Source of the DNA: Bacteroidia bacterium
GTDB lineage: Bacteria; Bacteroidota; Bacteroidia; SpSt-205
Direction: 5' to 3'
Assembly (NCBI GenBank): GCA_026414975.1
Contig: JAOAHZ010000001.1
Location: forward strand, 62,001 to 126,000
DNA: 64,000 nt
This document shows, one piece after another, positions 1 through 64,000 of this stretch. The translations under genes were made by a program, and so were the position numbers. The notes below the pieces were generated by a model that was given only the letters and a program-made list of their open reading frames with translations, did not search any database and was not told where the DNA came from. How positions within the stretch are numbered: the first letter of the stretch is position 1; each line of letters starts with the position of its first letter.

Positions 1-688
1 CCTTAGCGGTTTGCAGCTCCACGGGAACGGATATTCCATAGCCATCGTCCCAAACGCTCACAATAGCCGGTGCGCGCAGGACGGCCAGAGCGTTGATAGA
101 CTCCCAAAAGAGTCCCTCACTGGTACTGGCCTCTCCAATCGTACCCCACGCGATTTCATCGCCATTTTGAGAAAAGTCGGTGAAAGCCGCAAGCTCAGGC
201 AAATGACGATAAAGCACCGAAGCCCAAGCCAGTCCAACCAGCCGAGGCAGCTGGCTGGCTGTAGGGGATATGTCAGAGACGCTATTTTTTAGACTGACCA
301 AGCTGAGCCACCTGCCCTGGTCATCTAAAAAAGCCGTAGCGAAGTGATTATTCATCTGGCGCCCCCCCGAGGCAGGTTCTCGTTCAGGATTCGTATCCGC
401 ATAGAGCTGGGCAAAAAACTCTTCTGGCTTCATAAGCCCAGCAGCTAACATGAAAGTTTGATCTCTATAATACCCTGAGCGAAAATCCCCCGCTCGGAAA
501 GCATGAGCCATCGCTAACTGAGGCAGCTCCTTCCCATCTCCAAAAATGCCAAACTTAGCCTTGCCTGTGAGAACCTCCTTGCGCCCGATGAGGCTAAGCT
601 GACGACTCAAGTACCCTATATAATAATCCCGCAAGATAGCCTCCCGAGTCAGCCCGCCAGGTAAATCAACCGCCTTCACATGACTCAT
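1..688 (-). CDS. 2-oxoacid dehydrogenase E1 component, 5' part (runs off left edge)
   Basis: This is the first 229 codons of a thiamine-diphosphate-dependent E1 subunit. E1 decarboxylates a 2-oxoacid (branched-chain or pyruvate type) and passes the acyl group to the E2 lipoyl domain. No stop occurs before the window edge. The translation shows the E1-alpha YYRDQ motif (residues 73-77) and the cofactor/Mg motif region GEASTSEG (185-192), followed by WDDGYGIS (213-220), which is typical of the Bacteroidota E1 proteins in which alpha and beta parts are fused. The metal-binding Asp expected after GT-IG is Glu here. The ATG at 688 lies exactly 4 nt after a TAnnTTTG box, so it heads a transcript. 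Substrate preference cannot be read from this part. Confidence 0.85.
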
Positions 689-692
689 GGAA

Positions 693-700
693 CAAAGATA
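693..700 (-). promoter_or_regulatory. -7 promoter box of the E1 gene
   Basis: On the minus strand this reads TATCTTTG, a perfect match to the Bacteroidota TAnnTTTG box, followed by TTCC and the ATG at 688. The spacing implies a leaderless or nearly leaderless mRNA. Confidence 0.75.
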
Positions 701-734
701 GCCCTTTCACTTAAAGAGAAATCAACCCTAAAAA

Positions 735-820
735 CCGATAGCTGCGCTAAACAAAGATGGCCAACTGAGCAAAGGCACAAGAGCAGGCATACCCTGAGCA
801 GGACCGAGCATGGCTATCGG
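735..820. repeat. Inverted repeat in the gap 689-914
   Basis: The arms CCGATAGC (735-742) and GCTATCGG (813-820) are perfect 8-bp complements with 70 nt between them. They lie in the 226-nt gap between the E1 gene and the secreted-protein gene, both on minus. They could form the base of a long RNA stem or be chance. Nothing else is recognisable in the gap apart from the E1 promoter. Confidence 0.3.
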
Positions 821-914
821 CAGCCTCCTTGAACCCTCCCCTAAAGACAAGCCGCCTCTAATCAACAAAAGAGCACCTCAACTTGCCCGAACAAGATAAG
901 CGTATCTACCCCTT

Positions 915-1793
915 TCAATCCATTGGGGCAAAGAACCCTTTTACTTGCTGCATCCCAGTAGGGGTATATATACGCACCACAGCAGGGCCGAAAGGTCGGA
1001 TTATCCATGTGCCTTCGCCGATTTCTCTGACTTCGGCAGATATAGGCTGCCCTAAGAGATTCCAGGCCTCGAACAAAGGCTGGACAAGACTGCGGATGGT
1101 AACGCCTGTCGGGCCTATTTGATAGGCGAGGGAGTTAGAGCTAAGCTGATGGATGGCGACTATGCCATCTAAGTCCGCACTCAAACGGTCAGGCGGTTGC
1201 CAAGAGGTAGCATCCGTCACTCGCACATATTTTGCCCAAGCAAGTCCCACTACAGACAAGTCAAAGGCGTCCCCGCCCGACTGAGAGGGGTCCTGCCAGT
1301 TTATAGGGCCTGAGCAGCCCATGCAGCCTGTTGGCGTGCGTCCCGCCAGTCCTTGCCCAGTTATGGAGTCAAAAGGAAAAACGACCCAGTTTATCCCGTC
1401 TTGAGAGACCGATACGATCATCCACTCGTCAAAGACCTGGCCACTTCCATAGCGGAAGGGGTTTTCAAAAACAGTAAAATCGGGACCCGGCCCATCGGCT
1501 ATGGGCGGATCAAACTCCAAAGCAATAAATCCCCCCTTCCCCAAGGAAACCACCTGACAGGGGTCAGCGCAAGGATTGGTGGGTGTTGCCGAAGTGCATA
1601 TTTCTCCCAGCACATTGTATGGGAAATACTGAGGGTCCTGACCGAAACTCTGGGAGGAGCCCAGTTGATAACTATACACTCGCACAGGCCAGATACTGGG
1701 AGAAGCAACGGGCCAGCAGCGAGGGCCGCATGCACATTGAGCCCATACAAACCCCACTAAGGCTAAACTAAAGCGGGCGAAGGCTCCCCCCAC
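915..1793 (-). CDS. Secreted protein of unknown function
   Basis: A 292-residue protein with a short signal peptide (hydrophobic residues about 8-18, cleavage near WAQ). The middle part contains a run around residues 85-115 (ALEFDPPI, then GPGPDFTVFENPF) that resembles beta-sandwich cell-surface proteins in which a GPGPDF-VFEN segment recurs. Six cysteines before residue 80 suggest disulfides. I see no convincing type IX sorting tail, although the last 50 residues are beta-rich. The GTG at 1793 overlaps the end of the lactone oxidase gene by 31 nt. It is chosen because any later start would destroy the signal peptide. Function is unknown. Confidence 0.7.
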   Translation of the reverse strand: MGGAFARFSLALVGFVWAQCACGPRCWPVASPSIWPVRVYSYQLGSSQSFGQDPQYFPYNVLGEICTSATPTNPCADPCQVVSLGKGGFIALEFDPPIADGPGPDFTVFENPFRYGSGQVFDEWMIVSVSQDGINWVVFPFDSITGQGLAGRTPTGCMGCSGPINWQDPSQSGGDAFDLSVVGLAWAKYVRVTDATSWQPPDRLSADLDGIVAIHQLSSNSLAYQIGPTGVTIRSLVQPLFEAWNLLGQPISAEVREIGEGTWIIRPFGPAVVRIYTPTGMQQVKGFFAPMD

Positions 1794-3073
1794 AGTACGC
1801 TACGAAGGTAGGGCGTAATAAATATCCCATTTGGGTCCGACGCCCTCTGAATGTGAAGAAACCGTTCTAGCTCTGGATACACCCGCCGAAGGTATTCCGC
1901 AGAAGCGGTATGCAATTTTCCCCAGTGAGGCCGTCCTTCATAGGCTTGGAAGATAGCTTCTATCCCCCGAAAGTAAGTCTCATACGGCATCCGATGGTAC
2001 ATATGCACAGCGATAAAAACACGGTCGCCTCCATAGGCTGGACTTAGGGGAATGTCATCTCCTCGGACATATCGGTATTCTATAGGGAAGCTCACAGCCG
2101 GCTGATGCTTTTGTATCCAGCGTCGTATTTCCCGTAAAACTTCCGGGCCGACAGCAGCTGGCACCCCATACTCCATTTCTCGGAATCGCACCCAGCGTGG
2201 CGAGGCAAAAATGCGATAAGCCTTATCCACCCGTTCCTCAGCGGTCATACTCCGTCCAGCAAAACGGCAAATAGCTGGACTTTTTCCGGGAAAGAGTTGA
2301 GCCAGCTTATTGACCACCCAGAATCCCCCATTTTCCCATACCGCATCAATCATCCAACGCCGCCAAAGCGAGGTGCCTCCAGCCACCTCACTGACATCTG
2401 TCAGCTTCACCAACCCCACCTCACTATAAGGGAACCAGAAAAACTCAAAGTGCCTATGCCGCTCAAGGTACTCTTGGCTTTTCTCCAAAATCTCTTCCAG
2501 CCGTTCTAACCGCTTGACAAGACGAAGATAGTATCGCAGCTGCACGCGCACCGTAACCTGGGTAATCACCCCCAAAAGCCCAAAGGATACTTGAAGGGCA
2601 CGAAAAAGCTCAGGCGACTCTTCAGGATAGACATCTTGTATCTCACCCGTACCGTTGATCAACCTATAGTGCGTAACTTGAGTGGCAAGCACGCCAAAGG
2701 CCCGCCCCGTGCCATGCGTACCTGTGCTGAAAGCACCAGCTATGCTTTGACGGTCAATATCACCCTGATTGGCAAGAGAAAAACCGACTCGCCAAAGGCG
2801 AGGGAGAACCCGATAAAGTCGGGTGCCCGCCCAAAGCGTAACAAGCTGCTCTTTAGGAGAGAGGGAAAGAAGACCCTGCATCTTGTCTAAGGATAAGAGA
2901 AACCCTTCGGTCTGAATGAGAGGCGTCCAAGAGTGCCCAGCCCCCACGACCCGAATAGAGCGCTTGGCCTCGTTAGCTGCATGAACTATCTGTACAATCT
3001 CCTCTTCTCGCTTAGGATAAACGAGCTGATAAGGAGAAAATCGGAGGGTGCGTCCCCAGTTGGTGTAGGGCAT
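1763..3073 (-). CDS. FAD-binding sugar-1,4-lactone / alditol oxidase family protein
   Basis: A 436-residue flavoprotein of the D-arabinono-1,4-lactone / L-gulonolactone / alditol oxidase family, which oxidises sugar lactones or alditols. The N-terminal FAD-binding type 4 domain carries VGAGHSW (residues 43-49). In this family the His of that motif binds FAD covalently. A second FAD region follows at QGDIDRQSIAGAFSTGTHG (about 102-121). The C-terminal ALO domain ends in the usual ASDPNGIF segment. No signal peptide is visible, so it is probably cytoplasmic. The ATG at 3073 lies 4 nt from a TAnnTTTG box and heads the unit containing the following secreted protein. The exact substrate is not predictable. 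Confidence 0.88.
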   Translation of the reverse strand: MPYTNWGRTLRFSPYQLVYPKREEEIVQIVHAANEAKRSIRVVGAGHSWTPLIQTEGFLLSLDKMQGLLSLSPKEQLVTLWAGTRLYRVLPRLWRVGFSLANQGDIDRQSIAGAFSTGTHGTGRAFGVLATQVTHYRLINGTGEIQDVYPEESPELFRALQVSFGLLGVITQVTVRVQLRYYLRLVKRLERLEEILEKSQEYLERHRHFEFFWFPYSEVGLVKLTDVSEVAGGTSLWRRWMIDAVWENGGFWVVNKLAQLFPGKSPAICRFAGRSMTAEERVDKAYRIFASPRWVRFREMEYGVPAAVGPEVLREIRRWIQKHQPAVSFPIEYRYVRGDDIPLSPAYGGDRVFIAVHMYHRMPYETYFRGIEAIFQAYEGRPHWGKLHTASAEYLRRVYPELERFLHIQRASDPNGIFITPYLRSVLWGEPSPALV

Positions 3074-3077
3074 ATGA

Positions 3078-3085
3078 CAAAGGTA
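3078..3085 (-). promoter_or_regulatory. -7 promoter box of the lactone oxidase
   Basis: Minus-strand TACCTTTG, then TCAT, then ATG at 3073. The spacing of 4 nt is the same as at the E1 gene. The rest of the 244-nt divergent gap (3074-3317) holds a short hairpin GCTCA...TGAGC near 3145-3162 and the plus-strand promoter. Confidence 0.75.
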
Positions 3086-3305
3086 CAGGATGCCTTTGTG
3101 AAAAGCTATAAGTAGAAGTCGGAGACCCTATTCCTTAGAGCTTATTGCTCAACTTAGCTGAGCTGCATCTGATTTTGAGGGTTTGAGAGCTACTCCCGAA
3201 AAAGCAAGCCCTTCCCTAAGGAACCAAGCTTGATAAACGCGGGAAACCCTTTCCCCAGCTAACCTGCGCTGACGCCAAAAGGAAAAAGGCAGTGCGTTTT
3301 TTGCT

Positions 3306-3313
3306 TACATTTG
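3306..3313 (+). promoter_or_regulatory. -7 promoter box of the thioredoxin-pabA-thiE operon
   Basis: TACATTTG followed by ACCT and the ATG at 3318. It is a perfect TAnnTTTG with 4-nt spacing. No clear -33 TTG is seen at the usual distance. Confidence 0.75.
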
Positions 3314-3317
3314 ACCT

Positions 3318-3788
3318 ATGCGGCTCTTCCTTTTGAGCTTAGTGGGTTGGGGTATCCTCCGTGCTCAGCCTGAGAAATATCCCCCTGCCCAGCAGTTTCC
3401 GCGATTCCTGTTTTATACCCTGGAAGGGCAGCCTTTTACAGACAAAGATTTGCCCCCCCCTCAGCGAGGAAGGCTGGTATTTTTCTTTGACCCCTACTGC
3501 GACCACTGCCAGAAACAAGCCTCTTTTATGCGAGAGAATGCCTCGTCTCTAAAGGACGTCCAACAGATATGGGTCTCTACCGAGACCATGGAGGCTATTC
3601 GCAAGTTTCAAGAGACCTATTTGAAAGCTCTGCCTAACACATTCGTGTTAAGGGATAAAGACTTCAAGTTTGACTCCTTTTTTGGCTACAGCGTGCCTCC
3701 GACCATCTACGTATATGACCGAACAGGCAAACTGCGAGGGGTTTATCGAGAGGAAGTACCAGTTAGTCGGCTTTTGCAGGACTTATGA
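3318..3788 (+). CDS. Exported thioredoxin-like protein
   Basis: A 156-residue protein with an N-terminal signal peptide (about residues 1-16, ending LRAQ) and a thioredoxin fold of the TlpA/AhpC-TSA type. The redox pair is CDHC (Cys61, Cys64) after the beta strand LVFFFDPY, and a cis-Pro segment VPPTIYVYD occurs near residue 130. It probably reduces or isomerises disulfides, or acts as a thiol oxidoreductase, in the periplasm. It heads a plus-strand operon and its stop overlaps the next start (ATGA at 3785-3788). Its metabolic link to the downstream genes is unclear. Confidence 0.82.
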   Translation: MRLFLLSLVGWGILRAQPEKYPPAQQFPRFLFYTLEGQPFTDKDLPPPQRGRLVFFFDPYCDHCQKQASFMRENASSLKDVQQIWVSTETMEAIRKFQETYLKALPNTFVLRDKDFKFDSFFGYSVPPTIYVYDRTGKLRGVYREEVPVSRLLQDL

Positions 3789-4390
3789 AGGAAAGCGAGC
3801 GGCTGCACGTCCTGCTCATAGATAACCATGACTCCTTCACTTACAATATCGTAGGACTTCTGCGTCTGACCAATGCAGAGGTTACCGTTCGTCCTGCGGA
3901 CGATATTGCTCCCGCTGAGATATATCATTATCCGTGGTCGGGCATTCTTATCGGACCTGGACCGGGGCACCCGGCTTACTTGGCCGATGTACTCCCCCCG
4001 CTCATGCGACCCGCTCCCGTCGCCCCCCTCTTAGGGATATGTTTGGGGCATCAGTACATCATCCACGTTTTTGGAGGCAAAGTAGAACCCATGAGGCGAC
4101 CCTTGTTTGGTGTCCAAAGAATGATCTATCACACAGGCGAAGCCCTATTCTCAGGGTTACCCAACCCTCTCCTTGTAGGCTTATATCACGCTCTGCATGC
4201 CAGCCATGTGCCAGAGCCGCTCCGAGTTATCGCTCAAGATGAAGAAGGGCACTGCATGGCTGTCATGCATACCGAGTATCCGATTTATGGCTTGCAGTTT
4301 CACCCGGACTCTATCCTCACCCCTGCTGGACGCCTCCTAATAGAAGCATGGGTGCGCAATCTCACCCCTTCTCTAACCAAAAATGTTTAG
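3785..4390 (+). CDS. pabA: Anthranilate / aminodeoxychorismate synthase, glutamine amidotransferase subunit
   Basis: A class I glutamine amidotransferase that supplies ammonia to a chorismate-using partner (TrpE or PabB). The partner is not in this window, so pabA and trpG cannot be told apart. DNHDSFTYN (residues 13-21), GPGPGHP (57-63), the nucleophile Cys86 in GICLGHQ and catalytic His173 are all present. The third member of the triad is normally the Glu of HPES. Here it is Asp175 (FHPDS), a conservative but unusual change. The length of 201 aa is normal for the subunit. The ATG overlaps the preceding stop by 4 nt, which indicates translational coupling. Confidence 0.85.
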   Translation: MKESERLHVLLIDNHDSFTYNIVGLLRLTNAEVTVRPADDIAPAEIYHYPWSGILIGPGPGHPAYLADVLPPLMRPAPVAPLLGICLGHQYIIHVFGGKVEPMRRPLFGVQRMIYHTGEALFSGLPNPLLVGLYHALHASHVPEPLRVIAQDEEGHCMAVMHTEYPIYGLQFHPDSILTPAGRLLIEAWVRNLTPSLTKNV

Positions 4391-4402
4391 CTTAGTCCAT
4401 AT

Positions 4403-5206
4403 ATGACCTCGCCTCCTCTCACGGTTTCTCATCCCCCTTTGAGTTGGACGCTACATACCCGCTCAACATACAAGTTTGCCCAAGCTGGCCAGCCCAATGC
4501 TGCTCCTATCGTTTTAGTTCATGGTCTTTTTGGAGCTCTCAGCAACTGGGACAGTTTCCTGCCCTTTTGGGCAGATCGATACTTGCTGTATGTGCCTATT
4601 CTACCCATATACGAGCAGAGCAGTATTGAACCTTCCCTGGCGGGGCTTACGGAATACCTGAGAGAATTCTACATAGGCGAAAGTCTATCGCCAGCGATTT
4701 GGATAGGTAACTCTTTGGGAGGGCACTTAGCTCTACTATTTGCCTACCATTATCCAGAGGCAGTGCGAGCTCTTGTTCTTACGGGTAGCTCGGGCTTATT
4801 TGAAGAGGGTATGGGCAGCTCCTTCCCAAAGCGAAGCAGCCGAGAGTTTGTCGCTGAGCGGGTGCGTTACACCTTTTATGACCCTCGCCACGCTACACCC
4901 GAGCTGGTTGATGAAGTTTTTGGCTTAGTCAACGACAGCTATAAAGCCCTTCGTATTCTAAGGATAGCCCGTGATGCACAGCGTCATTTTATCGGTCCCC
5001 TCCTCCCTCAAATCACCGCCCCCACCTGCCTCATCTGGGGGCTGAATGATACCATTACCCCCGTTTCTACGGCTTATGGCTTCTTTCACTTGCTACCTGC
5101 AGCAGAACTACACTTCATAGATGAATGCGGGCATGCCCCGATGATGGAGCAGCCTGAACGATTTCATGCCATACTGGGACAGTTTTTGTATAAGCTTTCA
5201 CTATGA
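4403..5206 (+). CDS. Alpha/beta hydrolase
   Basis: A 267-residue alpha/beta-fold hydrolase. The oxyanion-hole HG motif is in LVHGLFG (residues 38-44), the nucleophile elbow is GNSLGG (Ser104), the acid is in WGLNDTITP and the catalytic His is in GHAPMMEQPE near the C-terminus. No signal peptide is visible. In many Bacteroidota a hydrolase of this kind sits beside a CBS-domain gene, as it does here, where the two overlap by 4 nt (ATGA). The substrate is unknown; an esterase or C-C hydrolase is likely. Confidence 0.85.
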   Translation: MTSPPLTVSHPPLSWTLHTRSTYKFAQAGQPNAAPIVLVHGLFGALSNWDSFLPFWADRYLLYVPILPIYEQSSIEPSLAGLTEYLREFYIGESLSPAIWIGNSLGGHLALLFAYHYPEAVRALVLTGSSGLFEEGMGSSFPKRSSREFVAERVRYTFYDPRHATPELVDEVFGLVNDSYKALRILRIARDAQRHFIGPLLPQITAPTCLIWGLNDTITPVSTAYGFFHLLPAAELHFIDECGHAPMMEQPERFHAILGQFLYKLSL

Positions 5207-5883
5207 AGTCACCCAGCTTAGTTGTGGGGTCTTTAGCTCGGCATGGACGGGTCTTCCTAACGCCTGATAGTCCTGTCAGCTTAGCCCGAAAGCTATTCCG
5301 AAAATATCCAAGACTTTCTCATCTCCCCCTCACATCCTCAGAGAAGCGATACTTAGCTCTATTGCCTCGCCAATCGTTAAGAGGCGTGCCGTCCTCAGCC
5401 CCCGTAGAAAATCTCACCCGATTTCCCCTCCCCCCCCTCCCCCCTTACGCCACGATATACGACGCGCTCCAGCAAATGGAGGAACACCAAGTAACCGAAA
5501 TGCCTGTGGCTTCAGATGATGGAGTCTACTTGGGACTTGTAACGACTGAAGCCCTTGTACACTGGTGGGCTCAGCTGGGAGCTGTCCAAGAGCCCGGCAC
5601 CGTACTTATCCTTGAGTCTACCCTGCGTAACTACAGCCTCACGGAGATCGCTCAGTGCTTAGAATCAGACGAAATCCGCATCCTCTCTGCCTACCTCCTG
5701 CCCCATTCAACAGACCCTCAACGCACATACATTGTTCTCAAAGTGAATAGTATCTATCTCTCCCGCAGCATAGAGTTGCTAAGCCGAAAAGGCTATCCTT
5801 TGGTAGCCCTCCATGGAGATGCCCTGATGGAAAAGCAAGCGAGAGACCAGCTCCGAGCCCTCCTGCGCTATTTAGACCTGTGA
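5203..5883 (+). CDS. CBS-domain protein (AcuB-like)
   Basis: A 226-residue soluble protein. Residues about 80-135 (starting YATIYDALQQMEEHQVTEMPV) form a recognisable CBS motif, which usually binds adenine nucleotides. The C-terminal region from about 150 resembles the ACT-like tail of Bacteroidota CBS/AcuB proteins. The first 75 residues form a poorly conserved CBS half. In relatives this gene often precedes NAD kinase; here thiE follows instead. Its regulatory target is unknown. Translation is coupled to the hydrolase by a 4-nt overlap. Confidence 0.72.
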   Translation: MKSPSLVVGSLARHGRVFLTPDSPVSLARKLFRKYPRLSHLPLTSSEKRYLALLPRQSLRGVPSSAPVENLTRFPLPPLPPYATIYDALQQMEEHQVTEMPVASDDGVYLGLVTTEALVHWWAQLGAVQEPGTVLILESTLRNYSLTEIAQCLESDEIRILSAYLLPHSTDPQRTYIVLKVNSIYLSRSIELLSRKGYPLVALHGDALMEKQARDQLRALLRYLDL

Positions 5884-5887
5884 AAGG

Positions 5888-6520
5888 ATGCTACGAATCG
5901 GACGCCTTCATATTCTAACCGATACCTCCCTCCAAAGCCGATTCGCTCATGTAGACCTGACCCGAATGGCCTTAGAAGCGAAAGTTCCCACTATACAATA
6001 CAGGCGGAAAGACTTCTCCCGCGAGCAGCATCTCTCCGAAGTCCAAGAGATAGCTAAGTTAGTCCGCCGCCACGGTGCCCAGCTCATAATCAACGACTAC
6101 CTAGATGTAGCCCTTGAAATAGGGGCGACAGGAGTCCACTTAGGGGAAGCGGATACACCCCTACAAGAGGCCTTCAAGCACCTGCCGCCATTTACAGTCG
6201 TGGGTGCAACCGTACATTCCTTGGAGCGGTATGCAGAAATAGCTCACCTGCCTCTGGCATATGTAGGTGTAGGCCCTGTGTTTGAAACTCATACGAAAAG
6301 CATAGCTCGCCCTCCTTTAGGCATAGAGGGGCTGCGGGCTTTCGTGGAGGCTATAAAACAACCTGTGGTAGCCATCGGAGGTATCACTCCTGAGCGAGCC
6401 AAGCTGCTATTTGAAACCATACCTGGCCTGCATGGCGTAGCGGTTCTCTCGGCTTTTTGTACAGCTGAGTCACCTGTTGCTGTCGCTCGGGCTCTTTTGC
6501 AGAGCCTCCCTCCAGAATAG
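5888..6520 (+). CDS. thiE: Thiamine-phosphate synthase
   Basis: A TIM-barrel enzyme that joins hydroxymethylpyrimidine diphosphate and thiazole phosphate to make thiamine phosphate. Family segments are visible: QYRRKDF (about 37-43), LIINDYLDVALEIGATGVHLG (about 66-86) and YVGVGPVFETHTK (about 125-137), followed by AIGGIT. Length 210 aa is normal. It closes the 3318-6520 operon and starts 4 nt after the CBS stop. No TPP riboswitch is seen upstream of the operon and no other thiamine genes are in the window. Confidence 0.9.
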   Translation: MLRIGRLHILTDTSLQSRFAHVDLTRMALEAKVPTIQYRRKDFSREQHLSEVQEIAKLVRRHGAQLIINDYLDVALEIGATGVHLGEADTPLQEAFKHLPPFTVVGATVHSLERYAEIAHLPLAYVGVGPVFETHTKSIARPPLGIEGLRAFVEAIKQPVVAIGGITPERAKLLFETIPGLHGVAVLSAFCTAESPVAVARALLQSLPPE

Positions 6521-6588
6521 GACAAGTTTTGCCTCCCCCGCTAACCTAAAGAAGGCATCCCCCCTAAAGCCCGCCTTTTCTGAGAACA

Positions 6589-7662
6589 TCACCCCTGAAA
6601 AAGTTCCGGCCGGCTTTCAGGCAGCATCTCTGCATGAGCCCCAAGAGGGGCAACACGCACCCAAAGCGGTGGAGGTGAAAGCCACCGCCGAGGGGTATCA
6701 ACGACCGCTCGTAAGGCCATCTCCCAAGAGAAACCACTCATGTAAAGCCGTCGAAGAGCCCCCCAAATAGACAAAGAAGGGCTATTGGCTAAGCTATCTG
6801 TACCCAGCAGAATCCGATCGGGATAGCGGCGCCAGAATTCCATATCGGGCAGGCGCCGAAAGAGGTAGAGATTAGCCTCAGGGCATAGTACCACATACAG
6901 TTGCGGAAAGCGCTTTAGAAGTTTCTCCATGTGCGACCGAGGCACTTCTGTGCTATGAACCAGCCACAGAGCAGGGGCTCGGCGGTACATCTGGCGCAAA
7001 TGCATGAGCCATTTCACAGGACGGGGATGCCTACGAAACCGCCGCAAAAACGAGTAAAACGGCCCTGCGCCTCGTTCTAACCATAAAGCTTCCTCTACGC
7101 TCTCAAAAAAATGTATGCTGCGAGGAAAAGTTGTAGGCAGGCGAGCCCTTCTTAGAAGCGGACGACTAAGGGCATAAAAACTATGGGGCGTGCAAGGATA
7201 ACCCCATCTTTGTAGCCTTCGCCAACGCTGACGGGCTTCTCGCCCCCGCAACCCGAAAAATTCGGCTAAGGGTTGAACGCACGCCTCTCGCAGAATGGCT
7301 TGAGAAGGTAGAGGAGTGTTTTGATGTGAAACAAAGGCGCAGGTTCCCTCTTGAATGGCGGCTTGTATAGCCTCATAGATTGATTCGGCTCTGGCTGCTC
7401 CACGCTGAGGTCCCATCCGCTCTATAAAGTCTATCATGCCATGTCCTGGCGCAATCTTAGCCTTCAAATGAGAGAGCTCTAAGTGGGTGTGGGCGTTGAC
7501 CCAGCATGGGCTCAGAAGTCCAGAGACCCATTGGGCTTCGGGGTGGGGTGAATCGCTTATTTGAACGATATGCCCAGCCTTGAGGTAGACGGTGGGGCGC
7601 CGCCAAAGCCTCCCCTCATAATAAAGCCATTCGGGACAAAAAGCACCCGAAGGCGCCGTCAA
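6589..7662 (-). CDS. Amidohydrolase-family deaminase or hydrolase
   Basis: A metal-dependent amidohydrolase (TIM barrel) of the MtaD/SsnA/aminofutalosine-deaminase type. Metal ligands are in NAHTHLEL (His58 and His60 counted from the start used here), a later His in LVHSTE and the Asp of [14 protein letters not shown]. The protein is unusually rich in Arg. An upstream in-frame TTG at 7728 would extend it by 22 residues over the HNH gene. I prefer the TTG at 7662 because it forms a TTGA overlap with the HNH stop, has AGAGGT just upstream and fits the domain start. The substrate is uncertain; aminodeoxyfutalosine (menaquinone synthesis) is one possibility. Confidence 0.78.
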
Positions 7663-8171
7663 GCTCGGACCTCTAACATGAGATAAGGACGCCAAGAGTG
7701 ATCTATCTCCTCTGCACCTCGGAGCCAAAAGAGGAGATAATGAGGACGCTTAGGACGAAAGAGCATGGACATGCCAGCTTGTTGAGGCGTACGGCTGCCC
7801 TTGCGACGGTTACAAGATTCGCAGGCGGTTACGAGGTTTTCCCAGCTATCATCCCCTCCCTGACTGCGAGGAATGACATGGTCAATCGTGAGATTATGCG
7901 ACGTACCGCAGTAAGCACAACGAAAGCCATCTCGCCGAAAGATATTCTGCCGAGTCAGCGGGATATGCTTGTAAGGGATAGGCACATAACGCATCAAACG
8001 GATGATACTTGGAAACGGGTATTCAGCCCGAACCGTGCGGAGCTTTCTATCCGAGCGAGTCTCTACGACTTCTGCCTTGTTTTTGAGAAGTAAGACGATA
8101 GCGCGTTTCCAGGTCGTGATGTGGATGGGCTGGTAGTCGTAGTTGAGCACGAGGACCGCCACAGCTCGCAC
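7659..8171 (-). CDS. HNH endonuclease family protein
   Basis: A 170-residue HNH nuclease-fold protein widely conserved in Bacteroidota as a chromosomal gene of unknown role. A zinc-knuckle pair (CAYC around residue 90 and CESC around 117) brackets the nuclease core [13 protein letters not shown], with Asn in [16 protein letters not shown]. The GTG at 8171 is the natural start ([15 protein letters not shown] is the usual family N-terminus). It lies 6 nt after the NlpC/P60 stop and is translationally coupled to the amidohydrolase gene downstream. Confidence 0.85.
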
Positions 8172-8177
8172 TTTGTG

Positions 8178-8927
8178 CTAAATAACGAAATCTTGTGTTA
8201 GAAGAGTGCGAAAGCTGTGGAAATTATGCATAGGGAGAGCGGTGAGAGGGGCAATATGGACGCCTTGACTGGGTGTAGCATGAAGGATACGATCTTTGCC
8301 GATGTATAAGCCCACATGAGAGAGGCGAGAGGCTCCCCGAGGTGTAAAAAAGACTAAGTCGCCTATGCAGGGGGTTTCTACAGCTAAAGTGCATTCGGCT
8401 TGTTGATACGCATCGCGCAGGAGAAGGCGGCCCCATAGACGATAAATAAGCTGAGTTAGCCCCGAGCAATCTATGCCAAAAGGCGATTTCCCTCCCCACT
8501 GATAGGGCGTACCTTGGAATATTTTTAGGAGTTTGGGTAAGGGTAGGACAGTGCCCCAAGGCGAAAGAGCCTCTGATACTGTCCATAAGTCACCCGTAGC
8601 AACAATCCACCTACCACTTTGTGGAAAAATCGCCCCCACAGAAACTCGCCCTTTCCACCGCCGATGATGGAAAAGTGGAGCTTCCCGCTTATATACTAAA
8701 GCCCAGCCCGATCCGTCATAGTAGGCTCGTTGGAGGCTGCCTACCTCTACCCAACCGAGGTACCCATCTAAGTGACCTCGGACCAAGCACCACCCTCCTT
8801 GTGTCTCCAAGATTTGCTGAGGCTCACCCCATAACAGTTCGGATACCTGCTCACTTCTGTGGGAAGGCTCTGCCCGTAGAGGTACTCGAGCCACATTGGG
8901 TATCCATAGCCATTCACCGCTGGACAT
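8178..8927 (-). CDS. NlpC/P60 family cell-wall peptidase with SH3 domain
   Basis: A 249-residue peptidase expected to cut D-gamma-glutamyl-diaminoacid bonds in peptidoglycan peptides. Bacterial SH3-like segments fill residues about 8-125. The NlpC/P60 catalytic domain follows with Cys154 (IDCSGL), His204 (LSHVGLYIG) and a third polar residue at His216. No signal peptide is visible. This may mean a cytoplasmic role in recycling of murein peptides, which would suit its neighbour, the N-acetylglucosamine kinase, whose gene overlaps the start by 14 nt. Confidence 0.87.
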   Translation of the reverse strand: MSSGEWLWIPNVARVPLRAEPSHRSEQVSELLWGEPQQILETQGGWCLVRGHLDGYLGWVEVGSLQRAYYDGSGWALVYKREAPLFHHRRWKGRVSVGAIFPQSGRWIVATGDLWTVSEALSPWGTVLPLPKLLKIFQGTPYQWGGKSPFGIDCSGLTQLIYRLWGRLLLRDAYQQAECTLAVETPCIGDLVFFTPRGASRLSHVGLYIGKDRILHATPSQGVHIAPLTALPMHNFHSFRTLLTQDFVI

Positions 8928-9762
8928 GATACCTCAATAACGAGTGAATGACCGAGCTCACCACCCCCTCCCAACGCCCCCCATAGGCTTCCGTAACCTC
9001 TCGTAGAACATCCGAAAAAGCGCAGGCCACGCCCCCCACGTACCGAATAGGACGCTGAACACCCCAAATTGCCCACGTTCGCTGGATAAAAGCAGCGAAT
9101 CGGCCTTTCACGAGAGCTACCACCCACGGATGAGCTTTCCAGCTGTGGAGGAAATAACTAAACTTAGCAAAGAAAGCCGAAGGACGCTGACTTCTATAAG
9201 CGAGACGCCGAAGTTCAAGGGGAGCTGAAGCCTCGGGGTAGGGGTTCTCCCGCCAGAAGTCGGTCTCAATATCCCTCGGCACCTCGCCATGCAGGAGAGC
9301 GCTAAGAAAACAGCGACCTATGTCTGCACCACTTCCCTCGTCTCCCAACAGGTATCCATGCCCGCCCGCTTGCTTTTGAATGGTCTGCCCCTCCCAGAGA
9401 GCACAGTTAGACCCCGTGCCTAAAATGGCAACCACGCCTGAATGGGCCCCCCAAGCAGCACGAGCAGCCCCTAAAAGATCATGATACACGAAGACCCGAT
9501 CGGGCGGAAGCTGAAAAGCCTTTATTAGGAGCACCTGTATAGAGGATCGGGCGGCCTCACTGTGCAGCGCCGGTCCATAATAATGGATTTCCCCAATAGA
9601 AGCCCCTTGCCCCCGTAGCATTTCGGCTGCTGCATAGAGCTTTGTCTGAGCGGCCTCCCAACCTTCTACTTCAGCATTGAGCCCCTCCGTTCGGAGAGGC
9701 TCTTTTGACTCTACCCCCATCCAATCTGTTTTAGTGGCCCCCGCATCGGCTACCCAAAGCAC
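8914..9762 (-). CDS. BadF/BadG-type ATPase, probable N-acetylglucosamine kinase
   Basis: A 282-residue member of the BadF/BadG/BcrA/BcrD ATPase family, in the subgroup annotated as N-acetylglucosamine kinase in Bacteroidota. The phosphate-1 motif is DAGATKTDW (residues 6-14). ILGTGSNCALW (about 113-123) and GGHGYLLGDEGSGADIG (about 133-149) form the phosphate-2 and sugar region. It would phosphorylate GlcNAc released during wall recycling, matching the NlpC/P60 gene that follows. The GTG at 9762 lies 4 nt from a -7 box and heads a four-gene minus-strand operon. Confidence 0.85.
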   Translation of the reverse strand: MLWVADAGATKTDWMGVESKEPLRTEGLNAEVEGWEAAQTKLYAAAEMLRGQGASIGEIHYYGPALHSEAARSSIQVLLIKAFQLPPDRVFVYHDLLGAARAAWGAHSGVVAILGTGSNCALWEGQTIQKQAGGHGYLLGDEGSGADIGRCFLSALLHGEVPRDIETDFWRENPYPEASAPLELRRLAYRSQRPSAFFAKFSYFLHSWKAHPWVVALVKGRFAAFIQRTWAIWGVQRPIRYVGGVACAFSDVLREVTEAYGGRWEGVVSSVIHSLLRYHVQR

Positions 9763-9766
9763 TTTA

Positions 9767-9774
9767 CAAATAAA
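9767..9774 (-). promoter_or_regulatory. -7 promoter box of the GlcNAc kinase operon
   Basis: Minus-strand TTTATTTG (one mismatch to TAnnTTTG), then TAAA, then the GTG at 9762. The 4-nt spacing supports the GTG start and a leaderless mRNA. Confidence 0.6.
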
Positions 9775-9788
9775 CGCGGTTTGCTTCG

Positions 9789-9796
9789 TATCTTTG
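9789..9796 (+). promoter_or_regulatory. -7 promoter box of the TetR-aminotransferase operon
   Basis: TATCTTTG, then CACC, then ATG at 9801. It is a perfect box with 4-nt spacing. It lies only 14 nt from the oppositely directed box of the kinase operon, and the whole divergent gap is 38 nt. Confidence 0.75.
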
Positions 9797-9800
9797 CACC

Positions 9801-10454
9801 ATGGCTACCAAAGCAAAGGAAGTCTCGCTGGAGACCCGCATATTAGAACTCTATAAACAACTCGTCGTAGAGGGTAAAATCAAAAAAATGTCCGTCTTCT
9901 CCTTCTGTAAAGCTCTGGATATATCTGAAGCCGACTTTTACAAGCACTTCGCCTCCTTAGATGCAGTGGGCCGCAAAATATGGACCTCGTACGCTGAAGA
10001 AGTACTCGCCGCTTTGAAGGGGTCCGAGACTTATCAAAACTACTCAGCTCGAGAGAAGATATTAGCGTACTTTTTTACCTTTTTTGAAACCGTTGTGAAG
10101 GACCGCAGCTTCATCTCCAAAACCTACACTAACTTCTCCCTGCTGCGAGGCTATCAACGCAAGTTCCGGACTCACATGGCAGAAGTCATCCAAGAAGGCG
10201 TGATCGCTGATGAGATTCAGTCTCGTCACTTGGAGAACCTATACTTAGATGTGCTTTGGGGCATACACTGGGGGCTTATCCAGTTCTGGCTCAATGATGA
10301 GTCGGAAGGCTTCCAAGATACAGAAAAAGCGATTGAGACCTATCTACGGATTCCTTTAGAACTGATGGGGCAGAATGTGCTGGACAGCGCTTACGAGGCT
10401 CTTCGCTTTACCCTCAACCGCTTGAAGATACCGAAGATTACAATCCTTTCTTGA
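9801..10454 (+). CDS. TetR-family transcriptional regulator
   Basis: A 217-residue all-helical regulator. Residues about 12-60 are a TetR N-terminal DNA-binding domain with the helix-turn-helix around SVFSFCKALDISEADFYKHF (31-50). The remainder is a ligand-binding/dimerisation domain of the type frequent in Bacteroidota. Its ligand and targets are not evident. It heads a plus-strand operon and may autoregulate through the 38-nt divergent region, which would also place the kinase operon within reach. Its stop overlaps the aminotransferase start in a TTGA. Confidence 0.83.
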   Translation: MATKAKEVSLETRILELYKQLVVEGKIKKMSVFSFCKALDISEADFYKHFASLDAVGRKIWTSYAEEVLAALKGSETYQNYSAREKILAYFFTFFETVVKDRSFISKTYTNFSLLRGYQRKFRTHMAEVIQEGVIADEIQSRHLENLYLDVLWGIHWGLIQFWLNDESEGFQDTEKAIETYLRIPLELMGQNVLDSAYEALRFTLNRLKIPKITILS

Positions 10455-11656
10455 CGGCGGCGTCAATCGCTAGGCGGATAGCCCTACTCAGCGAAGCCCA
10501 AACGCTGGGCATGGCCCAGCGTGTCCGTGAGCTCCGAGCCGCAGGTAAAGCTGTATTGTCTTTGCTACTGGGCGAGCCGGACTTTCCCGTCCCCCTCCCC
10601 CTTCAAGAAGCCGCTATTGAAGCTATTCGTGAAGGACACGCGCCCTATCCTCCTGTGGCTGGCCTTTTGTCTCTACGAGAGGCTATTGCCGAATACTATC
10701 ACCGAACCTATGGCCTGCCTTACACTCCTTCCCAGGTCGTCGTCTCTAATGGCTCTAAGCAGGCTATCTTCAATGCCCTGCTCACGCTCATAGAACCCTA
10801 CGATGAAGTCATTTTGCCCGCTCCTTACTGGGTCTCTTATTTGCCTTTGGTTCAGCTGGCGGAGGGACGCCCCATTATCGTTCCGACCACAGTGGCCTCT
10901 CACTATAAGCTCACCCCTGAGGCTCTGTCTGAGGCGCTCTCTCCTCGTACGCGAGCCCTGATTCTCTGTACGCCCTCTAACCCAACGGGCAGCGCCTATT
11001 CCCTCGCTGAGCTTCAAGCCTTAGCCGAGGTCCTCCAGCGGTATCCTCAGGTCTGGATCATTTCCGACGAAATCTATGAGCTCATTCGGTATGAGGATCG
11101 GCATGTCTCACCTGCCCAATTGCCTGAGTTATACGACCGCACCCTCATTACTAATGGATTTTCCAAGGCCTTTGCTATGCCGGGATGGCGTTTGGGCTAT
11201 CTGATCGCCCCGCGCCCCTTAGCGGAAGCTGCAACTAAGGTCCAAGGCCAAACAACGGCTGGCGCTAACATCATAGCCCAGAAAGCGGCCCTCGCTGGTC
11301 TGAAAAGCAATCTTTCTCTTTTACTTTCCCCCATGATACAAGCCTTCAAGGAACGGCGTGATTACATCTTTGCCTACTTATCGGAATATCTGCCTGAAAC
11401 CAAACCTTACCTTCCCCAAGGCGCTTTCTACTTCTTCTTAGAAGTAGCCGACTTTTTAGGAAAGAAGACTCCTACAGGTCAAACCGTTCTGGACGCCGAT
11501 GCTTTAGGCGACTATCTATTAGAACAAGGCGTGGCTGTGGTACCCGGAACTGGCTTTGGCTCTAATAAGCATGTGCGCATAAGCTACGCCGTCGCTCTGG
11601 CGGAGATTCAGGCGGGGTTACCCCGTCTTGTGGAGGCCCTTCGTGCACTGGCTTAG
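10451..11656 (+). CDS. Class I/II aminotransferase (aspartate aminotransferase-like)
   Basis: A 401-residue PLP-dependent fold-type I aminotransferase. Visible landmarks are the substrate segment GEPDFPVP (about 41-48), NPTG (CTPSNPTGSAY), the Asp of SDEIYE and the PLP-binding Lys in NGFSKAFAMPGWRLGY. These match the I-gamma aspartate aminotransferases, which make aspartate or related amino acids from oxoacids. The start is TTG, forming a TTGA overlap with the TetR stop. The 3' end overlaps the next gene. Confidence 0.88.
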   Translation: MTAASIARRIALLSEAQTLGMAQRVRELRAAGKAVLSLLLGEPDFPVPLPLQEAAIEAIREGHAPYPPVAGLLSLREAIAEYYHRTYGLPYTPSQVVVSNGSKQAIFNALLTLIEPYDEVILPAPYWVSYLPLVQLAEGRPIIVPTTVASHYKLTPEALSEALSPRTRALILCTPSNPTGSAYSLAELQALAEVLQRYPQVWIISDEIYELIRYEDRHVSPAQLPELYDRTLITNGFSKAFAMPGWRLGYLIAPRPLAEAATKVQGQTTAGANIIAQKAALAGLKSNLSLLLSPMIQAFKERRDYIFAYLSEYLPETKPYLPQGAFYFFLEVADFLGKKTPTGQTVLDADALGDYLLEQGVAVVPGTGFGSNKHVRISYAVALAEIQAGLPRLVEALRALA

Positions 11657-12788
11657 AATAACCCTCGGAATCCTTCTCCTTCTCGCTGCTGCTTTAGCCC
11701 TCCTTCAAGGTCTGACGCCCGTATATCGCTTTGACGACCAGCCCACACCATTCAGAGGAAAAGGATGGTACAACCCCTTTGAAGGCGAGACACTAACCTG
11801 GACTCGGGCTAATTTTCATATTCACAGCTACGCTTGGGGAGGCCTTACCAACGGTCACCAGTCCCCTGCTGAGATTCAGCGGGTTTATGATAGCTTGGGG
11901 TACAGGTGGGTGGGTATCGCCGACTATCAGCGAATCAATCCCCATAGCCCTATCCCACTGTACGAACACGGATGGAGTGTGGGAAAGGTTCATCAACTAT
12001 GTTTTTGGGCAGAAAAGGTACGCTGGTGGGACTATCCCCTTTACCAGAGCCTCTCTGCTAAACAGCACATCCTAAAACTTCTCAGACCTACCACGCCGTT
12101 TTTAGTTGTCGCTCACCCCCGTTTCCTTCATAGCTACACTGGAGATGAATTGGCAAAGCTGGGAGGCTATGATGCCATAGAAGTACTCAATCGGTATGGC
12201 GATTCGGTAGCGGAGTGGGACAGCGCTTTATCCTCCGGACATTATGCTTCCATACTTGGCAGCGACAATGCCCACGATGTCTATAACCTTCATGAGGTGA
12301 TGAGCCGCTGGACCGAGATAGCTCTTCCATCTTCGGCATCTGAAGAGAGTCTTAGAAAAGCTCTCTTAGTAGGTCGTACAGTAGGATACAAGAATCGCAC
12401 ACCTTTCCCCCTACAATCCAGCGAGTACCCTCTCTTCTCCCGAATCACCATGCGTGGGGACTCTATGCTGGAGGTAAAAACCTCTATGCCCGTAGATAGC
12501 TTACGCATAGTGGGACAAGGCGGACAAGTAAGGTCTACTGCCTATCAAACAGATACCCTCTCTTATCATCCCCAAGCAGAGGATACCTACCTGCGCATAG
12601 AAGCATTCACTAAGGCCGTGGAAGCCTATACCAGCCCCTTGATTAGAGGTACTCAACCGAAGCGCCGCTTGATTCCTCCTATTGATATGCGGCTCACGAT
12701 TCTGCAAGGAGTTGGATGGATGCTTACCTCTCTGTTTCTGATTTTGCTGGGACTTCGGCTTCTGCGCACCAAATACGATAAACGATAG
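11628..12788 (+). CDS. Membrane-anchored PHP-like phosphoesterase protein
   Basis: A 386-residue protein with an N-terminal hydrophobic helix (about residues 10-26) and a C-terminal helix (about 357-376). Between them is a PHP-like metal-binding domain, indicated by ANFHIHS (about 62-68), VVAHPRF and GSDNAHD. PHP domains hydrolyse phosphoesters; the substrate is unknown. TTG at 11628 gives the longest form, and GTG at 11643 gives a cleaner signal anchor; both overlap the aminotransferase gene. The last 65 nt overlap the 3' end of purN on the other strand. Confidence 0.68.
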   Translation: MWRPFVHWLRITLGILLLLAAALALLQGLTPVYRFDDQPTPFRGKGWYNPFEGETLTWTRANFHIHSYAWGGLTNGHQSPAEIQRVYDSLGYRWVGIADYQRINPHSPIPLYEHGWSVGKVHQLCFWAEKVRWWDYPLYQSLSAKQHILKLLRPTTPFLVVAHPRFLHSYTGDELAKLGGYDAIEVLNRYGDSVAEWDSALSSGHYASILGSDNAHDVYNLHEVMSRWTEIALPSSASEESLRKALLVGRTVGYKNRTPFPLQSSEYPLFSRITMRGDSMLEVKTSMPVDSLRIVGQGGQVRSTAYQTDTLSYHPQAEDTYLRIEAFTKAVEAYTSPLIRGTQPKRRLIPPIDMRLTILQGVGWMLTSLFLILLGLRLLRTKYDKR

Positions 12789-13302
12789 CAGGATATACTT
12801 CACGTTCGGTAGCTTGAACGAACGCTTCTATATCATGCGCCGAAAGACCTCCCACTGGGAGACGAACCTGATAAATCATGGGCCCTTCGTCGTATCGCTC
12901 GGTTACATAGTGAATCGTAAATCCACTCTCCTGCGCTCCAGCAGCAGCCACCGCCTTATGAACATGCGAACCGTACATGCCTGGCCCCCCGAAGGCAGGA
13001 AGTAGAGCGGGATGGCTATTCAAAATCCGCCCCGTATATTGCCGAACTACTTCGGAAGGCACTAAGGCCAGAAAACCCGCTAAAGCTATGAGACGCACTT
13101 GATGGGTCTCGCAAACCTCCAACCACTCAACTGCTTGGTTCTGAATATGAAAGACTTCAAGGCCCATGGAACTTAGGGCAGCGACACTGGCCGAGGGGCG
13201 ATCTACGATACCTATGACAGAAACTCCACGTTTCTGAAGGTAGTGAGCCACAGCCGCCGCCAAACGCCCTCTGCCCGAATAAGCTATAGCACAGACGGAC
13301 AT
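12724..13302 (-). CDS. purN: Phosphoribosylglycinamide formyltransferase
   Basis: A 192-residue enzyme that transfers a formyl group from 10-formyltetrahydrofolate to GAR in purine synthesis. The catalytic segment ILNSHPALLPAFGG (Asn and His of N-x-H, about 92-105), the conserved YG--VH (about 109-114) and the Asp of YDEGPMI (about 138-144) are present. Its ATG overlaps the end of the TPR gene by 19 nt, so it is the last gene of the symporter-TPR-purN operon. Its own 3' end runs 65 nt under the convergent PHP gene. purL is 32 kb away on the same strand. Confidence 0.88.
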   Translation of the reverse strand: MSVCAIAYSGRGRLAAAVAHYLQKRGVSVIGIVDRPSASVAALSSMGLEVFHIQNQAVEWLEVCETHQVRLIALAGFLALVPSEVVRQYTGRILNSHPALLPAFGGPGMYGSHVHKAVAAAGAQESGFTIHYVTERYDEGPMIYQVRLPVGGLSAHDIEAFVQATEREVYPAIVYRIWCAEAEVPAKSETER

Positions 13303-16109
13303 GGATCGGGTTTTTTACGGGCAAAGTCGGCTTCCTCTTTCATCCCAAGCCGCTCGGCTGTTTCGGCGTACAGCCGCCATAGCTCAGGGACGTAAGGATT
13401 TACATCTAAGGCTTTGCTGACAAACTCGTGGGCTTCTTCCACCTTACCATCAGCTAAAAGGAGTTGCGTCCAGCGTACCTGAGCAGGCACATAATACGGG
13501 AACCGGCTAAGAAAATTCTGAATAACGGTAGCCGAAGAGGCGTGCTCCAAACTAAGGGCCGACCACCTTAGGCTATCTTCCATCGTACGGAGATAGAAAC
13601 GGGTTGAGTTCAAAAGACTTTGGAATGAGCTTATCTCGCCGCGCCGATAAGCCATTTCAGCTTTCAGCAGACGCAGGCGCACAGAGTGGGGCACCCGAGA
13701 TAAGCCACTCTGAATATTCTCCTCAGCTCCACTGGTGTCCTTCTGCGCTAAGAAGAGGCGAGCCACCCACTCATACGGGGCATCATAGACAGCTCCTCGG
13801 TCTATCCAAGGACGCAGCACCGCCACAAGGGATTGAATATCTCCTCGGAGGTAAGCGTAATACCCAAAGCGCAAGAAGTCAGAGTCGCTCCACCCTTCTG
13901 CGGGTTCAAGTAGGGAAGTCTCTTGGGGACGTCCAGCCGCCATGAGAAGTAGGGCTATTTCTCGGCGGGCGGCAGCCTCCAGCTCAGGATAGGTTCCCCA
14001 AAGCCGACTGATCAGCGCGTAAGCTGCATCCCAGCACTGACTCTCAGCCAAAGCATAACCCGCGTAAAGCGAGTCCACGGGCGTCCCAGCCGACAAAAAT
14101 ATCTCTGCTGCACGACGCGAGCTTCCTATCCTTAGCAGCATCAAGCCTAACTGCCTAGCTACCCGAGGAGCCAACTCAGGGTCATTTTCCTTGAAGTAAG
14201 CCAAGGCTCCCATGGCATCTTCAAACTTATACCGTCGGATAGCCGAGATAAATCGCCCCAAAGCGGTAGTGTCCTCGTCCATACCAAGCCATTGAGCGTT
14301 CCAGCCGCGAAACCGCCCCTCCTTAAGGAGCCCACGTAAGCGAAGGTAGGCTAAGTTCTCTTGGGTAGCAGGGGATAGGGACTTCCATTCTACAATGTGT
14401 CGGGCTACGGTAGCTGCCCAAGTTGGCTTGTCGTAGCGGGCATATAAGATAGCCAAATGAGCATACGCTCGGGGCTCTCCAGGGGCGCGTCGGATCGCCT
14501 CCTTCCAATAGTAGGCCGCTGAGTCTAACTGACCCACCTTGTAGAAGGCATAAGCAAGCTGATTACATACCCCTGCATCGCCCCCGAACCGATGATAGTA
14601 TCGCTGGAGGAGTTGAAGTGCCCGAAGGGGGCGGTCCATAGCCAACCAGACCACAGAGGCCTGAAGGGCGGCTGGTAAAAAGGGTTTGCTAAGGATAGAG
14701 CGTTCGTACCGTTCGGTAGCGCGTTCGACGGCCTCACGGCGCTGAGCTTCTAATCGCCCTAAGTTGTAGTTGATTTTAGCTTCGTATGGTAGGAGGTAAA
14801 GGGCCTCACGATAAAGGGCTTCGGCTTCATCCCATCGCCCTGCTATGAGGGCGGACTCTGCTCGGCTCACTGCATAAAGGCGAGCAGGCAGCCGCGTCGT
14901 AGGCCAGTCATTTTGAGCTTCTACGAATATGGTGCTTCCCAGGCTCAAGAAGTACACCAGGGCGAGGGGTAGCCTCGCACTACGGGCTAAGTCCCAGTAG
15001 GTCATCGCTCCTATCCGCCACAGAGGCAGGAAGTTCCACACCAAGTATAACATTATGCCCCCTGTACCCCCCACCAGCATTGCACGCCACAATCCAGCCA
15101 TTCGGTAGGTGTAGATGTCCTGATGATTCCATCCATGATAGCCGAAGGCCCCTAAGCTAATAAGCCCCAATCCCACCCAACCCCAAAAAAAGGCCGCTGG
15201 ATGGCGCAGCGATGAACCCAAGATGGGATAATAAGGCTGTAGCCCCACCAAGGCTAATAAAGTCCCCCCTGCCATCAGAAGAACAGCCAAAGTGTAAGCC
15301 TCCTCTAACGGCAGAAAGACAAGCAAGATTATAAGTCCAACACCTACCCCTAATATCATGCTCAAGCCTATCATCCCACGGCGCCGCACAGCAGATGGAT
15401 AAACAAGCACCGTCAAAAGAGCGATAGGTATCTGGAGCCCAACGACTCCACCCGCTGCATAGGTTAGAACTCCATTTAGGGATAAACCATCGTATAAAAC
15501 CACCGGCCCTCGCCAAAGAGCTGGAAGTCCTAAAACCCCTCCGACAAGGAAAAGACTTAGCAGAGCCGTCGGTCCCAATCTCAGTTGCCAAATGCCCGCA
15601 CCCACAAGGTAGATAGGTAGAAGCACCACCAAGGCCAAGCCCAGCGACACGATGTAGAAGGGGTCTACCCCAGCCCAAGATTGGGCACTACCACTCAGAA
15701 AAACCCACGCAGCCCAAGCAAAATAGACCAGATATGGTAAAAATCCCTCAGCTCGGGTTGCTGCCGCAAGAAGAGCTGCCCATCCAATCACGACTAAAGC
15801 CCATCCTACCCCAAAGCTCTGCCAGCGAGGAAGTAGAATATCTACCGCATCCACCTCAAACGCCTGACGCACAGGCGCTTCTATGAGATATGTGCGGAAG
15901 TTTATTTCCACCTCTTGGATGGACTCTATGCGCTCCTCTTGAAAGGTAAGGGGCACGATAGCCTCCGAAAAGTCATAGCGAAAAATCCATCCCCCGACAC
16001 CCCATACAACCCCGCTACATAGCAAAATGAACGCAACTCGTAGATAACGCTTCTCTATCCGAGGCAGTCCAAGCCAGAGCCCTCGCCAGTCCCATTGGTT
16101 CTCAAGCAC
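13284..16109 (-). CDS. Large membrane protein with C-terminal TPR array
   Basis: A 941-residue protein. The first half holds about 12 hydrophobic segments (one near residues 25-45, then many between 100 and 400). The second half, from about 410, is soluble and built of degenerate tetratricopeptide repeats such as AGRWDEAEALYREALYLLPY. TPRs mediate protein-protein contacts, here probably in the periplasm after the last membrane helix. Similar membrane-TPR proteins are common and uncharacterised in Bacteroidota. The GTG start overlaps the symporter stop by 8 nt (GTGCTTGA), which shows coupling. Confidence 0.75.
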   Translation of the reverse strand: MLENQWDWRGLWLGLPRIEKRYLRVAFILLCSGVVWGVGGWIFRYDFSEAIVPLTFQEERIESIQEVEINFRTYLIEAPVRQAFEVDAVDILLPRWQSFGVGWALVVIGWAALLAAATRAEGFLPYLVYFAWAAWVFLSGSAQSWAGVDPFYIVSLGLALVVLLPIYLVGAGIWQLRLGPTALLSLFLVGGVLGLPALWRGPVVLYDGLSLNGVLTYAAGGVVGLQIPIALLTVLVYPSAVRRRGMIGLSMILGVGVGLIILLVFLPLEEAYTLAVLLMAGGTLLALVGLQPYYPILGSSLRHPAAFFWGWVGLGLISLGAFGYHGWNHQDIYTYRMAGLWRAMLVGGTGGIMLYLVWNFLPLWRIGAMTYWDLARSARLPLALVYFLSLGSTIFVEAQNDWPTTRLPARLYAVSRAESALIAGRWDEAEALYREALYLLPYEAKINYNLGRLEAQRREAVERATERYERSILSKPFLPAALQASVVWLAMDRPLRALQLLQRYYHRFGGDAGVCNQLAYAFYKVGQLDSAAYYWKEAIRRAPGEPRAYAHLAILYARYDKPTWAATVARHIVEWKSLSPATQENLAYLRLRGLLKEGRFRGWNAQWLGMDEDTTALGRFISAIRRYKFEDAMGALAYFKENDPELAPRVARQLGLMLLRIGSSRRAAEIFLSAGTPVDSLYAGYALAESQCWDAAYALISRLWGTYPELEAAARREIALLLMAAGRPQETSLLEPAEGWSDSDFLRFGYYAYLRGDIQSLVAVLRPWIDRGAVYDAPYEWVARLFLAQKDTSGAEENIQSGLSRVPHSVRLRLLKAEMAYRRGEISSFQSLLNSTRFYLRTMEDSLRWSALSLEHASSATVIQNFLSRFPYYVPAQVRWTQLLLADGKVEEAHEFVSKALDVNPYVPELWRLYAETAERLGMKEEADFARKKPDPCPSVL

Positions 16110-17610
16110 GCCTACGCAAAGCTACGAGCACCACAGCAAGTAATCCAAGCATTACCGCTCCAACTAGGCTCCAACTAGACTGACTCAGAGCGCGCCAAAC
16201 TTGAAGGGGCAATGCCTCATCTGACCAAAGCCAGCGCCCCTCCCGAAAGAGTACTTCCACCGATGCAGCCCAATCGCCGTCTTGAGGTTGTAACACATTG
16301 GCTATAAGAAGCGTAATCAGAAAAATAGGCGCTACCCACCGAAGTAAGAACCACTGCCCTTTCCCTAAGGCATAAGAGGTCTCTGCTTCAACAGCCTTCC
16401 ATGCATGAGCTTTATGAAAAGCCCACCAGTGCCCTAAAGCCGCCACGGTCAGCCCAAGTGTACCCGCCACCTGATCGTAAAGCTCTAAGGTGCCCCTTTG
16501 ATACCCCAGTACAACGGGCACCCCTAAAATCGCCATGCCTCCTACCATAAGCCATGTCCACCGACTCGGCTCCCCGCCTAAGCTCCCCGATAACCAGGTC
16601 AAAGCCACCCATCCCATAGCCAATAGAGAGCTAAGAGCCGCTAAGAACAGGAGGACATACCAACCTGCTATAAGCACCCGTCCCCCCCATTCTCTAAGTA
16701 CATACGGCATTACAGTGAAGCCCATTCCGAACCCAGCTTCCCGCTGTACGTACTCCAAACCCAAAAACGCCGTTGTTATAGGTATCACAATAAGTCCCCC
16801 TAGTCCCACTTCAGCCAAGGTGTTGGCTAATACAGTTTGCGTACCCTCTCGAAGCGGATCAAGACGTCGAGCGGAAGCGGCATATACGGGATACATCGCA
16901 AAACCCACCCCAATAGAAAAAAATACTTGACCAGCAGCAGCAAGCCATACCGCCGGACGATACAGCTCCTGCCATCGGGGCGTGTATAGGTAGGCTATGC
17001 CTAAGCTGGCATCACAGGTAGGACATCGCTCCGTTGAGCCGAGGAATACCGCACCCACCGCTATCCCTATCCCTAATACAAAAAGCATCGGCATACCCCA
17101 TAAGTTTAGCCATTCTAATCCCCTTCGCAGGCCCCGCTTCAGGATTAGCCCTGTCAGAACCCATGTGATGAACCAGAAAATTACCGCTTCTCTCTCCAAA
17201 AATCGCCGATGAAAGCCCGCAACCTCTGTCAAGGATAAAGCCGAAAAACTCCCAAGAACTGCATGGCACGCATAGCCTAGCGTCCAACCTGTCAGGTAAG
17301 CGTAATACGACCCTATTGCTATGCTACCATAAACACCTAAGAGTCCGATGTACCATCCTCTACGCCCGAGTAGGCTCTGAAGGAGCTCTGGGGCGCTTCG
17401 GCCTTTAGAGTGGACTCCAGCTCGTCCAAGCGCCATTTCCATCCACACGAGGGGTAGACCTACGCTTATTAAAGCTACGAAGTAGGGGATGAGAAAGGCC
17501 CCTCCTCCCCACTTTGCGGCTTGAAAGGGGAAGCGTAAAAAATTGCCTAACCCTACCGCACCCCCTATGAGCGCTACCAAAGCTCCCAAGCGACTACCCC
17601 AATGCTCCAT
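16102..17610 (-). CDS. Sodium:neurotransmitter symporter (SNF) family transporter
   Basis: A LeuT-type sodium-coupled transporter, probably for amino acids. The N-terminal helix contains SRLGALVALIGGAVGLGNFLRFPF, the family's unwound Na/substrate site. About 12 membrane helices follow. A CPTC pair near residue 200 lies in an extracellular loop. I start at the ATG at 17610, not the in-frame ATG 21 nt upstream, because 17610 sits exactly 4 nt after a TACCTTCG promoter box and because MEHWGSRLG is the usual family start. It heads the operon with the TPR protein and purN. Confidence 0.87.
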   Translation of the reverse strand: MEHWGSRLGALVALIGGAVGLGNFLRFPFQAAKWGGGAFLIPYFVALISVGLPLVWMEMALGRAGVHSKGRSAPELLQSLLGRRGWYIGLLGVYGSIAIGSYYAYLTGWTLGYACHAVLGSFSALSLTEVAGFHRRFLEREAVIFWFITWVLTGLILKRGLRRGLEWLNLWGMPMLFVLGIGIAVGAVFLGSTERCPTCDASLGIAYLYTPRWQELYRPAVWLAAAGQVFFSIGVGFAMYPVYAASARRLDPLREGTQTVLANTLAEVGLGGLIVIPITTAFLGLEYVQREAGFGMGFTVMPYVLREWGGRVLIAGWYVLLFLAALSSLLAMGWVALTWLSGSLGGEPSRWTWLMVGGMAILGVPVVLGYQRGTLELYDQVAGTLGLTVAALGHWWAFHKAHAWKAVEAETSYALGKGQWFLLRWVAPIFLITLLIANVLQPQDGDWAASVEVLFREGRWLWSDEALPLQVWRALSQSSWSLVGAVMLGLLAVVLVALRRRA

Positions 17611-17614
17611 ACAA

Positions 17615-17622
17615 CGAAGGTA
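17615..17622 (-). promoter_or_regulatory. -7 promoter box of the SNF symporter operon
   Basis: Minus-strand TACCTTCG (one mismatch), then TTGT, then ATG at 17610. It decides the symporter start. Confidence 0.6.
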
Positions 17623-17681
17623 GGAAGTCATAGTGGGGCATGCTGTTTCATCAACACGCAGCCTGAAATAGGAAAAATGTT

Positions 17682-17689
17682 TTACTTTG
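17682..17689 (+). promoter_or_regulatory. -7 promoter box of nuoF
   Basis: TTACTTTG (one mismatch), then GAAT, then ATG at 17694. The spacing is 4 nt. The same TTACTTTG form recurs at 61952. Confidence 0.6.
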
Positions 17690-17693
17690 GAAT

Positions 17694-18968
17694 ATGGAAT
17701 GGCGAACTTACAAGCCGCTTCTTCTGCCTCGAATAGCTAACCTACAGGAGATAGAGGTGTATGAAGCCCACGGAGGGTATGAGCAGCTTCGACGGGTTTT
17801 GCGTGAGATGACGCCAGCTCAGGTCATAGAAGAAGTCAAAGCCGCTAATATCCGAGGCCGAGGGGGGGCCGGTTTCAATGCAGGTTTGAAGTGGAGCTTC
17901 ATGCCCCCTAAAAAGGAGGGTTTGCCTCGCTACCTCCTCGCTAATGGAGATGAGTCTGAGCCCGGCACCTTCAAAGACCGCCGCTTATTGGAGTTCAACC
18001 CTCACCTCTTTATAGAGGGTTGCCTTATAGCGGCTTATGCGATGCAGATAGATGCGATATACGTGTATATCCGAGGGGAATACGCCGACTGGATAGATAA
18101 GCTGCAACGAGCCGTTGATCAGGCCTATCAGCGGGGATATATCGGACATAACATCTTGGGAAGCGGATTTAGTACTCAGCTTTATATACATCGGGGGGCT
18201 GGAGCTTATATCTGCGGAGAAGAGACCGGGCTGATGGAATCTTTAGAAGGCAAACGCGCTTATCCTCGCTACAAGCCCCCTTTCCCAGCTCAGAAAGGGG
18301 TTTGGGGAGCTCCTACAACCATCAACAACATAGAGACTTTATCCCATGTGCCGCTTGTTTTACGCATGGGTGCTTCCGCTTACGCACAGATAGGGGCTCC
18401 GGAACACCCTGGCCCTATCTTATACGGCATCTCCGGTCATGTCAATCGCCCAGGCCTTTATGAATATCCTAGCGGCATGCTGATTACAGACCTCCTATAC
18501 GAGGTGGCAGGCGGCATCCGCAAGGGAAGAAAACTCAAGGGGGTAGTGCCTGGCGGTTCTTCTACACCCATTCTGAAGGCTGATGAAATAGAGGGCGTAC
18601 GCATGAGCGCTGATGCCTTACGCAAGGTCGGCTCCATGATGGGCACAGCTGGCATGCTCGTCTTAGATGAGGAGACAAATATGGTGCGTTTCGCTTATCG
18701 TATTGCTGCCTTCTATAAGCATGAGTCCTGCGGACAATGCACCCCCTGCCGAGAAGGCACAGGGTGGATGAAGCAAATCTTAGCCCGGTTCTTAGAAGGT
18801 ACTGCTACATACGCTGATATAGATAGACTGCTCTCGGTCGCTAATCAAATAGAAGGGCGTACGATATGCGCCTTGGCTGATGCAGCCGTCTGGCCCATCC
18901 GCGCTATCGTCCAGAAGTACCGAGAGGAATTTGAGCGGGTTGCTCACCCCACCTTGATACCAGTCTGA
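17694..18968 (+). CDS. nuoF: NADH-quinone oxidoreductase subunit F (lone copy)
   Basis: The NADH- and FMN-binding subunit of respiratory complex I, 424 residues. The nucleotide motif RGRGGAGF (54-61), the FMN region ANGDESEPGTFKDR, a SLBB region and the N3 cluster ligands ESCGQCTPCREGT, plus a fourth Cys in RTICALAD, are all present. No other nuo gene is in the window, so the usual nuoE-F-G order is broken here. Another possibility is the diaphorase subunit of an NAD-linked hydrogenase or formate dehydrogenase, but length and motifs fit NuoF well. Its own promoter gives an apparently leaderless transcript. Confidence 0.88.
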   Translation: MEWRTYKPLLLPRIANLQEIEVYEAHGGYEQLRRVLREMTPAQVIEEVKAANIRGRGGAGFNAGLKWSFMPPKKEGLPRYLLANGDESEPGTFKDRRLLEFNPHLFIEGCLIAAYAMQIDAIYVYIRGEYADWIDKLQRAVDQAYQRGYIGHNILGSGFSTQLYIHRGAGAYICGEETGLMESLEGKRAYPRYKPPFPAQKGVWGAPTTINNIETLSHVPLVLRMGASAYAQIGAPEHPGPILYGISGHVNRPGLYEYPSGMLITDLLYEVAGGIRKGRKLKGVVPGGSSTPILKADEIEGVRMSADALRKVGSMMGTAGMLVLDEETNMVRFAYRIAAFYKHESCGQCTPCREGTGWMKQILARFLEGTATYADIDRLLSVANQIEGRTICALADAAVWPIRAIVQKYREEFERVAHPTLIPV

Positions 18969-18987
18969 GGACGGGCACGGTTTTTGA

Positions 18988-18995
18988 TACCTTTG
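18988..18995 (+). promoter_or_regulatory. Possible -7 box of the divIVA-dcd-lpxD operon
   Basis: TACCTTTG preceded by a T-run, 13 nt before the ATG at 19009. Transcription from here would leave a leader of about 9 nt. It lies in the 40-nt gap after nuoF. Confidence 0.55.
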
Positions 18996-19008
18996 CCGTC
19001 TCTGGGCT

Positions 19009-19557
19009 ATGCTGACCCCCATAGACATCCAAAACCAAACTTTTAACCGGTCCCTACGCGGCTACGACCCTGAAGAGGTCCGAACCTTTCTGCGTCAGGT
19101 AGCTCAGGCTTGGGGAGCTCTCTTAGAAGAAAAGCATGCTCTAAAGCAGAAAGTGGAGCAGCTTTCAGCAGAGCTCTCCAAATACAGAGAAATGGAAAAT
19201 ATCCTTCAGCGGACCCTTCTACAAGCGGAGGAGACCAGTCGCCTCACGCTTCAAAACGCTGAAAAAAACGCTTCGCTCATCCTGCAAGAAGCTCAGCGAA
19301 AAGCTGACGAGCTCCTTGCGACCGTTCAGCGACAAAAAGCTCAGCTTGAAGAAGCTATTCAGGTCCTTCAGCAGCGGCGCCAAGATATCCTTTTAGAGCT
19401 TCGAGCTTTCTTGACCTTGCAGTTAGAACGATTAGAGCAGCTTACCCAACTACCCACTCTGCCTCCGACTTCAAGTAGTTCGACTTCTCCAACCTCCAAA
19501 TCAGGCACCCCCACACCAAAGACCCTCTGGGCATCTAAAATAGCTGAGAAGCTATGA
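19009..19557 (+). CDS. DivIVA-domain coiled-coil protein
   Basis: A 182-residue protein with the DivIVA/GpsB N-terminal signature: LTPIDIQNQTFNRSLRGYDPEEVRTFL (residues 2-28), in which the FNRSLRGYD loop senses membrane curvature in known homologues. A long coiled coil spans about 30-145 and a Ser/Thr/Pro-rich tail follows. DivIVA proteins recruit division or cell-wall factors to poles and septa and are best known in Gram-positive bacteria. Its stop overlaps the dcd start by 4 nt. Its partner in this organism is unknown. Confidence 0.82.
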   Translation: MLTPIDIQNQTFNRSLRGYDPEEVRTFLRQVAQAWGALLEEKHALKQKVEQLSAELSKYREMENILQRTLLQAEETSRLTLQNAEKNASLILQEAQRKADELLATVQRQKAQLEEAIQVLQQRRQDILLELRAFLTLQLERLEQLTQLPTLPPTSSSSTSPTSKSGTPTPKTLWASKIAEKL

Positions 19558-20111
19558 TCCTCTCAGATACTCAAATAATGGAGGCTCTGAAGCGAGGGGA
19601 CTTGCGGATAGAACCATTCAGACAGGAAGCTCTGGGAAGCAACAGCTACGATGTTCATCTTAGCCCTTATTTACGAGTGTATGCCCAGCCGACCTTAGAC
19701 GCCAGCCGGCCAGTACCCTCCATGGTTATTAAGATTCCCCCTCAAGGTCTCTATCTCGTGCCCGGCGTACTATACTTAGGAGCTACAGAGGAATACACGG
19801 AGAGCCATGCCTATGTTCCTTTTTTAGAGGGTAAAAGTAGTGTCGGTCGCTTAGGCATCCAAATCCATTCAACAGCCAGTAAAGGCGACATCGGCTTCTG
19901 TAATCACTGGACCCTTGAAATCTCGGTAATCCACCCCGTAAAGGTTTATCCGGGAATGCCTATTGGACAGCTTATATTTTTTACCTTGGCAGGAGCAGTA
20001 GAAACTTCCTATATGCAGCGCCAAACCGCTAAGTACGTCCAGCGTGATCCCCTCCCTGTCCCTTCCTATCTCTGGAAAAACTTTCAATCCCATGAAGATA
20101 CCCGCCCATAA
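19554..20111 (+). CDS. dcd: dCTP deaminase
   Basis: A 185-residue trimeric dUTPase-fold enzyme that deaminates dCTP to dUTP for thymidylate synthesis. Family motifs are [12 protein letters not shown] (about 24-35), [14 protein letters not shown] (about 87-100) and [10 protein letters not shown] (about 109-118) with the catalytic Glu. These match Dcd rather than plain dUTPase. The start is the ATG overlapping the DivIVA stop (ATGA). The end overlaps lpxD by 20 nt. Confidence 0.87.
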
Positions 20112-21102
20112 AGCCTGCGAGATCGCCAATCTCGTGGGAGGTTCTTTGGTCGGAGACCCGAATGTGTTAGCCACGGGCATCAACGAAATTCATCGGGTAG
20201 AACCGGGAGATATCACATTCACCGATGTCTCTAAGTACTTACGCCGAGCGTTGGAGAGCCCAGCCTCCGTTATACTCATCAATCAAGAGGTTGATCCGCC
20301 CCCTGGTAAAGCCTTGATTTACACCCCTTTTCCTTTCCGCAGTTTCAACAAGCTTTTAGAGCATTTCCGTCCCAGCGTGCCCGTGACTTTCCCGCCTGAC
20401 CGACTCGAATACCCCGGCGTGCAAATAGGACAAAATGTCATCATTGGTGAAGGAACCTACATAGAGCCCGGCTGCCAAATCGGACATAATACTGTCATCG
20501 GTCCCCACTGCTATATCGGACGAAATACGATTATCTATCCAGGAGTCGTCATTGGCCCTCACACTTATATTGGCTCACATGTCGTTATTCAGTCGGGGTG
20601 TGTTATCGGGGGCGAAGCCTTTTACTACAAGCGCACGGTAGCGGGGTCTGAGAGACTTTTGAGCAAAGGGCGTGTAGTAATCGGCGACTATGTAGAAATC
20701 GGTGCTAACACAACCATAGATCGCGGCGTTACCTCGGACACCTACATCGGCGACCACACGAAGATTGACAACCTCGTTCAGATCGGCCATGATACCTTCA
20801 TCGGACGAAACTGCCAAATAGCGGCTCAAGTGGGTATCGCTGGTACTTGCATTATTGAAGATGGAGTTGTTCTGTGGGGACAAGTAGGGGTGCCCAGTGG
20901 CATTCGCATCGGAGCCCGAGCTACCGTGCTCGCTAAATCTGGCGTACTTACCTCTTTAGAAAGCGGCAAGGTTTATTTTGGTTTCATCGCCAAGGAGGTT
21001 AAGAAAGCATGGCGCGAAATCGCCTCTATGGGGCGCCTGCCACGGCTCCTGCGCGTCTTAGACCCCGCCTCCGCAAACGGACACCCCGAGGAAAAACTCT
21101 AA
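20092..21102 (+). CDS. lpxD: UDP-3-O-acylglucosamine N-acyltransferase
   Basis: A left-handed beta-helix acyltransferase of lipid A synthesis that adds the second 3-hydroxyacyl chain to UDP-acyl-glucosamine. An N-terminal LpxD domain (about 1-95) is followed by many hexapeptide repeats of the type [13 protein letters not shown] (about 105-290). The catalytic His lies in [12 protein letters not shown], followed by QVGIAG. The start is the ATG at 20092 ([21 protein letters not shown]), inside the dcd tail. An earlier in-frame start at 20044 would add 16 residues without family similarity. Confidence 0.88.
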
Positions 21103-21108
21103 ACCATC

Positions 21109-21708
21109 ATGGATACCTCTCGCGTAGCTGTAGTCCTCAGACGGACTCTTCGCATCCTATTTAGATACTTTTTACGAGGGGTATTCCTTTTCCTTCCTGC
21201 AATAGCAACCATCTATGTTCTCTGGCTTATCCTAAACTGGCTGGATAATATCCTACCGACAGGCACTCCAGGGTTGGGTATTCTCCTTCTTATTGTGGCG
21301 CTGACGGCACTCGGTTATATCGGCACGCACTGGTTAGGCCCGACTCTTATTGGTTCTGTGGAAGAGAGAATCCGCAAAATACCTTTCATCGGCTTCTTAT
21401 ACAGCTCTGTTCGAGAGCTTGTAGATACCTCACGTCGTTCTTACCGATTTGACTATCCTGTGCTTTTTCGCTTAGATCCGAACTCGTCCGTCTACTATGT
21501 GGGGTTTTTGACCCATGAGCAACCTCTACCGGGATATAATCTTGTCGCTGTGTTTGTTCCCTTCGCCTTTGCTGCCCTAACAGGTAAAGTTATATTTCTA
21601 CCCCGCGACCAGGTAATACCCTTAGAGATGCGAGGATCAGATGCTCTACGACTGATTATCTCAGGAGCCTTTGTGACAGGACAACCTGTAAGGAATGGGA
21701 CTGCCTGA
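21109..21708 (+). CDS. DUF502 family membrane protein
   Basis: A 199-residue inner-membrane protein. Two strong helices lie at about 20-45 and 50-72. The cytoplasmic part begins IRKIPFIGFLYSSVRELVDT and includes VFVPFAF, all typical of DUF502. Homologues occur in many Gram-negative bacteria and plants, with no established biochemical role. It starts 6 nt after lpxD, which weakly suggests an envelope function. Confidence 0.8.
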   Translation: MDTSRVAVVLRRTLRILFRYFLRGVFLFLPAIATIYVLWLILNWLDNILPTGTPGLGILLLIVALTALGYIGTHWLGPTLIGSVEERIRKIPFIGFLYSSVRELVDTSRRSYRFDYPVLFRLDPNSSVYYVGFLTHEQPLPGYNLVAVFVPFAFAALTGKVIFLPRDQVIPLEMRGSDALRLIISGAFVTGQPVRNGTA

Positions 21709-22264
21709 GTCTCGCCTTCTGCTGAAGCTCCCCCTCCTAACCGTAGAAGAACTTACCCATGAAAAACGACTTATTGTTCATAGGGGGGTTTTTAGTGCTG
21801 TATGTCTCGTTTTCTACCTTCCTTCTGGAGAAGAATACTTTCTCACTGTACGGCAGTACCGTACCGCTGCTTCTGCTGTGTTTTATGAACATCCAGCTGG
21901 TATGATAGAGCCCTCAGAAGACCCCATAGAAGGGGCTCTCCGTGAGCTGGCAGAAGAAACCGGCTGGCTTCTCACTAAAGACGATATCATACCCCTCACA
22001 CCTCACAGCCTCTACCCCTCGCCAGCTATATGGCGAGAAGAAGGCTACTTCTTTGCAGCTCGCCTTCAGGTCCCCAAACCCCTCATAGACTCATACCAAG
22101 CGGACCCAATCCGAGAAACAAAAGAGGAACAGCTCCGTTTAGCGGCTATTCCGAAAGAAAAACTGCCTCAGCTCACACGCAACCTCCAGACTATAGCGCA
22201 TACATTCCTATACTATGCCCATTTCGGTGCTCCTGACGGAAAGCTACCATCCCTTTTTGGTTGA
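21695..22264 (+). CDS. Nudix hydrolase (ADP-ribose pyrophosphatase-like)
   Basis: A 189-residue Nudix enzyme with a complete box GMIEPSEDPIEGALRELAEE followed by TGW (about residues 69-91, pattern G-x5-E-x7-REL-x-EE-x-G-U). Conserved YPSPAIWREEGYFF after the box is typical of ADP-ribose or nucleotide-sugar pyrophosphatases. The ATG overlaps the DUF502 gene by 14 nt and the 3' end overlaps the dehydrogenase gene by up to 50 nt. The exact substrate is not predictable. Confidence 0.85.
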   Translation: MGLPESRLLLKLPLLTVEELTHEKRLIVHRGVFSAVCLVFYLPSGEEYFLTVRQYRTAASAVFYEHPAGMIEPSEDPIEGALRELAEETGWLLTKDDIIPLTPHSLYPSPAIWREEGYFFAARLQVPKPLIDSYQADPIRETKEEQLRLAAIPKEKLPQLTRNLQTIAHTFLYYAHFGAPDGKLPSLFG

Positions 22265-23186
22265 GAGCTTGCGTCAGCACCCTACGATACATCTAACGCA
22301 TATTGAGAATCCTTCACCGGCGCTACTCTACGACGCCATTTCAGAAGCAGAAGTTTGGATCATGCGAGGGACGATTGCGGTAACGGAGGCGCTGCTGGAG
22401 AAAGCCCATCGGTTACAGCTCATTATTCGGGCGGGCTCAGGGGTAGATCACATAGAGAAAGAAGCTCTTAAGCGGCGCCGTATCAAGCTATACAGTACCC
22501 CTCATGTTAATGCTCTCCCCGTTGCTGAATATGTTCTGACTGCCCTACTAATGCTATCGCGACGATTCTTGATTGCTCATCACCACCTAAAGGAATCGGG
22601 CAGATGGCTTCGTCGAAACAGCATGGGTCGCGAGCTGGGGTCTCTGACGGTGGGGATTATAGGTTTCGGGCAGAACGGAAGTCGTACCGCTTACCTTCTT
22701 GCAGCTTTGGGCGCCCGAGTACTGGCTTACGATAAATACAAAGGGGGATTTGGCGGATTTGGGATCAGGGAAACGACGCTTGAGGAGATTTTCGCAGAAG
22801 CCGATGTCCTTTCCCTCCATATACCTCTGACCACCGAAACAAAGGGCTTAGTGAATGCGGACTTCCTGAGGCGTTTCCAGCGTCCAGTAGCTCTAATTAA
22901 CGCAGCTCGGGGGGAGATCGTAGAGCTTTCGGCTATCTTAGAAGCTTTATTAGCAGGACGGCTGTGGGGAGTCGCATTAGACACTCTACCCTATGAACCA
23001 CCAGAACGCTTAGCCCCCCCAGATTATGCAGTCTGGGAGCAGCTCAGACGCCACCCCGCCGTGCTGCTTACGCCTCATATAGCCGGTCTGACTGAGGAAA
23101 GCGAGTTAAGACTCGCTCGAGCGGTGCTGACCCTTCTGGAAAGTTGGCTGCACCGCCAATCCGACCCCTATAGCGATAAAGTATAA
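22215..23186 (+). CDS. D-isomer 2-hydroxyacid dehydrogenase (phosphoglycerate dehydrogenase-like)
   Basis: A 323-residue NAD-dependent dehydrogenase. The coenzyme motif is GIIGFGQNG, the catalytic Arg is in NAARGEIV, the Glu in DTLPYEPP and the His in LTPHIAG. The N-terminal RAGSGVDHI is the substrate-domain segment. It lacks the C-terminal ACT domain of large SerA enzymes. It could make 3-phosphohydroxypyruvate or act on another 2-hydroxyacid. The ATG at 22215 lies within the Nudix gene; GTG at 22227 is an alternative. The last 81 nt overlap the convergent membrane-protein gene. Confidence 0.85.
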   Translation: MPISVLLTESYHPFLVESLRQHPTIHLTHIENPSPALLYDAISEAEVWIMRGTIAVTEALLEKAHRLQLIIRAGSGVDHIEKEALKRRRIKLYSTPHVNALPVAEYVLTALLMLSRRFLIAHHHLKESGRWLRRNSMGRELGSLTVGIIGFGQNGSRTAYLLAALGARVLAYDKYKGGFGGFGIRETTLEEIFAEADVLSLHIPLTTETKGLVNADFLRRFQRPVALINAARGEIVELSAILEALLAGRLWGVALDTLPYEPPERLAPPDYAVWEQLRRHPAVLLTPHIAGLTEESELRLARAVLTLLESWLHRQSDPYSDKV

Positions 23187-24341
23187 GCCGTATAGCCTTT
23201 GCCGCGCTAAGGTTCCCCAAAAAGGCACTGCCATCGCAATAACGCCTACGATGAAGGTGCCCCCCAGGATTAGAAGGATCGCCCGCAGGGTCCACTGCGC
23301 CCGGGCCGCCCAGTAGACTCCCAAGCCTGCCAAAACCCACACCTCAACCATATAAAAGAGCGGTAAAATCTTCTTGACTTGTCCGGGAAAAGGGCCAAGG
23401 AGTCCATAGGGTATCGCTTTGAGCCACCCCATAAGACTGCCCCAGAAGCTCGGTTCATAAGCAAGCTGAAATACACTACCCTCTACCACCTCTGGATGTA
23501 TCCGAGGGTCTAATGCTTCCGTCCGATAGGTATAACACCAAGGGCCGATAACTTTCCCTAATAAAACAATGCTGACACCGACTACCAGGAGAAGAAGCCA
23601 GCGACTGTTCCAGCGATAGAGGGCGCCCATGACCACTGCAATAGGTAAAGCCTCTGGTCGCAGGAAAGCAAGCAGAAGCAGCGCAGCTGCTCCGCCCATA
23701 TCCTTGATCGAATGAACCGAAGCAACCCAAGCCGTCCCATATAAGAGTAAAGGGATAGCCAGAGTGTCTCTCAGCGCCCCGGAGGTCCAGACCAGAGCAC
23801 TGGGCATAAGGAACCAGACTATCCAAAACCTCTCGGGTAGCGCGCCTACCCTCTGCCAACGGCGGTAAGCAGCATACCCTAAAAGCCCTCCAGCGAGGGC
23901 CATGAGCCCTTGAAGCCCGTAATATCCTCCGCCTGCCGCAAGGTATAGAGGTACCAGCAAGCGATAAAAGAAGTAGTTGCTGGGCTCACTCCATTCATAA
24001 TCATAGCCGTATAAGCGTATATCTCGGAAAAAAATCTCCCACCCGCGAGCCTCCCATGACGAAGAAAACTCTCGGAAAAGGAGAGCCAACCCATCCGCTG
24101 GAGCTGTGCCTAAGTAATAAGCAAGTCGTCCCGCCGTTAGGTATGCCTTTAGAATGTCGCCATGGCAATAGTAGTTGGCGTATAGCCACCCTACCCCCCA
24201 ACCAGCTAATACCTTGACTATCAAGACAAAGTACAGCCAGAAAGGCGCACGGTGGTATTCTATGCGATACCCTATGTAGCCCAACCAGAAGCCTACTAAA
24301 ACAAACCCCAAACCTTCTTGTAAAGGCGAGAGAGTAACCAT
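23106..24341 (-). CDS. Polytopic membrane protein of unknown function
   Basis: A 411-residue protein with about ten hydrophobic helices and few soluble loops. It resembles the uncharacterised multi-span proteins of Bacteroidota that sit near polysaccharide or glycosyltransferase genes, but no catalytic motif is clear. The ATG at 24341 lies 5 nt from an AACCTTTG box. It diverges from the small TPR gene with only 26 nt between starts. Its 3' end runs 81 nt under the dehydrogenase gene. Confidence 0.7.
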   Translation of the reverse strand: MVTLSPLQEGLGFVLVGFWLGYIGYRIEYHRAPFWLYFVLIVKVLAGWGVGWLYANYYCHGDILKAYLTAGRLAYYLGTAPADGLALLFREFSSSWEARGWEIFFRDIRLYGYDYEWSEPSNYFFYRLLVPLYLAAGGGYYGLQGLMALAGGLLGYAAYRRWQRVGALPERFWIVWFLMPSALVWTSGALRDTLAIPLLLYGTAWVASVHSIKDMGGAAALLLLAFLRPEALPIAVVMGALYRWNSRWLLLLVVGVSIVLLGKVIGPWCYTYRTEALDPRIHPEVVEGSVFQLAYEPSFWGSLMGWLKAIPYGLLGPFPGQVKKILPLFYMVEVWVLAGLGVYWAARAQWTLRAILLILGGTFIVGVIAMAVPFWGTLARQRLYGLYFIAIGVGLAVQPTFQKGQHRSSES

Positions 24342-24346
24342 GTAGT

Positions 24347-24354
24347 CAAAGGTT
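24347..24354 (-). promoter_or_regulatory. -7 promoter box of the membrane protein
   Basis: Minus-strand AACCTTTG (one mismatch), then 5 nt, then ATG at 24341. It is separated by a single base from the opposite box at 24356. Confidence 0.5.
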
Positions 24355-24355
24355 G

Positions 24356-24363
24356 TATCTTTC
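24356..24363 (+). promoter_or_regulatory. -7 promoter box of the TPR protein
   Basis: TATCTTTC (one mismatch at the last base), then CACC, then ATG at 24368. The 4-nt spacing identifies this ATG as the start instead of a TTG 15 nt upstream. Confidence 0.55.
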
Positions 24364-24367
24364 CACC

Positions 24368-24691
24368 ATGGATAGGGAGAGAGAGCTAAGAGCTCGCATG
24401 CAGATGGACGAATCAGACCCGTTTTGGGCCCATACCTTGGGGGTATACTTAGCCGGACAGCAGCGCTGGTCTGAAGCGGAACAGGCCTTCAAAGAGGCTC
24501 TACGGCGTTCACCCACCTATTATGCGACTTATTATCAGTTGGGGTTGCTATATGAGAACCTCGGTCGCGAGCCAGAAGCTATAGAAGCTTTCCGAGAAGG
24601 ACACCGCCTAGCCATGGAAGCCAGAGACCTAAGACTCTTAAGCGACTTCCGCATGAAGCTAAGTCTGTACCTGGGCATGGATGAAGCGTGA
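24368..24691 (+). CDS. Small TPR protein
   Basis: A 107-residue soluble helical protein. Residues about 18-85 hold two tetratricopeptide repeats (WSEAEQAFKEALRRSPTYY and the next, PEAIEAFREGHRLA), which are protein-binding modules. No signal peptide is visible. It stands alone between a divergent membrane gene and the convergent amidase gene. No specific partner is evident. Confidence 0.78.
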   Translation: MDRERELRARMQMDESDPFWAHTLGVYLAGQQRWSEAEQAFKEALRRSPTYYATYYQLGLLYENLGREPEAIEAFREGHRLAMEARDLRLLSDFRMKLSLYLGMDEA

Positions 24692-24710
24692 GAGAACCCG
24701 CACCAGCAAA

Positions 24711-24780
24711 ACCGATTTAGGGCCTATTGCGAGCATCCGGGTAGCAGGCTCCACCGACATGCAAACCCACGCCTATCGGT
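24711..24780. repeat. Short inverted repeat in the convergent gap 24692-24816
   Basis: ACCGAT (24711-24716) and ATCGGT (24775-24780) face each other across the 125-nt gap between the TPR gene and the amidase gene. The core resembles the inverted repeats at 735-820 and 54543-54597. With 6-bp arms this may be chance. No stem with a T-run is obvious in the gap. Confidence 0.2.
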
Positions 24781-24816
24781 CCCCTCACGACTGAGAAGTG
24801 CAAATACTCACACACC

Positions 24817-27800
24817 CTACTCCAAGACCTGCCAGCGCAAGGTAGTCCTCTCCCCGCTATCCAAAGTAATCTGTATCCCATACACCCCTGCCCGTACCTC
24901 GGGAAGGACCAGAGGAAGGTTTGTGGAGCCTCGACCCTCCCAGACTAAAGCCCCTAAGAGGGAATATATGCGAGCCGTATAGGGTACATTCCGCTCGGAC
25001 TGTAGCGCCCAGAGCATAGCAGACCCATGGGTTGGATTAGGAGAGAGAATGAACGTAAAACCCGATGAGAGCGGTTGGTAGATAAAGCCATCGGAATACA
25101 CCGATGGACCTCGCAGACCTGCGCCGTTTATGGCACGAATGCCGACATAATAGGTCTGATTAGAAATCAAAGTCCCTCCAGGAAGCGGTTCGGCTAAGTA
25201 ACTGGTTCCAGAGCTATTCGTCCAGCCTATGATATTAGAGTCTCCCACAGCAGTGGCCAAGGTGTATTCATAAGCCTGAATACCCGATTGAGGATCTTCA
25301 GCCATGCCCCAGCTTGCCAGCAAGAGGGTATCCTGGGCAACTATATCTGTATCTTGCGCCAAGTCTTCTCCATCTCTTACATACCCAGCCCCCGTAGGAG
25401 GTGTCCAATCTACTCGCACATCCCGAGCCGGTGTAGAGGATAGGTTGCCCGCTGAATCCTGAGCTATACTACGGATTCGGGCTACATAATGTGAAGGGTT
25501 CTCTGATTGTCGCCGTATATCTGCCGTATCCCCCGGCCCCACCCGAATCGTTACCGTACCATTTATCGGGCGAGTACGATACACCTTGATGTTATTGTAC
25601 TCGGCGATGGCATTGCCTGTACGCAAGGAGATATAGCTACCTGAAGCAATCGGATTAGAGTCTTTCCAGCTCAACACAAGAGCGTTATTGATATAGACAC
25701 GATGGTCGCCTGTAATGCGGTCGTAGCTCCACTTGAAGTCATACCAAGTCCCAGCTTGGAAAGGGTAAGATACCTGAGCTACCGGACCACTTCCCCACGA
25801 GTTGTTAGTAACCTTATACAGCTGAACAGACTGCCCATCCAAGCGGAAGAAGACAAAGTAGGAATTGCCCCGATTTGTAGCGCTCGGGTCATCAGCAAAA
25901 ATATGCAGACCCATTCGGCGATTAGTAGAAGTTCCTCCAACAAACCGTCCAGCCCAGTGATAAAGATAGCGGTTAGAGAGATTCTGACGCAAGTAAGCGT
26001 ATAGGTTAGTATTACCTGCCTGAGCAGAGGTTTCATCCATCTGGCGAAGGACTGGGTCGCCGTTCCCTGGGTCGAACATTAGCCAAGTTCCTACAGCAGG
26101 TGTCCATTCTGGATGAAGGACCGAGCCAACGAAGTTCTCGCTGAAAAAGCCTCGCTCAGGGTTAGACCGCCAATCGCCGGCGCTATCGTACATGACAAGG
26201 TAATAAGCCTTTTCTATGCCGCTTTCGTTATCGCTATCTTGAAAAGAGAGAGGAAAGTTACCAGTCACCCAATCGGGAGCAGGTCCAATGTTAGTTAAGG
26301 GAGGAGTCTGATCAGGCCCACCTCCCCCACCTCCAAAAGTAGCGTTATAGGTAAGCTGCCAGCCAGCCATAGGATTAGAACAATCTGAGCGCAGCTCCAA
26401 TAAAATGACACCACCCGTGCTTGTTACGGGGTTTGGCAAGGTCGTACCTGTCAGTCGCCTGAGCAGGGGAGCTGTAACTGTATCGCCATCATAAATGTAC
26501 AAGTAATCACCTCCTCGCGGACTGCTATTGAAGTTATTTTCCAGGTTAAACTGTTGAAAGGTCAAGGTTATACTTGTAGCCCCTGGTGGAGCTATCTTGA
26601 TAAAGTAGCGCTGGTTGTTGCTGTAGGCACCTGTCGGCCCCCCTGGGTCGTACACAGTGCCTGACGGAGCAGTAAGCGTCTGGTGGATAGCATAGCTGGG
26701 ACCATTTATCAACCTGTAGTAATAGTCCCAGTTCCAGTGCGGACCCGGATCGGTGTGGCTTTGATTGTCGTACTGCTGATGTCCTTTGATGCGGATGCAG
26801 CTCTTGACAAGACATGAAGAGGTGCTTCCAGAACAAGCATTGCCAAACCAGACAGAGTTTCGGGGAATGTTCCTTCTCTGGCAAATATCCCGAACGAGAG
26901 CAGCCGAAGCAAGGTACATAGCGTTGGTATACCAGCTTGGATTATTGATGAAACCCTCATGTTCTAGTCCTATGGTGTAGTTATTCTCCGAACCCACATG
27001 CCATGCCTTATCAGCCTCTCTAACCATTTGGGTAATCTGTCCATCAGAGGAGCGCAAGACATAATGGGCCGATACTCCTGCATCACAATTCTTGAACCAC
27101 GAGATACATCCAGCATAAGAGCCTTGGACAGTGTGAACGGTCACATGCGAGATAGTCGTTCCAGCAGGACGAGTGCTATAGTTACAGCTCGCAGCGGGAT
27201 TCCATATAGCCCCTGCGTAGTCCGTATTGCTGGTCGTACGATAGGGGATACCCTCCTTAGTGTGGATTTCGTCTTCAGATATTATGACCCAGCTGGAGGA
27301 AAGGACGGGGTAGTTATCGCCGAAAAAATCCTCCAAACGAATAGGCCAAGGCGTAAATCCATATTTCTTAGATGCCTCTGGGCTTGTGAGAAAGCGATAT
27401 ATCTCAAAAAGCTCACTTTGCTGGGCAAAGTCATCAACAGAATTCGTCAACTGCGGTAGATAGCCCAGTTCTATCAGAATAGACGACTGAGCTGCATAAT
27501 CAGTGGGGGAAATATTCTTCTGGGTTAGGACAGCCTCGTAGGCGCGAGCCATTCCTTCTACTTGTAGAGCCGGTGAGACCTTAAGCTCACCAGTAGAGAA
27601 ACCCGATAGCTGAGCTATTAAGCGAAGATTCTCACGAAAGTAGCCTTTACCATTTTCTATCCAGCCGAAAAGCCCCCATCCTTGGGGCATTCCAGTACAA
27701 GCTTCCTCCGGAATAAGAGGTTGAAAGCGGCTCTGGGTATACGCTATTGCCTCCAATACCCCCCGAGGCACCAAAGGATGCTGCTCATAGGCCGCATCAA

Positions 27801-27879
27801 ATAAAGCTTGGTAGGGGTTATCAGGATAGCGGGGAGCCTGCGCCCAAATCAGTCCAATAGGAAGCCATAGCCAGCGCAT
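24817..27879 (-). CDS. Secreted multidomain N-acetylmuramoyl-L-alanine amidase with type IX sorting tail
   Basis: A 1020-residue extracellular protein. The order is: signal peptide (1-14, ending WAQ); a muralytic-like helical region (about 20-190); an Amidase_2 domain (about 225-395) with zinc-type HTVQGS, AHYVLRSSDGQI and late His/Asp SHTDPG; a CUB-like domain (about 400-520, DYLYIYDG); a concanavalin/laminin-G-like domain (about 580-770); Ig-like or fibronectin-like regions (about 770-940); and a C-terminal type A sorting tail starting SPNPTHGSAML (about 949). Amidase_2 cuts the MurNAc-Ala bond of peptidoglycan, so this may attack other bacteria or remodel the wall. Export by SecYEG and then T9SS is inferred. 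No T9SS machinery is in the window. Confidence 0.85.
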   Translation of the reverse strand: MRWLWLPIGLIWAQAPRYPDNPYQALFDAAYEQHPLVPRGVLEAIAYTQSRFQPLIPEEACTGMPQGWGLFGWIENGKGYFRENLRLIAQLSGFSTGELKVSPALQVEGMARAYEAVLTQKNISPTDYAAQSSILIELGYLPQLTNSVDDFAQQSELFEIYRFLTSPEASKKYGFTPWPIRLEDFFGDNYPVLSSSWVIISEDEIHTKEGIPYRTTSNTDYAGAIWNPAASCNYSTRPAGTTISHVTVHTVQGSYAGCISWFKNCDAGVSAHYVLRSSDGQITQMVREADKAWHVGSENNYTIGLEHEGFINNPSWYTNAMYLASAALVRDICQRRNIPRNSVWFGNACSGSTSSCLVKSCIRIKGHQQYDNQSHTDPGPHWNWDYYYRLINGPSYAIHQTLTAPSGTVYDPGGPTGAYSNNQRYFIKIAPPGATSITLTFQQFNLENNFNSSPRGGDYLYIYDGDTVTAPLLRRLTGTTLPNPVTSTGGVILLELRSDCSNPMAGWQLTYNATFGGGGGGPDQTPPLTNIGPAPDWVTGNFPLSFQDSDNESGIEKAYYLVMYDSAGDWRSNPERGFFSENFVGSVLHPEWTPAVGTWLMFDPGNGDPVLRQMDETSAQAGNTNLYAYLRQNLSNRYLYHWAGRFVGGTSTNRRMGLHIFADDPSATNRGNSYFVFFRLDGQSVQLYKVTNNSWGSGPVAQVSYPFQAGTWYDFKWSYDRITGDHRVYINNALVLSWKDSNPIASGSYISLRTGNAIAEYNNIKVYRTRPINGTVTIRVGPGDTADIRRQSENPSHYVARIRSIAQDSAGNLSSTPARDVRVDWTPPTGAGYVRDGEDLAQDTDIVAQDTLLLASWGMAEDPQSGIQAYEYTLATAVGDSNIIGWTNSSGTSYLAEPLPGGTLISNQTYYVGIRAINGAGLRGPSVYSDGFIYQPLSSGFTFILSPNPTHGSAMLWALQSERNVPYTARIYSLLGALVWEGRGSTNLPLVLPEVRAGVYGIQITLDSGERTTLRWQVLE

Positions 27880-27883
27880 ACTA

Positions 27884-27891
27884 CAAAAGTA
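27884..27891 (-). promoter_or_regulatory. -7 promoter box of the secreted amidase
   Basis: Minus-strand TACTTTTG, then TAGT, then ATG at 27879. It is a perfect box with 4-nt spacing. Confidence 0.75.
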
Positions 27892-27931
27892 GTGAGCTAA
27901 GCTTTACGCCTGCAGAACAAATTCGGGCGAA

Positions 27932-28303
27932 CTATTTACGTGTGCGGCTTTTCTGCCATTTCTCCCACCAGCGCTCAAATTCCCGTCGCCCACTCTCAGT
28001 GGTAAAGAGGGGTAGAAGTTCATCATGTAGAAGTTTAGGGTTATAGACTCTATCCGCTGCGAAGCGTAAGACTTCAATCCGACTGCTCTCATGATCTAAA
28101 GTCCAAAGAAGGTCTCTCAGTTGAGCGGCTGAGAGGCAGTGCTCAGGCAGGACCGACCTTAGTAGGGCTATACGGCTGGACTCAATACTCTGCGAGGCTA
28201 CCTCTAAGCGAAAGTAGTTGAATTCTACTTCGCTCATAGAAGCCACAATACAACTCTGGCCCCACATGAACCCTCCCACCAGAAGCAGCCATATACTCCG
28301 CAT
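27932..28303 (-). CDS. Small exported DUF4476-like protein
   Basis: A 123-residue protein with a signal peptide (about 1-15, ending MWGQ) and a helical body. The segment CLSAAQLRDLLWTLDHESSR followed by IEVLRFAADRVYNP (about 56-90) looks like the DUF4476 repeat found in many Bacteroidota periplasmic proteins of unknown role. The tail is basic (KSRTRK). A weak TTACTTCG box lies 6 nt upstream of its ATG. Confidence 0.7.
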   Translation of the reverse strand: MRSIWLLLVGGFMWGQSCIVASMSEVEFNYFRLEVASQSIESSRIALLRSVLPEHCLSAAQLRDLLWTLDHESSRIEVLRFAADRVYNPKLLHDELLPLFTTESGRREFERWWEKWQKSRTRK

Positions 28304-28357
28304 TCACAACGAAGTAACATAATCCATGCCACTGTCTAAACATATCTCAAACAAAAT

Positions 28358-29299
28358 TTACAACTTGGAAAAGGGGCGTCGCTGCTGAAAGCTCTCTACC
28401 GTCTGACGAATACCTGCTTCAAGGGTATAGCGGGGTTGCCAACCCGTAGCTACTCGCAGCTTCTGGATAGAAAGAGCGTTGTGGCGGAGCTCACCCGGCT
28501 TGGGCGGAAGATAGGTAGGAACGCTTTCCGCTTCAGTCATAGCCGCTATCAAATGATAAAGACGATTGACTGAAGTCGGTTTTCCCGTACCCACATTGAA
28601 AGTTTCGTTGTGAGTACGCTGAGGATACCTTAGCACTGCCAGAAAAGCAGACACTACATCTGCCACATAAACGAAGTCCCTTGTCTGTTCCCCATCCCCA
28701 TAAATAAAGACAGGCTGTTTTGTCAGAAGCCTATGGGTAAATATAGCTACAACTCCTGCTTCTCCATGGGGATTCTGACGCGGTCCATACACATTAGCGA
28801 GGCGTAGGATGGTATATGGCATTTTAGCCAGCCCAGCGATGGAACGAATATACAGTTCCCCCGCTAGCTTAGCGATACCGTAGGGGGACTCAGGTTGAGG
28901 TGCCTCAGACTCGGGGATAGGCAGTTGAGGTTTTTCACCATAGATGGCCCCGCCTGTGGAAGCAAAGACTATCCAAGGGACCTGTTTGCGAAGAGCCTCT
29001 AACAGGTGAAGGGTGCCTATGATATTAATTTCGGCATCCCTCAAGGGAGCCTCTACAGAAGTACGGACGTCTATCTGAGCAGCTAAGTGGAACACTACAT
29101 CGTATGAATGGCTAAGCAGATGACGACACAGAGCCTCTTTGTCCCGTATGTCTATTTCGTACAGCGGAACCTCTTGGGGGAGGTTTTCGCGCCGGCCCGT
29201 ACTGAGGTTGTCTATCACCGATACTTCGTGCTTAGGGAGGAGAGCTTCTACGAGGTGAGAACCGATGAATCCCGCTCCGCCTGTAACAAGAATGCGCAT
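28358..29299 (-). CDS. NAD-dependent nucleotide-sugar epimerase (GalE-like)
   Basis: A 313-residue extended short-chain dehydrogenase. The NAD motif is TGGAGFIGSHL (6-16), the catalytic Ser/Thr region is ASTGGAIYG, the Tyr-Lys pair is in SPYGIAKLAGE and FVYVADV follows. These are typical of UDP-glucose 4-epimerases and related enzymes that make sugars for surface polysaccharides. Its ATG at 29299 is adjacent to the stop of the kinase gene, so the two are coupled. The exact sugar cannot be read from the sequence. Confidence 0.86.
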   Translation of the reverse strand: MRILVTGGAGFIGSHLVEALLPKHEVSVIDNLSTGRRENLPQEVPLYEIDIRDKEALCRHLLSHSYDVVFHLAAQIDVRTSVEAPLRDAEINIIGTLHLLEALRKQVPWIVFASTGGAIYGEKPQLPIPESEAPQPESPYGIAKLAGELYIRSIAGLAKMPYTILRLANVYGPRQNPHGEAGVVAIFTHRLLTKQPVFIYGDGEQTRDFVYVADVVSAFLAVLRYPQRTHNETFNVGTGKPTSVNRLYHLIAAMTEAESVPTYLPPKPGELRHNALSIQKLRVATGWQPRYTLEAGIRQTVESFQQRRPFSKL

Positions 29300-30634
29300 T
29301 TAGGCAAAGCTACACCAGCGCACCCGAAAAGTCGTGCCTTGTCCAGGTGCTGATTCTACAGCGATAGATGCGCCCTGTTGGGTTAGGATAGCATAAGCTA
29401 TGGGCAATCCAAGCCCTGTGCCTTTTTCACCCGCTGTGCCGGGACGACTACGCCGCTGAGTCGGATCCCAAAGCCTCTCAAGCTGTTCTCGGGTCATTCC
29501 TATACCCGTATCGCTGATTTCTACTACGACTTCCTCCCCCTCTCTATAGACTCGCAGACTCACCTCCCCGCCCGATGGTGTAAATTTCACCGCATTAGAG
29601 AGGAGGTTATAAAGAGCTTCGGTGGTATAGACGGGGTCCCCCCAGCTTTGAAGTGGCTGTATCTCACTGCGCCAGCGAATGCCCTTAGCTTCTAACTGCG
29701 GGGCAATAAGGGCATGGAGCCGTTTAGCGATTTCCTCCCATGAAAAATGCTCCGGCTGAAAAGCTATCTCTCGCTGCGAAAGACGGCTTAGGTCTAAAAG
29801 GTTTTTGACATAGCGCTCTAACTCAGACAGGCTTTTCTCCAAAATCTCGGCATACCGAGTCAAAGTCGGGGAATTGCTTGTACTGGACCGCAGAAGGGCG
29901 GCAAGCTGCTTGAGTCCGCTCAAGGGACCGCGTAAATCATGAGAGACAATCTTGATCCATGCTTCTCGCTGAGAAGATAGGGCTTTGAGCTCCTGTATAG
30001 TAGAGATAAGATGAGCTGTGCGGGCCTGGACCTGCTGCTCAAGCTCCTCCAATAGGAGTAGGTGTCTTTCTCGCAGAGCATGAGCATACGCAAAGAGCTC
30101 TTCGGCTTCTTGACGAGGGAGGGTTTTTGGTCTATCAGGCGGAAATAAATCAGCTCGCCAACGCTGAACTAACTCTTTTAGAGCATTTATACTGGGGCAC
30201 TCTAAGAGAGCCTTTAGATAAGCGATTAGGCCCTGCGTGAAATAGGCACGCTCTGCGAGATGCTTCTCGGTCTCGTAGCTTTCTATAGCTTGCCGAACCG
30301 TGAGACGCAAATCTTCCACCTCCCACGGCTTAGCGATAAACCGAAAAAGGCGAGCCTGATTGATTACTTTTCCAACATTTTCGGCACCGGCCTGTCCTGT
30401 AAGTAAAATGAGCCGACTCTCAGGGGAGCGTTTATGAGCTTCTATGAGAAAATCATCTCCGCGCATCCCAGGCATGAGGTAGTCCGCTATGATGACAGCT
30501 GGTTGATTCTCTAATAGATAGAGGGCTTCCTCGCCGCTATAGGCCCCCTCTATCCAGACCCCCAAGGGAAGTAGTTGAGCCGTAAGGGCTTCTACCACAG
30601 TAGGCTCATCGTCCACAACCATGACAGTATGCAC
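29300..30634 (-). CDS. Response-regulator / histidine kinase fusion
   Basis: A 444-residue cytoplasmic signalling protein in which the receiver comes first. The receiver (about 1-120) has acidic VVDDE, phospho-acceptor Asp51 and Lys102 in AKPWE. A coiled coil follows (about 185-225), then the HisKA domain with His232 in SHDLRGPL, and the ATPase domain with N box LLSNAVKFT, G1 SDTGIGM and G2 GTGLGLPIAY. There is no sensor or membrane domain, so its input is probably another kinase acting on Asp51. The GTG at 30634 is the longest start; an ATG 12 nt downstream also fits. No TAnnTTTG box is close to either. Confidence 0.86.
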   Translation of the reverse strand: MHTVMVVDDEPTVVEALTAQLLPLGVWIEGAYSGEEALYLLENQPAVIIADYLMPGMRGDDFLIEAHKRSPESRLILLTGQAGAENVGKVINQARLFRFIAKPWEVEDLRLTVRQAIESYETEKHLAERAYFTQGLIAYLKALLECPSINALKELVQRWRADLFPPDRPKTLPRQEAEELFAYAHALRERHLLLLEELEQQVQARTAHLISTIQELKALSSQREAWIKIVSHDLRGPLSGLKQLAALLRSSTSNSPTLTRYAEILEKSLSELERYVKNLLDLSRLSQREIAFQPEHFSWEEIAKRLHALIAPQLEAKGIRWRSEIQPLQSWGDPVYTTEALYNLLSNAVKFTPSGGEVSLRVYREGEEVVVEISDTGIGMTREQLERLWDPTQRRSRPGTAGEKGTGLGLPIAYAILTQQGASIAVESAPGQGTTFRVRWCSFA

Positions 30635-30676
30635 AGGGCGATATTACTAAGGCGCCGCCGAATGGCACACTTTTCT

Positions 30677-30684
30677 TACTTTTG
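30677..30684 (+). promoter_or_regulatory. -7 promoter box of rho, with a true leader
   Basis: TACTTTTG lies 44 nt before the rho ATG. Unlike most heads here, rho would carry a leader of about 40 nt, which could serve autoregulation. The 94-nt divergent gap holds nothing else that I recognise. Confidence 0.55.
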
Positions 30685-30728
30685 TTCTTGAGTTAGACCT
30701 TCCCAAAACGACCATTCCCAACGTCTCT

Positions 30729-32372
30729 ATGACCGAAACAGGTCAAACGCTACAAGAATACGAAGCTCACCTACGCCGCTTAGACCGAGCTGACCTGCTG
30801 AAGGAGGCAAGAGCCGCTGGCTTATCTGCACCGCATCGTCTAAAAAATGAGGACATTATACAGCAGCTCGTTTATAAGCGAGCAGACCTTTTAGCCAATC
30901 TATTGAGGGAGACCACCCCTCCCACCCTCTCTCTTACAAATGGGGATTCTGAAGTCTCTGAGAAAGAGAATCGCCGCCCGCGCCGGCGATTCAAACGAGG
31001 GGAGCTTTTATCCATCTCATCCGAGAAAGTGGCTGAGGAGATAGCCGAACCTAACCTCTCTCTCGTAACGAATGAAGGCAATTCTCCTACAGAGCTCCCC
31101 CCCGAGGAGACCATCCAAGCGGAAGAAGAAATAATCCAAGTAGAGTCCTCGTCCTTTGAGGTCTCCCCCTCTCCCCCTACTACTCTTTCCGCTTCCCAGG
31201 AAACCCTTGCTCCCTCCCGAGAACCTCCTCTTGTAGAACTAATAGAGAAGGTTACGATCTCCGCCATGGGTGTGCTCTGGCTGGATAAGAAGACTAACCA
31301 CGCCATCCTCCGATCGCCTTATTACAGTTACAAGTCTTCACCCGACGACATATATGTATCTCAGACGCTGATTAGAAAGTTTGGATTACGCCCAGGTGAC
31401 ACCATAGAAGGTCGCATTCGTCTGCCCAAAGAAGGTGAACGGTATTACACGCTGGTAGAGATTGAGCGAGTGAACGGGTTGCCCCCCGAATACCTAAGGG
31501 ACCGCACTTCCTTGGAAAATCTCACCCCTCTATTTCCCACAGAACGGTTTCGGCTATCCGAAGGAGGGAATGACCTATCCCTTCGGGTGGTAGATTTATT
31601 CGCTCCGATTGGGAAAGGGCAGCGAGCCCTCATCGTAGCTCAGCCCAAGACAGGCAAAACCATCCTCTTGCAGAAGATAGCTAATGCTATTCTACAGAAC
31701 CACCCCGAAGCCTATGTGATCGTACTTCTTATTGATGAACGCCCAGAAGAGGTTACCGACTTCGCCCGCAATGTACCAGCCGAAGTAGTAGCTTCTACTT
31801 TTGACGAACCCGCAGAGCGGCAGGTGGAAGTCGCCGAAATCGTGATTGAGAAAGCCAAGCGGCTCGCTGAGACTAAAGTTGATGTAGTGGTGCTGTTAGA
31901 CTCCATCACCCGACTCGCTAGGGCTTACAATGCCGCCACCCCAGTCTCTGGCCGTATTTTGACAGGAGGTATGGATTCAGCCGCCCTTCATAAGCCCAAA
32001 CGATTTTTTGGAGCAGCTCGCAAAATAGAAGAGGGAGGCTCACTCACCATCATATCTACCGCCTTGATTGATACAGGCAGTCGCATGGATGAGGTGGTCT
32101 TTGAGGAGTTCAAGGGCACGGGAAACATGGAACTTCAGCTGGACCGTCAGCTCGCCAACAAGCGCATATTCCCTGCCATCAATGTATTAGAGTCGGGGAC
32201 GCGACATGAAGAGCTTCTGATAGACTCGGCTCAGCTTGGACGAATATGGCTATTGCGTAAGTTCTTAGCTGAAATGAAGCCTGTAGAAGCGACCGAGTTT
32301 CTGCTAGATCGCATGCGACATACCCGAAATAATGAGGAGTTTTTAGAGGTAATGAGCAAATGGTCGCAGTAG
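30729..32372 (+). CDS. rho: Transcription termination factor Rho
   Basis: A hexameric RNA helicase that ends transcription on untranslated RNA. The 547 residues comprise a Rho_N-like helical start (about 15-55), a long acidic/Ser-Pro-rich low-complexity insertion (about 70-165), the RNA-binding CSD domain (about 172-255) and the RecA-type ATPase with Walker A QPKTGKTI (305-312), catalytic IDERPEE and [11 protein letters not shown]. The insertion is common in Bacteroidota. In a genome with many leaderless mRNAs, Rho access to RNA may be unusual. The gene overlaps rlmN by 13 nt. Confidence 0.95.
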
Positions 32373-33379
32373 GGACGCCGATTTGGGCTATTTCTTTGGC
32401 GGAGCTGGAAGCATGGATGGAGGCAGAAGGCTATCCTTCCTATCATGCTCGGCAGGTGATGCGATGGCTCTGGCTGCGCGGCGTATCCGACCCTCTGCAA
32501 ATGAGCGACCTACCCGCTGTTCTTCGAAGGCTCCTTCAAGAGCGGTTCGATTTCGTCCTACCACACCTGATCCGAGAGAGCGTGAGCCGGGATGGCACTC
32601 GTAAGTTTCTTTGGCGCATGCCAGAAGGGGGCAGCGTAGAAACCGTATGGATACCTCACCTAAAGCGACATACCCTTTGCGTCTCCAGTCAAGTAGGGTG
32701 TAGTCTTAATTGCCGATTCTGTGCAACAGGCCAGCTGGGATTAGAACGGCAGCTGAAAGGATATGAGATACTACTGCAAGTATATGCGGCACGCTACAGG
32801 CTAAACCTTCCAACTTCTCATGTGGTATTCATGGGGATGGGTGAGCCTTTGCTTAATTTCTCAGCCGTAATAGAAGCCTTGAAGGGCCTGTCACAGCGAT
32901 TGGGATTAAGCCCAAGGCGCATTACCATCTCCACGGTAGGCATTCCCAAGGGCATTCTACGACTGGCAGAGTGCAAAGAGCCGTTTGAGTTAGCCTTCTC
33001 TTTGCACACCGCTATACCAGAGAAGCGCCGAGAGCTCATTCCTTTGGCGGCTCATATTCCTTTAGAAGACATACGCTCTGCCCTCGGAGTCTATTGTGAG
33101 CGTCGCCGAGAATGGGTAACCCTGGAGTATGTGCTTTTGGATGGCATAAACGACACACCAGCAGACGCAGAGGCCTTAAGAGCATTCGTCAGTCCCCCTT
33201 TATATGCTAAAGTCAATCTGATTGAATACAACCCAGTGCCAGGGCTACCGTATCGGGCCTCAAGGCGCATGCTAGAGTTTCAACAAGCTCTAATGAAGCG
33301 AGGTCTCTTAGCAACTATACGCCGTAGTCGGGGTGTAGATATAGCCGCCGGATGCGGCCAGCTTGCTCGTCGCGTATAG
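32360..33379 (+). CDS. rlmN: 23S rRNA / tRNA adenine-C2 methyltransferase
   Basis: A radical-SAM enzyme that methylates C2 of A2503 in 23S rRNA and of A37 in some tRNAs. The radical SAM cluster is CSLNCRFC (Cys114, 118, 121). GMGEPLLNF binds SAM, and the C-terminal [15 protein letters not shown] carries the second catalytic Cys that holds the methyl group. Length is 339 aa. The ATG at 32360 lies inside the last codons of rho, indicating co-transcription. Confidence 0.93.
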
Positions 33380-33410
33380 CTCACAGCTTTTGCCTAAGTC
33401 GCTTTCTCTT

Positions 33411-33418
33411 TACCTTTG
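33411..33418 (+). promoter_or_regulatory. -7 promoter box of the Fic-DUF3822-rsmD operon
   Basis: TACCTTTG, with 24 nt before the ATG at 33443. It predicts a leader of about 20 nt, longer than usual in this window. The nearer ATG at 33434 is followed at once by a stop. Confidence 0.6.
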
Positions 33419-33442
33419 CATTAGATTAGAATAGATGCAGCT

Positions 33443-34885
33443 ATGAGTACTGTATTAGCTACACATGGACTCAACTTTCGCTCTGCCTGGTTAGAGCTGC
33501 CCTTTGACAGATGGGAGCTGATAGCCCCCTCTTGGGCTGCTCGCTATCAGCATTTGGAGGCTCGCGGGGAAAAAAGCCTCTATGAGCTGGATGCTTTCAC
33601 CCAAGCGGCGGCTGATTTTCTGGCTTTGCAGGGTCTGGTTCGGTTCAGCCCAGAGGCCTGGAAGCTATATAAAGCAAGTGCGTATGATAGCCTACCTCTG
33701 GTCAATAGCGAAGTATATCCCTCTGCCTCAGAAGCTCATAACGCCCTCCAAGGGTTCGTTAAGGGGATGCAGCAGCTTCACCAGATGAGTCGCGCAGGAG
33801 AAGTTTTGGACGCAGCTACTTTGTTGAGTGTCCTCCAGAGCGTCCAAGGGCATCCCTTGACTTTTCGCACCGCTGCCGTGAATGGTCCTACCCTCGGGCT
33901 CTCTCCGACAGAGGTAGAATCGGCTTTTGGCGCCCTTTTAGCCGAGGTTCAATCTCAACTTGCCGCCGGCGCTTCTCCCATAGCTGTGGCCGCGTGGGCT
34001 CATTATACCCTCACCTATATCCGTCCTTTTTCTGATGGAAATGCTCGAGCAGCCTTTCTGCTTTCTAACTACATCCTATGGCGCGCAGGCTTGCCTGGGA
34101 TACACCTCAAACCCACTCAGCGCCTCGGTTACTATCGTAGCCTCCAAAAAGCTGACGCAGGCGACCTCCAGCCGTGGGCTCAGCTTTTCGTTCAAAGTCT
34201 TCAAGAGAGCGTGCTGTTTGCTCTGAGCTGGGCGCCAGCTCATATACTCACCCGCGAGGAAGCTTTGCAAGCCTTCAATCAGCGTTTCGCTGACTGGCGA
34301 AGTCATCATGACCGAGAACGCTCTCAACGGATCATGAATAATCGCTACACGGTCTTTGACTATATGGAAGAAATCCTTCGCACTGCAGCTGCCGACTTAG
34401 ACCAAAAACTCAAAGTGGAGGAAGGACGCGGCGCCCGTGCCCTTGTATCTAAGGCCTATCCCGATTCCCCGTACTACCATCAGTTCACGGCGGATATTGT
34501 GGAATACGCTCGCCGCCATGGATACTATTTCAACCGAGGACTACCTCGCGGCTGGTTCAAGCTCAAGTTCTCCTTGTCTGCCAACAAGAAGTATCAGCTC
34601 GTATTCTCCCTCCATCACGCTGGATACGAAGATGCTACCCTAGTCATGGGGGCTTTCCTTCACTTCTTGGAGCCCCTCAAGTACCAAAAGCGTCGTGTCT
34701 CCCGCCGTCGCGCCCCGCATCGCAAAGAAAAAGCTGTTTATCTCGTTGCTCCCCTGCCTCTCGATCCACCGCCTATCACTTTTTCTATTCGGCATGACGT
34801 AGCCAGCATTCGACCTGTCTTGAAGGAGTATGTGGATAAGCTACTCGGGGAAGCCATCACCCTTATCGGGAATGAAATCTATTGA
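33443..34885 (+). CDS. Fic-like protein with altered catalytic motif
   Basis: A 480-residue protein. Residues about 95-255 resemble a Fic domain, which normally transfers AMP to a protein hydroxyl using the motif HPFx(D/E)GNGR. Here the motif is RPFSDGNAR (194-202): the general-base His is Arg194 and the second Gly is Ala. Either change should impair classical AMPylation, so this may be a pseudoenzyme or use other chemistry. The C-terminal half (about 290-480) is unrecognised and highly basic around 415-432. DUF3822 follows after 6 nt. Role unknown. Confidence 0.72.
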   Translation: MSTVLATHGLNFRSAWLELPFDRWELIAPSWAARYQHLEARGEKSLYELDAFTQAAADFLALQGLVRFSPEAWKLYKASAYDSLPLVNSEVYPSASEAHNALQGFVKGMQQLHQMSRAGEVLDAATLLSVLQSVQGHPLTFRTAAVNGPTLGLSPTEVESAFGALLAEVQSQLAAGASPIAVAAWAHYTLTYIRPFSDGNARAAFLLSNYILWRAGLPGIHLKPTQRLGYYRSLQKADAGDLQPWAQLFVQSLQESVLFALSWAPAHILTREEALQAFNQRFADWRSHHDRERSQRIMNNRYTVFDYMEEILRTAAADLDQKLKVEEGRGARALVSKAYPDSPYYHQFTADIVEYARRHGYYFNRGLPRGWFKLKFSLSANKKYQLVFSLHHAGYEDATLVMGAFLHFLEPLKYQKRRVSRRRAPHRKEKAVYLVAPLPLDPPPITFSIRHDVASIRPVLKEYVDKLLGEAITLIGNEIY

Positions 34886-34891
34886 TATCCT

Positions 34892-35785
34892 ATGGCTATA
34901 ACTAAACCTTTGCCCCTGCAAGATGTGTATGCCTCCTCCGCTCTGAATACCGCTTCCCTGAACATTTATCACCTGGGCATGCTTATAGACCCCGACCATA
35001 TCCTGTATGTTATTTCTACGGCTCAGCACGAGCCTCTTCTCATCCGCCTTTACAAAAACCGCGACGGCATAGAGCTATCTCAGTTCGCAGAAGCAGCTTG
35101 GCAGCAAGATGACTTACTTCGTAAGCGATTTGCCCGTGGACTCGTAGTCGTAGATAGTGACCGGTGGATGGTAGTTCCCGCTGAATATGTGCCTGATGGA
35201 CAAGAGGTTCATTACCTCCGAGCTTACTATGATATCCGCGCCTCGGACACCGCCCTGCCTTATGTAGCTCACAAAGATGTACTACGCGGGAGTGGTGCAG
35301 CCTTCCTGTCCCTCTTCCCCAAAGAACTTCATGACTACTTTGAGGCACGCTCGGGCACGTTCCAGTATTGCCACATCAGCCACCGATATGTTCAGCTGAC
35401 TCGCTTTCTCATGGAAAATCACCTCAATCATCGCTCACACACGGGGGTCGTATGGCTCTTCTTAGGGACGTTTTATTACTGCCTTTTTGCTGGAGCTCAG
35501 CTTCTCTTCGTAAATCGCTTTAGTTCTGCCACCGCTGAGGATGTGCTATACTATGTCCAGGGCCTCCATAACCTCTTAGGCATATCCAAGGACCAAGTTG
35601 CTATCACTGTAGCTGGATACTCTGGACTCAAGCCTTACGTGGCGACGATTTTGTACCGATTTTTTGGTGCAGGCTACAAGGACTTAGGCAAGATATACCC
35701 TGCTCCTTCTACCCTGAGGGAAGTAGGATTAGGGGTGGAGGACGTTTTGCCGCTGACCTTGCTTGGTGCGGATACTGCGGGGTAA
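34892..35785 (+). CDS. DUF3822 family protein
   Basis: A 297-residue protein of the DUF3822 family, which in Bacteroidota is regularly encoded just upstream of rsmD, as here. It has an actin/kinase-like alternation of strands and helices but no intact ATP motif that I can see. No signal peptide or membrane helix is evident. It overlaps rsmD by about 20 nt. Its function is not known; the neighbourhood suggests ribosome or nucleic-acid work, though only by association. Confidence 0.8.
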   Translation: MAITKPLPLQDVYASSALNTASLNIYHLGMLIDPDHILYVISTAQHEPLLIRLYKNRDGIELSQFAEAAWQQDDLLRKRFARGLVVVDSDRWMVVPAEYVPDGQEVHYLRAYYDIRASDTALPYVAHKDVLRGSGAAFLSLFPKELHDYFEARSGTFQYCHISHRYVQLTRFLMENHLNHRSHTGVVWLFLGTFYYCLFAGAQLLFVNRFSSATAEDVLYYVQGLHNLLGISKDQVAITVAGYSGLKPYVATILYRFFGAGYKDLGKIYPAPSTLREVGLGVEDVLPLTLLGADTAG

Positions 35786-36299
35786 GTGGCAGGGGCGAGC
35801 CATTCCTTTTCCGGAGGGAGCCCCTACACGCCCACTTACCGAAAAAGCACGAGAAGCCCTCTTTAATATCCTGTCTCATCGATGGCGCATAGAGGGCAGC
35901 CGGGTCATAGACTTATTTGCTGGCACAGGAGCCGTGGGGTTAGAGTTTCTGTCAAGGGGAGCCACCCACGCCATATTTGTAGAAAAGGACTACCGCGCAG
36001 CTCAGGCTCTGCGCCAGCTTCTCCGAGATTGGGAGGCGCCAGCTGAACTGCATCAAGTTGATGTGATCTCTTTTCTTCGGTGCTCGCCCACCGAAGCAGA
36101 CTTCATCTTTGCAGGCCCACCCTTTCGATACTGGAAGAAAAAAGACCTTCTCACCCTAATCTTTCAGAACCGCTGGCTTCGCTCAGGAGGCTGCCTTATC
36201 TTAGAACATCCTACGTATGAGGATTACAATGAATACCCTGGTTTCTGGCGAAGCGAACGCTATGTAGCAAGCACACTGAGCTTTTTCATAGGTCTATAA
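35766..36299 (+). CDS. rsmD: RsmD-like 16S rRNA methyltransferase with altered catalytic motif
   Basis: A 177-residue Rossmann methyltransferase of the RsmD family, which methylates G966 of 16S rRNA. The N-terminus MRILRGKWQGRAIPFPEG, the segment TRPLTEKAREALFNIL, the SAM motif VIDLFAGTGAVGLEFLSRGA and VEKDYRA are all present. The catalytic (D/N)PP(Y/F) motif reads GPPF (Gly117-Phe120), so the Asp that contacts the target base amine is missing (GGC where GAC is expected). GTG at 35766 is chosen for the MRILRG start; the preceding TTG codon is an alternative. Confidence 0.82.
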   Translation: MRILRGKWQGRAIPFPEGAPTRPLTEKAREALFNILSHRWRIEGSRVIDLFAGTGAVGLEFLSRGATHAIFVEKDYRAAQALRQLLRDWEAPAELHQVDVISFLRCSPTEADFIFAGPPFRYWKKKDLLTLIFQNRWLRSGGCLILEHPTYEDYNEYPGFWRSERYVASTLSFFIGL

Positions 36300-36302
36300 A
36301 CA

Positions 36303-36350
36303 GCCTCCACAAAACAAGGAGGCGAGGAGACAGGGCCCCATCCCCTCGCC
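36303..36350. terminator. Two overlapping hairpins between convergent operons
   Basis: GCCTCC (36303-36308) can pair with GGAGGC (36318-36323). Alternatively GGCGAGG (36321-36327) can pair with CCTCGCC (36344-36350). The stems share bases and exclude each other. They fill the 77-nt gap between the convergent rsmD and surface-protein genes, so a bidirectional terminator is likely, although no long T-run follows. Confidence 0.5.
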
Positions 36351-36376
36351 CGTTGATACAAAAGGCTAGCCACTCC

Positions 36377-38518
36377 TTAAGGACAGCTCGTTCCCACGAG
36401 GATGCCTTTCACGAAGTTTAGCTGACAGGGCTGCCCATTACTCCCCATTACATTGACGACTTGGGTCAGTCCATTCTGGCCATTAGCGCGAAAAGCTCCT
36501 CCTGGACCACTAATTTCTATGAAGCCTTCCTCCACGTATATGCCTCTGTTTCCTAAGGCGCCTGGTATAGAGGGAAAGGTTCCAGGCGTAGCTCTTCCAA
36601 TAGCGATCCAACCTTCATTCACGAGTATACCACGACCATATGTAGCTACAATATGAAGTGGGGCATCAGGCATTTGGGTGGCAATCCCCACCCAACCGTT
36701 ACCTATGCCATACTGAATGCTCCCTAAACGGAAGTGATTATACATGCCCGCAATGAAAAAGCCTCCGGGTACATGATTAGGGAAGGCTGTAGGAGAAGCT
36801 GTAGGGTCTGGTGTAGGGAAGGGATCATTATTCCAAGGTCCAAAGGAAGCCTCACGGGTAAAAAAGCGATAACCGTTATAAAACCGGACACTGTACTGAT
36901 TAGACAGGACTGAGCGCAGCGGCGAGATCGGCCGGCTGCCTAAAGGGCCTGGGTCATCCCCGATTTGATAAGAGCCCGGGTGAGTAGTAGAGACGTATTT
37001 ACCGAGAGCTACAGCACCCGTGGCTGTGGCTTGGCTGGCAACTCCTGCTACGAAGGTTAGGGTCCCCGAAGCCCGTACATTCAAACCAACAGCGAAAGAG
37101 GCATACCCTATGTTCTCTGGATTAGCATGGTCGTCCTGATTAGGGGCGAACGGATCATCGGGTCTCGGGTTTATGCCCACAGCTCTCCAAGCAGAGCGTT
37201 CAGGCAGCCAGATTAGGCGATTACCTGCTCCACGAGGCAAACCTGGGATACTAGGGTAAGGAGGACCGCCGGCTAGGGGAGCGTAGATAGGTCCGGATGC
37301 CACCAGATGTCCATCCTCTTGATAGAAATGCCCCTTAGCAACGAGAGCAAAACGCTGCTCTGCTGCTGGTATGGCCGTGGGAGAGGCTATTACATTAGCA
37401 GCGGGCAAAAGTGCATTAGGATTATAGGCTAATACACCAGCGGAGAAAGAAGAGGAGACTGTACCGATGTACGGCGTAGCGTCTCCTACCGCTCCCCACA
37501 CTCCTATAGCTCGCCCAGTAGCATTTTCGGCGATGCCTCTTAGAGCCACATTGCTACCTGGATGATCAGGACTAGTTGTACTACCCACACCAATCAAAAA
37601 GTTGGCGCTACCGAGCGTACTAACTTCAATCCCGTGGGCGGTTTGGCCAGCATTATTTAGAGCCGAGGCGAAAAGATTAGCACTTAGATTAGTTGCACCT
37701 ACTGCCAGCACATTCACTTGCAGGCCTCCATTGTTACCCCCCTGAATATGTACTTGCTTAGCGGGTGCTGCGGTTCCAATACCTACTAAGCCTGTATTCA
37801 AAACCCGAATGCGCTCTGAGTTATTCGTACGAATCACCAAATCCACATTATCAATCGTTCCAAGAAAGTTGTTGTTCGGATTCGTACCACTATTCCCAGT
37901 AATCAGCCATGCATTGTTAGGAGCAGGAGAGGCTATTACCCACTGATTCAACGCTGCATCCCACTGAAGAAAATCCCCAGAGTTCTGACCCCGAATCTCC
38001 CCTAAAACACCTTGAGGATCAGCCCCAACCAGCCTCGTGGGTGGAGATAAAGGATTCAAAGCTCGTATGCGAGCTTCACCTGCTACATCCAATAGGTGCG
38101 TAGGCGTTGCTGTTCCAATACCTACCAAGCCAGTGTTTGAGACCCGTATCCGCTCTGAGTTATTCGTACGAATCACCAAATCCACATTATCAATCGTTCC
38201 GAGAAAGTTATTGTTCGGATTCGTACCACTATTCCCAATAATCAGCCATGCATTGTTAGGAGCAGGAGAGGCTATTACCCACTGATTCAGCACTGCATCC
38301 CACTGAAGAAAATCCCCAGAGTTCTGACCCCGAATCTCCCCTAAAACACCTTGCGGGTTAGCTCCAACTAATCGTAGGGGTGGAGCCAGAGGGTTCAAGG
38401 TTCTTATGCGAGCTTCACCCGCTACATCTAACTTGTGTGTAGGTGTGGTCGTCCCAATACCTACCTGAGCCAGCAGAGAACTAATCGCAAAGCATCCTAT
38501 TATTAGTCGCTGAGTCAT
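36377..38518 (-). CDS. Secreted repeat protein, tail-fibre-like
   Basis: A 713-residue exported protein (signal peptide about 1-18). Residues 19-131 and 132-244 are two copies of a 113-residue unit beginning VGIGTxTPTHxLDVAGEARIR, and a third partial unit begins at 245. This VGIGT-xx-P-x-LDV motif is common in large Bacteroidota surface proteins and resembles phage-tail-fibre head regions. The rest is Gly/Ala/Pro-rich with beta character. No canonical sorting tail is clear; the end GQPCQLNFVKGILVGTSCP has two cysteines. It is the last gene of the rhomboid operon. Probable adhesin or cell-surface structural protein. Confidence 0.72.
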   Translation of the reverse strand: MTQRLIIGCFAISSLLAQVGIGTTTPTHKLDVAGEARIRTLNPLAPPLRLVGANPQGVLGEIRGQNSGDFLQWDAVLNQWVIASPAPNNAWLIIGNSGTNPNNNFLGTIDNVDLVIRTNNSERIRVSNTGLVGIGTATPTHLLDVAGEARIRALNPLSPPTRLVGADPQGVLGEIRGQNSGDFLQWDAALNQWVIASPAPNNAWLITGNSGTNPNNNFLGTIDNVDLVIRTNNSERIRVLNTGLVGIGTAAPAKQVHIQGGNNGGLQVNVLAVGATNLSANLFASALNNAGQTAHGIEVSTLGSANFLIGVGSTTSPDHPGSNVALRGIAENATGRAIGVWGAVGDATPYIGTVSSSFSAGVLAYNPNALLPAANVIASPTAIPAAEQRFALVAKGHFYQEDGHLVASGPIYAPLAGGPPYPSIPGLPRGAGNRLIWLPERSAWRAVGINPRPDDPFAPNQDDHANPENIGYASFAVGLNVRASGTLTFVAGVASQATATGAVALGKYVSTTHPGSYQIGDDPGPLGSRPISPLRSVLSNQYSVRFYNGYRFFTREASFGPWNNDPFPTPDPTASPTAFPNHVPGGFFIAGMYNHFRLGSIQYGIGNGWVGIATQMPDAPLHIVATYGRGILVNEGWIAIGRATPGTFPSIPGALGNRGIYVEEGFIEISGPGGAFRANGQNGLTQVVNVMGSNGQPCQLNFVKGILVGTSCP
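37787..38464 (-). repeat. Tandem 339-bp duplication inside the surface-protein gene
   Basis: Two adjacent in-frame units (38126-38464 and 37787-38125) encode 113 residues each with 9 differences by my count. Long stretches of DNA are identical, for example the run starting at 37814 and again at 38153, exactly 339 nt apart. Confidence 0.85.
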
Positions 38519-38539
38519 ATCATGCGTAGATTGGGTTCT

Positions 38540-39787
38540 CTATCGGATTACAGTTACAGTTCCAGCTCTTTCAGTAGAACGGCCATCCCGCAAGTACCCC
38601 GTGACTACGAACACATACGCATCTTCAGGCACCGTTTCACCTTTTTGAGTGAGGCCGTTCCACCGAATAGGTCCCTCTCCTACCTGTTCTCCCTGCCAGA
38701 TAAGAAGACCCCAACGGTCATATATTCGCAACCGTACTCGCTCAAAGCCACGATAATATATCAGGAACTCATCGTTGCTTCCATCTCCGTTGGGAGAGAA
38801 TACATTCGGGACGTAGATAACAAAGGGCTGTCTCGTACGAGCCAAAGCAAAGTTGGGAGACGAGAAGTTAGTCCAGCCCGAGGCTTCCATGTAAGCACTC
38901 TGAGCCATTCCCGTTTGAGGAATACCAGCGCTTCGGTTTATGACGGTCGGCATTGCCTCCCAGCGAGCTGCAGGTATTTCCCAGTGAGAGAGGGTATCCT
39001 TATAGGTATCATTAGCCTCATCGTACCAGATGCGAAGGGTAAGGGGATCATTACCAGCCGATCGCTCTACAATATGGTAAAAGAACTCGTTTGCTTCATC
39101 TATAGGCGAGAGGACCGAGGTACGGTCATATCCCTCTGTAGTAGGATCCACATTAGCAAACCGGACGAGGAAGGTATGGGGAGCGCCAGAGGGTGTGATT
39201 TCTACAGGGCGATATCGGAAAGGCCCGAGCTGGCGGTCGCCAACAGGAAACAAATAACTGGCAGAACGGTCCGTACGTCGGCCAAGCCGACCACCCCCCG
39301 TACTACTCACAAATCCACTGGTGCGAGTAATGGCGGCGGGATCTACATTCTCCACCATCATCGTTTGAGCATTCGTTCTTAGCTCGCAATCATTCAGGAC
39401 CAAAAGATTTTGTATCCGTCCATCTGCTCCCACCATTTCCTTTATGTCGCCTCCGTTATTGAAGAGAGCGAGGCTATTGTAGAAAGTAGGGGTTGGCCCT
39501 ATCAATCGTTGATAACCTCCAACCAGATACAACCATCCTGTACGAGGAGTTACAAAACCATCCCCCTGAGAGGAATTAATCCAGTCGCCAGTAAGCCAGA
39601 CGACTCCTCCGTCATTTTCTATGATACCCGTACCATCCACTTGGAGGTCGCCTGGCGGGGCACCTATGACCGCCAAGGTGTCTTGATTAGAGACAAAGAC
39701 CACTTCGTCTCGGACATACATCTCTTGACCTTGTAGCTCGCCTACAAACATCCACAACAAGCCAAGCAAAGCCAGCTTTATTCGCAT
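38540..39787 (-). CDS. Secreted protein with type B (gliding-motility-type) sorting tail
   Basis: A 415-residue exported protein with a signal peptide (about 1-20, ending LQGQ). The last 90 residues (from FVIYVPNVFSPNGDGSNDEF) are the gliding-motility-associated C-terminal domain, also called the type B T9SS signal. PNVFSPNGDGxND, RIYDRWG and the closing GTVTVIR strand are diagnostic. The N-terminal body is beta-rich and unrecognised. It overlaps the DNA glycosylase gene by 10 nt. It is probably delivered to the cell surface or released by T9SS. Confidence 0.85.
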   Translation of the reverse strand: MRIKLALLGLLWMFVGELQGQEMYVRDEVVFVSNQDTLAVIGAPPGDLQVDGTGIIENDGGVVWLTGDWINSSQGDGFVTPRTGWLYLVGGYQRLIGPTPTFYNSLALFNNGGDIKEMVGADGRIQNLLVLNDCELRTNAQTMMVENVDPAAITRTSGFVSSTGGGRLGRRTDRSASYLFPVGDRQLGPFRYRPVEITPSGAPHTFLVRFANVDPTTEGYDRTSVLSPIDEANEFFYHIVERSAGNDPLTLRIWYDEANDTYKDTLSHWEIPAARWEAMPTVINRSAGIPQTGMAQSAYMEASGWTNFSSPNFALARTRQPFVIYVPNVFSPNGDGSNDEFLIYYRGFERVRLRIYDRWGLLIWQGEQVGEGPIRWNGLTQKGETVPEDAYVFVVTGYLRDGRSTERAGTVTVIR

Positions 39788-40431
39788 ACCCTTTCGGCAA
39801 AGGTAATACTTTTTCTGGAGTTATGACTAACAAATGTACTTGGCTCAATCCAGTATCGCCATGGCTGGTGGGCATCCGGACCGGCATACTCTACACCAAT
39901 CCGCTTTCCCTGAGCAACAGAGGGTGGGATGTAACCATCTTCATAAAGAAAAAGATTCGGGTGAGTGAGAGCATGTTGCCCCGACCACTCCAGGGGTATG
40001 CCCAGCGCAGCACAGAGAGAACCAGGGCCCACGGTTAGACGATGAATCGGTGCCCCCCTACGCCTTCGACTCATGAGGTCTATGCCCCACAAGGGCTCTC
40101 CCGAACGAATAAGCACGGCACATGGCTCCCCTTCTCTACCTGTGACGAAGTTGAGCATATGATGAATACCATAGCATTTGTATATGTAAAGGGTGCCTCC
40201 CTGTTTGAACATTGGCTCGGTTCGTTTAGTACGGCGTCCTCCATACGCATGACAAGCGCGGTCCAGTTCGCCAGCGTAGGCTTCCGTTTCGGTGATCCGC
40301 ACGGCGGTTTCACCCTCTGGTAAGCGTGTGACAATGATCTTTCCCAAGAGAGCTTTTGCCACCGTCCATACATCCCGTAGAAACAAAGACTGAAATAGCG
40401 GAGTCCACCTATCCTGCTCCTGCGTCATCAT
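39778..40431 (-). CDS. mpg: DNA-3-methyladenine glycosylase (AAG/Mpg family)
   Basis: A 217-residue base-excision repair enzyme that removes alkylated purines. Family motifs include ITETEAYAGELDRACHAYGG (about 47-66) with the catalytic Glu of TEAY, RTEPMF, GTLYIYKCYGIHHMLN and LTVGPGSLCAALGI. The ATG overlaps the rhomboid stop (ATGATGA), so it is in the same operon as two surface proteins, an odd functional mixture. Confidence 0.9.
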   Translation of the reverse strand: MMTQEQDRWTPLFQSLFLRDVWTVAKALLGKIIVTRLPEGETAVRITETEAYAGELDRACHAYGGRRTKRTEPMFKQGGTLYIYKCYGIHHMLNFVTGREGEPCAVLIRSGEPLWGIDLMSRRRRGAPIHRLTVGPGSLCAALGIPLEWSGQHALTHPNLFLYEDGYIPPSVAQGKRIGVEYAGPDAHQPWRYWIEPSTFVSHNSRKSITFAERVCE

Positions 40432-40985
40432 TGGGTATAGAGAGCGAGGGCAAAAATTATACCAGAAGCCGCTCCGCCCAAGTGAGCCCAGTGATTGACA
40501 TAACCTTGTCCTCGCCGAGCTTCATATACGCTATACCCCAGATACAGTAGCGCAAAAAGCCACGCCGGCAGGGGCAAAAACCAGACCAGAAGGGTGGCTT
40601 TGGGATAAAGCACGATAAAGCTGAAAACCACTGCATTCACGACACCCGATAAGCCAATGCTCAGATGATGGGGATTGTCTTTGTAGCGAAAGTAGGTGGC
40701 CGCTCCACTTCCTGCAGCTCCGACAAGCAGAAGCCCCGCATACAACGGGCGCCCGTAATAAAGCTCCATCTGCCGTCCAAAAGAATAAAAGACGAGTCCG
40801 TTGAGAAGTAGATGAAAGAGGTCTGCATGGAAAAAGGGACTAGTGATGAAGCGATACCATTCTCCTTGCGTTCGCACAAGGTAAGGAGAGAGTCCCCAGT
40901 GACTCCACCGAACTTGGGGATGGCTTATCCACGCCCATGTAGAAGTCAAGATAGAAATACCTAAGACTAGCTCTGTCAGGCTCAC
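40428..40985 (-). CDS. Rhomboid-family intramembrane serine protease
   Basis: A 185-residue six-helix protease that cuts substrates within the membrane. The catalytic Ser is in IGLSGVVNA and the His in VNHWAHLGGAASG; the HADLFHLLLN segment is the conserved helix-2 His/Asn region. The GTG at 40985 lies 4 nt from a perfect TATTTTTG box, which confirms this start. It heads the minus-strand operon down to 36377. Surface proteins encoded downstream could be substrates, but that is a guess. Confidence 0.88.
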   Translation of the reverse strand: MSLTELVLGISILTSTWAWISHPQVRWSHWGLSPYLVRTQGEWYRFITSPFFHADLFHLLLNGLVFYSFGRQMELYYGRPLYAGLLLVGAAGSGAATYFRYKDNPHHLSIGLSGVVNAVVFSFIVLYPKATLLVWFLPLPAWLFALLYLGYSVYEARRGQGYVNHWAHLGGAASGIIFALALYTQ

Positions 40986-40989
40986 GCAG

Positions 40990-40997
40990 CAAAAATA
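40990..40997 (-). promoter_or_regulatory. -7 promoter box of the rhomboid operon
   Basis: Minus-strand TATTTTTG, then CTGC, then GTG at 40985. It is a perfect box with 4-nt spacing before a GTG. Confidence 0.75.
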
Positions 40998-41029
40998 GGC
41001 GGCTTCTGCTGGATGAGAACAAGTTTTTC

Positions 41030-41037
41030 TATTTTCG
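41030..41037 (+). promoter_or_regulatory. Possible -7 box of the DUF2795 gene
   Basis: TATTTTCG (one mismatch), 8 nt before the ATG at 41046, predicting a leader of a few nt. Confidence 0.5.
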
Positions 41038-41045
41038 CGGGCGGT

Positions 41046-41267
41046 ATGTACTGGACGCTGGAACTTGCTTCCTATTTAGAGGATGCACCTTGGCCAGCTA
41101 CTCGTAATGAGCTTATAGACTATGCAGAGCGTACCGGTGCTCCCTTAGAAGTACTGGAAAACCTACGAGAGCTCCCTGACGATGACTCTATCTACGAGTC
41201 TATGGAGGATATTTGGCCCGATTACCCTTCCAGAGATGAATTTCTCTTTGAAGAAGAGGAGGAATAA
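41046..41267 (+). CDS. DUF2795 family small acidic protein
   Basis: A 73-residue very acidic protein. MYWTLELASYLEDAPWPAT followed by NELIDYAERTGAPLEVLENL matches the small DUF2795 proteins widely conserved in Bacteroidota, which end in an acidic tail (FLFEEEEE here). The ATG at 41046 is preferred to one at 41013, because the extra 11 residues are absent from the family and a -7 box lies between them. Function is unknown. It precedes the Fe-S oxidoreductase pair by 25 nt. Confidence 0.82.
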   Translation: MYWTLELASYLEDAPWPATRNELIDYAERTGAPLEVLENLRELPDDDSIYESMEDIWPDYPSRDEFLFEEEEE

Positions 41268-41292
41268 ACCCTGAAAATCGTTCCTTTATTGG

Positions 41293-42600
41293 ATGGCTCA
41301 AATCGTGTTTGCACTCGTACTTGTAGGGGCGATTACTCTTTTTGCGTACCATGTTCGTCTACTGCGCCGTACCATTCTAATGGGACGCGATGTCAAGCTC
41401 CCTGGATCCCGTAGCGAGCGATGGTGGCAAATGGTACGCGTGGCTATCCTACAACAAAAAATGATGGACAAACCTGTGGCTTCGGCCGCCCACTGGGTCA
41501 TCTACATTGGTTTCCTTGTCATCAACATAGAGGTCGTAGAAATAATCTTAGATGGGCTCACGGGAGAGCATAGGGTCTTAGCTCCTTTCCTTGGAGGCCT
41601 ATATGACGCTATGACAGTCGGAGCTGAATTATTCTTAGCTCTGGTCTTTATAGCGGCCGTTGTCTTTTTGTGGCGGCGCAATGTCCAGAAAGTGCCTCGC
41701 TTTCATACCGCAGAAATGCGAGGATGGCCGCCCTTGGACGCCAACATCATCCTGTGGACAGAAATTGGTCTTGTTGTGGCCCTTCTTATTATGAATGCTG
41801 CGGACCAGCTGCTTCAAGCCCGCCAAATAGAACCTTATGCCGTCGTAGGAACCTTTCCAGTGAGCCGATGGCTAACCCCCTTTCTGAGCTCCTTTTCAGA
41901 TGAGAGTTTGATTTGGATTGAGCGTGTCGCCTGGTGGGCCCACATTCTGGGCATATTGGCTTTTTTAAACTACATTCCCTTTTCCAAGCACCTTCATATC
42001 TTTTTGTCTTTCCCAAACACTTACTATGCCCCCATACAGCCGGCGGCTCAATCAGACCCCCTGCCTCAAGTAACTTCGGTGGTCAAAGAAGCTCTCGGCA
42101 TGCCTGTGGAAAATGGCACGTCAGAAAGCAGCCCCTCCATCCTCGGTGCTAAAGACGTGACAGACTTGACCTGGAAGAATCTTTTAGATGCCTACACCTG
42201 CACAGAATGTGGGCGGTGTACGGCCGTTTGTCCAGCCCATCTGACCGGGAAAAAGCTCTCTCCTCGGAAAATCATGATGGACACTCGCGATCGGCTTGAG
42301 GAGATCAAGCGAGCCTTACACCGAAACGGCAAGTGGGAGCCCGATAATCGTTCTCTCTTAGGCGATTACATTTCGGCTGAGGAGATTTGGGCTTGCACAA
42401 CCTGTAACGCCTGTGTGAGGGCTTGCCCAGTTCTCATCAATCCCGTCTCCATTATCACTCAACTTCGTCAATACCTCGTTATGGAAGCCTCCCAGGCATC
42501 GGAGAGTATCAACGTGCTGTTTGTGAACTTAGAAAACAATGGCTCGCCATGGGCCTTACCGGCCTCTGACCGAGCTAAGTGGGCTGAAAATCTCATCTGA
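41293..42600 (+). CDS. Membrane Fe-S oxidoreductase with NarI-like cytochrome b domain and two [4Fe-4S] clusters
   Basis: A 435-residue protein. Five or six hydrophobic helices lie between residues 1 and 245 and resemble the NarI-like quinone/haem module. A ferredoxin-type domain follows with two cluster motifs, CTECGRCTAVCP (about 300-311) and CTTCNACVRACP (about 367-378). The next gene encodes two CCG domains. Together the pair reproduces the parts of the single-chain EtfD-type ETF:menaquinone oxidoreductase, which passes electrons from acyl-CoA dehydrogenases to quinone. Other heterodisulfide-reductase-like roles are possible. The stop is 2 nt before the next ATG. Confidence 0.78.
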   Translation: MAQIVFALVLVGAITLFAYHVRLLRRTILMGRDVKLPGSRSERWWQMVRVAILQQKMMDKPVASAAHWVIYIGFLVINIEVVEIILDGLTGEHRVLAPFLGGLYDAMTVGAELFLALVFIAAVVFLWRRNVQKVPRFHTAEMRGWPPLDANIILWTEIGLVVALLIMNAADQLLQARQIEPYAVVGTFPVSRWLTPFLSSFSDESLIWIERVAWWAHILGILAFLNYIPFSKHLHIFLSFPNTYYAPIQPAAQSDPLPQVTSVVKEALGMPVENGTSESSPSILGAKDVTDLTWKNLLDAYTCTECGRCTAVCPAHLTGKKLSPRKIMMDTRDRLEEIKRALHRNGKWEPDNRSLLGDYISAEEIWACTTCNACVRACPVLINPVSIITQLRQYLVMEASQASESINVLFVNLENNGSPWALPASDRAKWAENLI

Positions 42601-42602
42601 AC

Positions 42603-43382
42603 ATGGCTGGAAAGACTTTAGCCGCATGGAGCGCCTCGGGAGAGAAACCCGAGATACTCTACTGGGTAGGCTGTGCTGCCAGCTATGACGATAGAGCTCA
42701 AAAGGTAGCCCGAGCTTTTGTCAAGCTCTTGGATGCCGCTGGCGTGAAATGGGGGATTCTGGGGACTGAGGAAACTTGTACAGGAGACCCTGCCAAACGA
42801 GCTGGGAATGACTTTCTCTTCCAAATGCTGGCCCTTCAAAATATCCAGACCCTAAAATCCTATGAAGTACAAGAGATCGTGGCCACCTGTCCCCACTGTT
42901 TCAATACGCTCAAAAATGAATACCCCCAGCTTGGAGGCTCCTTTCGAGTTTGGCATCACAGTCAATATATCCTCCATCTTCTCCAAACCGAACGGCTAAA
43001 ACTCCCTCAAAACGGAGCGATGGATGGCATTACCGTCTTTCACGACCCTTGTTACCTTGGACGGGGCAATGGGGAGTACGATGCCCCCCGTTTTATTCTA
43101 CGCCGAGCAGGCGTTCAACTCCGAGAGCCCGAGAGGCACCGAGACTTCGCCTTATGCTGCGGAGCGGGCGGCGCCCAAATGTTCAAGGAACCCGAGCCTG
43201 GGCACAAAGACATCAACATAGAACGCACCGAGGAGCTATTGCGTCTATCTCCTGCGCGCATTGCTGTGGGCTGTCCCTTCTGCATGACGATGCTCACTGA
43301 CGGCGTGAAACACGCAGGCAAACAGGCAGAAGTTCGTGTATTGGACCTTGTAGAAATACTGGCAGAACGATTAGGCTTATAG
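42603..43382 (+). CDS. (Fe-S)-binding CCG-domain protein (HdrB-like)
   Basis: A 259-residue soluble subunit with two cysteine-rich CCG domains. The first has VGCAAS, ETCTGDPA and TCPHC, lacking the usual double Cys. The second is complete: DPCYLG, LCCGAGG and GCPFC. Such domains bind unusual Fe-S clusters in heterodisulfide reductase B, LutA/GlpC and EtfD-like proteins. It is translated directly after the membrane subunit and should sit on its cytoplasmic face as the electron-entry point. Confidence 0.82.
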   Translation: MAGKTLAAWSASGEKPEILYWVGCAASYDDRAQKVARAFVKLLDAAGVKWGILGTEETCTGDPAKRAGNDFLFQMLALQNIQTLKSYEVQEIVATCPHCFNTLKNEYPQLGGSFRVWHHSQYILHLLQTERLKLPQNGAMDGITVFHDPCYLGRGNGEYDAPRFILRRAGVQLREPERHRDFALCCGAGGAQMFKEPEPGHKDINIERTEELLRLSPARIAVGCPFCMTMLTDGVKHAGKQAEVRVLDLVEILAERLGL

Positions 43383-43539
43383 ACGCGTCCGCCTTCAAGC
43401 TCCCCCATAGGTGGATAGGGCTTACTCGCTAAGCCAAACCTCCTCAGACGGTCCCGAGTGGAATGTTTATGAAAGAACTCCAGTAAAGAGCAAGCCATTG
43501 CCAGTCCGCCATAAAAGCTGTGGGCAAATGGCTTTTTGT

Positions 43540-43547
43540 TAGCTTTG
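43540..43547 (+). promoter_or_regulatory. -7 promoter box of the acyl-CoA dehydrogenase
   Basis: TAGCTTTG, then CTGT, then ATG at 43552. It is a perfect box with 4-nt spacing, in the 169-nt gap after the Fe-S pair. Confidence 0.75.
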
Positions 43548-43551
43548 CTGT

Positions 43552-44715
43552 ATGCAGTTTTCGTTCACCGAGGAGCAAAAGATGATCCGGGAAGCTGCCC
43601 GAAACTTTGCTCAAACTGAACTCCTACCCGGGGTCATCCAGCGGGATGAGACTCAAACTTTCCCTCAAGAGTTAGTCCATCGCATGGGCGAGCTGGGATT
43701 TATGGGCCTCATGGTATCGCCCGAATACGGCGGGGGAGGCATGGACACGATTAGCTATGTCCTACTTATGGAGGAGCTCTCTAAAGTAGATGCCTCGGCC
43801 AGTGTCATCGTCTCAGTCCAAAACTCTCTTGTCAACTGGGGTATTGAATCCTATGGTACAGAAGAGCAAAAGCGCAAATACTTACCTCGCCTTGCTCGAG
43901 GGGAAATCATAGGGGCCTTTTGCCTCTCTGAGCCAGAGGCGGGCAGCGATGCCACCCAACAACGAACCACGGCTGTGCGAAAAGGCGATCATTACATTCT
44001 CAACGGCACCAAAAACTGGATTACGAATGCTGGACGAGCTGGACTATATTTAGTAATCGCCCAGACCGACCCCACCTTAGGCAGCCGAGGTATTAGCGCC
44101 TTCATCGTAGAACGAGAGTGGGAGGGCGTAGTAGTCGGCAAAAAAGAAGATAAACTCGGCATAAGGGGCTCCGATACTCATACGATGATATTCAACGATG
44201 TTAAGGTTCCTGTAGAAAACCGTATCGGCGAAGAGGGTTTCGGATTCAAGTTTGCTATGAAAACGCTGGATGGTGGTCGAATAGGGATTGCCGCTCAAGC
44301 ATTAGGCATCGCATCGGGCGCTTATGAGTTAGCTCTGCGCTATAGCACCCAGCGCAAAGCATTTGGTATGCCGATCGGCAAACACCAAGCTATAGCGGCG
44401 AAACTAGCGCGCATGGCAACCGAGGTAGAAGCCGCTCGTTTGTTGTGCCTTCGGGCAGCTGAAGCTAAGGATAAAGGTGAGCCTTACGGCCTACTGGCCT
44501 CAATAGCTAAGCTATATGCCTCCCGAGCAGCCATGTGGATAACCACTGAAGCCGTTCAGATTCATGGGGGATATGGCTACGTGAAAGAATATCATGTAGA
44601 ACGCCTCTTCCGCGACGCAAAAATCACCGAGATATACGAAGGCACGAGCGAGGTACAACGCATTGTTATCTCACGTAGCTTAGCCAAGGGTGATCGGGTG
44701 CTTCTGACCGCCTAA
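43552..44715 (+). CDS. Acyl-CoA dehydrogenase (short-chain type)
   Basis: A 387-residue FAD enzyme that makes trans-2-enoyl-CoA in fatty-acid or amino-acid breakdown and gives electrons to ETF. FCLSEPEAGSDA (about 124-135), IHGGYGY and the catalytic Glu in KITEIYEGTSEVQRI (about 361-375) match the butyryl/short-chain class. It lies after the Fe-S oxidoreductase pair that may re-oxidise ETF, but has its own promoter. Leucine dehydrogenase 6 kb away and E1 at the left edge could be parts of branched-chain catabolism, though this is only suggestive. Confidence 0.9.
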   Translation: MQFSFTEEQKMIREAARNFAQTELLPGVIQRDETQTFPQELVHRMGELGFMGLMVSPEYGGGGMDTISYVLLMEELSKVDASASVIVSVQNSLVNWGIESYGTEEQKRKYLPRLARGEIIGAFCLSEPEAGSDATQQRTTAVRKGDHYILNGTKNWITNAGRAGLYLVIAQTDPTLGSRGISAFIVEREWEGVVVGKKEDKLGIRGSDTHTMIFNDVKVPVENRIGEEGFGFKFAMKTLDGGRIGIAAQALGIASGAYELALRYSTQRKAFGMPIGKHQAIAAKLARMATEVEAARLLCLRAAEAKDKGEPYGLLASIAKLYASRAAMWITTEAVQIHGGYGYVKEYHVERLFRDAKITEIYEGTSEVQRIVISRSLAKGDRVLLTA

Positions 44716-44851
44716 TCTGCTTATACCCTTTCTGATTGCATAATATCCCGCGCACTTCGCATGGAGGGCCCCAAGCTTTAGATAGGTGCTGGATTTAGAG
44801 CCTCTGCGGGAAAGACCTCTCTGGGGTAAAAGCACAGTGGTTTATAGCCCA

Positions 44852-44890
44852 GGGGGGTGCGGCAGCGCCTGCGGCGCTGCCGCACCCCCC
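44852..44890. terminator. Perfect 18-bp G/C hairpin between convergent genes
   Basis: The left arm GGGGGGTGCGGCAGCGCC (44852-44869) is perfectly complementary to 44873-44890, with loop TGC. It lies in the middle of the 276-nt gap between the convergent acyl-CoA dehydrogenase and purL genes. No T-run follows on either side. A bidirectional transcription stop is the simplest reading, and a similar element occurs at 53861. Nothing else is recognisable in 44716-44991. Confidence 0.6.
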
Positions 44891-44991
44891 CAAAACCTAA
44901 ACCTTACCCACCCCCCTGATCCGACCCCCAGCCATCATACAACGCATAAGCCAAAGCCCCGTCCAAGTGGAGCCCCTCTCTTGGGTAAGCC

Positions 44992-47253
44992 CTAAGCCCG
45001 AAGCATTATCGGCAAAGCCGACTTCCATATTCCCATTAGGCTAATCAGGTCTAAGATTAGCTCCACTCTTGGCCCCTTGACCTGGGCCCAACCCGCTTTC
45101 GGAATAGAAGTCCCTAAACGATGCCAAGCCAATCCAGCCCTTTCCACGAGCTGGCACACTCGCTTGGCATCCCGATGAGAAACCGCAATGACCACTCGCC
45201 CCCCGTCCTCACCAAACCAGAAAGCGTCTGTACGAGCACCTTCTACCTGACTGACGGTAAAGCCCACCCCTCCAGCAAAAGCCATCTCCAAAAGCGCTAT
45301 AAGCAGGCCTCCATCCGAAACATCCTGAGCCGCCAAAAGAAGCCCCTCGGAAGCCAGCCGAGGTAAGAGGTTTATTAAGGACCGCTCCGACCTTAAGGAT
45401 AAACGAGGAGGCGGCGAATACCGCACTCCATGCCCTTCTCGTAGGTAATGACTACTTCCAAGCGTAGGATTGAAGATGGCTGCTTCATCGCCGATTAGGT
45501 ACAACTCCGCCGTCTCCTGAGGCATAGCTAAGGGAACCCAGCTTCTCAAAGCGTCTTCTATGAGACCAACTACGCCAATGACGGGCGTTGGCAAAATCGG
45601 CCCGGTCTCATCTTGATTGTAGAAGCTGACATTTCCCCCAGTAACCGGCAGGCTGAGCGCTTCGCAAGCGTCCTTGAGTCCTTCCACCGCTTCTACAAAT
45701 TGCCAGTATACCTCTGGGCTGCGCGGACTACCGAAGTTAAGGCAGTTAGTGATGCCGAGAGGAATAGCTCCGCTGCACGCCACCTGACGAGCGGCTTCTG
45801 CCACAGCTAAGGCTGTACCGATGCGAGGATTGGCCTCTACCCACCAAGGGTTCCCATCCAAGGTCATAGAGAGAGCCCGCTGCTGATAGGGTAAACGCCA
45901 TGTAGGAGCCGTAGAGGGCAAATCAGCGGCACTCCCCATCGTGCCACCCCCTACCATGCGGTCATACTGCTCATATATCCAGCGCTTGTCGGAGAGGTTC
46001 GGATGCATTAGCAAGGTCCGGAGATGCCTTAGAAGGTCCTGAGGGGAGGCGATATCGGATATAGAGTCCTCTTCAAAGCGCTCTACTTCCTTGAGATAGT
46101 CGGGCGGCTGGCGGGGATGGTCATAGACGGGAGCCCCTTCCCCGGCTAAAAGCGCTTTCGGAGGCAGTTCGGCTACTTTCTCCCCTTTCCACCAATACTC
46201 CAAGCGCTCTTCTGAGAGTATTTCTCCTATGTCTATACAGGGAAGGCCCCATTTGTCAGCGATTTGCTGTACAGCCTCAACATCCTCGAGCCGAACAATG
46301 AGAAGCATCCGTTCCTGAGATTCAGAGAGAAGGACTTCTTGAGGTTGAGAGACTCCACCCCGCAATGGTACTTTATCCAGGTAGATACGCATACCGACGG
46401 CTCCACGAGCTGCTGTTTCAGCCGTAGAGCTGGCCAAACCCGCTGCGCCCATATCCTGCATAGCTACAATGAGATTGGCCTCTACCATCTCCATGATCGC
46501 TTCCACGAGGAGCTTCTCACGAAAAGGATTTCCTATCTGAATAGCAGGTAGATTTTCACGACTTTCATCGGTGAGTGTTTCTGAAGCAAACGCAGCCCCT
46601 CCGACTCCATCAGGCCCTGTCGCTGCCCCCAGATATAAGACCCGATTACCCACCCCTCGGGCGCGTGCACTCACCAGCTTATCTATACGCGCAATCCCTA
46701 AGCTAAAGGCATTCACAATAGGCTTCCCCTGATACTCTGGGGCAAAATAAGTCTCCCCTCCTAAGGTAGGTACGCCTAAAGCGTTTCCATAATCGCCGAT
46801 CCCTCGCACTACCCCCTCAATCAGCCGATAGGTAGAATCCGTTATTGGATATCCGAAATGCAGGGAGTTGAGAGCCGCTATTGGGCGCGCCCCCACAGCT
46901 AAAATATCTCTGTGAATTCCTCCTACTCCTGTGGCCGCCCCTTGATAAGGAGCCACAGCACTGGGGTGATTATGAGATTCTACCTTGAAAGCGATAGCCC
47001 ATCCGTCCCCTATATCTAAAATCCCAGCGTTTTCCTCCCCTGCAGCCCGCAAGGTACGGGCCCCAGCCCGAGGCAACTTCCTCAGATGAGTCAGAGAACT
47101 TTTGTAGCTGCAGTGCTCACTCCAAAGCGCAGAAAAAAGCCAGACCTCAACCGGATGAGGCTCTCGCCCTAAGAGCTTAATGATCCGCTCATATTCACCT
47201 GCATCAAGCCCCGCTATCTCAGCTATTGCACGGCTCGTAAGAAGCGATCCCAT
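44992..47253 (-). CDS. purL: Phosphoribosylformylglycinamidine synthase, small-type PurL subunit
   Basis: A 753-residue synthetase domain that makes FGAM from FGAR, ATP and ammonia. [18 protein letters not shown] (about 49-66), [15 protein letters not shown] and [10 protein letters not shown] are typical. The size shows the small PurL that needs separate PurS and PurQ subunits, which are not in this window, in contrast to the 1200-residue form of many Bacteroidales. The ATG overlaps the lepB 3' end by 31 nt, so lepB and purL share an operon. Confidence 0.92.
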
Positions 47254-48332
47254 CTTGGTGTCCAGTTCTCAATAGAAAGCAGCACAAATATGGGCTTTCC
47301 AACGATGTGATCCTCGGGTATAGGACCCCAAAATCGCCCATCCAAGGAGTTATACCGATTATCTCCCATAGCAAAGTAGTAGTTTTGGGAAAAGGTGTAT
47401 TCGGTCTGCGGCTTCCCATCTATGTATATCTGTCCTGCGGACAAATGAACTGTGTGCCCTTCATAGGCCTCTATGAGGCGGCGATATAGAGTGAGAGTGT
47501 AGTGATTGAGGGAAATCCGATCGCCTTTCCGAGGCAAATAAAAGGGTCCCCAGTTATCCAAGTTCCAGCGGAAAGCCGAGTCTTGCGGATAAATCTGAGA
47601 CATATAGTAGCCGGCCGCATCTATAGCCCGCTTAAAGGTGTCTAAATAAGCCCCAAACTTTCTTTGAAACTCTTCTGCTAAAAATCGGGGCATATCTAAG
47701 AGATAGGTCTTATCGTCTAACGCTAACCAGTTAGGGTTGGAACTGCCTGAGGGCCGAAACCCATAAGGTTTCAACACCCGATAAGTCAGAGGCGCTCCAC
47801 GAGTGACAACCTTATAGCGCTCTTGAACATACCGCGGGTGATAAGAGGGCTTCCCATTCACCCACACCTCACCTGCCCGAATCTCTATGGTATCACCAGG
47901 CACGGCTACGCAGCGCTTGACATAGTTTTCTTTCAAACTTGGAATATAGACAGGGCCTAACTCAGGGCTATTAGGCATAATATCGTCTGCAGGATAGTTG
48001 AAGACTACAATATCCCCCCGTTGAAGGGGTTTGAAGCCCGGCAGACGCACATAAGGGAGTACTATCCAATCCAAATACGATGGAATCCCAGTAAACGGTA
48101 TGCGATTGTGGATAAACGGGATGGCAAGAGGAACCATCGGAAGCCGTGGCCCATAATGCAGCTTACTCACAAAGACTAAATCCCACGCCAGTAAAGTGCG
48201 TTCCATAGAACTGGTGGGAATAAGAAAGGCTTCCACAATAAACGTGCGCAGGAAAAGTATCACCCCCAGAGCGATAAAAAGCTCCTTCCACCAGCGATGA
48301 CGACGGGTCTTAGAGTCAGGCTTAGCTGCCAC
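47223..48332 (-). CDS. lepB: Signal peptidase I
   Basis: A 369-residue membrane protease that removes Sec signal peptides. A transmembrane helix (about 14-32) is followed by [14 protein letters not shown] with the catalytic Ser, and the catalytic Lys is in [16 protein letters not shown]. Box [16 protein letters not shown], is near the C-terminus. The long central insertion is typical of Bacteroidota. The GTG at 48332 lies 5 nt from a perfect TATCTTTG box. It serves the many exported proteins encoded in this window. Confidence 0.92.
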
Positions 48333-48337
48333 TGCGG

Positions 48338-48345
48338 CAAAGATA
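48338..48345 (-). promoter_or_regulatory. -7 promoter box of lepB-purL
   Basis: Minus-strand TATCTTTG, then CCGCA, then GTG at 48332. It is a perfect box with 5-nt spacing before a GTG. Confidence 0.72.
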
Positions 48346-48439
48346 GGGTCTCCCCTCTCCTTGCAAGAATAGATCGCATAGCTAAGGCCCCGCTCAGCCC
48401 ATCCAAGTCAAGCTTCTATCTATTGGACGCTTAGTGCCC

Positions 48440-50074
48440 TTAGAATCGCAAAGTCTTTGGCGTGAGCATCCACCGCATTCCAGCAACCAGCCCTCTAACC
48501 CCGTCCCGTACAAAGGTCTCCGTTTCTATGTACAAAGGTAGACGTTTCATCTGATACACCCCTCGTCCATGAACAATCGTGCGGTCCCGACGCTCTCCTT
48601 GGAGAAGCCTATTTCCGAAATCGCTAACATGGGTGATGTCGCTTGTAAAGACATCACTGCCCCAGTTTGTAGTAGAGGAGTTCAAGCCCTGCTGGATAAA
48701 AGAGGCTCGTGCCTCTATGGTCAGCCCGGGAAAGGGTTGGTATCGGAGGATAGCCGTAAGCTCCCGAAGATTGGCTCCATAGGGATGAGCCATAAACTGT
48801 CCATGATGGGTCCAAGCCGCGGCTACGACGCTATGGCTGTAAGTGTAAGGCTGAACCGAGTTCAGTTCTACTTGTAAATCTAAGGTCGGCAGACCAAGGT
48901 CAAACCCCTTAATACCCACTTGCCAGGCGTATTTATTGCCCCACCAACCCCGTCCCTCTCTGCGTTTGCCGAAGTTGTAGTCATCTATAGCAAGCTGTCC
49001 ATACACTTGGAGCCTTCTAAAAAGATTGGCTCGGGCGAATACGCCAAGCATTGCATTGTCAGGGCTTCCGAGGATTTGTTCGGCTGTTCGGTAAAAGATC
49101 ACGGGGATGAAATAAGTCAGCTCAATGCCTCGATGCCCCCGAGGCGTCCAAGGATTATACATGATACCCTCAAACAACCCCAAGCTAATAGCTCGTGCTG
49201 GTCGCCAGATTAGTTGATGGAGAGCGAGGTATTTGCGGGGTTGATCCCCCCATATATCGGGTTTGTTAGGGATGTAGTCTATGAGCTGAGCAAAGAAGCT
49301 ATGATACTCCCACGCTCCAAGCCGACCCCTCAGATGGAAGTACAAATACTCAGGGGGATAATCAGTCAAAAACAAACTCTGGAATCCCATACCCCAAAAG
49401 CCTTTATCACGTCCAAACTTGAGACGAAGGCTTGGATGAGGGGTATAAGTGATATAGCCTCGGGTGTTGAGGTAGTCAAATCCGCCGCGGCGAAATGGCT
49501 TCACGAAGGTCTCGCCCCATAAGGTTTGATAGACTTGATAGCGGTCTGTAACGAAAAAAGGAGGACGAGCCTGCGTTTCTAAGAGATCGGCATACAATCC
49601 AATTCTCCGTCCCAAACGCGCTCGTAGGTAGGCGCCACGAGTATTCTGATATAGGAGCCCTGTGGTATCCTTTCCGACACTGAGGCCTAAGAGCGCCCCA
49701 ACATACAAGGCTCCCCAGGAAGTTTGAGCTCTGAGAACATCCCGTCCCTCCGGCAGAATCAAAGAAGCGATGCGAGGCCAGCGACGAGCGGGCAAGCTAT
49801 CTGACAAGAGAAATAAAGCTCTATCGTACCGAGCTTGCTCTAAACGACCCATTCGGCTTGTGTCCGTGCGGGTCAGCAAGAAATAAGCCTCTTCTCGACC
49901 CCAAGGACGCGTTTCTATTGGGACGAATGTATCTACCCAGCCCCGAACATCCCACCGCTCAAAAAGCGAGTAAAGCTCACTGCCGGTGAACAGATCCGCG
50001 TCCTGCGCCCAAACTAAACTTCCCAAGACCCCAGCGCAGCCTAGCTTGAGAAGGATGCAGCCGCCTCGTCTCAA
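48440..50074 (-). CDS. Outer-membrane beta-barrel protein, Wzi capsule-assembly family
   Basis: A 544-residue protein with a signal peptide (hydrophobic about 8-22, ending VWAQ) and amphipathic, aromatic-rich strands to the end. The start FTGSELYSLFERWDVRG and the body resemble Wzi-like outer-membrane proteins that hold capsule polysaccharide on the surface in proteobacteria. The Bacteroidota members are not characterised. The start is TTG at 50074; no nearby ATG preserves the signal peptide. It follows nusB by 30 nt. Confidence 0.78.
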   Translation of the reverse strand: MRRGGCILLKLGCAGVLGSLVWAQDADLFTGSELYSLFERWDVRGWVDTFVPIETRPWGREEAYFLLTRTDTSRMGRLEQARYDRALFLLSDSLPARRWPRIASLILPEGRDVLRAQTSWGALYVGALLGLSVGKDTTGLLYQNTRGAYLRARLGRRIGLYADLLETQARPPFFVTDRYQVYQTLWGETFVKPFRRGGFDYLNTRGYITYTPHPSLRLKFGRDKGFWGMGFQSLFLTDYPPEYLYFHLRGRLGAWEYHSFFAQLIDYIPNKPDIWGDQPRKYLALHQLIWRPARAISLGLFEGIMYNPWTPRGHRGIELTYFIPVIFYRTAEQILGSPDNAMLGVFARANLFRRLQVYGQLAIDDYNFGKRREGRGWWGNKYAWQVGIKGFDLGLPTLDLQVELNSVQPYTYSHSVVAAAWTHHGQFMAHPYGANLRELTAILRYQPFPGLTIEARASFIQQGLNSSTTNWGSDVFTSDITHVSDFGNRLLQGERRDRTIVHGRGVYQMKRLPLYIETETFVRDGVRGLVAGMRWMLTPKTLRF

Positions 50075-50104
50075 GCTAAGACAGAAGGTTTGGGCAGATA
50101 CGTT

Positions 50105-50626
50105 CTACAGGGCCTTCTGACTGACGAGGCTATTGGGGTCTTCCGATAAGGTCCGCCGAATCGCATCTAAGAGCCCATTTACGAAACTGGGGCTGCGGGG
50201 AGTGCCGTATATCTTAGAAATCTCTATCCACTCATTCAGCGTGACACGGAGCGGTATGTCGGGAAAGTGCATTATCTCATAAGTGCCACAGAGCAAGATA
50301 CACTTATCTACCATGAAAAGTCTATCCCACGTCCAACCGCGCAGATGCTGTTCTATGAGGCTGCGGAGCTGGGGCATTTCCTGCACCACACCGAAATACA
50401 GCTCTTTGAGGAATTCAGCGTTTTGGGGGGCTTCGGCCTGTGCGGCTTCATAAAGTTCCTGCAAGAGGTGGGCGAATACCTCCTCAGCTGGCGTCTCACT
50501 GACCAATTGAGCGTATATGGCTTGCATCACGCGCACACGAATTTTATGGCGTGGTACGATGAGGGGAGAGGCCCCTTCGGCTGTAGCCGACATACCTTCG
50601 GCATCAAATGACTTTTGTTCGCTCAT
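50105..50626 (-). CDS. nusB: Transcription antitermination protein NusB
   Basis: An all-helical RNA-binding factor of rRNA antitermination complexes, 173 residues. RHKIRVRVMQAIYAQ (about 26-40) is the NusB start, and the C-terminal LNEWIEISKIYGTPRSPSFVNGLLDAIRR is the typical end. About 25 extra residues precede the domain. It lies 12 nt after the leucine dehydrogenase gene. The nusB-in-housekeeping-operon layout is common in Bacteroidota. Confidence 0.88.
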   Translation of the reverse strand: MSEQKSFDAEGMSATAEGASPLIVPRHKIRVRVMQAIYAQLVSETPAEEVFAHLLQELYEAAQAEAPQNAEFLKELYFGVVQEMPQLRSLIEQHLRGWTWDRLFMVDKCILLCGTYEIMHFPDIPLRVTLNEWIEISKIYGTPRSPSFVNGLLDAIRRTLSEDPNSLVSQKAL

Positions 50627-50638
50627 GGTTCTGGGATT

Positions 50639-51729
50639 TTATGCGATGGAGAGAGAAAGGTTCAGTTGAGAGGTTCGGGTACGAAGGGTAGAGATGGCGC
50701 GTATGCGCTCTTCAGCAAGCTGCATGGCAGCCTCATGCGGGGAAACTCCTCGCTGCTCCGCCGTCGAAAAGACCCGTAGGGTCGCCTCGTAAATATACTC
50801 CGTGCGCGCTAAGGCACGGGGACGACTGTATCCCTCCAGCTCCGTATAAACATTGATTAGCCCTCCTGCATTGATGAGAAAGTCCGGCGCATACAAAATA
50901 CCTCGGTCAGCCAGGCGGTAGCTGTCCGCCTTCTCATCGGCGAGCTGGTTATTCGCAGACCCAGCAATCACAGCGCAGCGCAAGTGAGGTATTGTGTCCT
51001 GATTTAGGATGCCGCCGCGAGCACACGGAGCTAGAATATCGACTGGATGAGCATACCAAGCGTCGGGGGAAACAGGATGGATGTTATATTGAGCTTGAGC
51101 TCGCTCCAACTGAGCTGCAGAGAGGTCCGTTGCATAGATCACAGCGCTTTCCTTGTGCAGGTTTTCAACTAAAGCCATGCCGACCTTCCCCAAGCCTTGG
51201 ACGAGGACTTTGACGCCTTTGAGAGCATCAGTTCCAGTAAGCTTTTTCCACGCAGCCTTCATGCCCAAATACACGCCGTAGGCTGTAACAGGTGAAGGGT
51301 CTCCACTGCCTCCCATCTCTTCAGGCAAGCCCGTTACATAGGCAGTCTCCATGCGAATGTACTCCATGTCCCGAACAGAAACACCCATATCCTCAGCTGT
51401 GATGTAACGCCCGCCAAGACTTTCCACAAACTGCCCAAATCGCCGCAAAAGGGCTTCGGATTTGATTTGCAGGGGATTTCCGATAATGACAGCCTTACCC
51501 CCACCGAGGTTGAGACCGCTAACGGCTGCTTTATAAGTCATGCCCCGAGAAAGGCGTAAAACATCCACCAACGCTTCCTCTTCTGAAGCATAAGCCCAAA
51601 AACGCACGCCCCCAAGCGCTGGTCCTAAGGTCGTATCATGGATAGCGATGATGGCTTTCAGTCCTACGGCTTCATCGTGGCAAAAGACCACTTGCTGGTG
51701 TCCCAGCGTCTGCATGAGACTAAATGGAC

Positions 51730-51733
<4 letters not shown>
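50639..51733 (-). CDS. Leucine / branched-chain amino-acid dehydrogenase
   Basis: A 364-residue Glu/Leu/Phe/Val dehydrogenase that deaminates branched-chain amino acids to 2-oxoacids with NAD. GLNLGGGKAVI contains Lys80, equivalent to the catalytic Lys, and LGPALGGVRF precedes it. The NAD motif is VLVQGLGKVG (about 175-184). The fit is to leucine rather than glutamate dehydrogenase (size about 360). The ATG overlaps the ndk stop (ATGA). The product oxoacids are substrates of branched-chain E1 enzymes. Confidence 0.88.
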
Positions 51734-53791
<2,058 letters not shown>

Positions 53792-53860
53792 AATAATCGC
53801 TTTGAAGCAAAAAGGTATTCGAGCTGGCACGCTGGGTGGGATGCATGAGATGCTTTTTCT

Positions 53861-53897
53861 AAGGGGGGGGCGGCACCAATGGTGCCGCCCCCCCTTT
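53861..53897. terminator. 17-bp G/C hairpin between convergent genes
   Basis: The left arm AAGGGGGGGGCGGCACC (53861-53877) pairs with 53881-53897 across loop AAT, with one G-T pair. It sits between the FtsB-like gene (plus) and the broken FkbM gene (minus). A-rich and T-rich flanks (TTTTTC before, TTTATGAAAAAAA after) support termination in both directions. It has the same design as the hairpin at 44852: a G-run base, a CGGCA core and a 3-nt loop. Confidence 0.65.
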
Positions 53898-53911
53898 ATG
53901 AAAAAAATCAC

Positions 53912-54526
53912 TCAGGGCAGTTGAGCTCCTAATTTCCAAGCGCATAGGAAGCCCGTGTGGTCTGGCCATTCCGTGTAAGCGGTCTCAAACCCCAGCTCCT
54001 TGAGTCGCCCGATGAGGGGAGCCGCTCCTCGGTGAAACTCCATTTACCCACACCCTGACTTTGGAGAGTGCCTCGTCAGAAGCATGCTGAATAGCTCATA
54101 CTCACAGCCTTCGCAGTCTACTTTGGCTACATCTACCTCCTCCCATCCTATCTCCGAAAGAAGGGCGTCAAATGTTATCGTTCGCACCTGTATCCTGCCT
54201 CCTTGCTCTGGATTGAGAAAGCTGCATTCGGGCGCATCGGGGAGATAGGTAAAGCCTGCTGTTCCATTCTTTCCGCCGATAGCCACTGGGATGAGCAGTA
54301 CTCGGTCTTGGAAATGATTTTGCCCTATCCGTTCTCGTATTTTCTCCACAAAATCTGGAAAGGGCTCCACAGCAGCCACAGCTTTGGCGCCTTGGAGGAG
54401 GAAGTAGAGGGTAGATTCCCCCTTATGGGCACCGATATCTAATACCCGAAGGTTCTGATACTTTTCACCGTATGTTTTATGGATGAAGATTTCGTGCAGG
54501 CAGCTGCTGAAGAAAAAGTCTATCAC
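53912..54526 (-). pseudogene. FkbM-family methyltransferase, disrupted by frameshifts
   Basis: The GTG at 54526 opens a 160-codon frame with the SAM motif VLDIGAHKGESTLYF and the family segment VDVAKVDCEGCEYELF, then degenerates into LTRHSPKSGCG and stops at 54044. The missing end lies directly downstream: EFHRGAAPLIGRLKELGFET continues to a stop at 53912. The 40 nt between read EALSKVRVWV in another frame, exactly what a FkbM protein should have there. Restoring one base near 54075 and removing one A near 54044 gives one continuous protein of about 205 residues. It is either a recent pseudogene or two sequence errors. FkbM enzymes O-methylate sugars or other small molecules. Confidence 0.75.
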
Positions 54527-54542
54527 TGGTTACACAAGCTAC

Positions 54543-54597
54543 AGCCGATGAGAAAGAGGCCCCGCTCTGGACAGAATAAGCAGGGTAGCCATCGGCT
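54543..54597. repeat. Inverted repeat in the divergent gap 54527-54763
   Basis: AGCCGATG (54543-54550) and CATCGGCT (54590-54597) are perfect 8-bp complements 39 nt apart. The rest of the 237-nt gap has T-rich runs near 54672-54690 and a 5-bp stem with a 7-nt loop at 54735-54751. No good TAnnTTTG box is seen before the plus-strand gene. Confidence 0.3.
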
Positions 54598-54763
54598 CAG
54601 AAGCGCTGTATTCCCCTCAAGACCTTAAACCCTCAGAGAGAACAAATAGCTGGGAGAGGAGAAGAGCTGGATTTTTCGGTTTTTTTACCTAATTTATTCC
54701 TGACCGAACAGCAGGTGAGTCTTCTCTTGGAGGTGAGGGTGCGACTCCCTCTTCGCTCACGGT

Positions 54764-55558
54764 ATGCCTATCGCACGACTTTTTGCCGCTGTGTGGGGTC
54801 CCAGCAGCAGAGCGGAGTTAGGCCTCTATGCCAAAAACGGGGCATGGTTTAGAAAGCTGGTGTGGAGCAGCTTAGGCTTTGCCTATTTCCCTGTCTTTGT
54901 ATCTGCCCAGCCTTCCCCCGACCTATGGAGAAGTCTCTGGATGACTCCCATACCCCCATCTGAGCAGTTCAGGCAGCTTATGCCCCTTGTTCAGTCCCTT
55001 TCAGACTCTTTAGCTCGCCAGCGAGACCTTCGACAGGAAATAGAGAACTTTCTCTTTCAAGTCCAGCCTACTACTTCACCAGAGAGTCAAGAAGCAAGAA
55101 AGCTGCTTGAGCTGCTGGAAGCGGGCTCTGGGGCGAGATATATCGTGGTTCAGTGCTACTACGGAGGTGTACTCGTAGACCAGCGGGTTTGCCTGACGGA
55201 GCCGCCGCAGGCTCTTTTACCGTGCATCATTCTCTGGCGGGGCTGTGTGGGCATAGGGGGGGTAGCGATCGCTTACGAAGCGGCTAAGCTCTCAGGAAAC
55301 ATCCCCTTCGATAGTGCAGGGTCTCCCGCTGCGCCAGTAGTGTATCCCAACCCCTCCGCAGGGGAAGTGTGGGTACGGCCGCCAGGGAAGGAGGAGTTTC
55401 TATGTGAAGTATATGACGAAAAAGGCGAGAAACATGTTTCGTATGTGCTCAAAGGGGAGGAGAGCCGAATCGTCCTTCCTGCTAAGAGGGGGCTATATTG
55501 GCTTCGGGTTACGCAGGGAGAAAAAAGGTGGTTGATCGCTGTTTGGCGGACAGAGTAG
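54764..55558 (+). CDS. Exported protein with type A type IX sorting tail
   Basis: A protein of up to 264 residues. The last 75 residues (from VVYPNPSAGEVWVRPP) form a type A T9SS sorting domain, ending in GLYWLRVTQGEKRWLIAVW. Before it is a Cys-containing stretch (CYYGGVLVDQRVCLTEP and LPCIILWRGCVGIGG, about 130-170). The signal peptide seems to be residues 33-49 (VWSSLGFAYFPVFVSAQ), so the true start may be the GTG at 54860 instead of the ATG at 54764. The function of the body is unknown. Confidence 0.68.
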   Translation: MPIARLFAAVWGPSSRAELGLYAKNGAWFRKLVWSSLGFAYFPVFVSAQPSPDLWRSLWMTPIPPSEQFRQLMPLVQSLSDSLARQRDLRQEIENFLFQVQPTTSPESQEARKLLELLEAGSGARYIVVQCYYGGVLVDQRVCLTEPPQALLPCIILWRGCVGIGGVAIAYEAAKLSGNIPFDSAGSPAAPVVYPNPSAGEVWVRPPGKEEFLCEVYDEKGEKHVSYVLKGEESRIVLPAKRGLYWLRVTQGEKRWLIAVWRTE

Positions 55559-55846
55559 GGGAGCCTTTTTGAGGAGGGAAGTAGTGGCACCCCCTAGAGA
55601 AAAAAATGTACCCTCCCCACAAGCAACACAACGGCAGCCCAAGCTCGCCAGATCATGCCCAATAGGAAAAACCGTATGCTATCTCTTGCTTCCTCCCCCC
55701 TCGTTCATTGGATTGGATAAGCCTTGTGGGTTCTACGAGTGTTACTTGAAGGGGACCAACGCAGCCGTGGTAGGGGAAACGACTCACGGGTAGTCGAGAG
55801 GGATAGTCCCTTTACAAGAGTCTGATTTGGAAACGTCGCTTTCGAC
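55559..55846. other. 288-nt gap without a gene, rich in small hairpins
   Basis: No convincing coding frame. The second half contains several possible stems: CCGTG/CACGG and CGACT/AGTCG, which share bases, then AGGGA-TAG-TCCCT, enclosed by CTTGT (about 55724) and ACAAG (about 55815). It precedes the efflux promoter, so it would be upstream of, not within, the leaderless efflux mRNA. It may be an operator region or an unrecognised small RNA. A TTTG lies 17 nt before the -7 box and could be the -33 element. Confidence 0.35.
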
Positions 55847-55854
55847 TACCTTTG
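55847..55854 (+). promoter_or_regulatory. -7 promoter box of the RND efflux operon
   Basis: TACCTTTG, then 6 nt, then ATG at 55861. A TTTG 17 nt upstream of the box fits the -33 element of Bacteroidota promoters. Confidence 0.68.
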
Positions 55855-55860
55855 TGCGCT

Positions 55861-56988
55861 ATGACCGCGGCGACCGGCCGTGGGCGACGACAGCGAGGTT
55901 ATACGCTTCCTGTCGCCACCCGGGGGCTGCTGAGGCTGTTGAGCCTACTGCTACTCAGTGGATGTCAAAAGCATGCAGAAAAGCCTGAGGAAGAACTCTT
56001 GCGCGTTACTTCTCCTTTGCGCAGGGATACCACTTTATCCCGAGAATATGTCTGTCAGATACGAGCGATTCGGCAGATAGAGATACGCGCCTTAGAGCCA
56101 GGCTATCTCCAAGCTGTCTATGTGGATGAAGGGCAATTTGTCCGCGCGGGTCAGGTTCTCTTCCAGATTCTTCCCTCCATCTATCAGGCGGAATACCAAA
56201 AAGCCGCCGCAGAGGTGCAGTACGCCGAAGTGGAGTATCGCAATGCAAAAGCCTTGGCTGATAGCGGCGTAATCTCACCCAATCAGTTGGCCCTCGTCAA
56301 AGCCAAACTGGAAAAAGCCAAGGCTGAGTTGGCTCTCACCCAGGCCCATCTGCAGTTTACTACGATTCGTGCGCCATTTGATGGTTTAGTGGGCTTACTG
56401 CAAGTGCGGGTGGGCTCTCTCTTAGAAGAAGGTGAGCTCCTTACGACGCTCTCTGATATCAGTCAGCTGTGGGTATACTTCAATGTGCCCGAAGCTGAAT
56501 ATCTTGAGTACGCCAGTAAGCTGAAAAAGGACAGCATTCTCCGAGTACGGCTACGCATGGCGAATGGGAAGCTTTTCCCCCATGAGGGGTCCGTAACCGC
56601 CGTAGAAGCAGAGTTTGACAATAAAACGGGAAATATCCCTTTTCGGGCCACTTTCCCGAATCCAGAAGGCCTTTTACGCCACGGTGAAACCGGAAATATC
56701 ATCATATCACAACCTTTTTTCCAAGCGCTGCTCATCCCACAAAAAGCCACCTTTGAAATCATGGACAAAAAGTATGTCTATGTAGTGGAGGAGAAAGACA
56801 CTCTGCGTGCTCGACCTATTGAGGTAGCCGCGGAACTGCCTCACTTATACATTGTGGCGAGGGGGCTCACAGAAAAGGATAAAATTCTTTTGGAGGGGCT
56901 TAATAAAGTACATGAGGGTGAAAGAGTGAGTTATGTATTCGTGCCCCCAGAAGAGGCTTTATCTGAGCTACACCTCCATGCAGAGTAA
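55861..56988 (+). CDS. RND efflux periplasmic adaptor (membrane-fusion lipoprotein)
   Basis: A 375-residue adaptor linking the inner-membrane pump to the outer-membrane channel. The signal ends in the lipobox LLLSGC (Cys about 36), so it is lipid-anchored. Then come a barrel-lipoyl half (QVLFQILPSIY), a helical hairpin (about 100-150), the second lipoyl half FTTIRAPFDGLVG and a C-terminal membrane-proximal domain. The ATG at 55861 is chosen over a TTG three codons upstream because of the promoter box. It is the first of a three-gene pump operon. Likely substrates are drugs, detergents or metals; none is indicated. Confidence 0.9.
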   Translation: MTAATGRGRRQRGYTLPVATRGLLRLLSLLLLSGCQKHAEKPEEELLRVTSPLRRDTTLSREYVCQIRAIRQIEIRALEPGYLQAVYVDEGQFVRAGQVLFQILPSIYQAEYQKAAAEVQYAEVEYRNAKALADSGVISPNQLALVKAKLEKAKAELALTQAHLQFTTIRAPFDGLVGLLQVRVGSLLEEGELLTTLSDISQLWVYFNVPEAEYLEYASKLKKDSILRVRLRMANGKLFPHEGSVTAVEAEFDNKTGNIPFRATFPNPEGLLRHGETGNIIISQPFFQALLIPQKATFEIMDKKYVYVVEEKDTLRARPIEVAAELPHLYIVARGLTEKDKILLEGLNKVHEGERVSYVFVPPEEALSELHLHAE

Positions 56989-57004
56989 TAAAAAGTAGAT
57001 TCCC

Positions 57005-60000
57005 ATGTTTAGTGGTATCCTAAAGAGGCCGGTCTTAGCGATTGTCCTGTCGGCTCTGGTTGTTTTCGTAGGGGTTTTGTCGCTTGTTCAGCTGCCTATA
57101 TCGCAGTTTCCTCAGGTGGCCCCGACTACAGTAAACGTTTTTATCGCTTACCCCGGAGCAAATGCCGACGTCCTTATCAAATCCACTATTATTCCCTTAG
57201 AGCAGGCTATCAACGGGGTGCCTGGCATGCGATACATCATATCGGATGCGACAAGTGCTGGAGAGGGAACTATCCAAGTCGTTTTTGATCCAGGGACTGA
57301 CCCAGATGAAGCTGTCGTGCGAGTCAAAATCCGTGTAGATCAAGTGATGCCGCTCCTACCTCCACTGGTTCAGCGAGAAGGTGTCATCATCACCCCGATT
57401 GACCCCAGTATGCTCATGTACATCAATCTCTACAGCACCGACAGCACGATGGATGAAAAGTTCTTATACAACTATGCCCTGACCAAAATGATACCCGAGA
57501 TCCAGCGTATAAAGGGGGTGGCTCGGGCCCAGATTTTAGGGAGTCGGATCTATGCTATGCGAGTATGGCTCAATCCCGATCGCATGCGGGCCTACAATGT
57601 CTCCGCAGAAGAGGTCATGGAAGCCATGCTGGAGCAAAGTCTGCTCGCCCGTCCAGGACGCTTGGGGCAGAGCTCTGGCAAAGCAGCTCAATCGCTGGAA
57701 TACACCCTCATCTATCAAGATAGATACAATAAGCCCGAGCAATACGAGAACATTATCATAAGAGCCGATGAAAGCGGAAAAATCCTCCGATTGAAAGATA
57801 TCGCTCGCGTAGAGCTGGGGTCTGAGTTCTATGACATCTATTCAAATATCAATGGTCGCGCTGCAACTTCTATCGTTCTCAAGCAGATCACTGGCAGTAA
57901 TGCTCAGGAGGTGATCCGAGAAGTGAAGGAAAAACTTCGCGAGTTTGAGAAGGACTTTCCGACCGGACTCAAGTACAACCTAAGCTACGATGTATCCCGA
58001 TTCTTAGATGCCTCCATTGAACAGGTGCTGGAGACTTTGCGGGATGCGTTCATTTTGGTGGCCTTGGTCGTACTGGTCTTTTTAGGAGACTGGCGCTCTA
58101 CGCTTATCCCCATGTTGGCTGTTCCTGTATCGCTGGTGGGGGCTTTCTTTTTCGTAAATGTATTCGGGCTTTCTATCAATCTCGTCGTCCTATTCGCCGT
58201 AGTGCTGGCTATTGGGATCGTTGTAGATGATGCTATCGTCGTAATAGAGGCGACCCATGCGCAGATGGAACTGGAAGGGCTCTCTCCTTACAGAGCCGTA
58301 CAAAAAGTCATGCAGACGATCAGCGGCGCTATCATAGCGATTACGCTGGTGATGGTGGCGGTATTTGTACCCATTGCTTTTCTCAGCGGTCCGGTAGGGG
58401 TCTTTTATCGGCAGTTCTCTATTACGATAGCCAGCTCCATTGTTCTCTCGGGGTTAGTGGCGCTGACCTTGACGCCTGTGCTCAGTGCTATGATCCTGCG
58501 CCCTGTGCATGGGCATTCGCATGCTCCTACGCGATCGCTGTGGGGACGTTTCCTTAGAGCTTTCAATCGGGGTTTTGAACGGCTGTCCGAACGGTACGCT
58601 GGGCTACTGAAACTAATCGTTACGCAACGAGGCCTTACTCTGGGCATCATCGGGGCCTTTGTGGGGGGGATTGTCTTTATGGCTGAAATCTTACCTGAGG
58701 GCTTCGTGCCTAATGAAGATCAAGGGATCATCTACGCTGTTTTGCAAACGCCTCCTGGCTCTACGCTGGAGCGAACCTTTGCCGTCTCTCGACAGCTACA
58801 GGCTATCTGCGAAAGCATCCCCGAAATAGAATCAGCTACAGCCCTGGCGGGATATGAGATCATGACGGAAGGGCGCGGTTCTAATGCTGGAACCGTCCTC
58901 ATCAACCTCAAAGATTGGTCGCAGCGTAAGCGCTCTGTCGCAGAAATCCGCGAGGAATTAGAGGAAAAAAGTCGTTCTCTCCCCGCTATTGTCGAGTTTT
59001 TTGACCCTCCAGCTGTACCCGGCTTCGGTACCTCGGGAGGGTTCTCCTTACGCCTGTTAGACAAAACGGGCACACTGGACTATCAGGCCTTCGATAAGGT
59101 CGTGCGGAAGTTCATGGATGAGCTCCGCAAGCGCAAAGAACTGACAGGGCTTTTCACCTTTTATGCAGTGAACTACCCCCAGTACGAACTGGTCATAGAC
59201 AATCAGGTCGCTATGCAAAAAGGCGTCTCCATCGGTAAAGCCATGGAAAATCTCAATATTCTCATCGGCAGTACGTATGAGCAGGGATTTATTCGGTTTG
59301 GACGGTTCTTTAAGGTGTACGTGCAAGCCTCCCCAGAGTTTCGGCGGTATCCTTCTGACCTTCTCAACCTTTACGTCAAAAACGATAAAGGAGAACAAGT
59401 CCCTTACTCTTCCTTTATGCGAATGATCAAGAAGCAAGGCCCGAATGAGCTCACCCGCTACAACTTGTACAACTCGGCAGCGATCCGCGGGTTACCTGCA
59501 CCCGGTTATACCACTGGAGAAGCGATAGAAGCCATACGAGAAGTCGCGGCCCAGACCCTTCCTAAGGGCTACGATATCGCTTGGGAGGGGCTCTCCTACG
59601 ATGAAGCCCGCCGAGGGAATGAAGCTTTGTACATCTTTTTGGTGGTGATAGCATTTGTATACTTGGTCTTAGCAGCACAGTATGAGAGTTTTCTTTTGCC
59701 CTTTGCGGTTCTCCTGTCACTGCCGATCGGGATATTTGGGGCTTTTCTCATGCTGTGGCTCATGGGGTTAGCAAATGACATATTTGCCCAGATAGCGCTT
59801 ATTATGGTGGTGGGGCTCTTGGGCAAGAATGCGGTCCTGATCGTAGAATATGCTGTGCAGCGGCAGCGGGAGGGCCTCTCTATCTCAGAAGCGGCGGTGG
59901 AGGGGGCCAAAATGCGTCTGAGACCGATCTTGATGACTTCCTTTGCCTTTGTAGCGGGGGTGATCCCGCTTATGTTGGCGCATGGAGCAGGCGCAGTGGG

Positions 60001-60262
60001 AAGCCGCACCGTAGGGAGTGCTGCCTTTGGAGCTGTGCTACTGGGGACGGTTTTGGGAGTCCTCGTTATCCCAGGCTTGTATTACATTTTCGCTAAGCTG
60101 GGTGAGGGGAAACAGCTTTTACAAGACCAAGAAGACCGATCTCTAACAGAAGAGTTTGTACAAGAATCTTTTATGAAAGCCTCGCTTTGGAAGCGTCTTA
60201 CCCATGTGCGCACCCTGTGGCGGCTCAGACGCAGGCGTCGTTCCAAAACTCAGGTCTTATGA
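57005..60262 (+). CDS. RND multidrug efflux pump, HAE1 (AcrB-like) family
   Basis: A 1085-residue proton-driven inner-membrane transporter. Helix 1 starts MFSGILKRPVLAIVLSALVV. Residues of the proton relay are visible: the Asp pair in VVDDAIVVIEA (about 403-413) and the Lys in GLLGKNAVLIVEYA. Two large periplasmic domains and 12 helices match AcrB/MexB. The C-terminal 60 residues are hydrophilic and basic (LRRRRRSK). It starts 16 nt after the adaptor, and its stop overlaps the channel gene (ATGA). Confidence 0.95.
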   Translation: MFSGILKRPVLAIVLSALVVFVGVLSLVQLPISQFPQVAPTTVNVFIAYPGANADVLIKSTIIPLEQAINGVPGMRYIISDATSAGEGTIQVVFDPGTDPDEAVVRVKIRVDQVMPLLPPLVQREGVIITPIDPSMLMYINLYSTDSTMDEKFLYNYALTKMIPEIQRIKGVARAQILGSRIYAMRVWLNPDRMRAYNVSAEEVMEAMLEQSLLARPGRLGQSSGKAAQSLEYTLIYQDRYNKPEQYENIIIRADESGKILRLKDIARVELGSEFYDIYSNINGRAATSIVLKQITGSNAQEVIREVKEKLREFEKDFPTGLKYNLSYDVSRFLDASIEQVLETLRDAFILVALVVLVFLGDWRSTLIPMLAVPVSLVGAFFFVNVFGLSINLVVLFAVVLAIGIVVDDAIVVIEATHAQMELEGLSPYRAVQKVMQTISGAIIAITLVMVAVFVPIAFLSGPVGVFYRQFSITIASSIVLSGLVALTLTPVLSAMILRPVHGHSHAPTRSLWGRFLRAFNRGFERLSERYAGLLKLIVTQRGLTLGIIGAFVGGIVFMAEILPEGFVPNEDQGIIYAVLQTPPGSTLERTFAVSRQLQAICESIPEIESATALAGYEIMTEGRGSNAGTVLINLKDWSQRKRSVAEIREELEEKSRSLPAIVEFFDPPAVPGFGTSGGFSLRLLDKTGTLDYQAFDKVVRKFMDELRKRKELTGLFTFYAVNYPQYELVIDNQVAMQKGVSIGKAMENLNILIGSTYEQGFIRFGRFFKVYVQASPEFRRYPSDLLNLYVKNDKGEQVPYSSFMRMIKKQGPNELTRYNLYNSAAIRGLPAPGYTTGEAIEAIREVAAQTLPKGYDIAWEGLSYDEARRGNEALYIFLVVIAFVYLVLAAQYESFLLPFAVLLSLPIGIFGAFLMLWLMGLANDIFAQIALIMVVGLLGKNAVLIVEYAVQRQREGLSISEAAVEGAKMRLRPILMTSFAFVAGVIPLMLAHGAGAVGSRTVGSAAFGAVLLGTVLGVLVIPGLYYIFAKLGEGKQLLQDQEDRSLTEEFVQESFMKASLWKRLTHVRTLWRLRRRRRSKTQVL

Positions 60263-61689
60263 GAGCCTCGGCATGGCTGGTGCAAGTAAGTCTTTGGCTG
60301 GCGTTGGGCAGCTGCATAGGGCCTCGTGTCAGCCAACCCATCCCCCCTCTACGATTACCGACTCGGTACGCTTCTCTAAGTTCCGCTGATACCTTCTCCT
60401 TAGCTGCGGTACCTTGGCAGACGTACTTTCATGACTCTCTCTTGGTAGCCCTCTTAGACTCAGCTCTTCAGAATAATCAGGAGCTGCGCATTTTGCTAGC
60501 AGAAATAGAGATCAGCCGCAACGAGGTCAAAGCGCGGACGGGGGAGTATCTTCCCTTTGTTCATATAACCACTCAGGCCGACGTAGACAAAGTAGGAGAA
60601 TACACCCGCTCTGGGGCCGTAGAAAGAGGGTTGGAAATAGAGCCAGGGCGCCCCTTTCCTTCCCCCCTCTCTACTTATCAGGTTGGCCTCGCCTCCTCCT
60701 GGGAAATAGACATCTGGAAACGCCTTCGCAACGCCCGAAAAGCCGCCTTCCTGCGCTACCTCGCGAGTATAGAAGCCCGACGCTTCGCCGTAACCAACCT
60801 CATCGCTGAGGTAGCGGAAAGCTACTACGAACTGCAAGCCTTAGACAACCTCCTTGCTATTCTCAATGAATACATCCAAATCCAGTCCAACGCCCTCCAG
60901 TTGATTCGTCTGAGCAAACAGGCGGGACGAGCCACCCAGCTCGCCGTCAACCGATTTGAGGCCCGTCTGCTCAACACCCAGAATCGCCGCTACGCCATCC
61001 AGCAGCGCCGCACCGAAACAGAAAACCGTCTCTACTTCTTATTGGGGCGCCTCCCAGGGACGATCCCCATGCGGTCAGAAACCTTTCTCCAAATCGTCAT
61101 CGATACCTCGGCTTTGGCGGGCCTTCCTGCGCAGCTTCTTCAGAATCGTCCTGATATTCGTCAGGCGGAGCTGGAGCTAAGGGCAGCTCATGTAGAGACT
61201 CAGGTGGCTCGCGCAGCTTTCTATCCCAGCCTGTCTTTAGCAGGAGCCGTGGGGTGGCAAGCCTTTCATCCGACGGTCCTCTTCTTGCCCCAATCCATTC
61301 TCTATCAGGTGGCGGCAGAAGCTGTAACGCCTTTCATCAATAGGAATGCCCTCAAAGCCGCTTACGCCTCGGCTACGGCCCGCCAGCGCCAAGCCCTCCT
61401 CCGCTACGAACAGACTCTTATTCGCGCTTATACGGAGGTTCTCAATGAGCTGGCCCGTTTGCGTAACTTCTCCGAAAGTTTCCGCACCAAAGAGCGAGAG
61501 GTTCAGATTCTCACAGAGTCCGTTACCATCGCTAACAACCTTTACCGCTCTGCAGAGGCAGATTATTTAGAGGTACTACTGACCCAGATAGAAGCCTTAG
61601 ACGCCCGCATGGAGCTAATAGAGGCAAAAATGGAACTTCTGCGGGCGCAAGTGCGATTGTATCGCGTCTTAGGTGGCGGCTGGCGGTGA
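60259..61689 (+). CDS. Outer-membrane efflux channel lipoprotein (TolC/NodT family)
   Basis: A 476-residue outer-membrane factor. The signal ends in lipobox LALGSC (Cys about 19). Two repeats of helix-strand-helix follow, with family segments VPWQTYFHDSLLVALLDSAL, LASSWEIDIWKRLRNARKAA and NRPDIRQAELELRAAHVETQVARAAFYPSL. The start is ATG 60259, overlapping the pump stop; the longer in-frame opening at 60187 lies inside the pump gene. It completes the tripartite pump. No regulator gene is adjacent. Confidence 0.93.
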   Translation: MRASAWLVQVSLWLALGSCIGPRVSQPIPPLRLPTRYASLSSADTFSLAAVPWQTYFHDSLLVALLDSALQNNQELRILLAEIEISRNEVKARTGEYLPFVHITTQADVDKVGEYTRSGAVERGLEIEPGRPFPSPLSTYQVGLASSWEIDIWKRLRNARKAAFLRYLASIEARRFAVTNLIAEVAESYYELQALDNLLAILNEYIQIQSNALQLIRLSKQAGRATQLAVNRFEARLLNTQNRRYAIQQRRTETENRLYFLLGRLPGTIPMRSETFLQIVIDTSALAGLPAQLLQNRPDIRQAELELRAAHVETQVARAAFYPSLSLAGAVGWQAFHPTVLFLPQSILYQVAAEAVTPFINRNALKAAYASATARQRQALLRYEQTLIRAYTEVLNELARLRNFSESFRTKEREVQILTESVTIANNLYRSAEADYLEVLLTQIEALDARMELIEAKMELLRAQVRLYRVLGGGWR

Positions 61690-61951
61690 GAGAAAAAACC
61701 CCCTCACTCCATAACCCAACCGAAAGCTCACTGCATCTTTCCTTGATTCCCATTAGAGTTTTATCACATAGCTGCATACCCTACCCGCAGTAAGTTGATA
61801 GAGATGTACATGTCTGAGGTCCTGAATATCTATCTGCGCGGACGGTTGATGAGCCAGGGGGCTTCTCTTTGAATTAACCCGAAGGCACCTTCTCTGTAAT
61901 CCCAGCACCCTCTACCCAAGCAATGGGGGCTTCTACCGCTCAAAAAGGCCC
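61690..61951. other. Gap of 262 nt after the efflux operon
   Basis: No coding frame, RNA gene or strong hairpin is recognised. It is AT-richer than its surroundings. Confidence 0.4.
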
Positions 61952-61959
61952 TTACTTTG
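61952..61959 (+). promoter_or_regulatory. -7 promoter box of the last membrane-protein gene
   Basis: TTACTTTG (one mismatch), then CTAAC, then ATG at 61965. It is the same box as at nuoF and decides the start against the ATG at 61923. Confidence 0.55.
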
Positions 61960-61964
61960 CTAAC

Positions 61965-63530
61965 ATGGCCCATAAAAATTCTCCGCCGCCTCTATTGTGG
62001 ATAGCTCTTTCTGCACTCCTGACTCTACTTTATCTCCCGATTACACTCAATAACCGAGATATATTCATAGGCTCAGCTGAGACGCTGGAGGACTGCAAAA
62101 AAAGTGATTATTGTAGGCCCAATCTACACTTATTTCCGATTAGATTTATCGCTGAGCAAGGAGATTCGTGGAGTTATCTACGGCCTATAGAGTACGCTTT
62201 CACACAAGGTATTTACTGGGATGACTATAGAATGCCGGGCTATGGAGCAGTTTATGCGATTTTTCTATTTATCACAGGAAGCAAGGACCTATCCATATGG
62301 TGCCTCATTATCGTGCAAATCATCTTATGGAGCGCAGCTGTAGGACTAATAGCTAGAGAAATGGTCATTAGAGGTATAAGCCGTAGATCGGCCTGGCTTT
62401 TTGTAATGCTGGTTAGCCTCTCCCCCGCCTCCTACTATGTAAGGTCACTCAGCACGGAAAGTCTTACAGCGTCAGCGGGTTTAGTCGGAGTACTTAGTTT
62501 GATGCGAGGGTGGTATGGATTATCAGGCTTTTTATTGTCATGGGCTTTCTTTATGAGACCTGTTCATGTTCTGTGGATAGTAATAGGTTTCATTTATGTA
62601 GCAAGCCGACTTGATATCAAGAAGCTATTCTTTTTTTGCCTCCCTATTTTACTGATAGAAGGCGCCTGGGTCGGGCGGAACTATATCCGATACGGCGACT
62701 TTCGCCCTCTCACGGGTAGCAAAACGACATTCTATCCTCATGTTTATAGCCGATATGACTTTCAAGCCATAGAGTTGTATAGACGTACCGAACAAAGCGA
62801 TATGAGAGAGGCTATACGAGGCCGCAACCTAATCAGCCTGCTTTTTTGCTACGATTCAACCCCTCCCGCCCTTGAAGACATACCTAAAATAACACCCAAC
62901 TACCTACTCACAACGACCTGCCCCCCTGAAAGCCTACACACAGCTACTCAGTTGGCCTGCGACTTGAATCATTCTCCTTCCTATACGTACATGCCGCCTG
63001 AAAGCCTTTTCTATGGGAAAAGGTATGTATCCCCAGAAGCCTATGTCATAAACTTCGCGCCTGACTCCAATGATTGTGAGAAAGAGAAGAGACTGGTAAA
63101 TATACTGAGGACTTGTTCAGAAAGCCTGAAAAGATACAGAAGCCAGAATCCTCTCTTTGTCGTGAAAGCCTTTCTACATCATATATTCGGCACCTCCTAC
63201 GCCTACTCTCATTACGATAAGGTATCAAGTAGCATGAGAGCTACACTCAAGCGTTTATACTACAGTGCATACAGTTGGATTTACCTCGTAGCCTTCATCG
63301 CTTCCCTCTACTACCTCGTCATGGGGGAGGGTCTTTCACGTCTATCTGCTTTGTATGCTGGATCAATACTGATGGCCTATGCAGCGATTGGATTAGTGGA
63401 GCGAAGGTACATAGAAAGCGTATCGCCTCTCCTGATGATTCAGTTTATTTACCTATTACAGGGAGGCGAGCAATCACTCCGGCGCCTAATAAACAGGTAT
63501 AATCCTTGCAAACTTCGGGGCATGCAGTAA
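61965..63530 (+). CDS. Polytopic membrane protein, glycosyltransferase-like
   Basis: A 521-residue protein with about nine hydrophobic helices. The first periplasmic loop (about 60-110) contains EQGDSWSYLRPIEY and a later RMPGYGAVYAIF, and a large soluble loop (about 255-420) has several cysteines. The layout resembles lipid-linked-sugar-dependent glycosyltransferases of the GT39/RgtA type, but no diagnostic Asp pair can be assigned, so function remains open. Codon use looks more AT-rich than in neighbours, which may point to transfer. Confidence 0.7.
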   Translation: MAHKNSPPPLLWIALSALLTLLYLPITLNNRDIFIGSAETLEDCKKSDYCRPNLHLFPIRFIAEQGDSWSYLRPIEYAFTQGIYWDDYRMPGYGAVYAIFLFITGSKDLSIWCLIIVQIILWSAAVGLIAREMVIRGISRRSAWLFVMLVSLSPASYYVRSLSTESLTASAGLVGVLSLMRGWYGLSGFLLSWAFFMRPVHVLWIVIGFIYVASRLDIKKLFFFCLPILLIEGAWVGRNYIRYGDFRPLTGSKTTFYPHVYSRYDFQAIELYRRTEQSDMREAIRGRNLISLLFCYDSTPPALEDIPKITPNYLLTTTCPPESLHTATQLACDLNHSPSYTYMPPESLFYGKRYVSPEAYVINFAPDSNDCEKEKRLVNILRTCSESLKRYRSQNPLFVVKAFLHHIFGTSYAYSHYDKVSSSMRATLKRLYYSAYSWIYLVAFIASLYYLVMGEGLSRLSALYAGSILMAYAAIGLVERRYIESVSPLLMIQFIYLLQGGEQSLRRLINRYNPCKLRGMQ

Positions 63531-63576
63531 TGGGTATGGGCCAACCATATCCTACTTCCCTTCCCCTTTTGTTTGT

Positions 63577-64000
63577 ATGGACATGGCCAAATCACGAGGA
63601 CTGCGAGCCTTCGTAGAAAAGTTGGCGGCTGCGGGGGAGCTGCGTCGGATTCAGGTACCTGTATCACCACATTTAGAAGTTACGGAGATCACCGATCGTA
63701 TCACCAAAGCTGGAGGTCCAGCTCTGCTCTTTGAGAACACGGGGACAGCCTTTCCCATCCTTATCAATGCCTACGGCTCTGAGCGACGCATGGCTCTGGC
63801 CTTAGGCGTGGAGGACATAGAGAGCATATCTCGGCGCATTTTAGACTTATTTCGGCAGATTGCGGGGCCCAAGGCTTCACTTTGGGAAAAACTCGCTCTC
63901 TTACCTAAACTAAGCGAAGTCGCCAGCTATCTCCCACGCCGCTGGCGCAAAGGCAAACCTCCCTGTCAAGAAGTCGCACACATAGGAAAAGAGGCTCGCC
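63577..64000 (+). CDS. UbiD-family decarboxylase, 5' part (runs off right edge)
   Basis: The first 141 codons of a UbiD-type prenylated-FMN decarboxylase. The segments SRGLRAFVEKLAAAGELRRI, EVTEITDRITKAGGPALLFEN and the later RRMALALG are typical of the N-terminal domain. In menaquinone-using bacteria such enzymes act late in menaquinone synthesis (MenA-independent futalosine route, MqnL) or on other aromatic acids. ATG 63577 and ATG 63583 are both possible; a TTTGTTTG box lies just before. The catalytic part is outside the window. Confidence 0.85.
   Translation, partial: MDMAKSRGLRAFVEKLAAAGELRRIQVPVSPHLEVTEITDRITKAGGPALLFENTGTAFPILINAYGSERRMALALGVEDIESISRRILDLFRQIAGPKASLWEKLALLPKLSEVASYLPRRWRKGKPPCQEVAHIGKEAR

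Follow-up and report, generated by a model that had tools for sequence, protein, structure and literature searches.

Divergent transcription from one short segment is known from the bidirectional promoters of E. coli (Warman et al.), whose -10 elements are common to both directions or overlap through symmetry; the two starts are commonly 18 bp apart, separations of 10 and 23 bp being also common (PMC12825309). That paper reports that all five promoters tested are transcribed too weakly at basal level for polymerases to compete, and that the divergent RNA is repressed only when one side is substantially activated. In Bacteroidetes, the promoters of the primary sigma factor carry a -7 box, TAnnTTTG (PMC6847099, PMC7366714, PMC9723704). 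In Flavobacterium johnsoniae this box, written TAHHTTTG, spans -12 to -5, a distance of 4-5 nt to the start site marks probable promoters, and no clear -33 element is seen (PMC6847099). Leaders are the rule in F. johnsoniae (87% over 10 nt; PMC6847099); only about 3.7% of 5' UTRs are shorter than 10 nt in B. thetaiotaomicron and 5.5% are leaderless in F. psychrophilum (PMC7366714, PMC9723704). Leaderless genes of Actinobacteria and Deinococcus-Thermus have a -10-type box, TAnnnT, about 10-12 bp before the start codon (PMC3160421). The same survey finds leaderless genes in one of 37 Bacteroidetes/Chlorobi genomes (2.4% of that genome's genes) by a method that sees only Pribnow-like boxes, and a comparative paper states that many leaderless mRNAs had been reported for the Bacteroidetes phylum (PMC5397173). 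Each of these elements is known by itself: leaderless genes, the -7 boxes of Bacteroidetes, and bidirectional promoters. In the open-licence literature, most subscription papers lying outside it, no description was found of leaderless transcription as the main mode in Bacteroidetes/Bacteroidota, nor, in the same literature, of a Bacteroidia family combining boxes at leaderless distance with double promoters of 24-31 bp.

The gap between a membrane-protein gene and a TPR gene was analysed in the window, i.e., the whole stretch of 64,000 nucleotides (Table 1). It probably contains two back-to-back leaderless promoters of the primary sigma factor, with no dedicated switch. The locus would be an unexceptional case of a head-to-head arrangement of leaderless promoters that extends across the lineage. 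As in the E. coli type (PMC12825309), divergent starts lie in one short segment and the polymerase would take one orientation at a time, which here is a steric deduction. The differences are: (i) separate and asymmetric -7 boxes, one per strand, with a single base between them and no shared or overlapping -10 element; (ii) predicted transcription starts 27 bp apart; (iii) two transcripts predicted to be leaderless. The matrix learned genome-wide agrees with the Bacteroidetes box and, with the same preference at the free positions, disfavours G at both of them. The locus shares with the leaderless genes of Actinobacteria and Deinococcus-Thermus a -10-type box close to the start codon, the sequence of the box being different.

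Table 1. Features of the divergent gap, its two genes and the other divergent gaps in the window.
Feature	Positions	Strand	Remarks
Intergenic gap with both promoter cores	24342..24367	.	26 bp, read directly
-7-like box AACCTTTG, membrane-protein gene	24347..24354 (read 24354-24347)	-	5 nt upstream of ATG
-7-like box TATCTTTC, TPR gene	24356..24363	+	4 nt upstream of ATG
411-aa hydrophobic protein, probably multi-pass membrane	23106..24341	-	Predicted leaderless start
107-aa TPR protein	24368..24691	+	Predicted leaderless start; family orthologues begin at same residue
Second tight divergent gap in window, 38 bp	9763..9800		TTTATTTG (-) and TATCTTTG (+), each 4 nt from its start
Third divergent gap in window, 60 bp	40986..41045		TATTTTTG (-, 4 nt) and TATTTTCG (+, 8 nt)

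The two gene starts and their spacing, as given by the sequence-only reading, are correct and can be read directly, the ATG codons being at 24341-24339 (minus) and 24368-24370 (plus). The two divergent boxes that it placed one base apart are present, though each has one mismatch to TAnnTTTG; with the matrix learned from the own genome, AACCTTTG scores 7.6 bits and TATCTTTC 8.7 bits. In the interval that begins 160 bp upstream of either gene and ends 10 bp into it, no other site reaches 5 bits. The same reading had put the -33 contact of each promoter within the opposite gene. This stands for the positions, since 24374 and 24335 are inside it and the upstream promoter DNA is thus coding DNA of the other gene, yet the genome shows no recognisable -33 motif: between -40 and -20, none was enriched in the genes with a box at 4 nt (32 in the own genome, G000, and 33 in G005, of the same genus). 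A -33 TTTG element is not strictly defining for Bacteroidetes primary-sigma promoters, because it is also hard to see in F. johnsoniae.

The distance between box and start codon was examined independently of gene calls, by sweeping TAnnTTTG-N(k)-ATG through 444 kb of G000, 400 kb of G005 and 200 kb each of two outgroup samples of the same class, G047 and G052. A sharp peak is obtained at k=4, with 38 sites in G000 and 48 in G005; in G000 each of the spacings k=3 and 5-12 gives 4 to 13 sites, and about 5 at spacings of at least 8. No peak at k=4 is seen in G047 or G052. Using an 8-bp matrix refined on unit-leading genes, a box of at least 6 bits is located 2-9 nt upstream of the start in 68 of 129 unit-leading genes (G000) and 62 of 124 (G005), compared with 2-7 and 0-14, respectively, in equal-sized control windows farther upstream. 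Thus about half of the unit-leading genes have a box at leaderless distance, unlike in the Bacteroidetes studied so far. Combined with the published spacing from box to start site, a box 4-5 nt before the ATG would place the start of transcription at the start codon. From this position of the boxes we infer leaderless starts, and both mRNAs of the locus should be leaderless; this is the main inference, and it is absent from the sequence-only reading.

The bias was then counted in whole genomes as the ratio of TAnnTTTG-N4-ATG to the N12 form, for 12 genomes of the family of the window and 48 others of the class. The ratio is 3.2-9.7 in all 12 family genomes and has a median of 1.1 in the 48 others, three of which are within the range of the family (G020, 4.6; G030, 4.4; G028, 3.6). 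G012, of the same order and a different family, has a ratio of 1.4. The N4 bias is strong in the family and weak or absent in most other members of the class, i.e., it is graded and not exclusive.

Divergent genes are tightly packed in the same genomes. Gaps of 60 bp or less separate 19 of 39 divergent pairs in G000 and 22 of 42 in G005, versus 1 of 22 in G047 and 0 of 20 in G052; a few called gaps are negative or near zero, probably from miscalled starts. Both boxes are present in 14 of the 39 pairs (G000), 13 of the 42 (G005), 0 of the 22 (G047) and 1 of the 20 (G052). The locus itself is not among the 14, because the script began the TPR gene at 24398. Gaps of 25-60 bp between divergent genes, boxed on both strands, recur in G000 and G005, and are almost lacking in the G047 and G052 samples. 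A strict double pattern (perfect boxes, N4 on both sides and 0-20 bp between them), which the locus does not match, occurs 35 times in 11 of the 12 family genomes, the exception being G001, which is incomplete, and 6 times in 4 of the 48 others; the reversed control gives 0 sites. One strict site, in G006, has abutting boxes and a gap of 24 bp, which is the minimum expected for two non-overlapping leaderless promoters of 12 bp.

These observations can be combined as follows. The gap would hold two independent promoters of the main Bacteroidota sigma factor, placed back to back in a minimal space, each consisting essentially of a -7 box 4-5 nt before the start codon. Transcription would begin at, or within one base of, the A of the ATG and give an mRNA without 5' leader, to be translated as such. 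Divergent genes would need only about 24-31 bp between them, because the family sets many promoters directly against genes. Polymerase footprints make the simultaneous occupation of the gap by two polymerases sterically implausible. On this steric basis, each loading would serve a single orientation, and the two genes would be fired at different times. Such time-sharing would allow both genes to be on in the same cell, with interference only if one promoter were strongly activated.

The closeness of the boxes had suggested mutually exclusive expression of the two genes, and a dedicated switch, in which overlapping promoters force this exclusivity, can be invoked: with boxes one base apart joint binding of two polymerases is implausible, and the gap is 26 bp in three species. 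The comparison of relatives leads to another conclusion. Only 4 of the 12 family genomes have the membrane-protein gene opposite the TPR gene, with a gap of 26 bp in G000, G004 and G002 and of 31 bp in G010 (GTG to ATG). The conservation of the gap, proposed as a check, is seen for its length in G004 and G002; across the family the pairing is not kept. In five others (G001, G005, G007, G009, G011) the membrane gene is opposite a ChlI-like gene, presumably YifB; the G005 copy matches Pfam Mg_chelatase at 6.9e-99, and the copies of G001, G007, G009 and G011 were assigned by their common N-terminus. This ChlI/YifB-like gene is 27-29 bp from the membrane gene in G001, G005 and G009, the distance in G011 being 77 bp. 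The start chosen by the script for G007 is an in-frame TTG at 18 bp, which lies upstream of the ATG found in other genomes. Neither partner is found in the 120 bp scanned upstream in G003, G006 and G008. The ChlI/YifB partner is also that of the outgroup genus, G011, which makes the pairing with the TPR gene probably the more recent of the two. This turnover of partners is evidence against selection for a switch between the membrane-protein gene and the TPR gene. Moreover, comparable gaps are common in G000 and G005, the arrangement being a common by-product of leaderless promoters, and at basal level the bidirectional promoters of E. coli are active in both directions with no competition between them (PMC12825309). 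From the pattern of partner conservation, mutual exclusivity is not retained as best reading, and a dedicated switch is very unlikely.

It could also be proposed that only one of the genes has its own promoter in the gap, the other box being a chance match and its gene being read from elsewhere. Both boxes are indeed imperfect. The box of the TPR gene reaches 6 bits in 6 of 11 genomes; it is weak in G002 (where the 26-bp gap is kept), G005, G008 and G010, and missing in G006. The membrane-gene box, on its side, is at least 6 bits in 9 of 12 genomes, five of these having a perfect TAnnTTTG; the G010 box AAACTTTA, 5 nt before the GTG, was judged by eye and is not included in this count. However, boxes of at least 6 bits are present at both genes even where these are not neighbours (membrane gene: G001, G005, G007, G008, G009, G011; TPR gene: G003, G007, G009, G011). 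Chance co-occurrence is at most a few per 10^5 stretches: two boxes at such distances in a 26-bp geometry are found 12 times over the 443,480 start positions sampled in the own genome, where part of these hits are probably genuine, and 10 times in a first-order Markov simulation of 1 Mb. A single promoter is therefore given little credit.

Conservation of the boxes is modestly above that of the coding flanks. In the alignment of three genomes, invariant columns are 13 of 16 in the boxes versus 45 of 95 in the flanks (p=0.015); with four genomes the values are 11 of 16 and 38 of 95, which is marginal (p=0.054). An ungapped comparison of three genomes gives no excess in the boxes (4/17), because the G002 boxes are shifted by one base.

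Finally, the box near the start could be a translation signal, i.e., a Kozak-like element within an ordinary leader, instead of a promoter. Shine-Dalgarno sites are missing in Bacteroidetes, and F. johnsoniae is described as tuning translation via mRNA structure and base identities (PMC6847099). In the genomes studied here no Shine-Dalgarno excess is observed either (9 of 305 genes versus 12 at the control position), and none in any of G000, G005, G047 and G052. For the 3' end of the 16S rRNA, searched as an anti-Shine-Dalgarno check, no 16S was returned in G000, G003, G005, G009 and G010, controls being positive in 9 of 14 genomes. Against a translation signal, the motif is identical to the sigma -7 box, avoidance of G at the free positions included. 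The box also marks genes that lead units: at 8 bits, a near box is found in 56 of 129 unit-leading versus 24 of 176 operon-internal genes of G000 (p=8e-9). It substitutes for upstream boxes as well, since a second box 10-59 nt upstream accompanies 2 of 56 leading genes with a near box versus 17 of 73 without (G000), and 0 of 56 versus 19 of 68 (G005), which is what one promoter per unit predicts; this pattern is not seen in G047 and G052. At the locus, 26 bp are too few for a promoter plus a leader unless the promoter is inside the other gene, where no box of at least 5 bits exists within 160 bp. A purely translational role is highly improbable.

With two leaderless promoters retained as the preferred reading, a wider proposal is rather probable in our estimation: in this uncultured Bacteroidia family leaderless transcription would be the main mode, the -7 box having slid onto the start codon, and at double promoters of 24-31 bp each loading polymerase would have to choose a direction, so that many gene pairs would be coupled with no regulator involved. 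The model Bacteroidetes are described as mostly leadered. If the proposal is true, the Shine-Dalgarno-free translation of the phylum can shift to leaderless starts. In the family, polymerase competition at minimal divergent promoters could be tested on many natural pairs, and the position of the box could serve as a start-codon rule for annotating these genomes.

Gene calls were made with a crude custom script, the list of open reading frames also gives an earlier TTG candidate at 24353, and the starts at the locus were compared with those of orthologues. For the TPR gene, an ATG or GTG is at aligned residue 1 in 9 of 10 family orthologues, and in G010 an ATG is one codon earlier; the start at 24368 is preferred over the 24398 of the script because orthologues agree. 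The membrane protein has orthologues in all 11 other family genomes, 10 of which have an ATG or GTG at residue 1. The protein alignment used 10 of 12 orthologues, G010 and G011 being left out. An EpsG-like match of the membrane protein is weak and under the Pfam cut-off; it appears in 4 of the 10 orthologues scanned, at best with 9.5e-5, and a comparison with solved structures gave no relative. A scan of named genomes with the TPR protein gave 18 loci, i.e., one family member, Bacteroidia bacterium SKYB95, and 17 more distant TPR proteins.

Over 81 bp (23106-23186), the membrane-protein gene overlaps a convergent gene for a 2-hydroxyacid dehydrogenase (22215-23186) at the 3' end of the latter, and a convergent, overlapping dehydrogenase-like frame also adjoins the membrane gene among the relatives listed. 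In several family genomes without the head-to-head arrangement (loci L020-L025), the gene after the TPR gene is short, and the protein that it encodes has a conserved, NAFGxRxGxSxYQYRTPYAQF-like start in the six-frame listing. In G000 a convergent amidase/CUB gene is located downstream of the TPR gene, in place of this short gene.

Raised counts of TAnnTTTG-N4-ATG are observed as well in the Bacteroidia genomes G020, G028, G030, G031 and G051. This suggests independent or partial shifts to leaderless starts in other Bacteroidia lineages. G031 contains three perfect head-to-head double sites.
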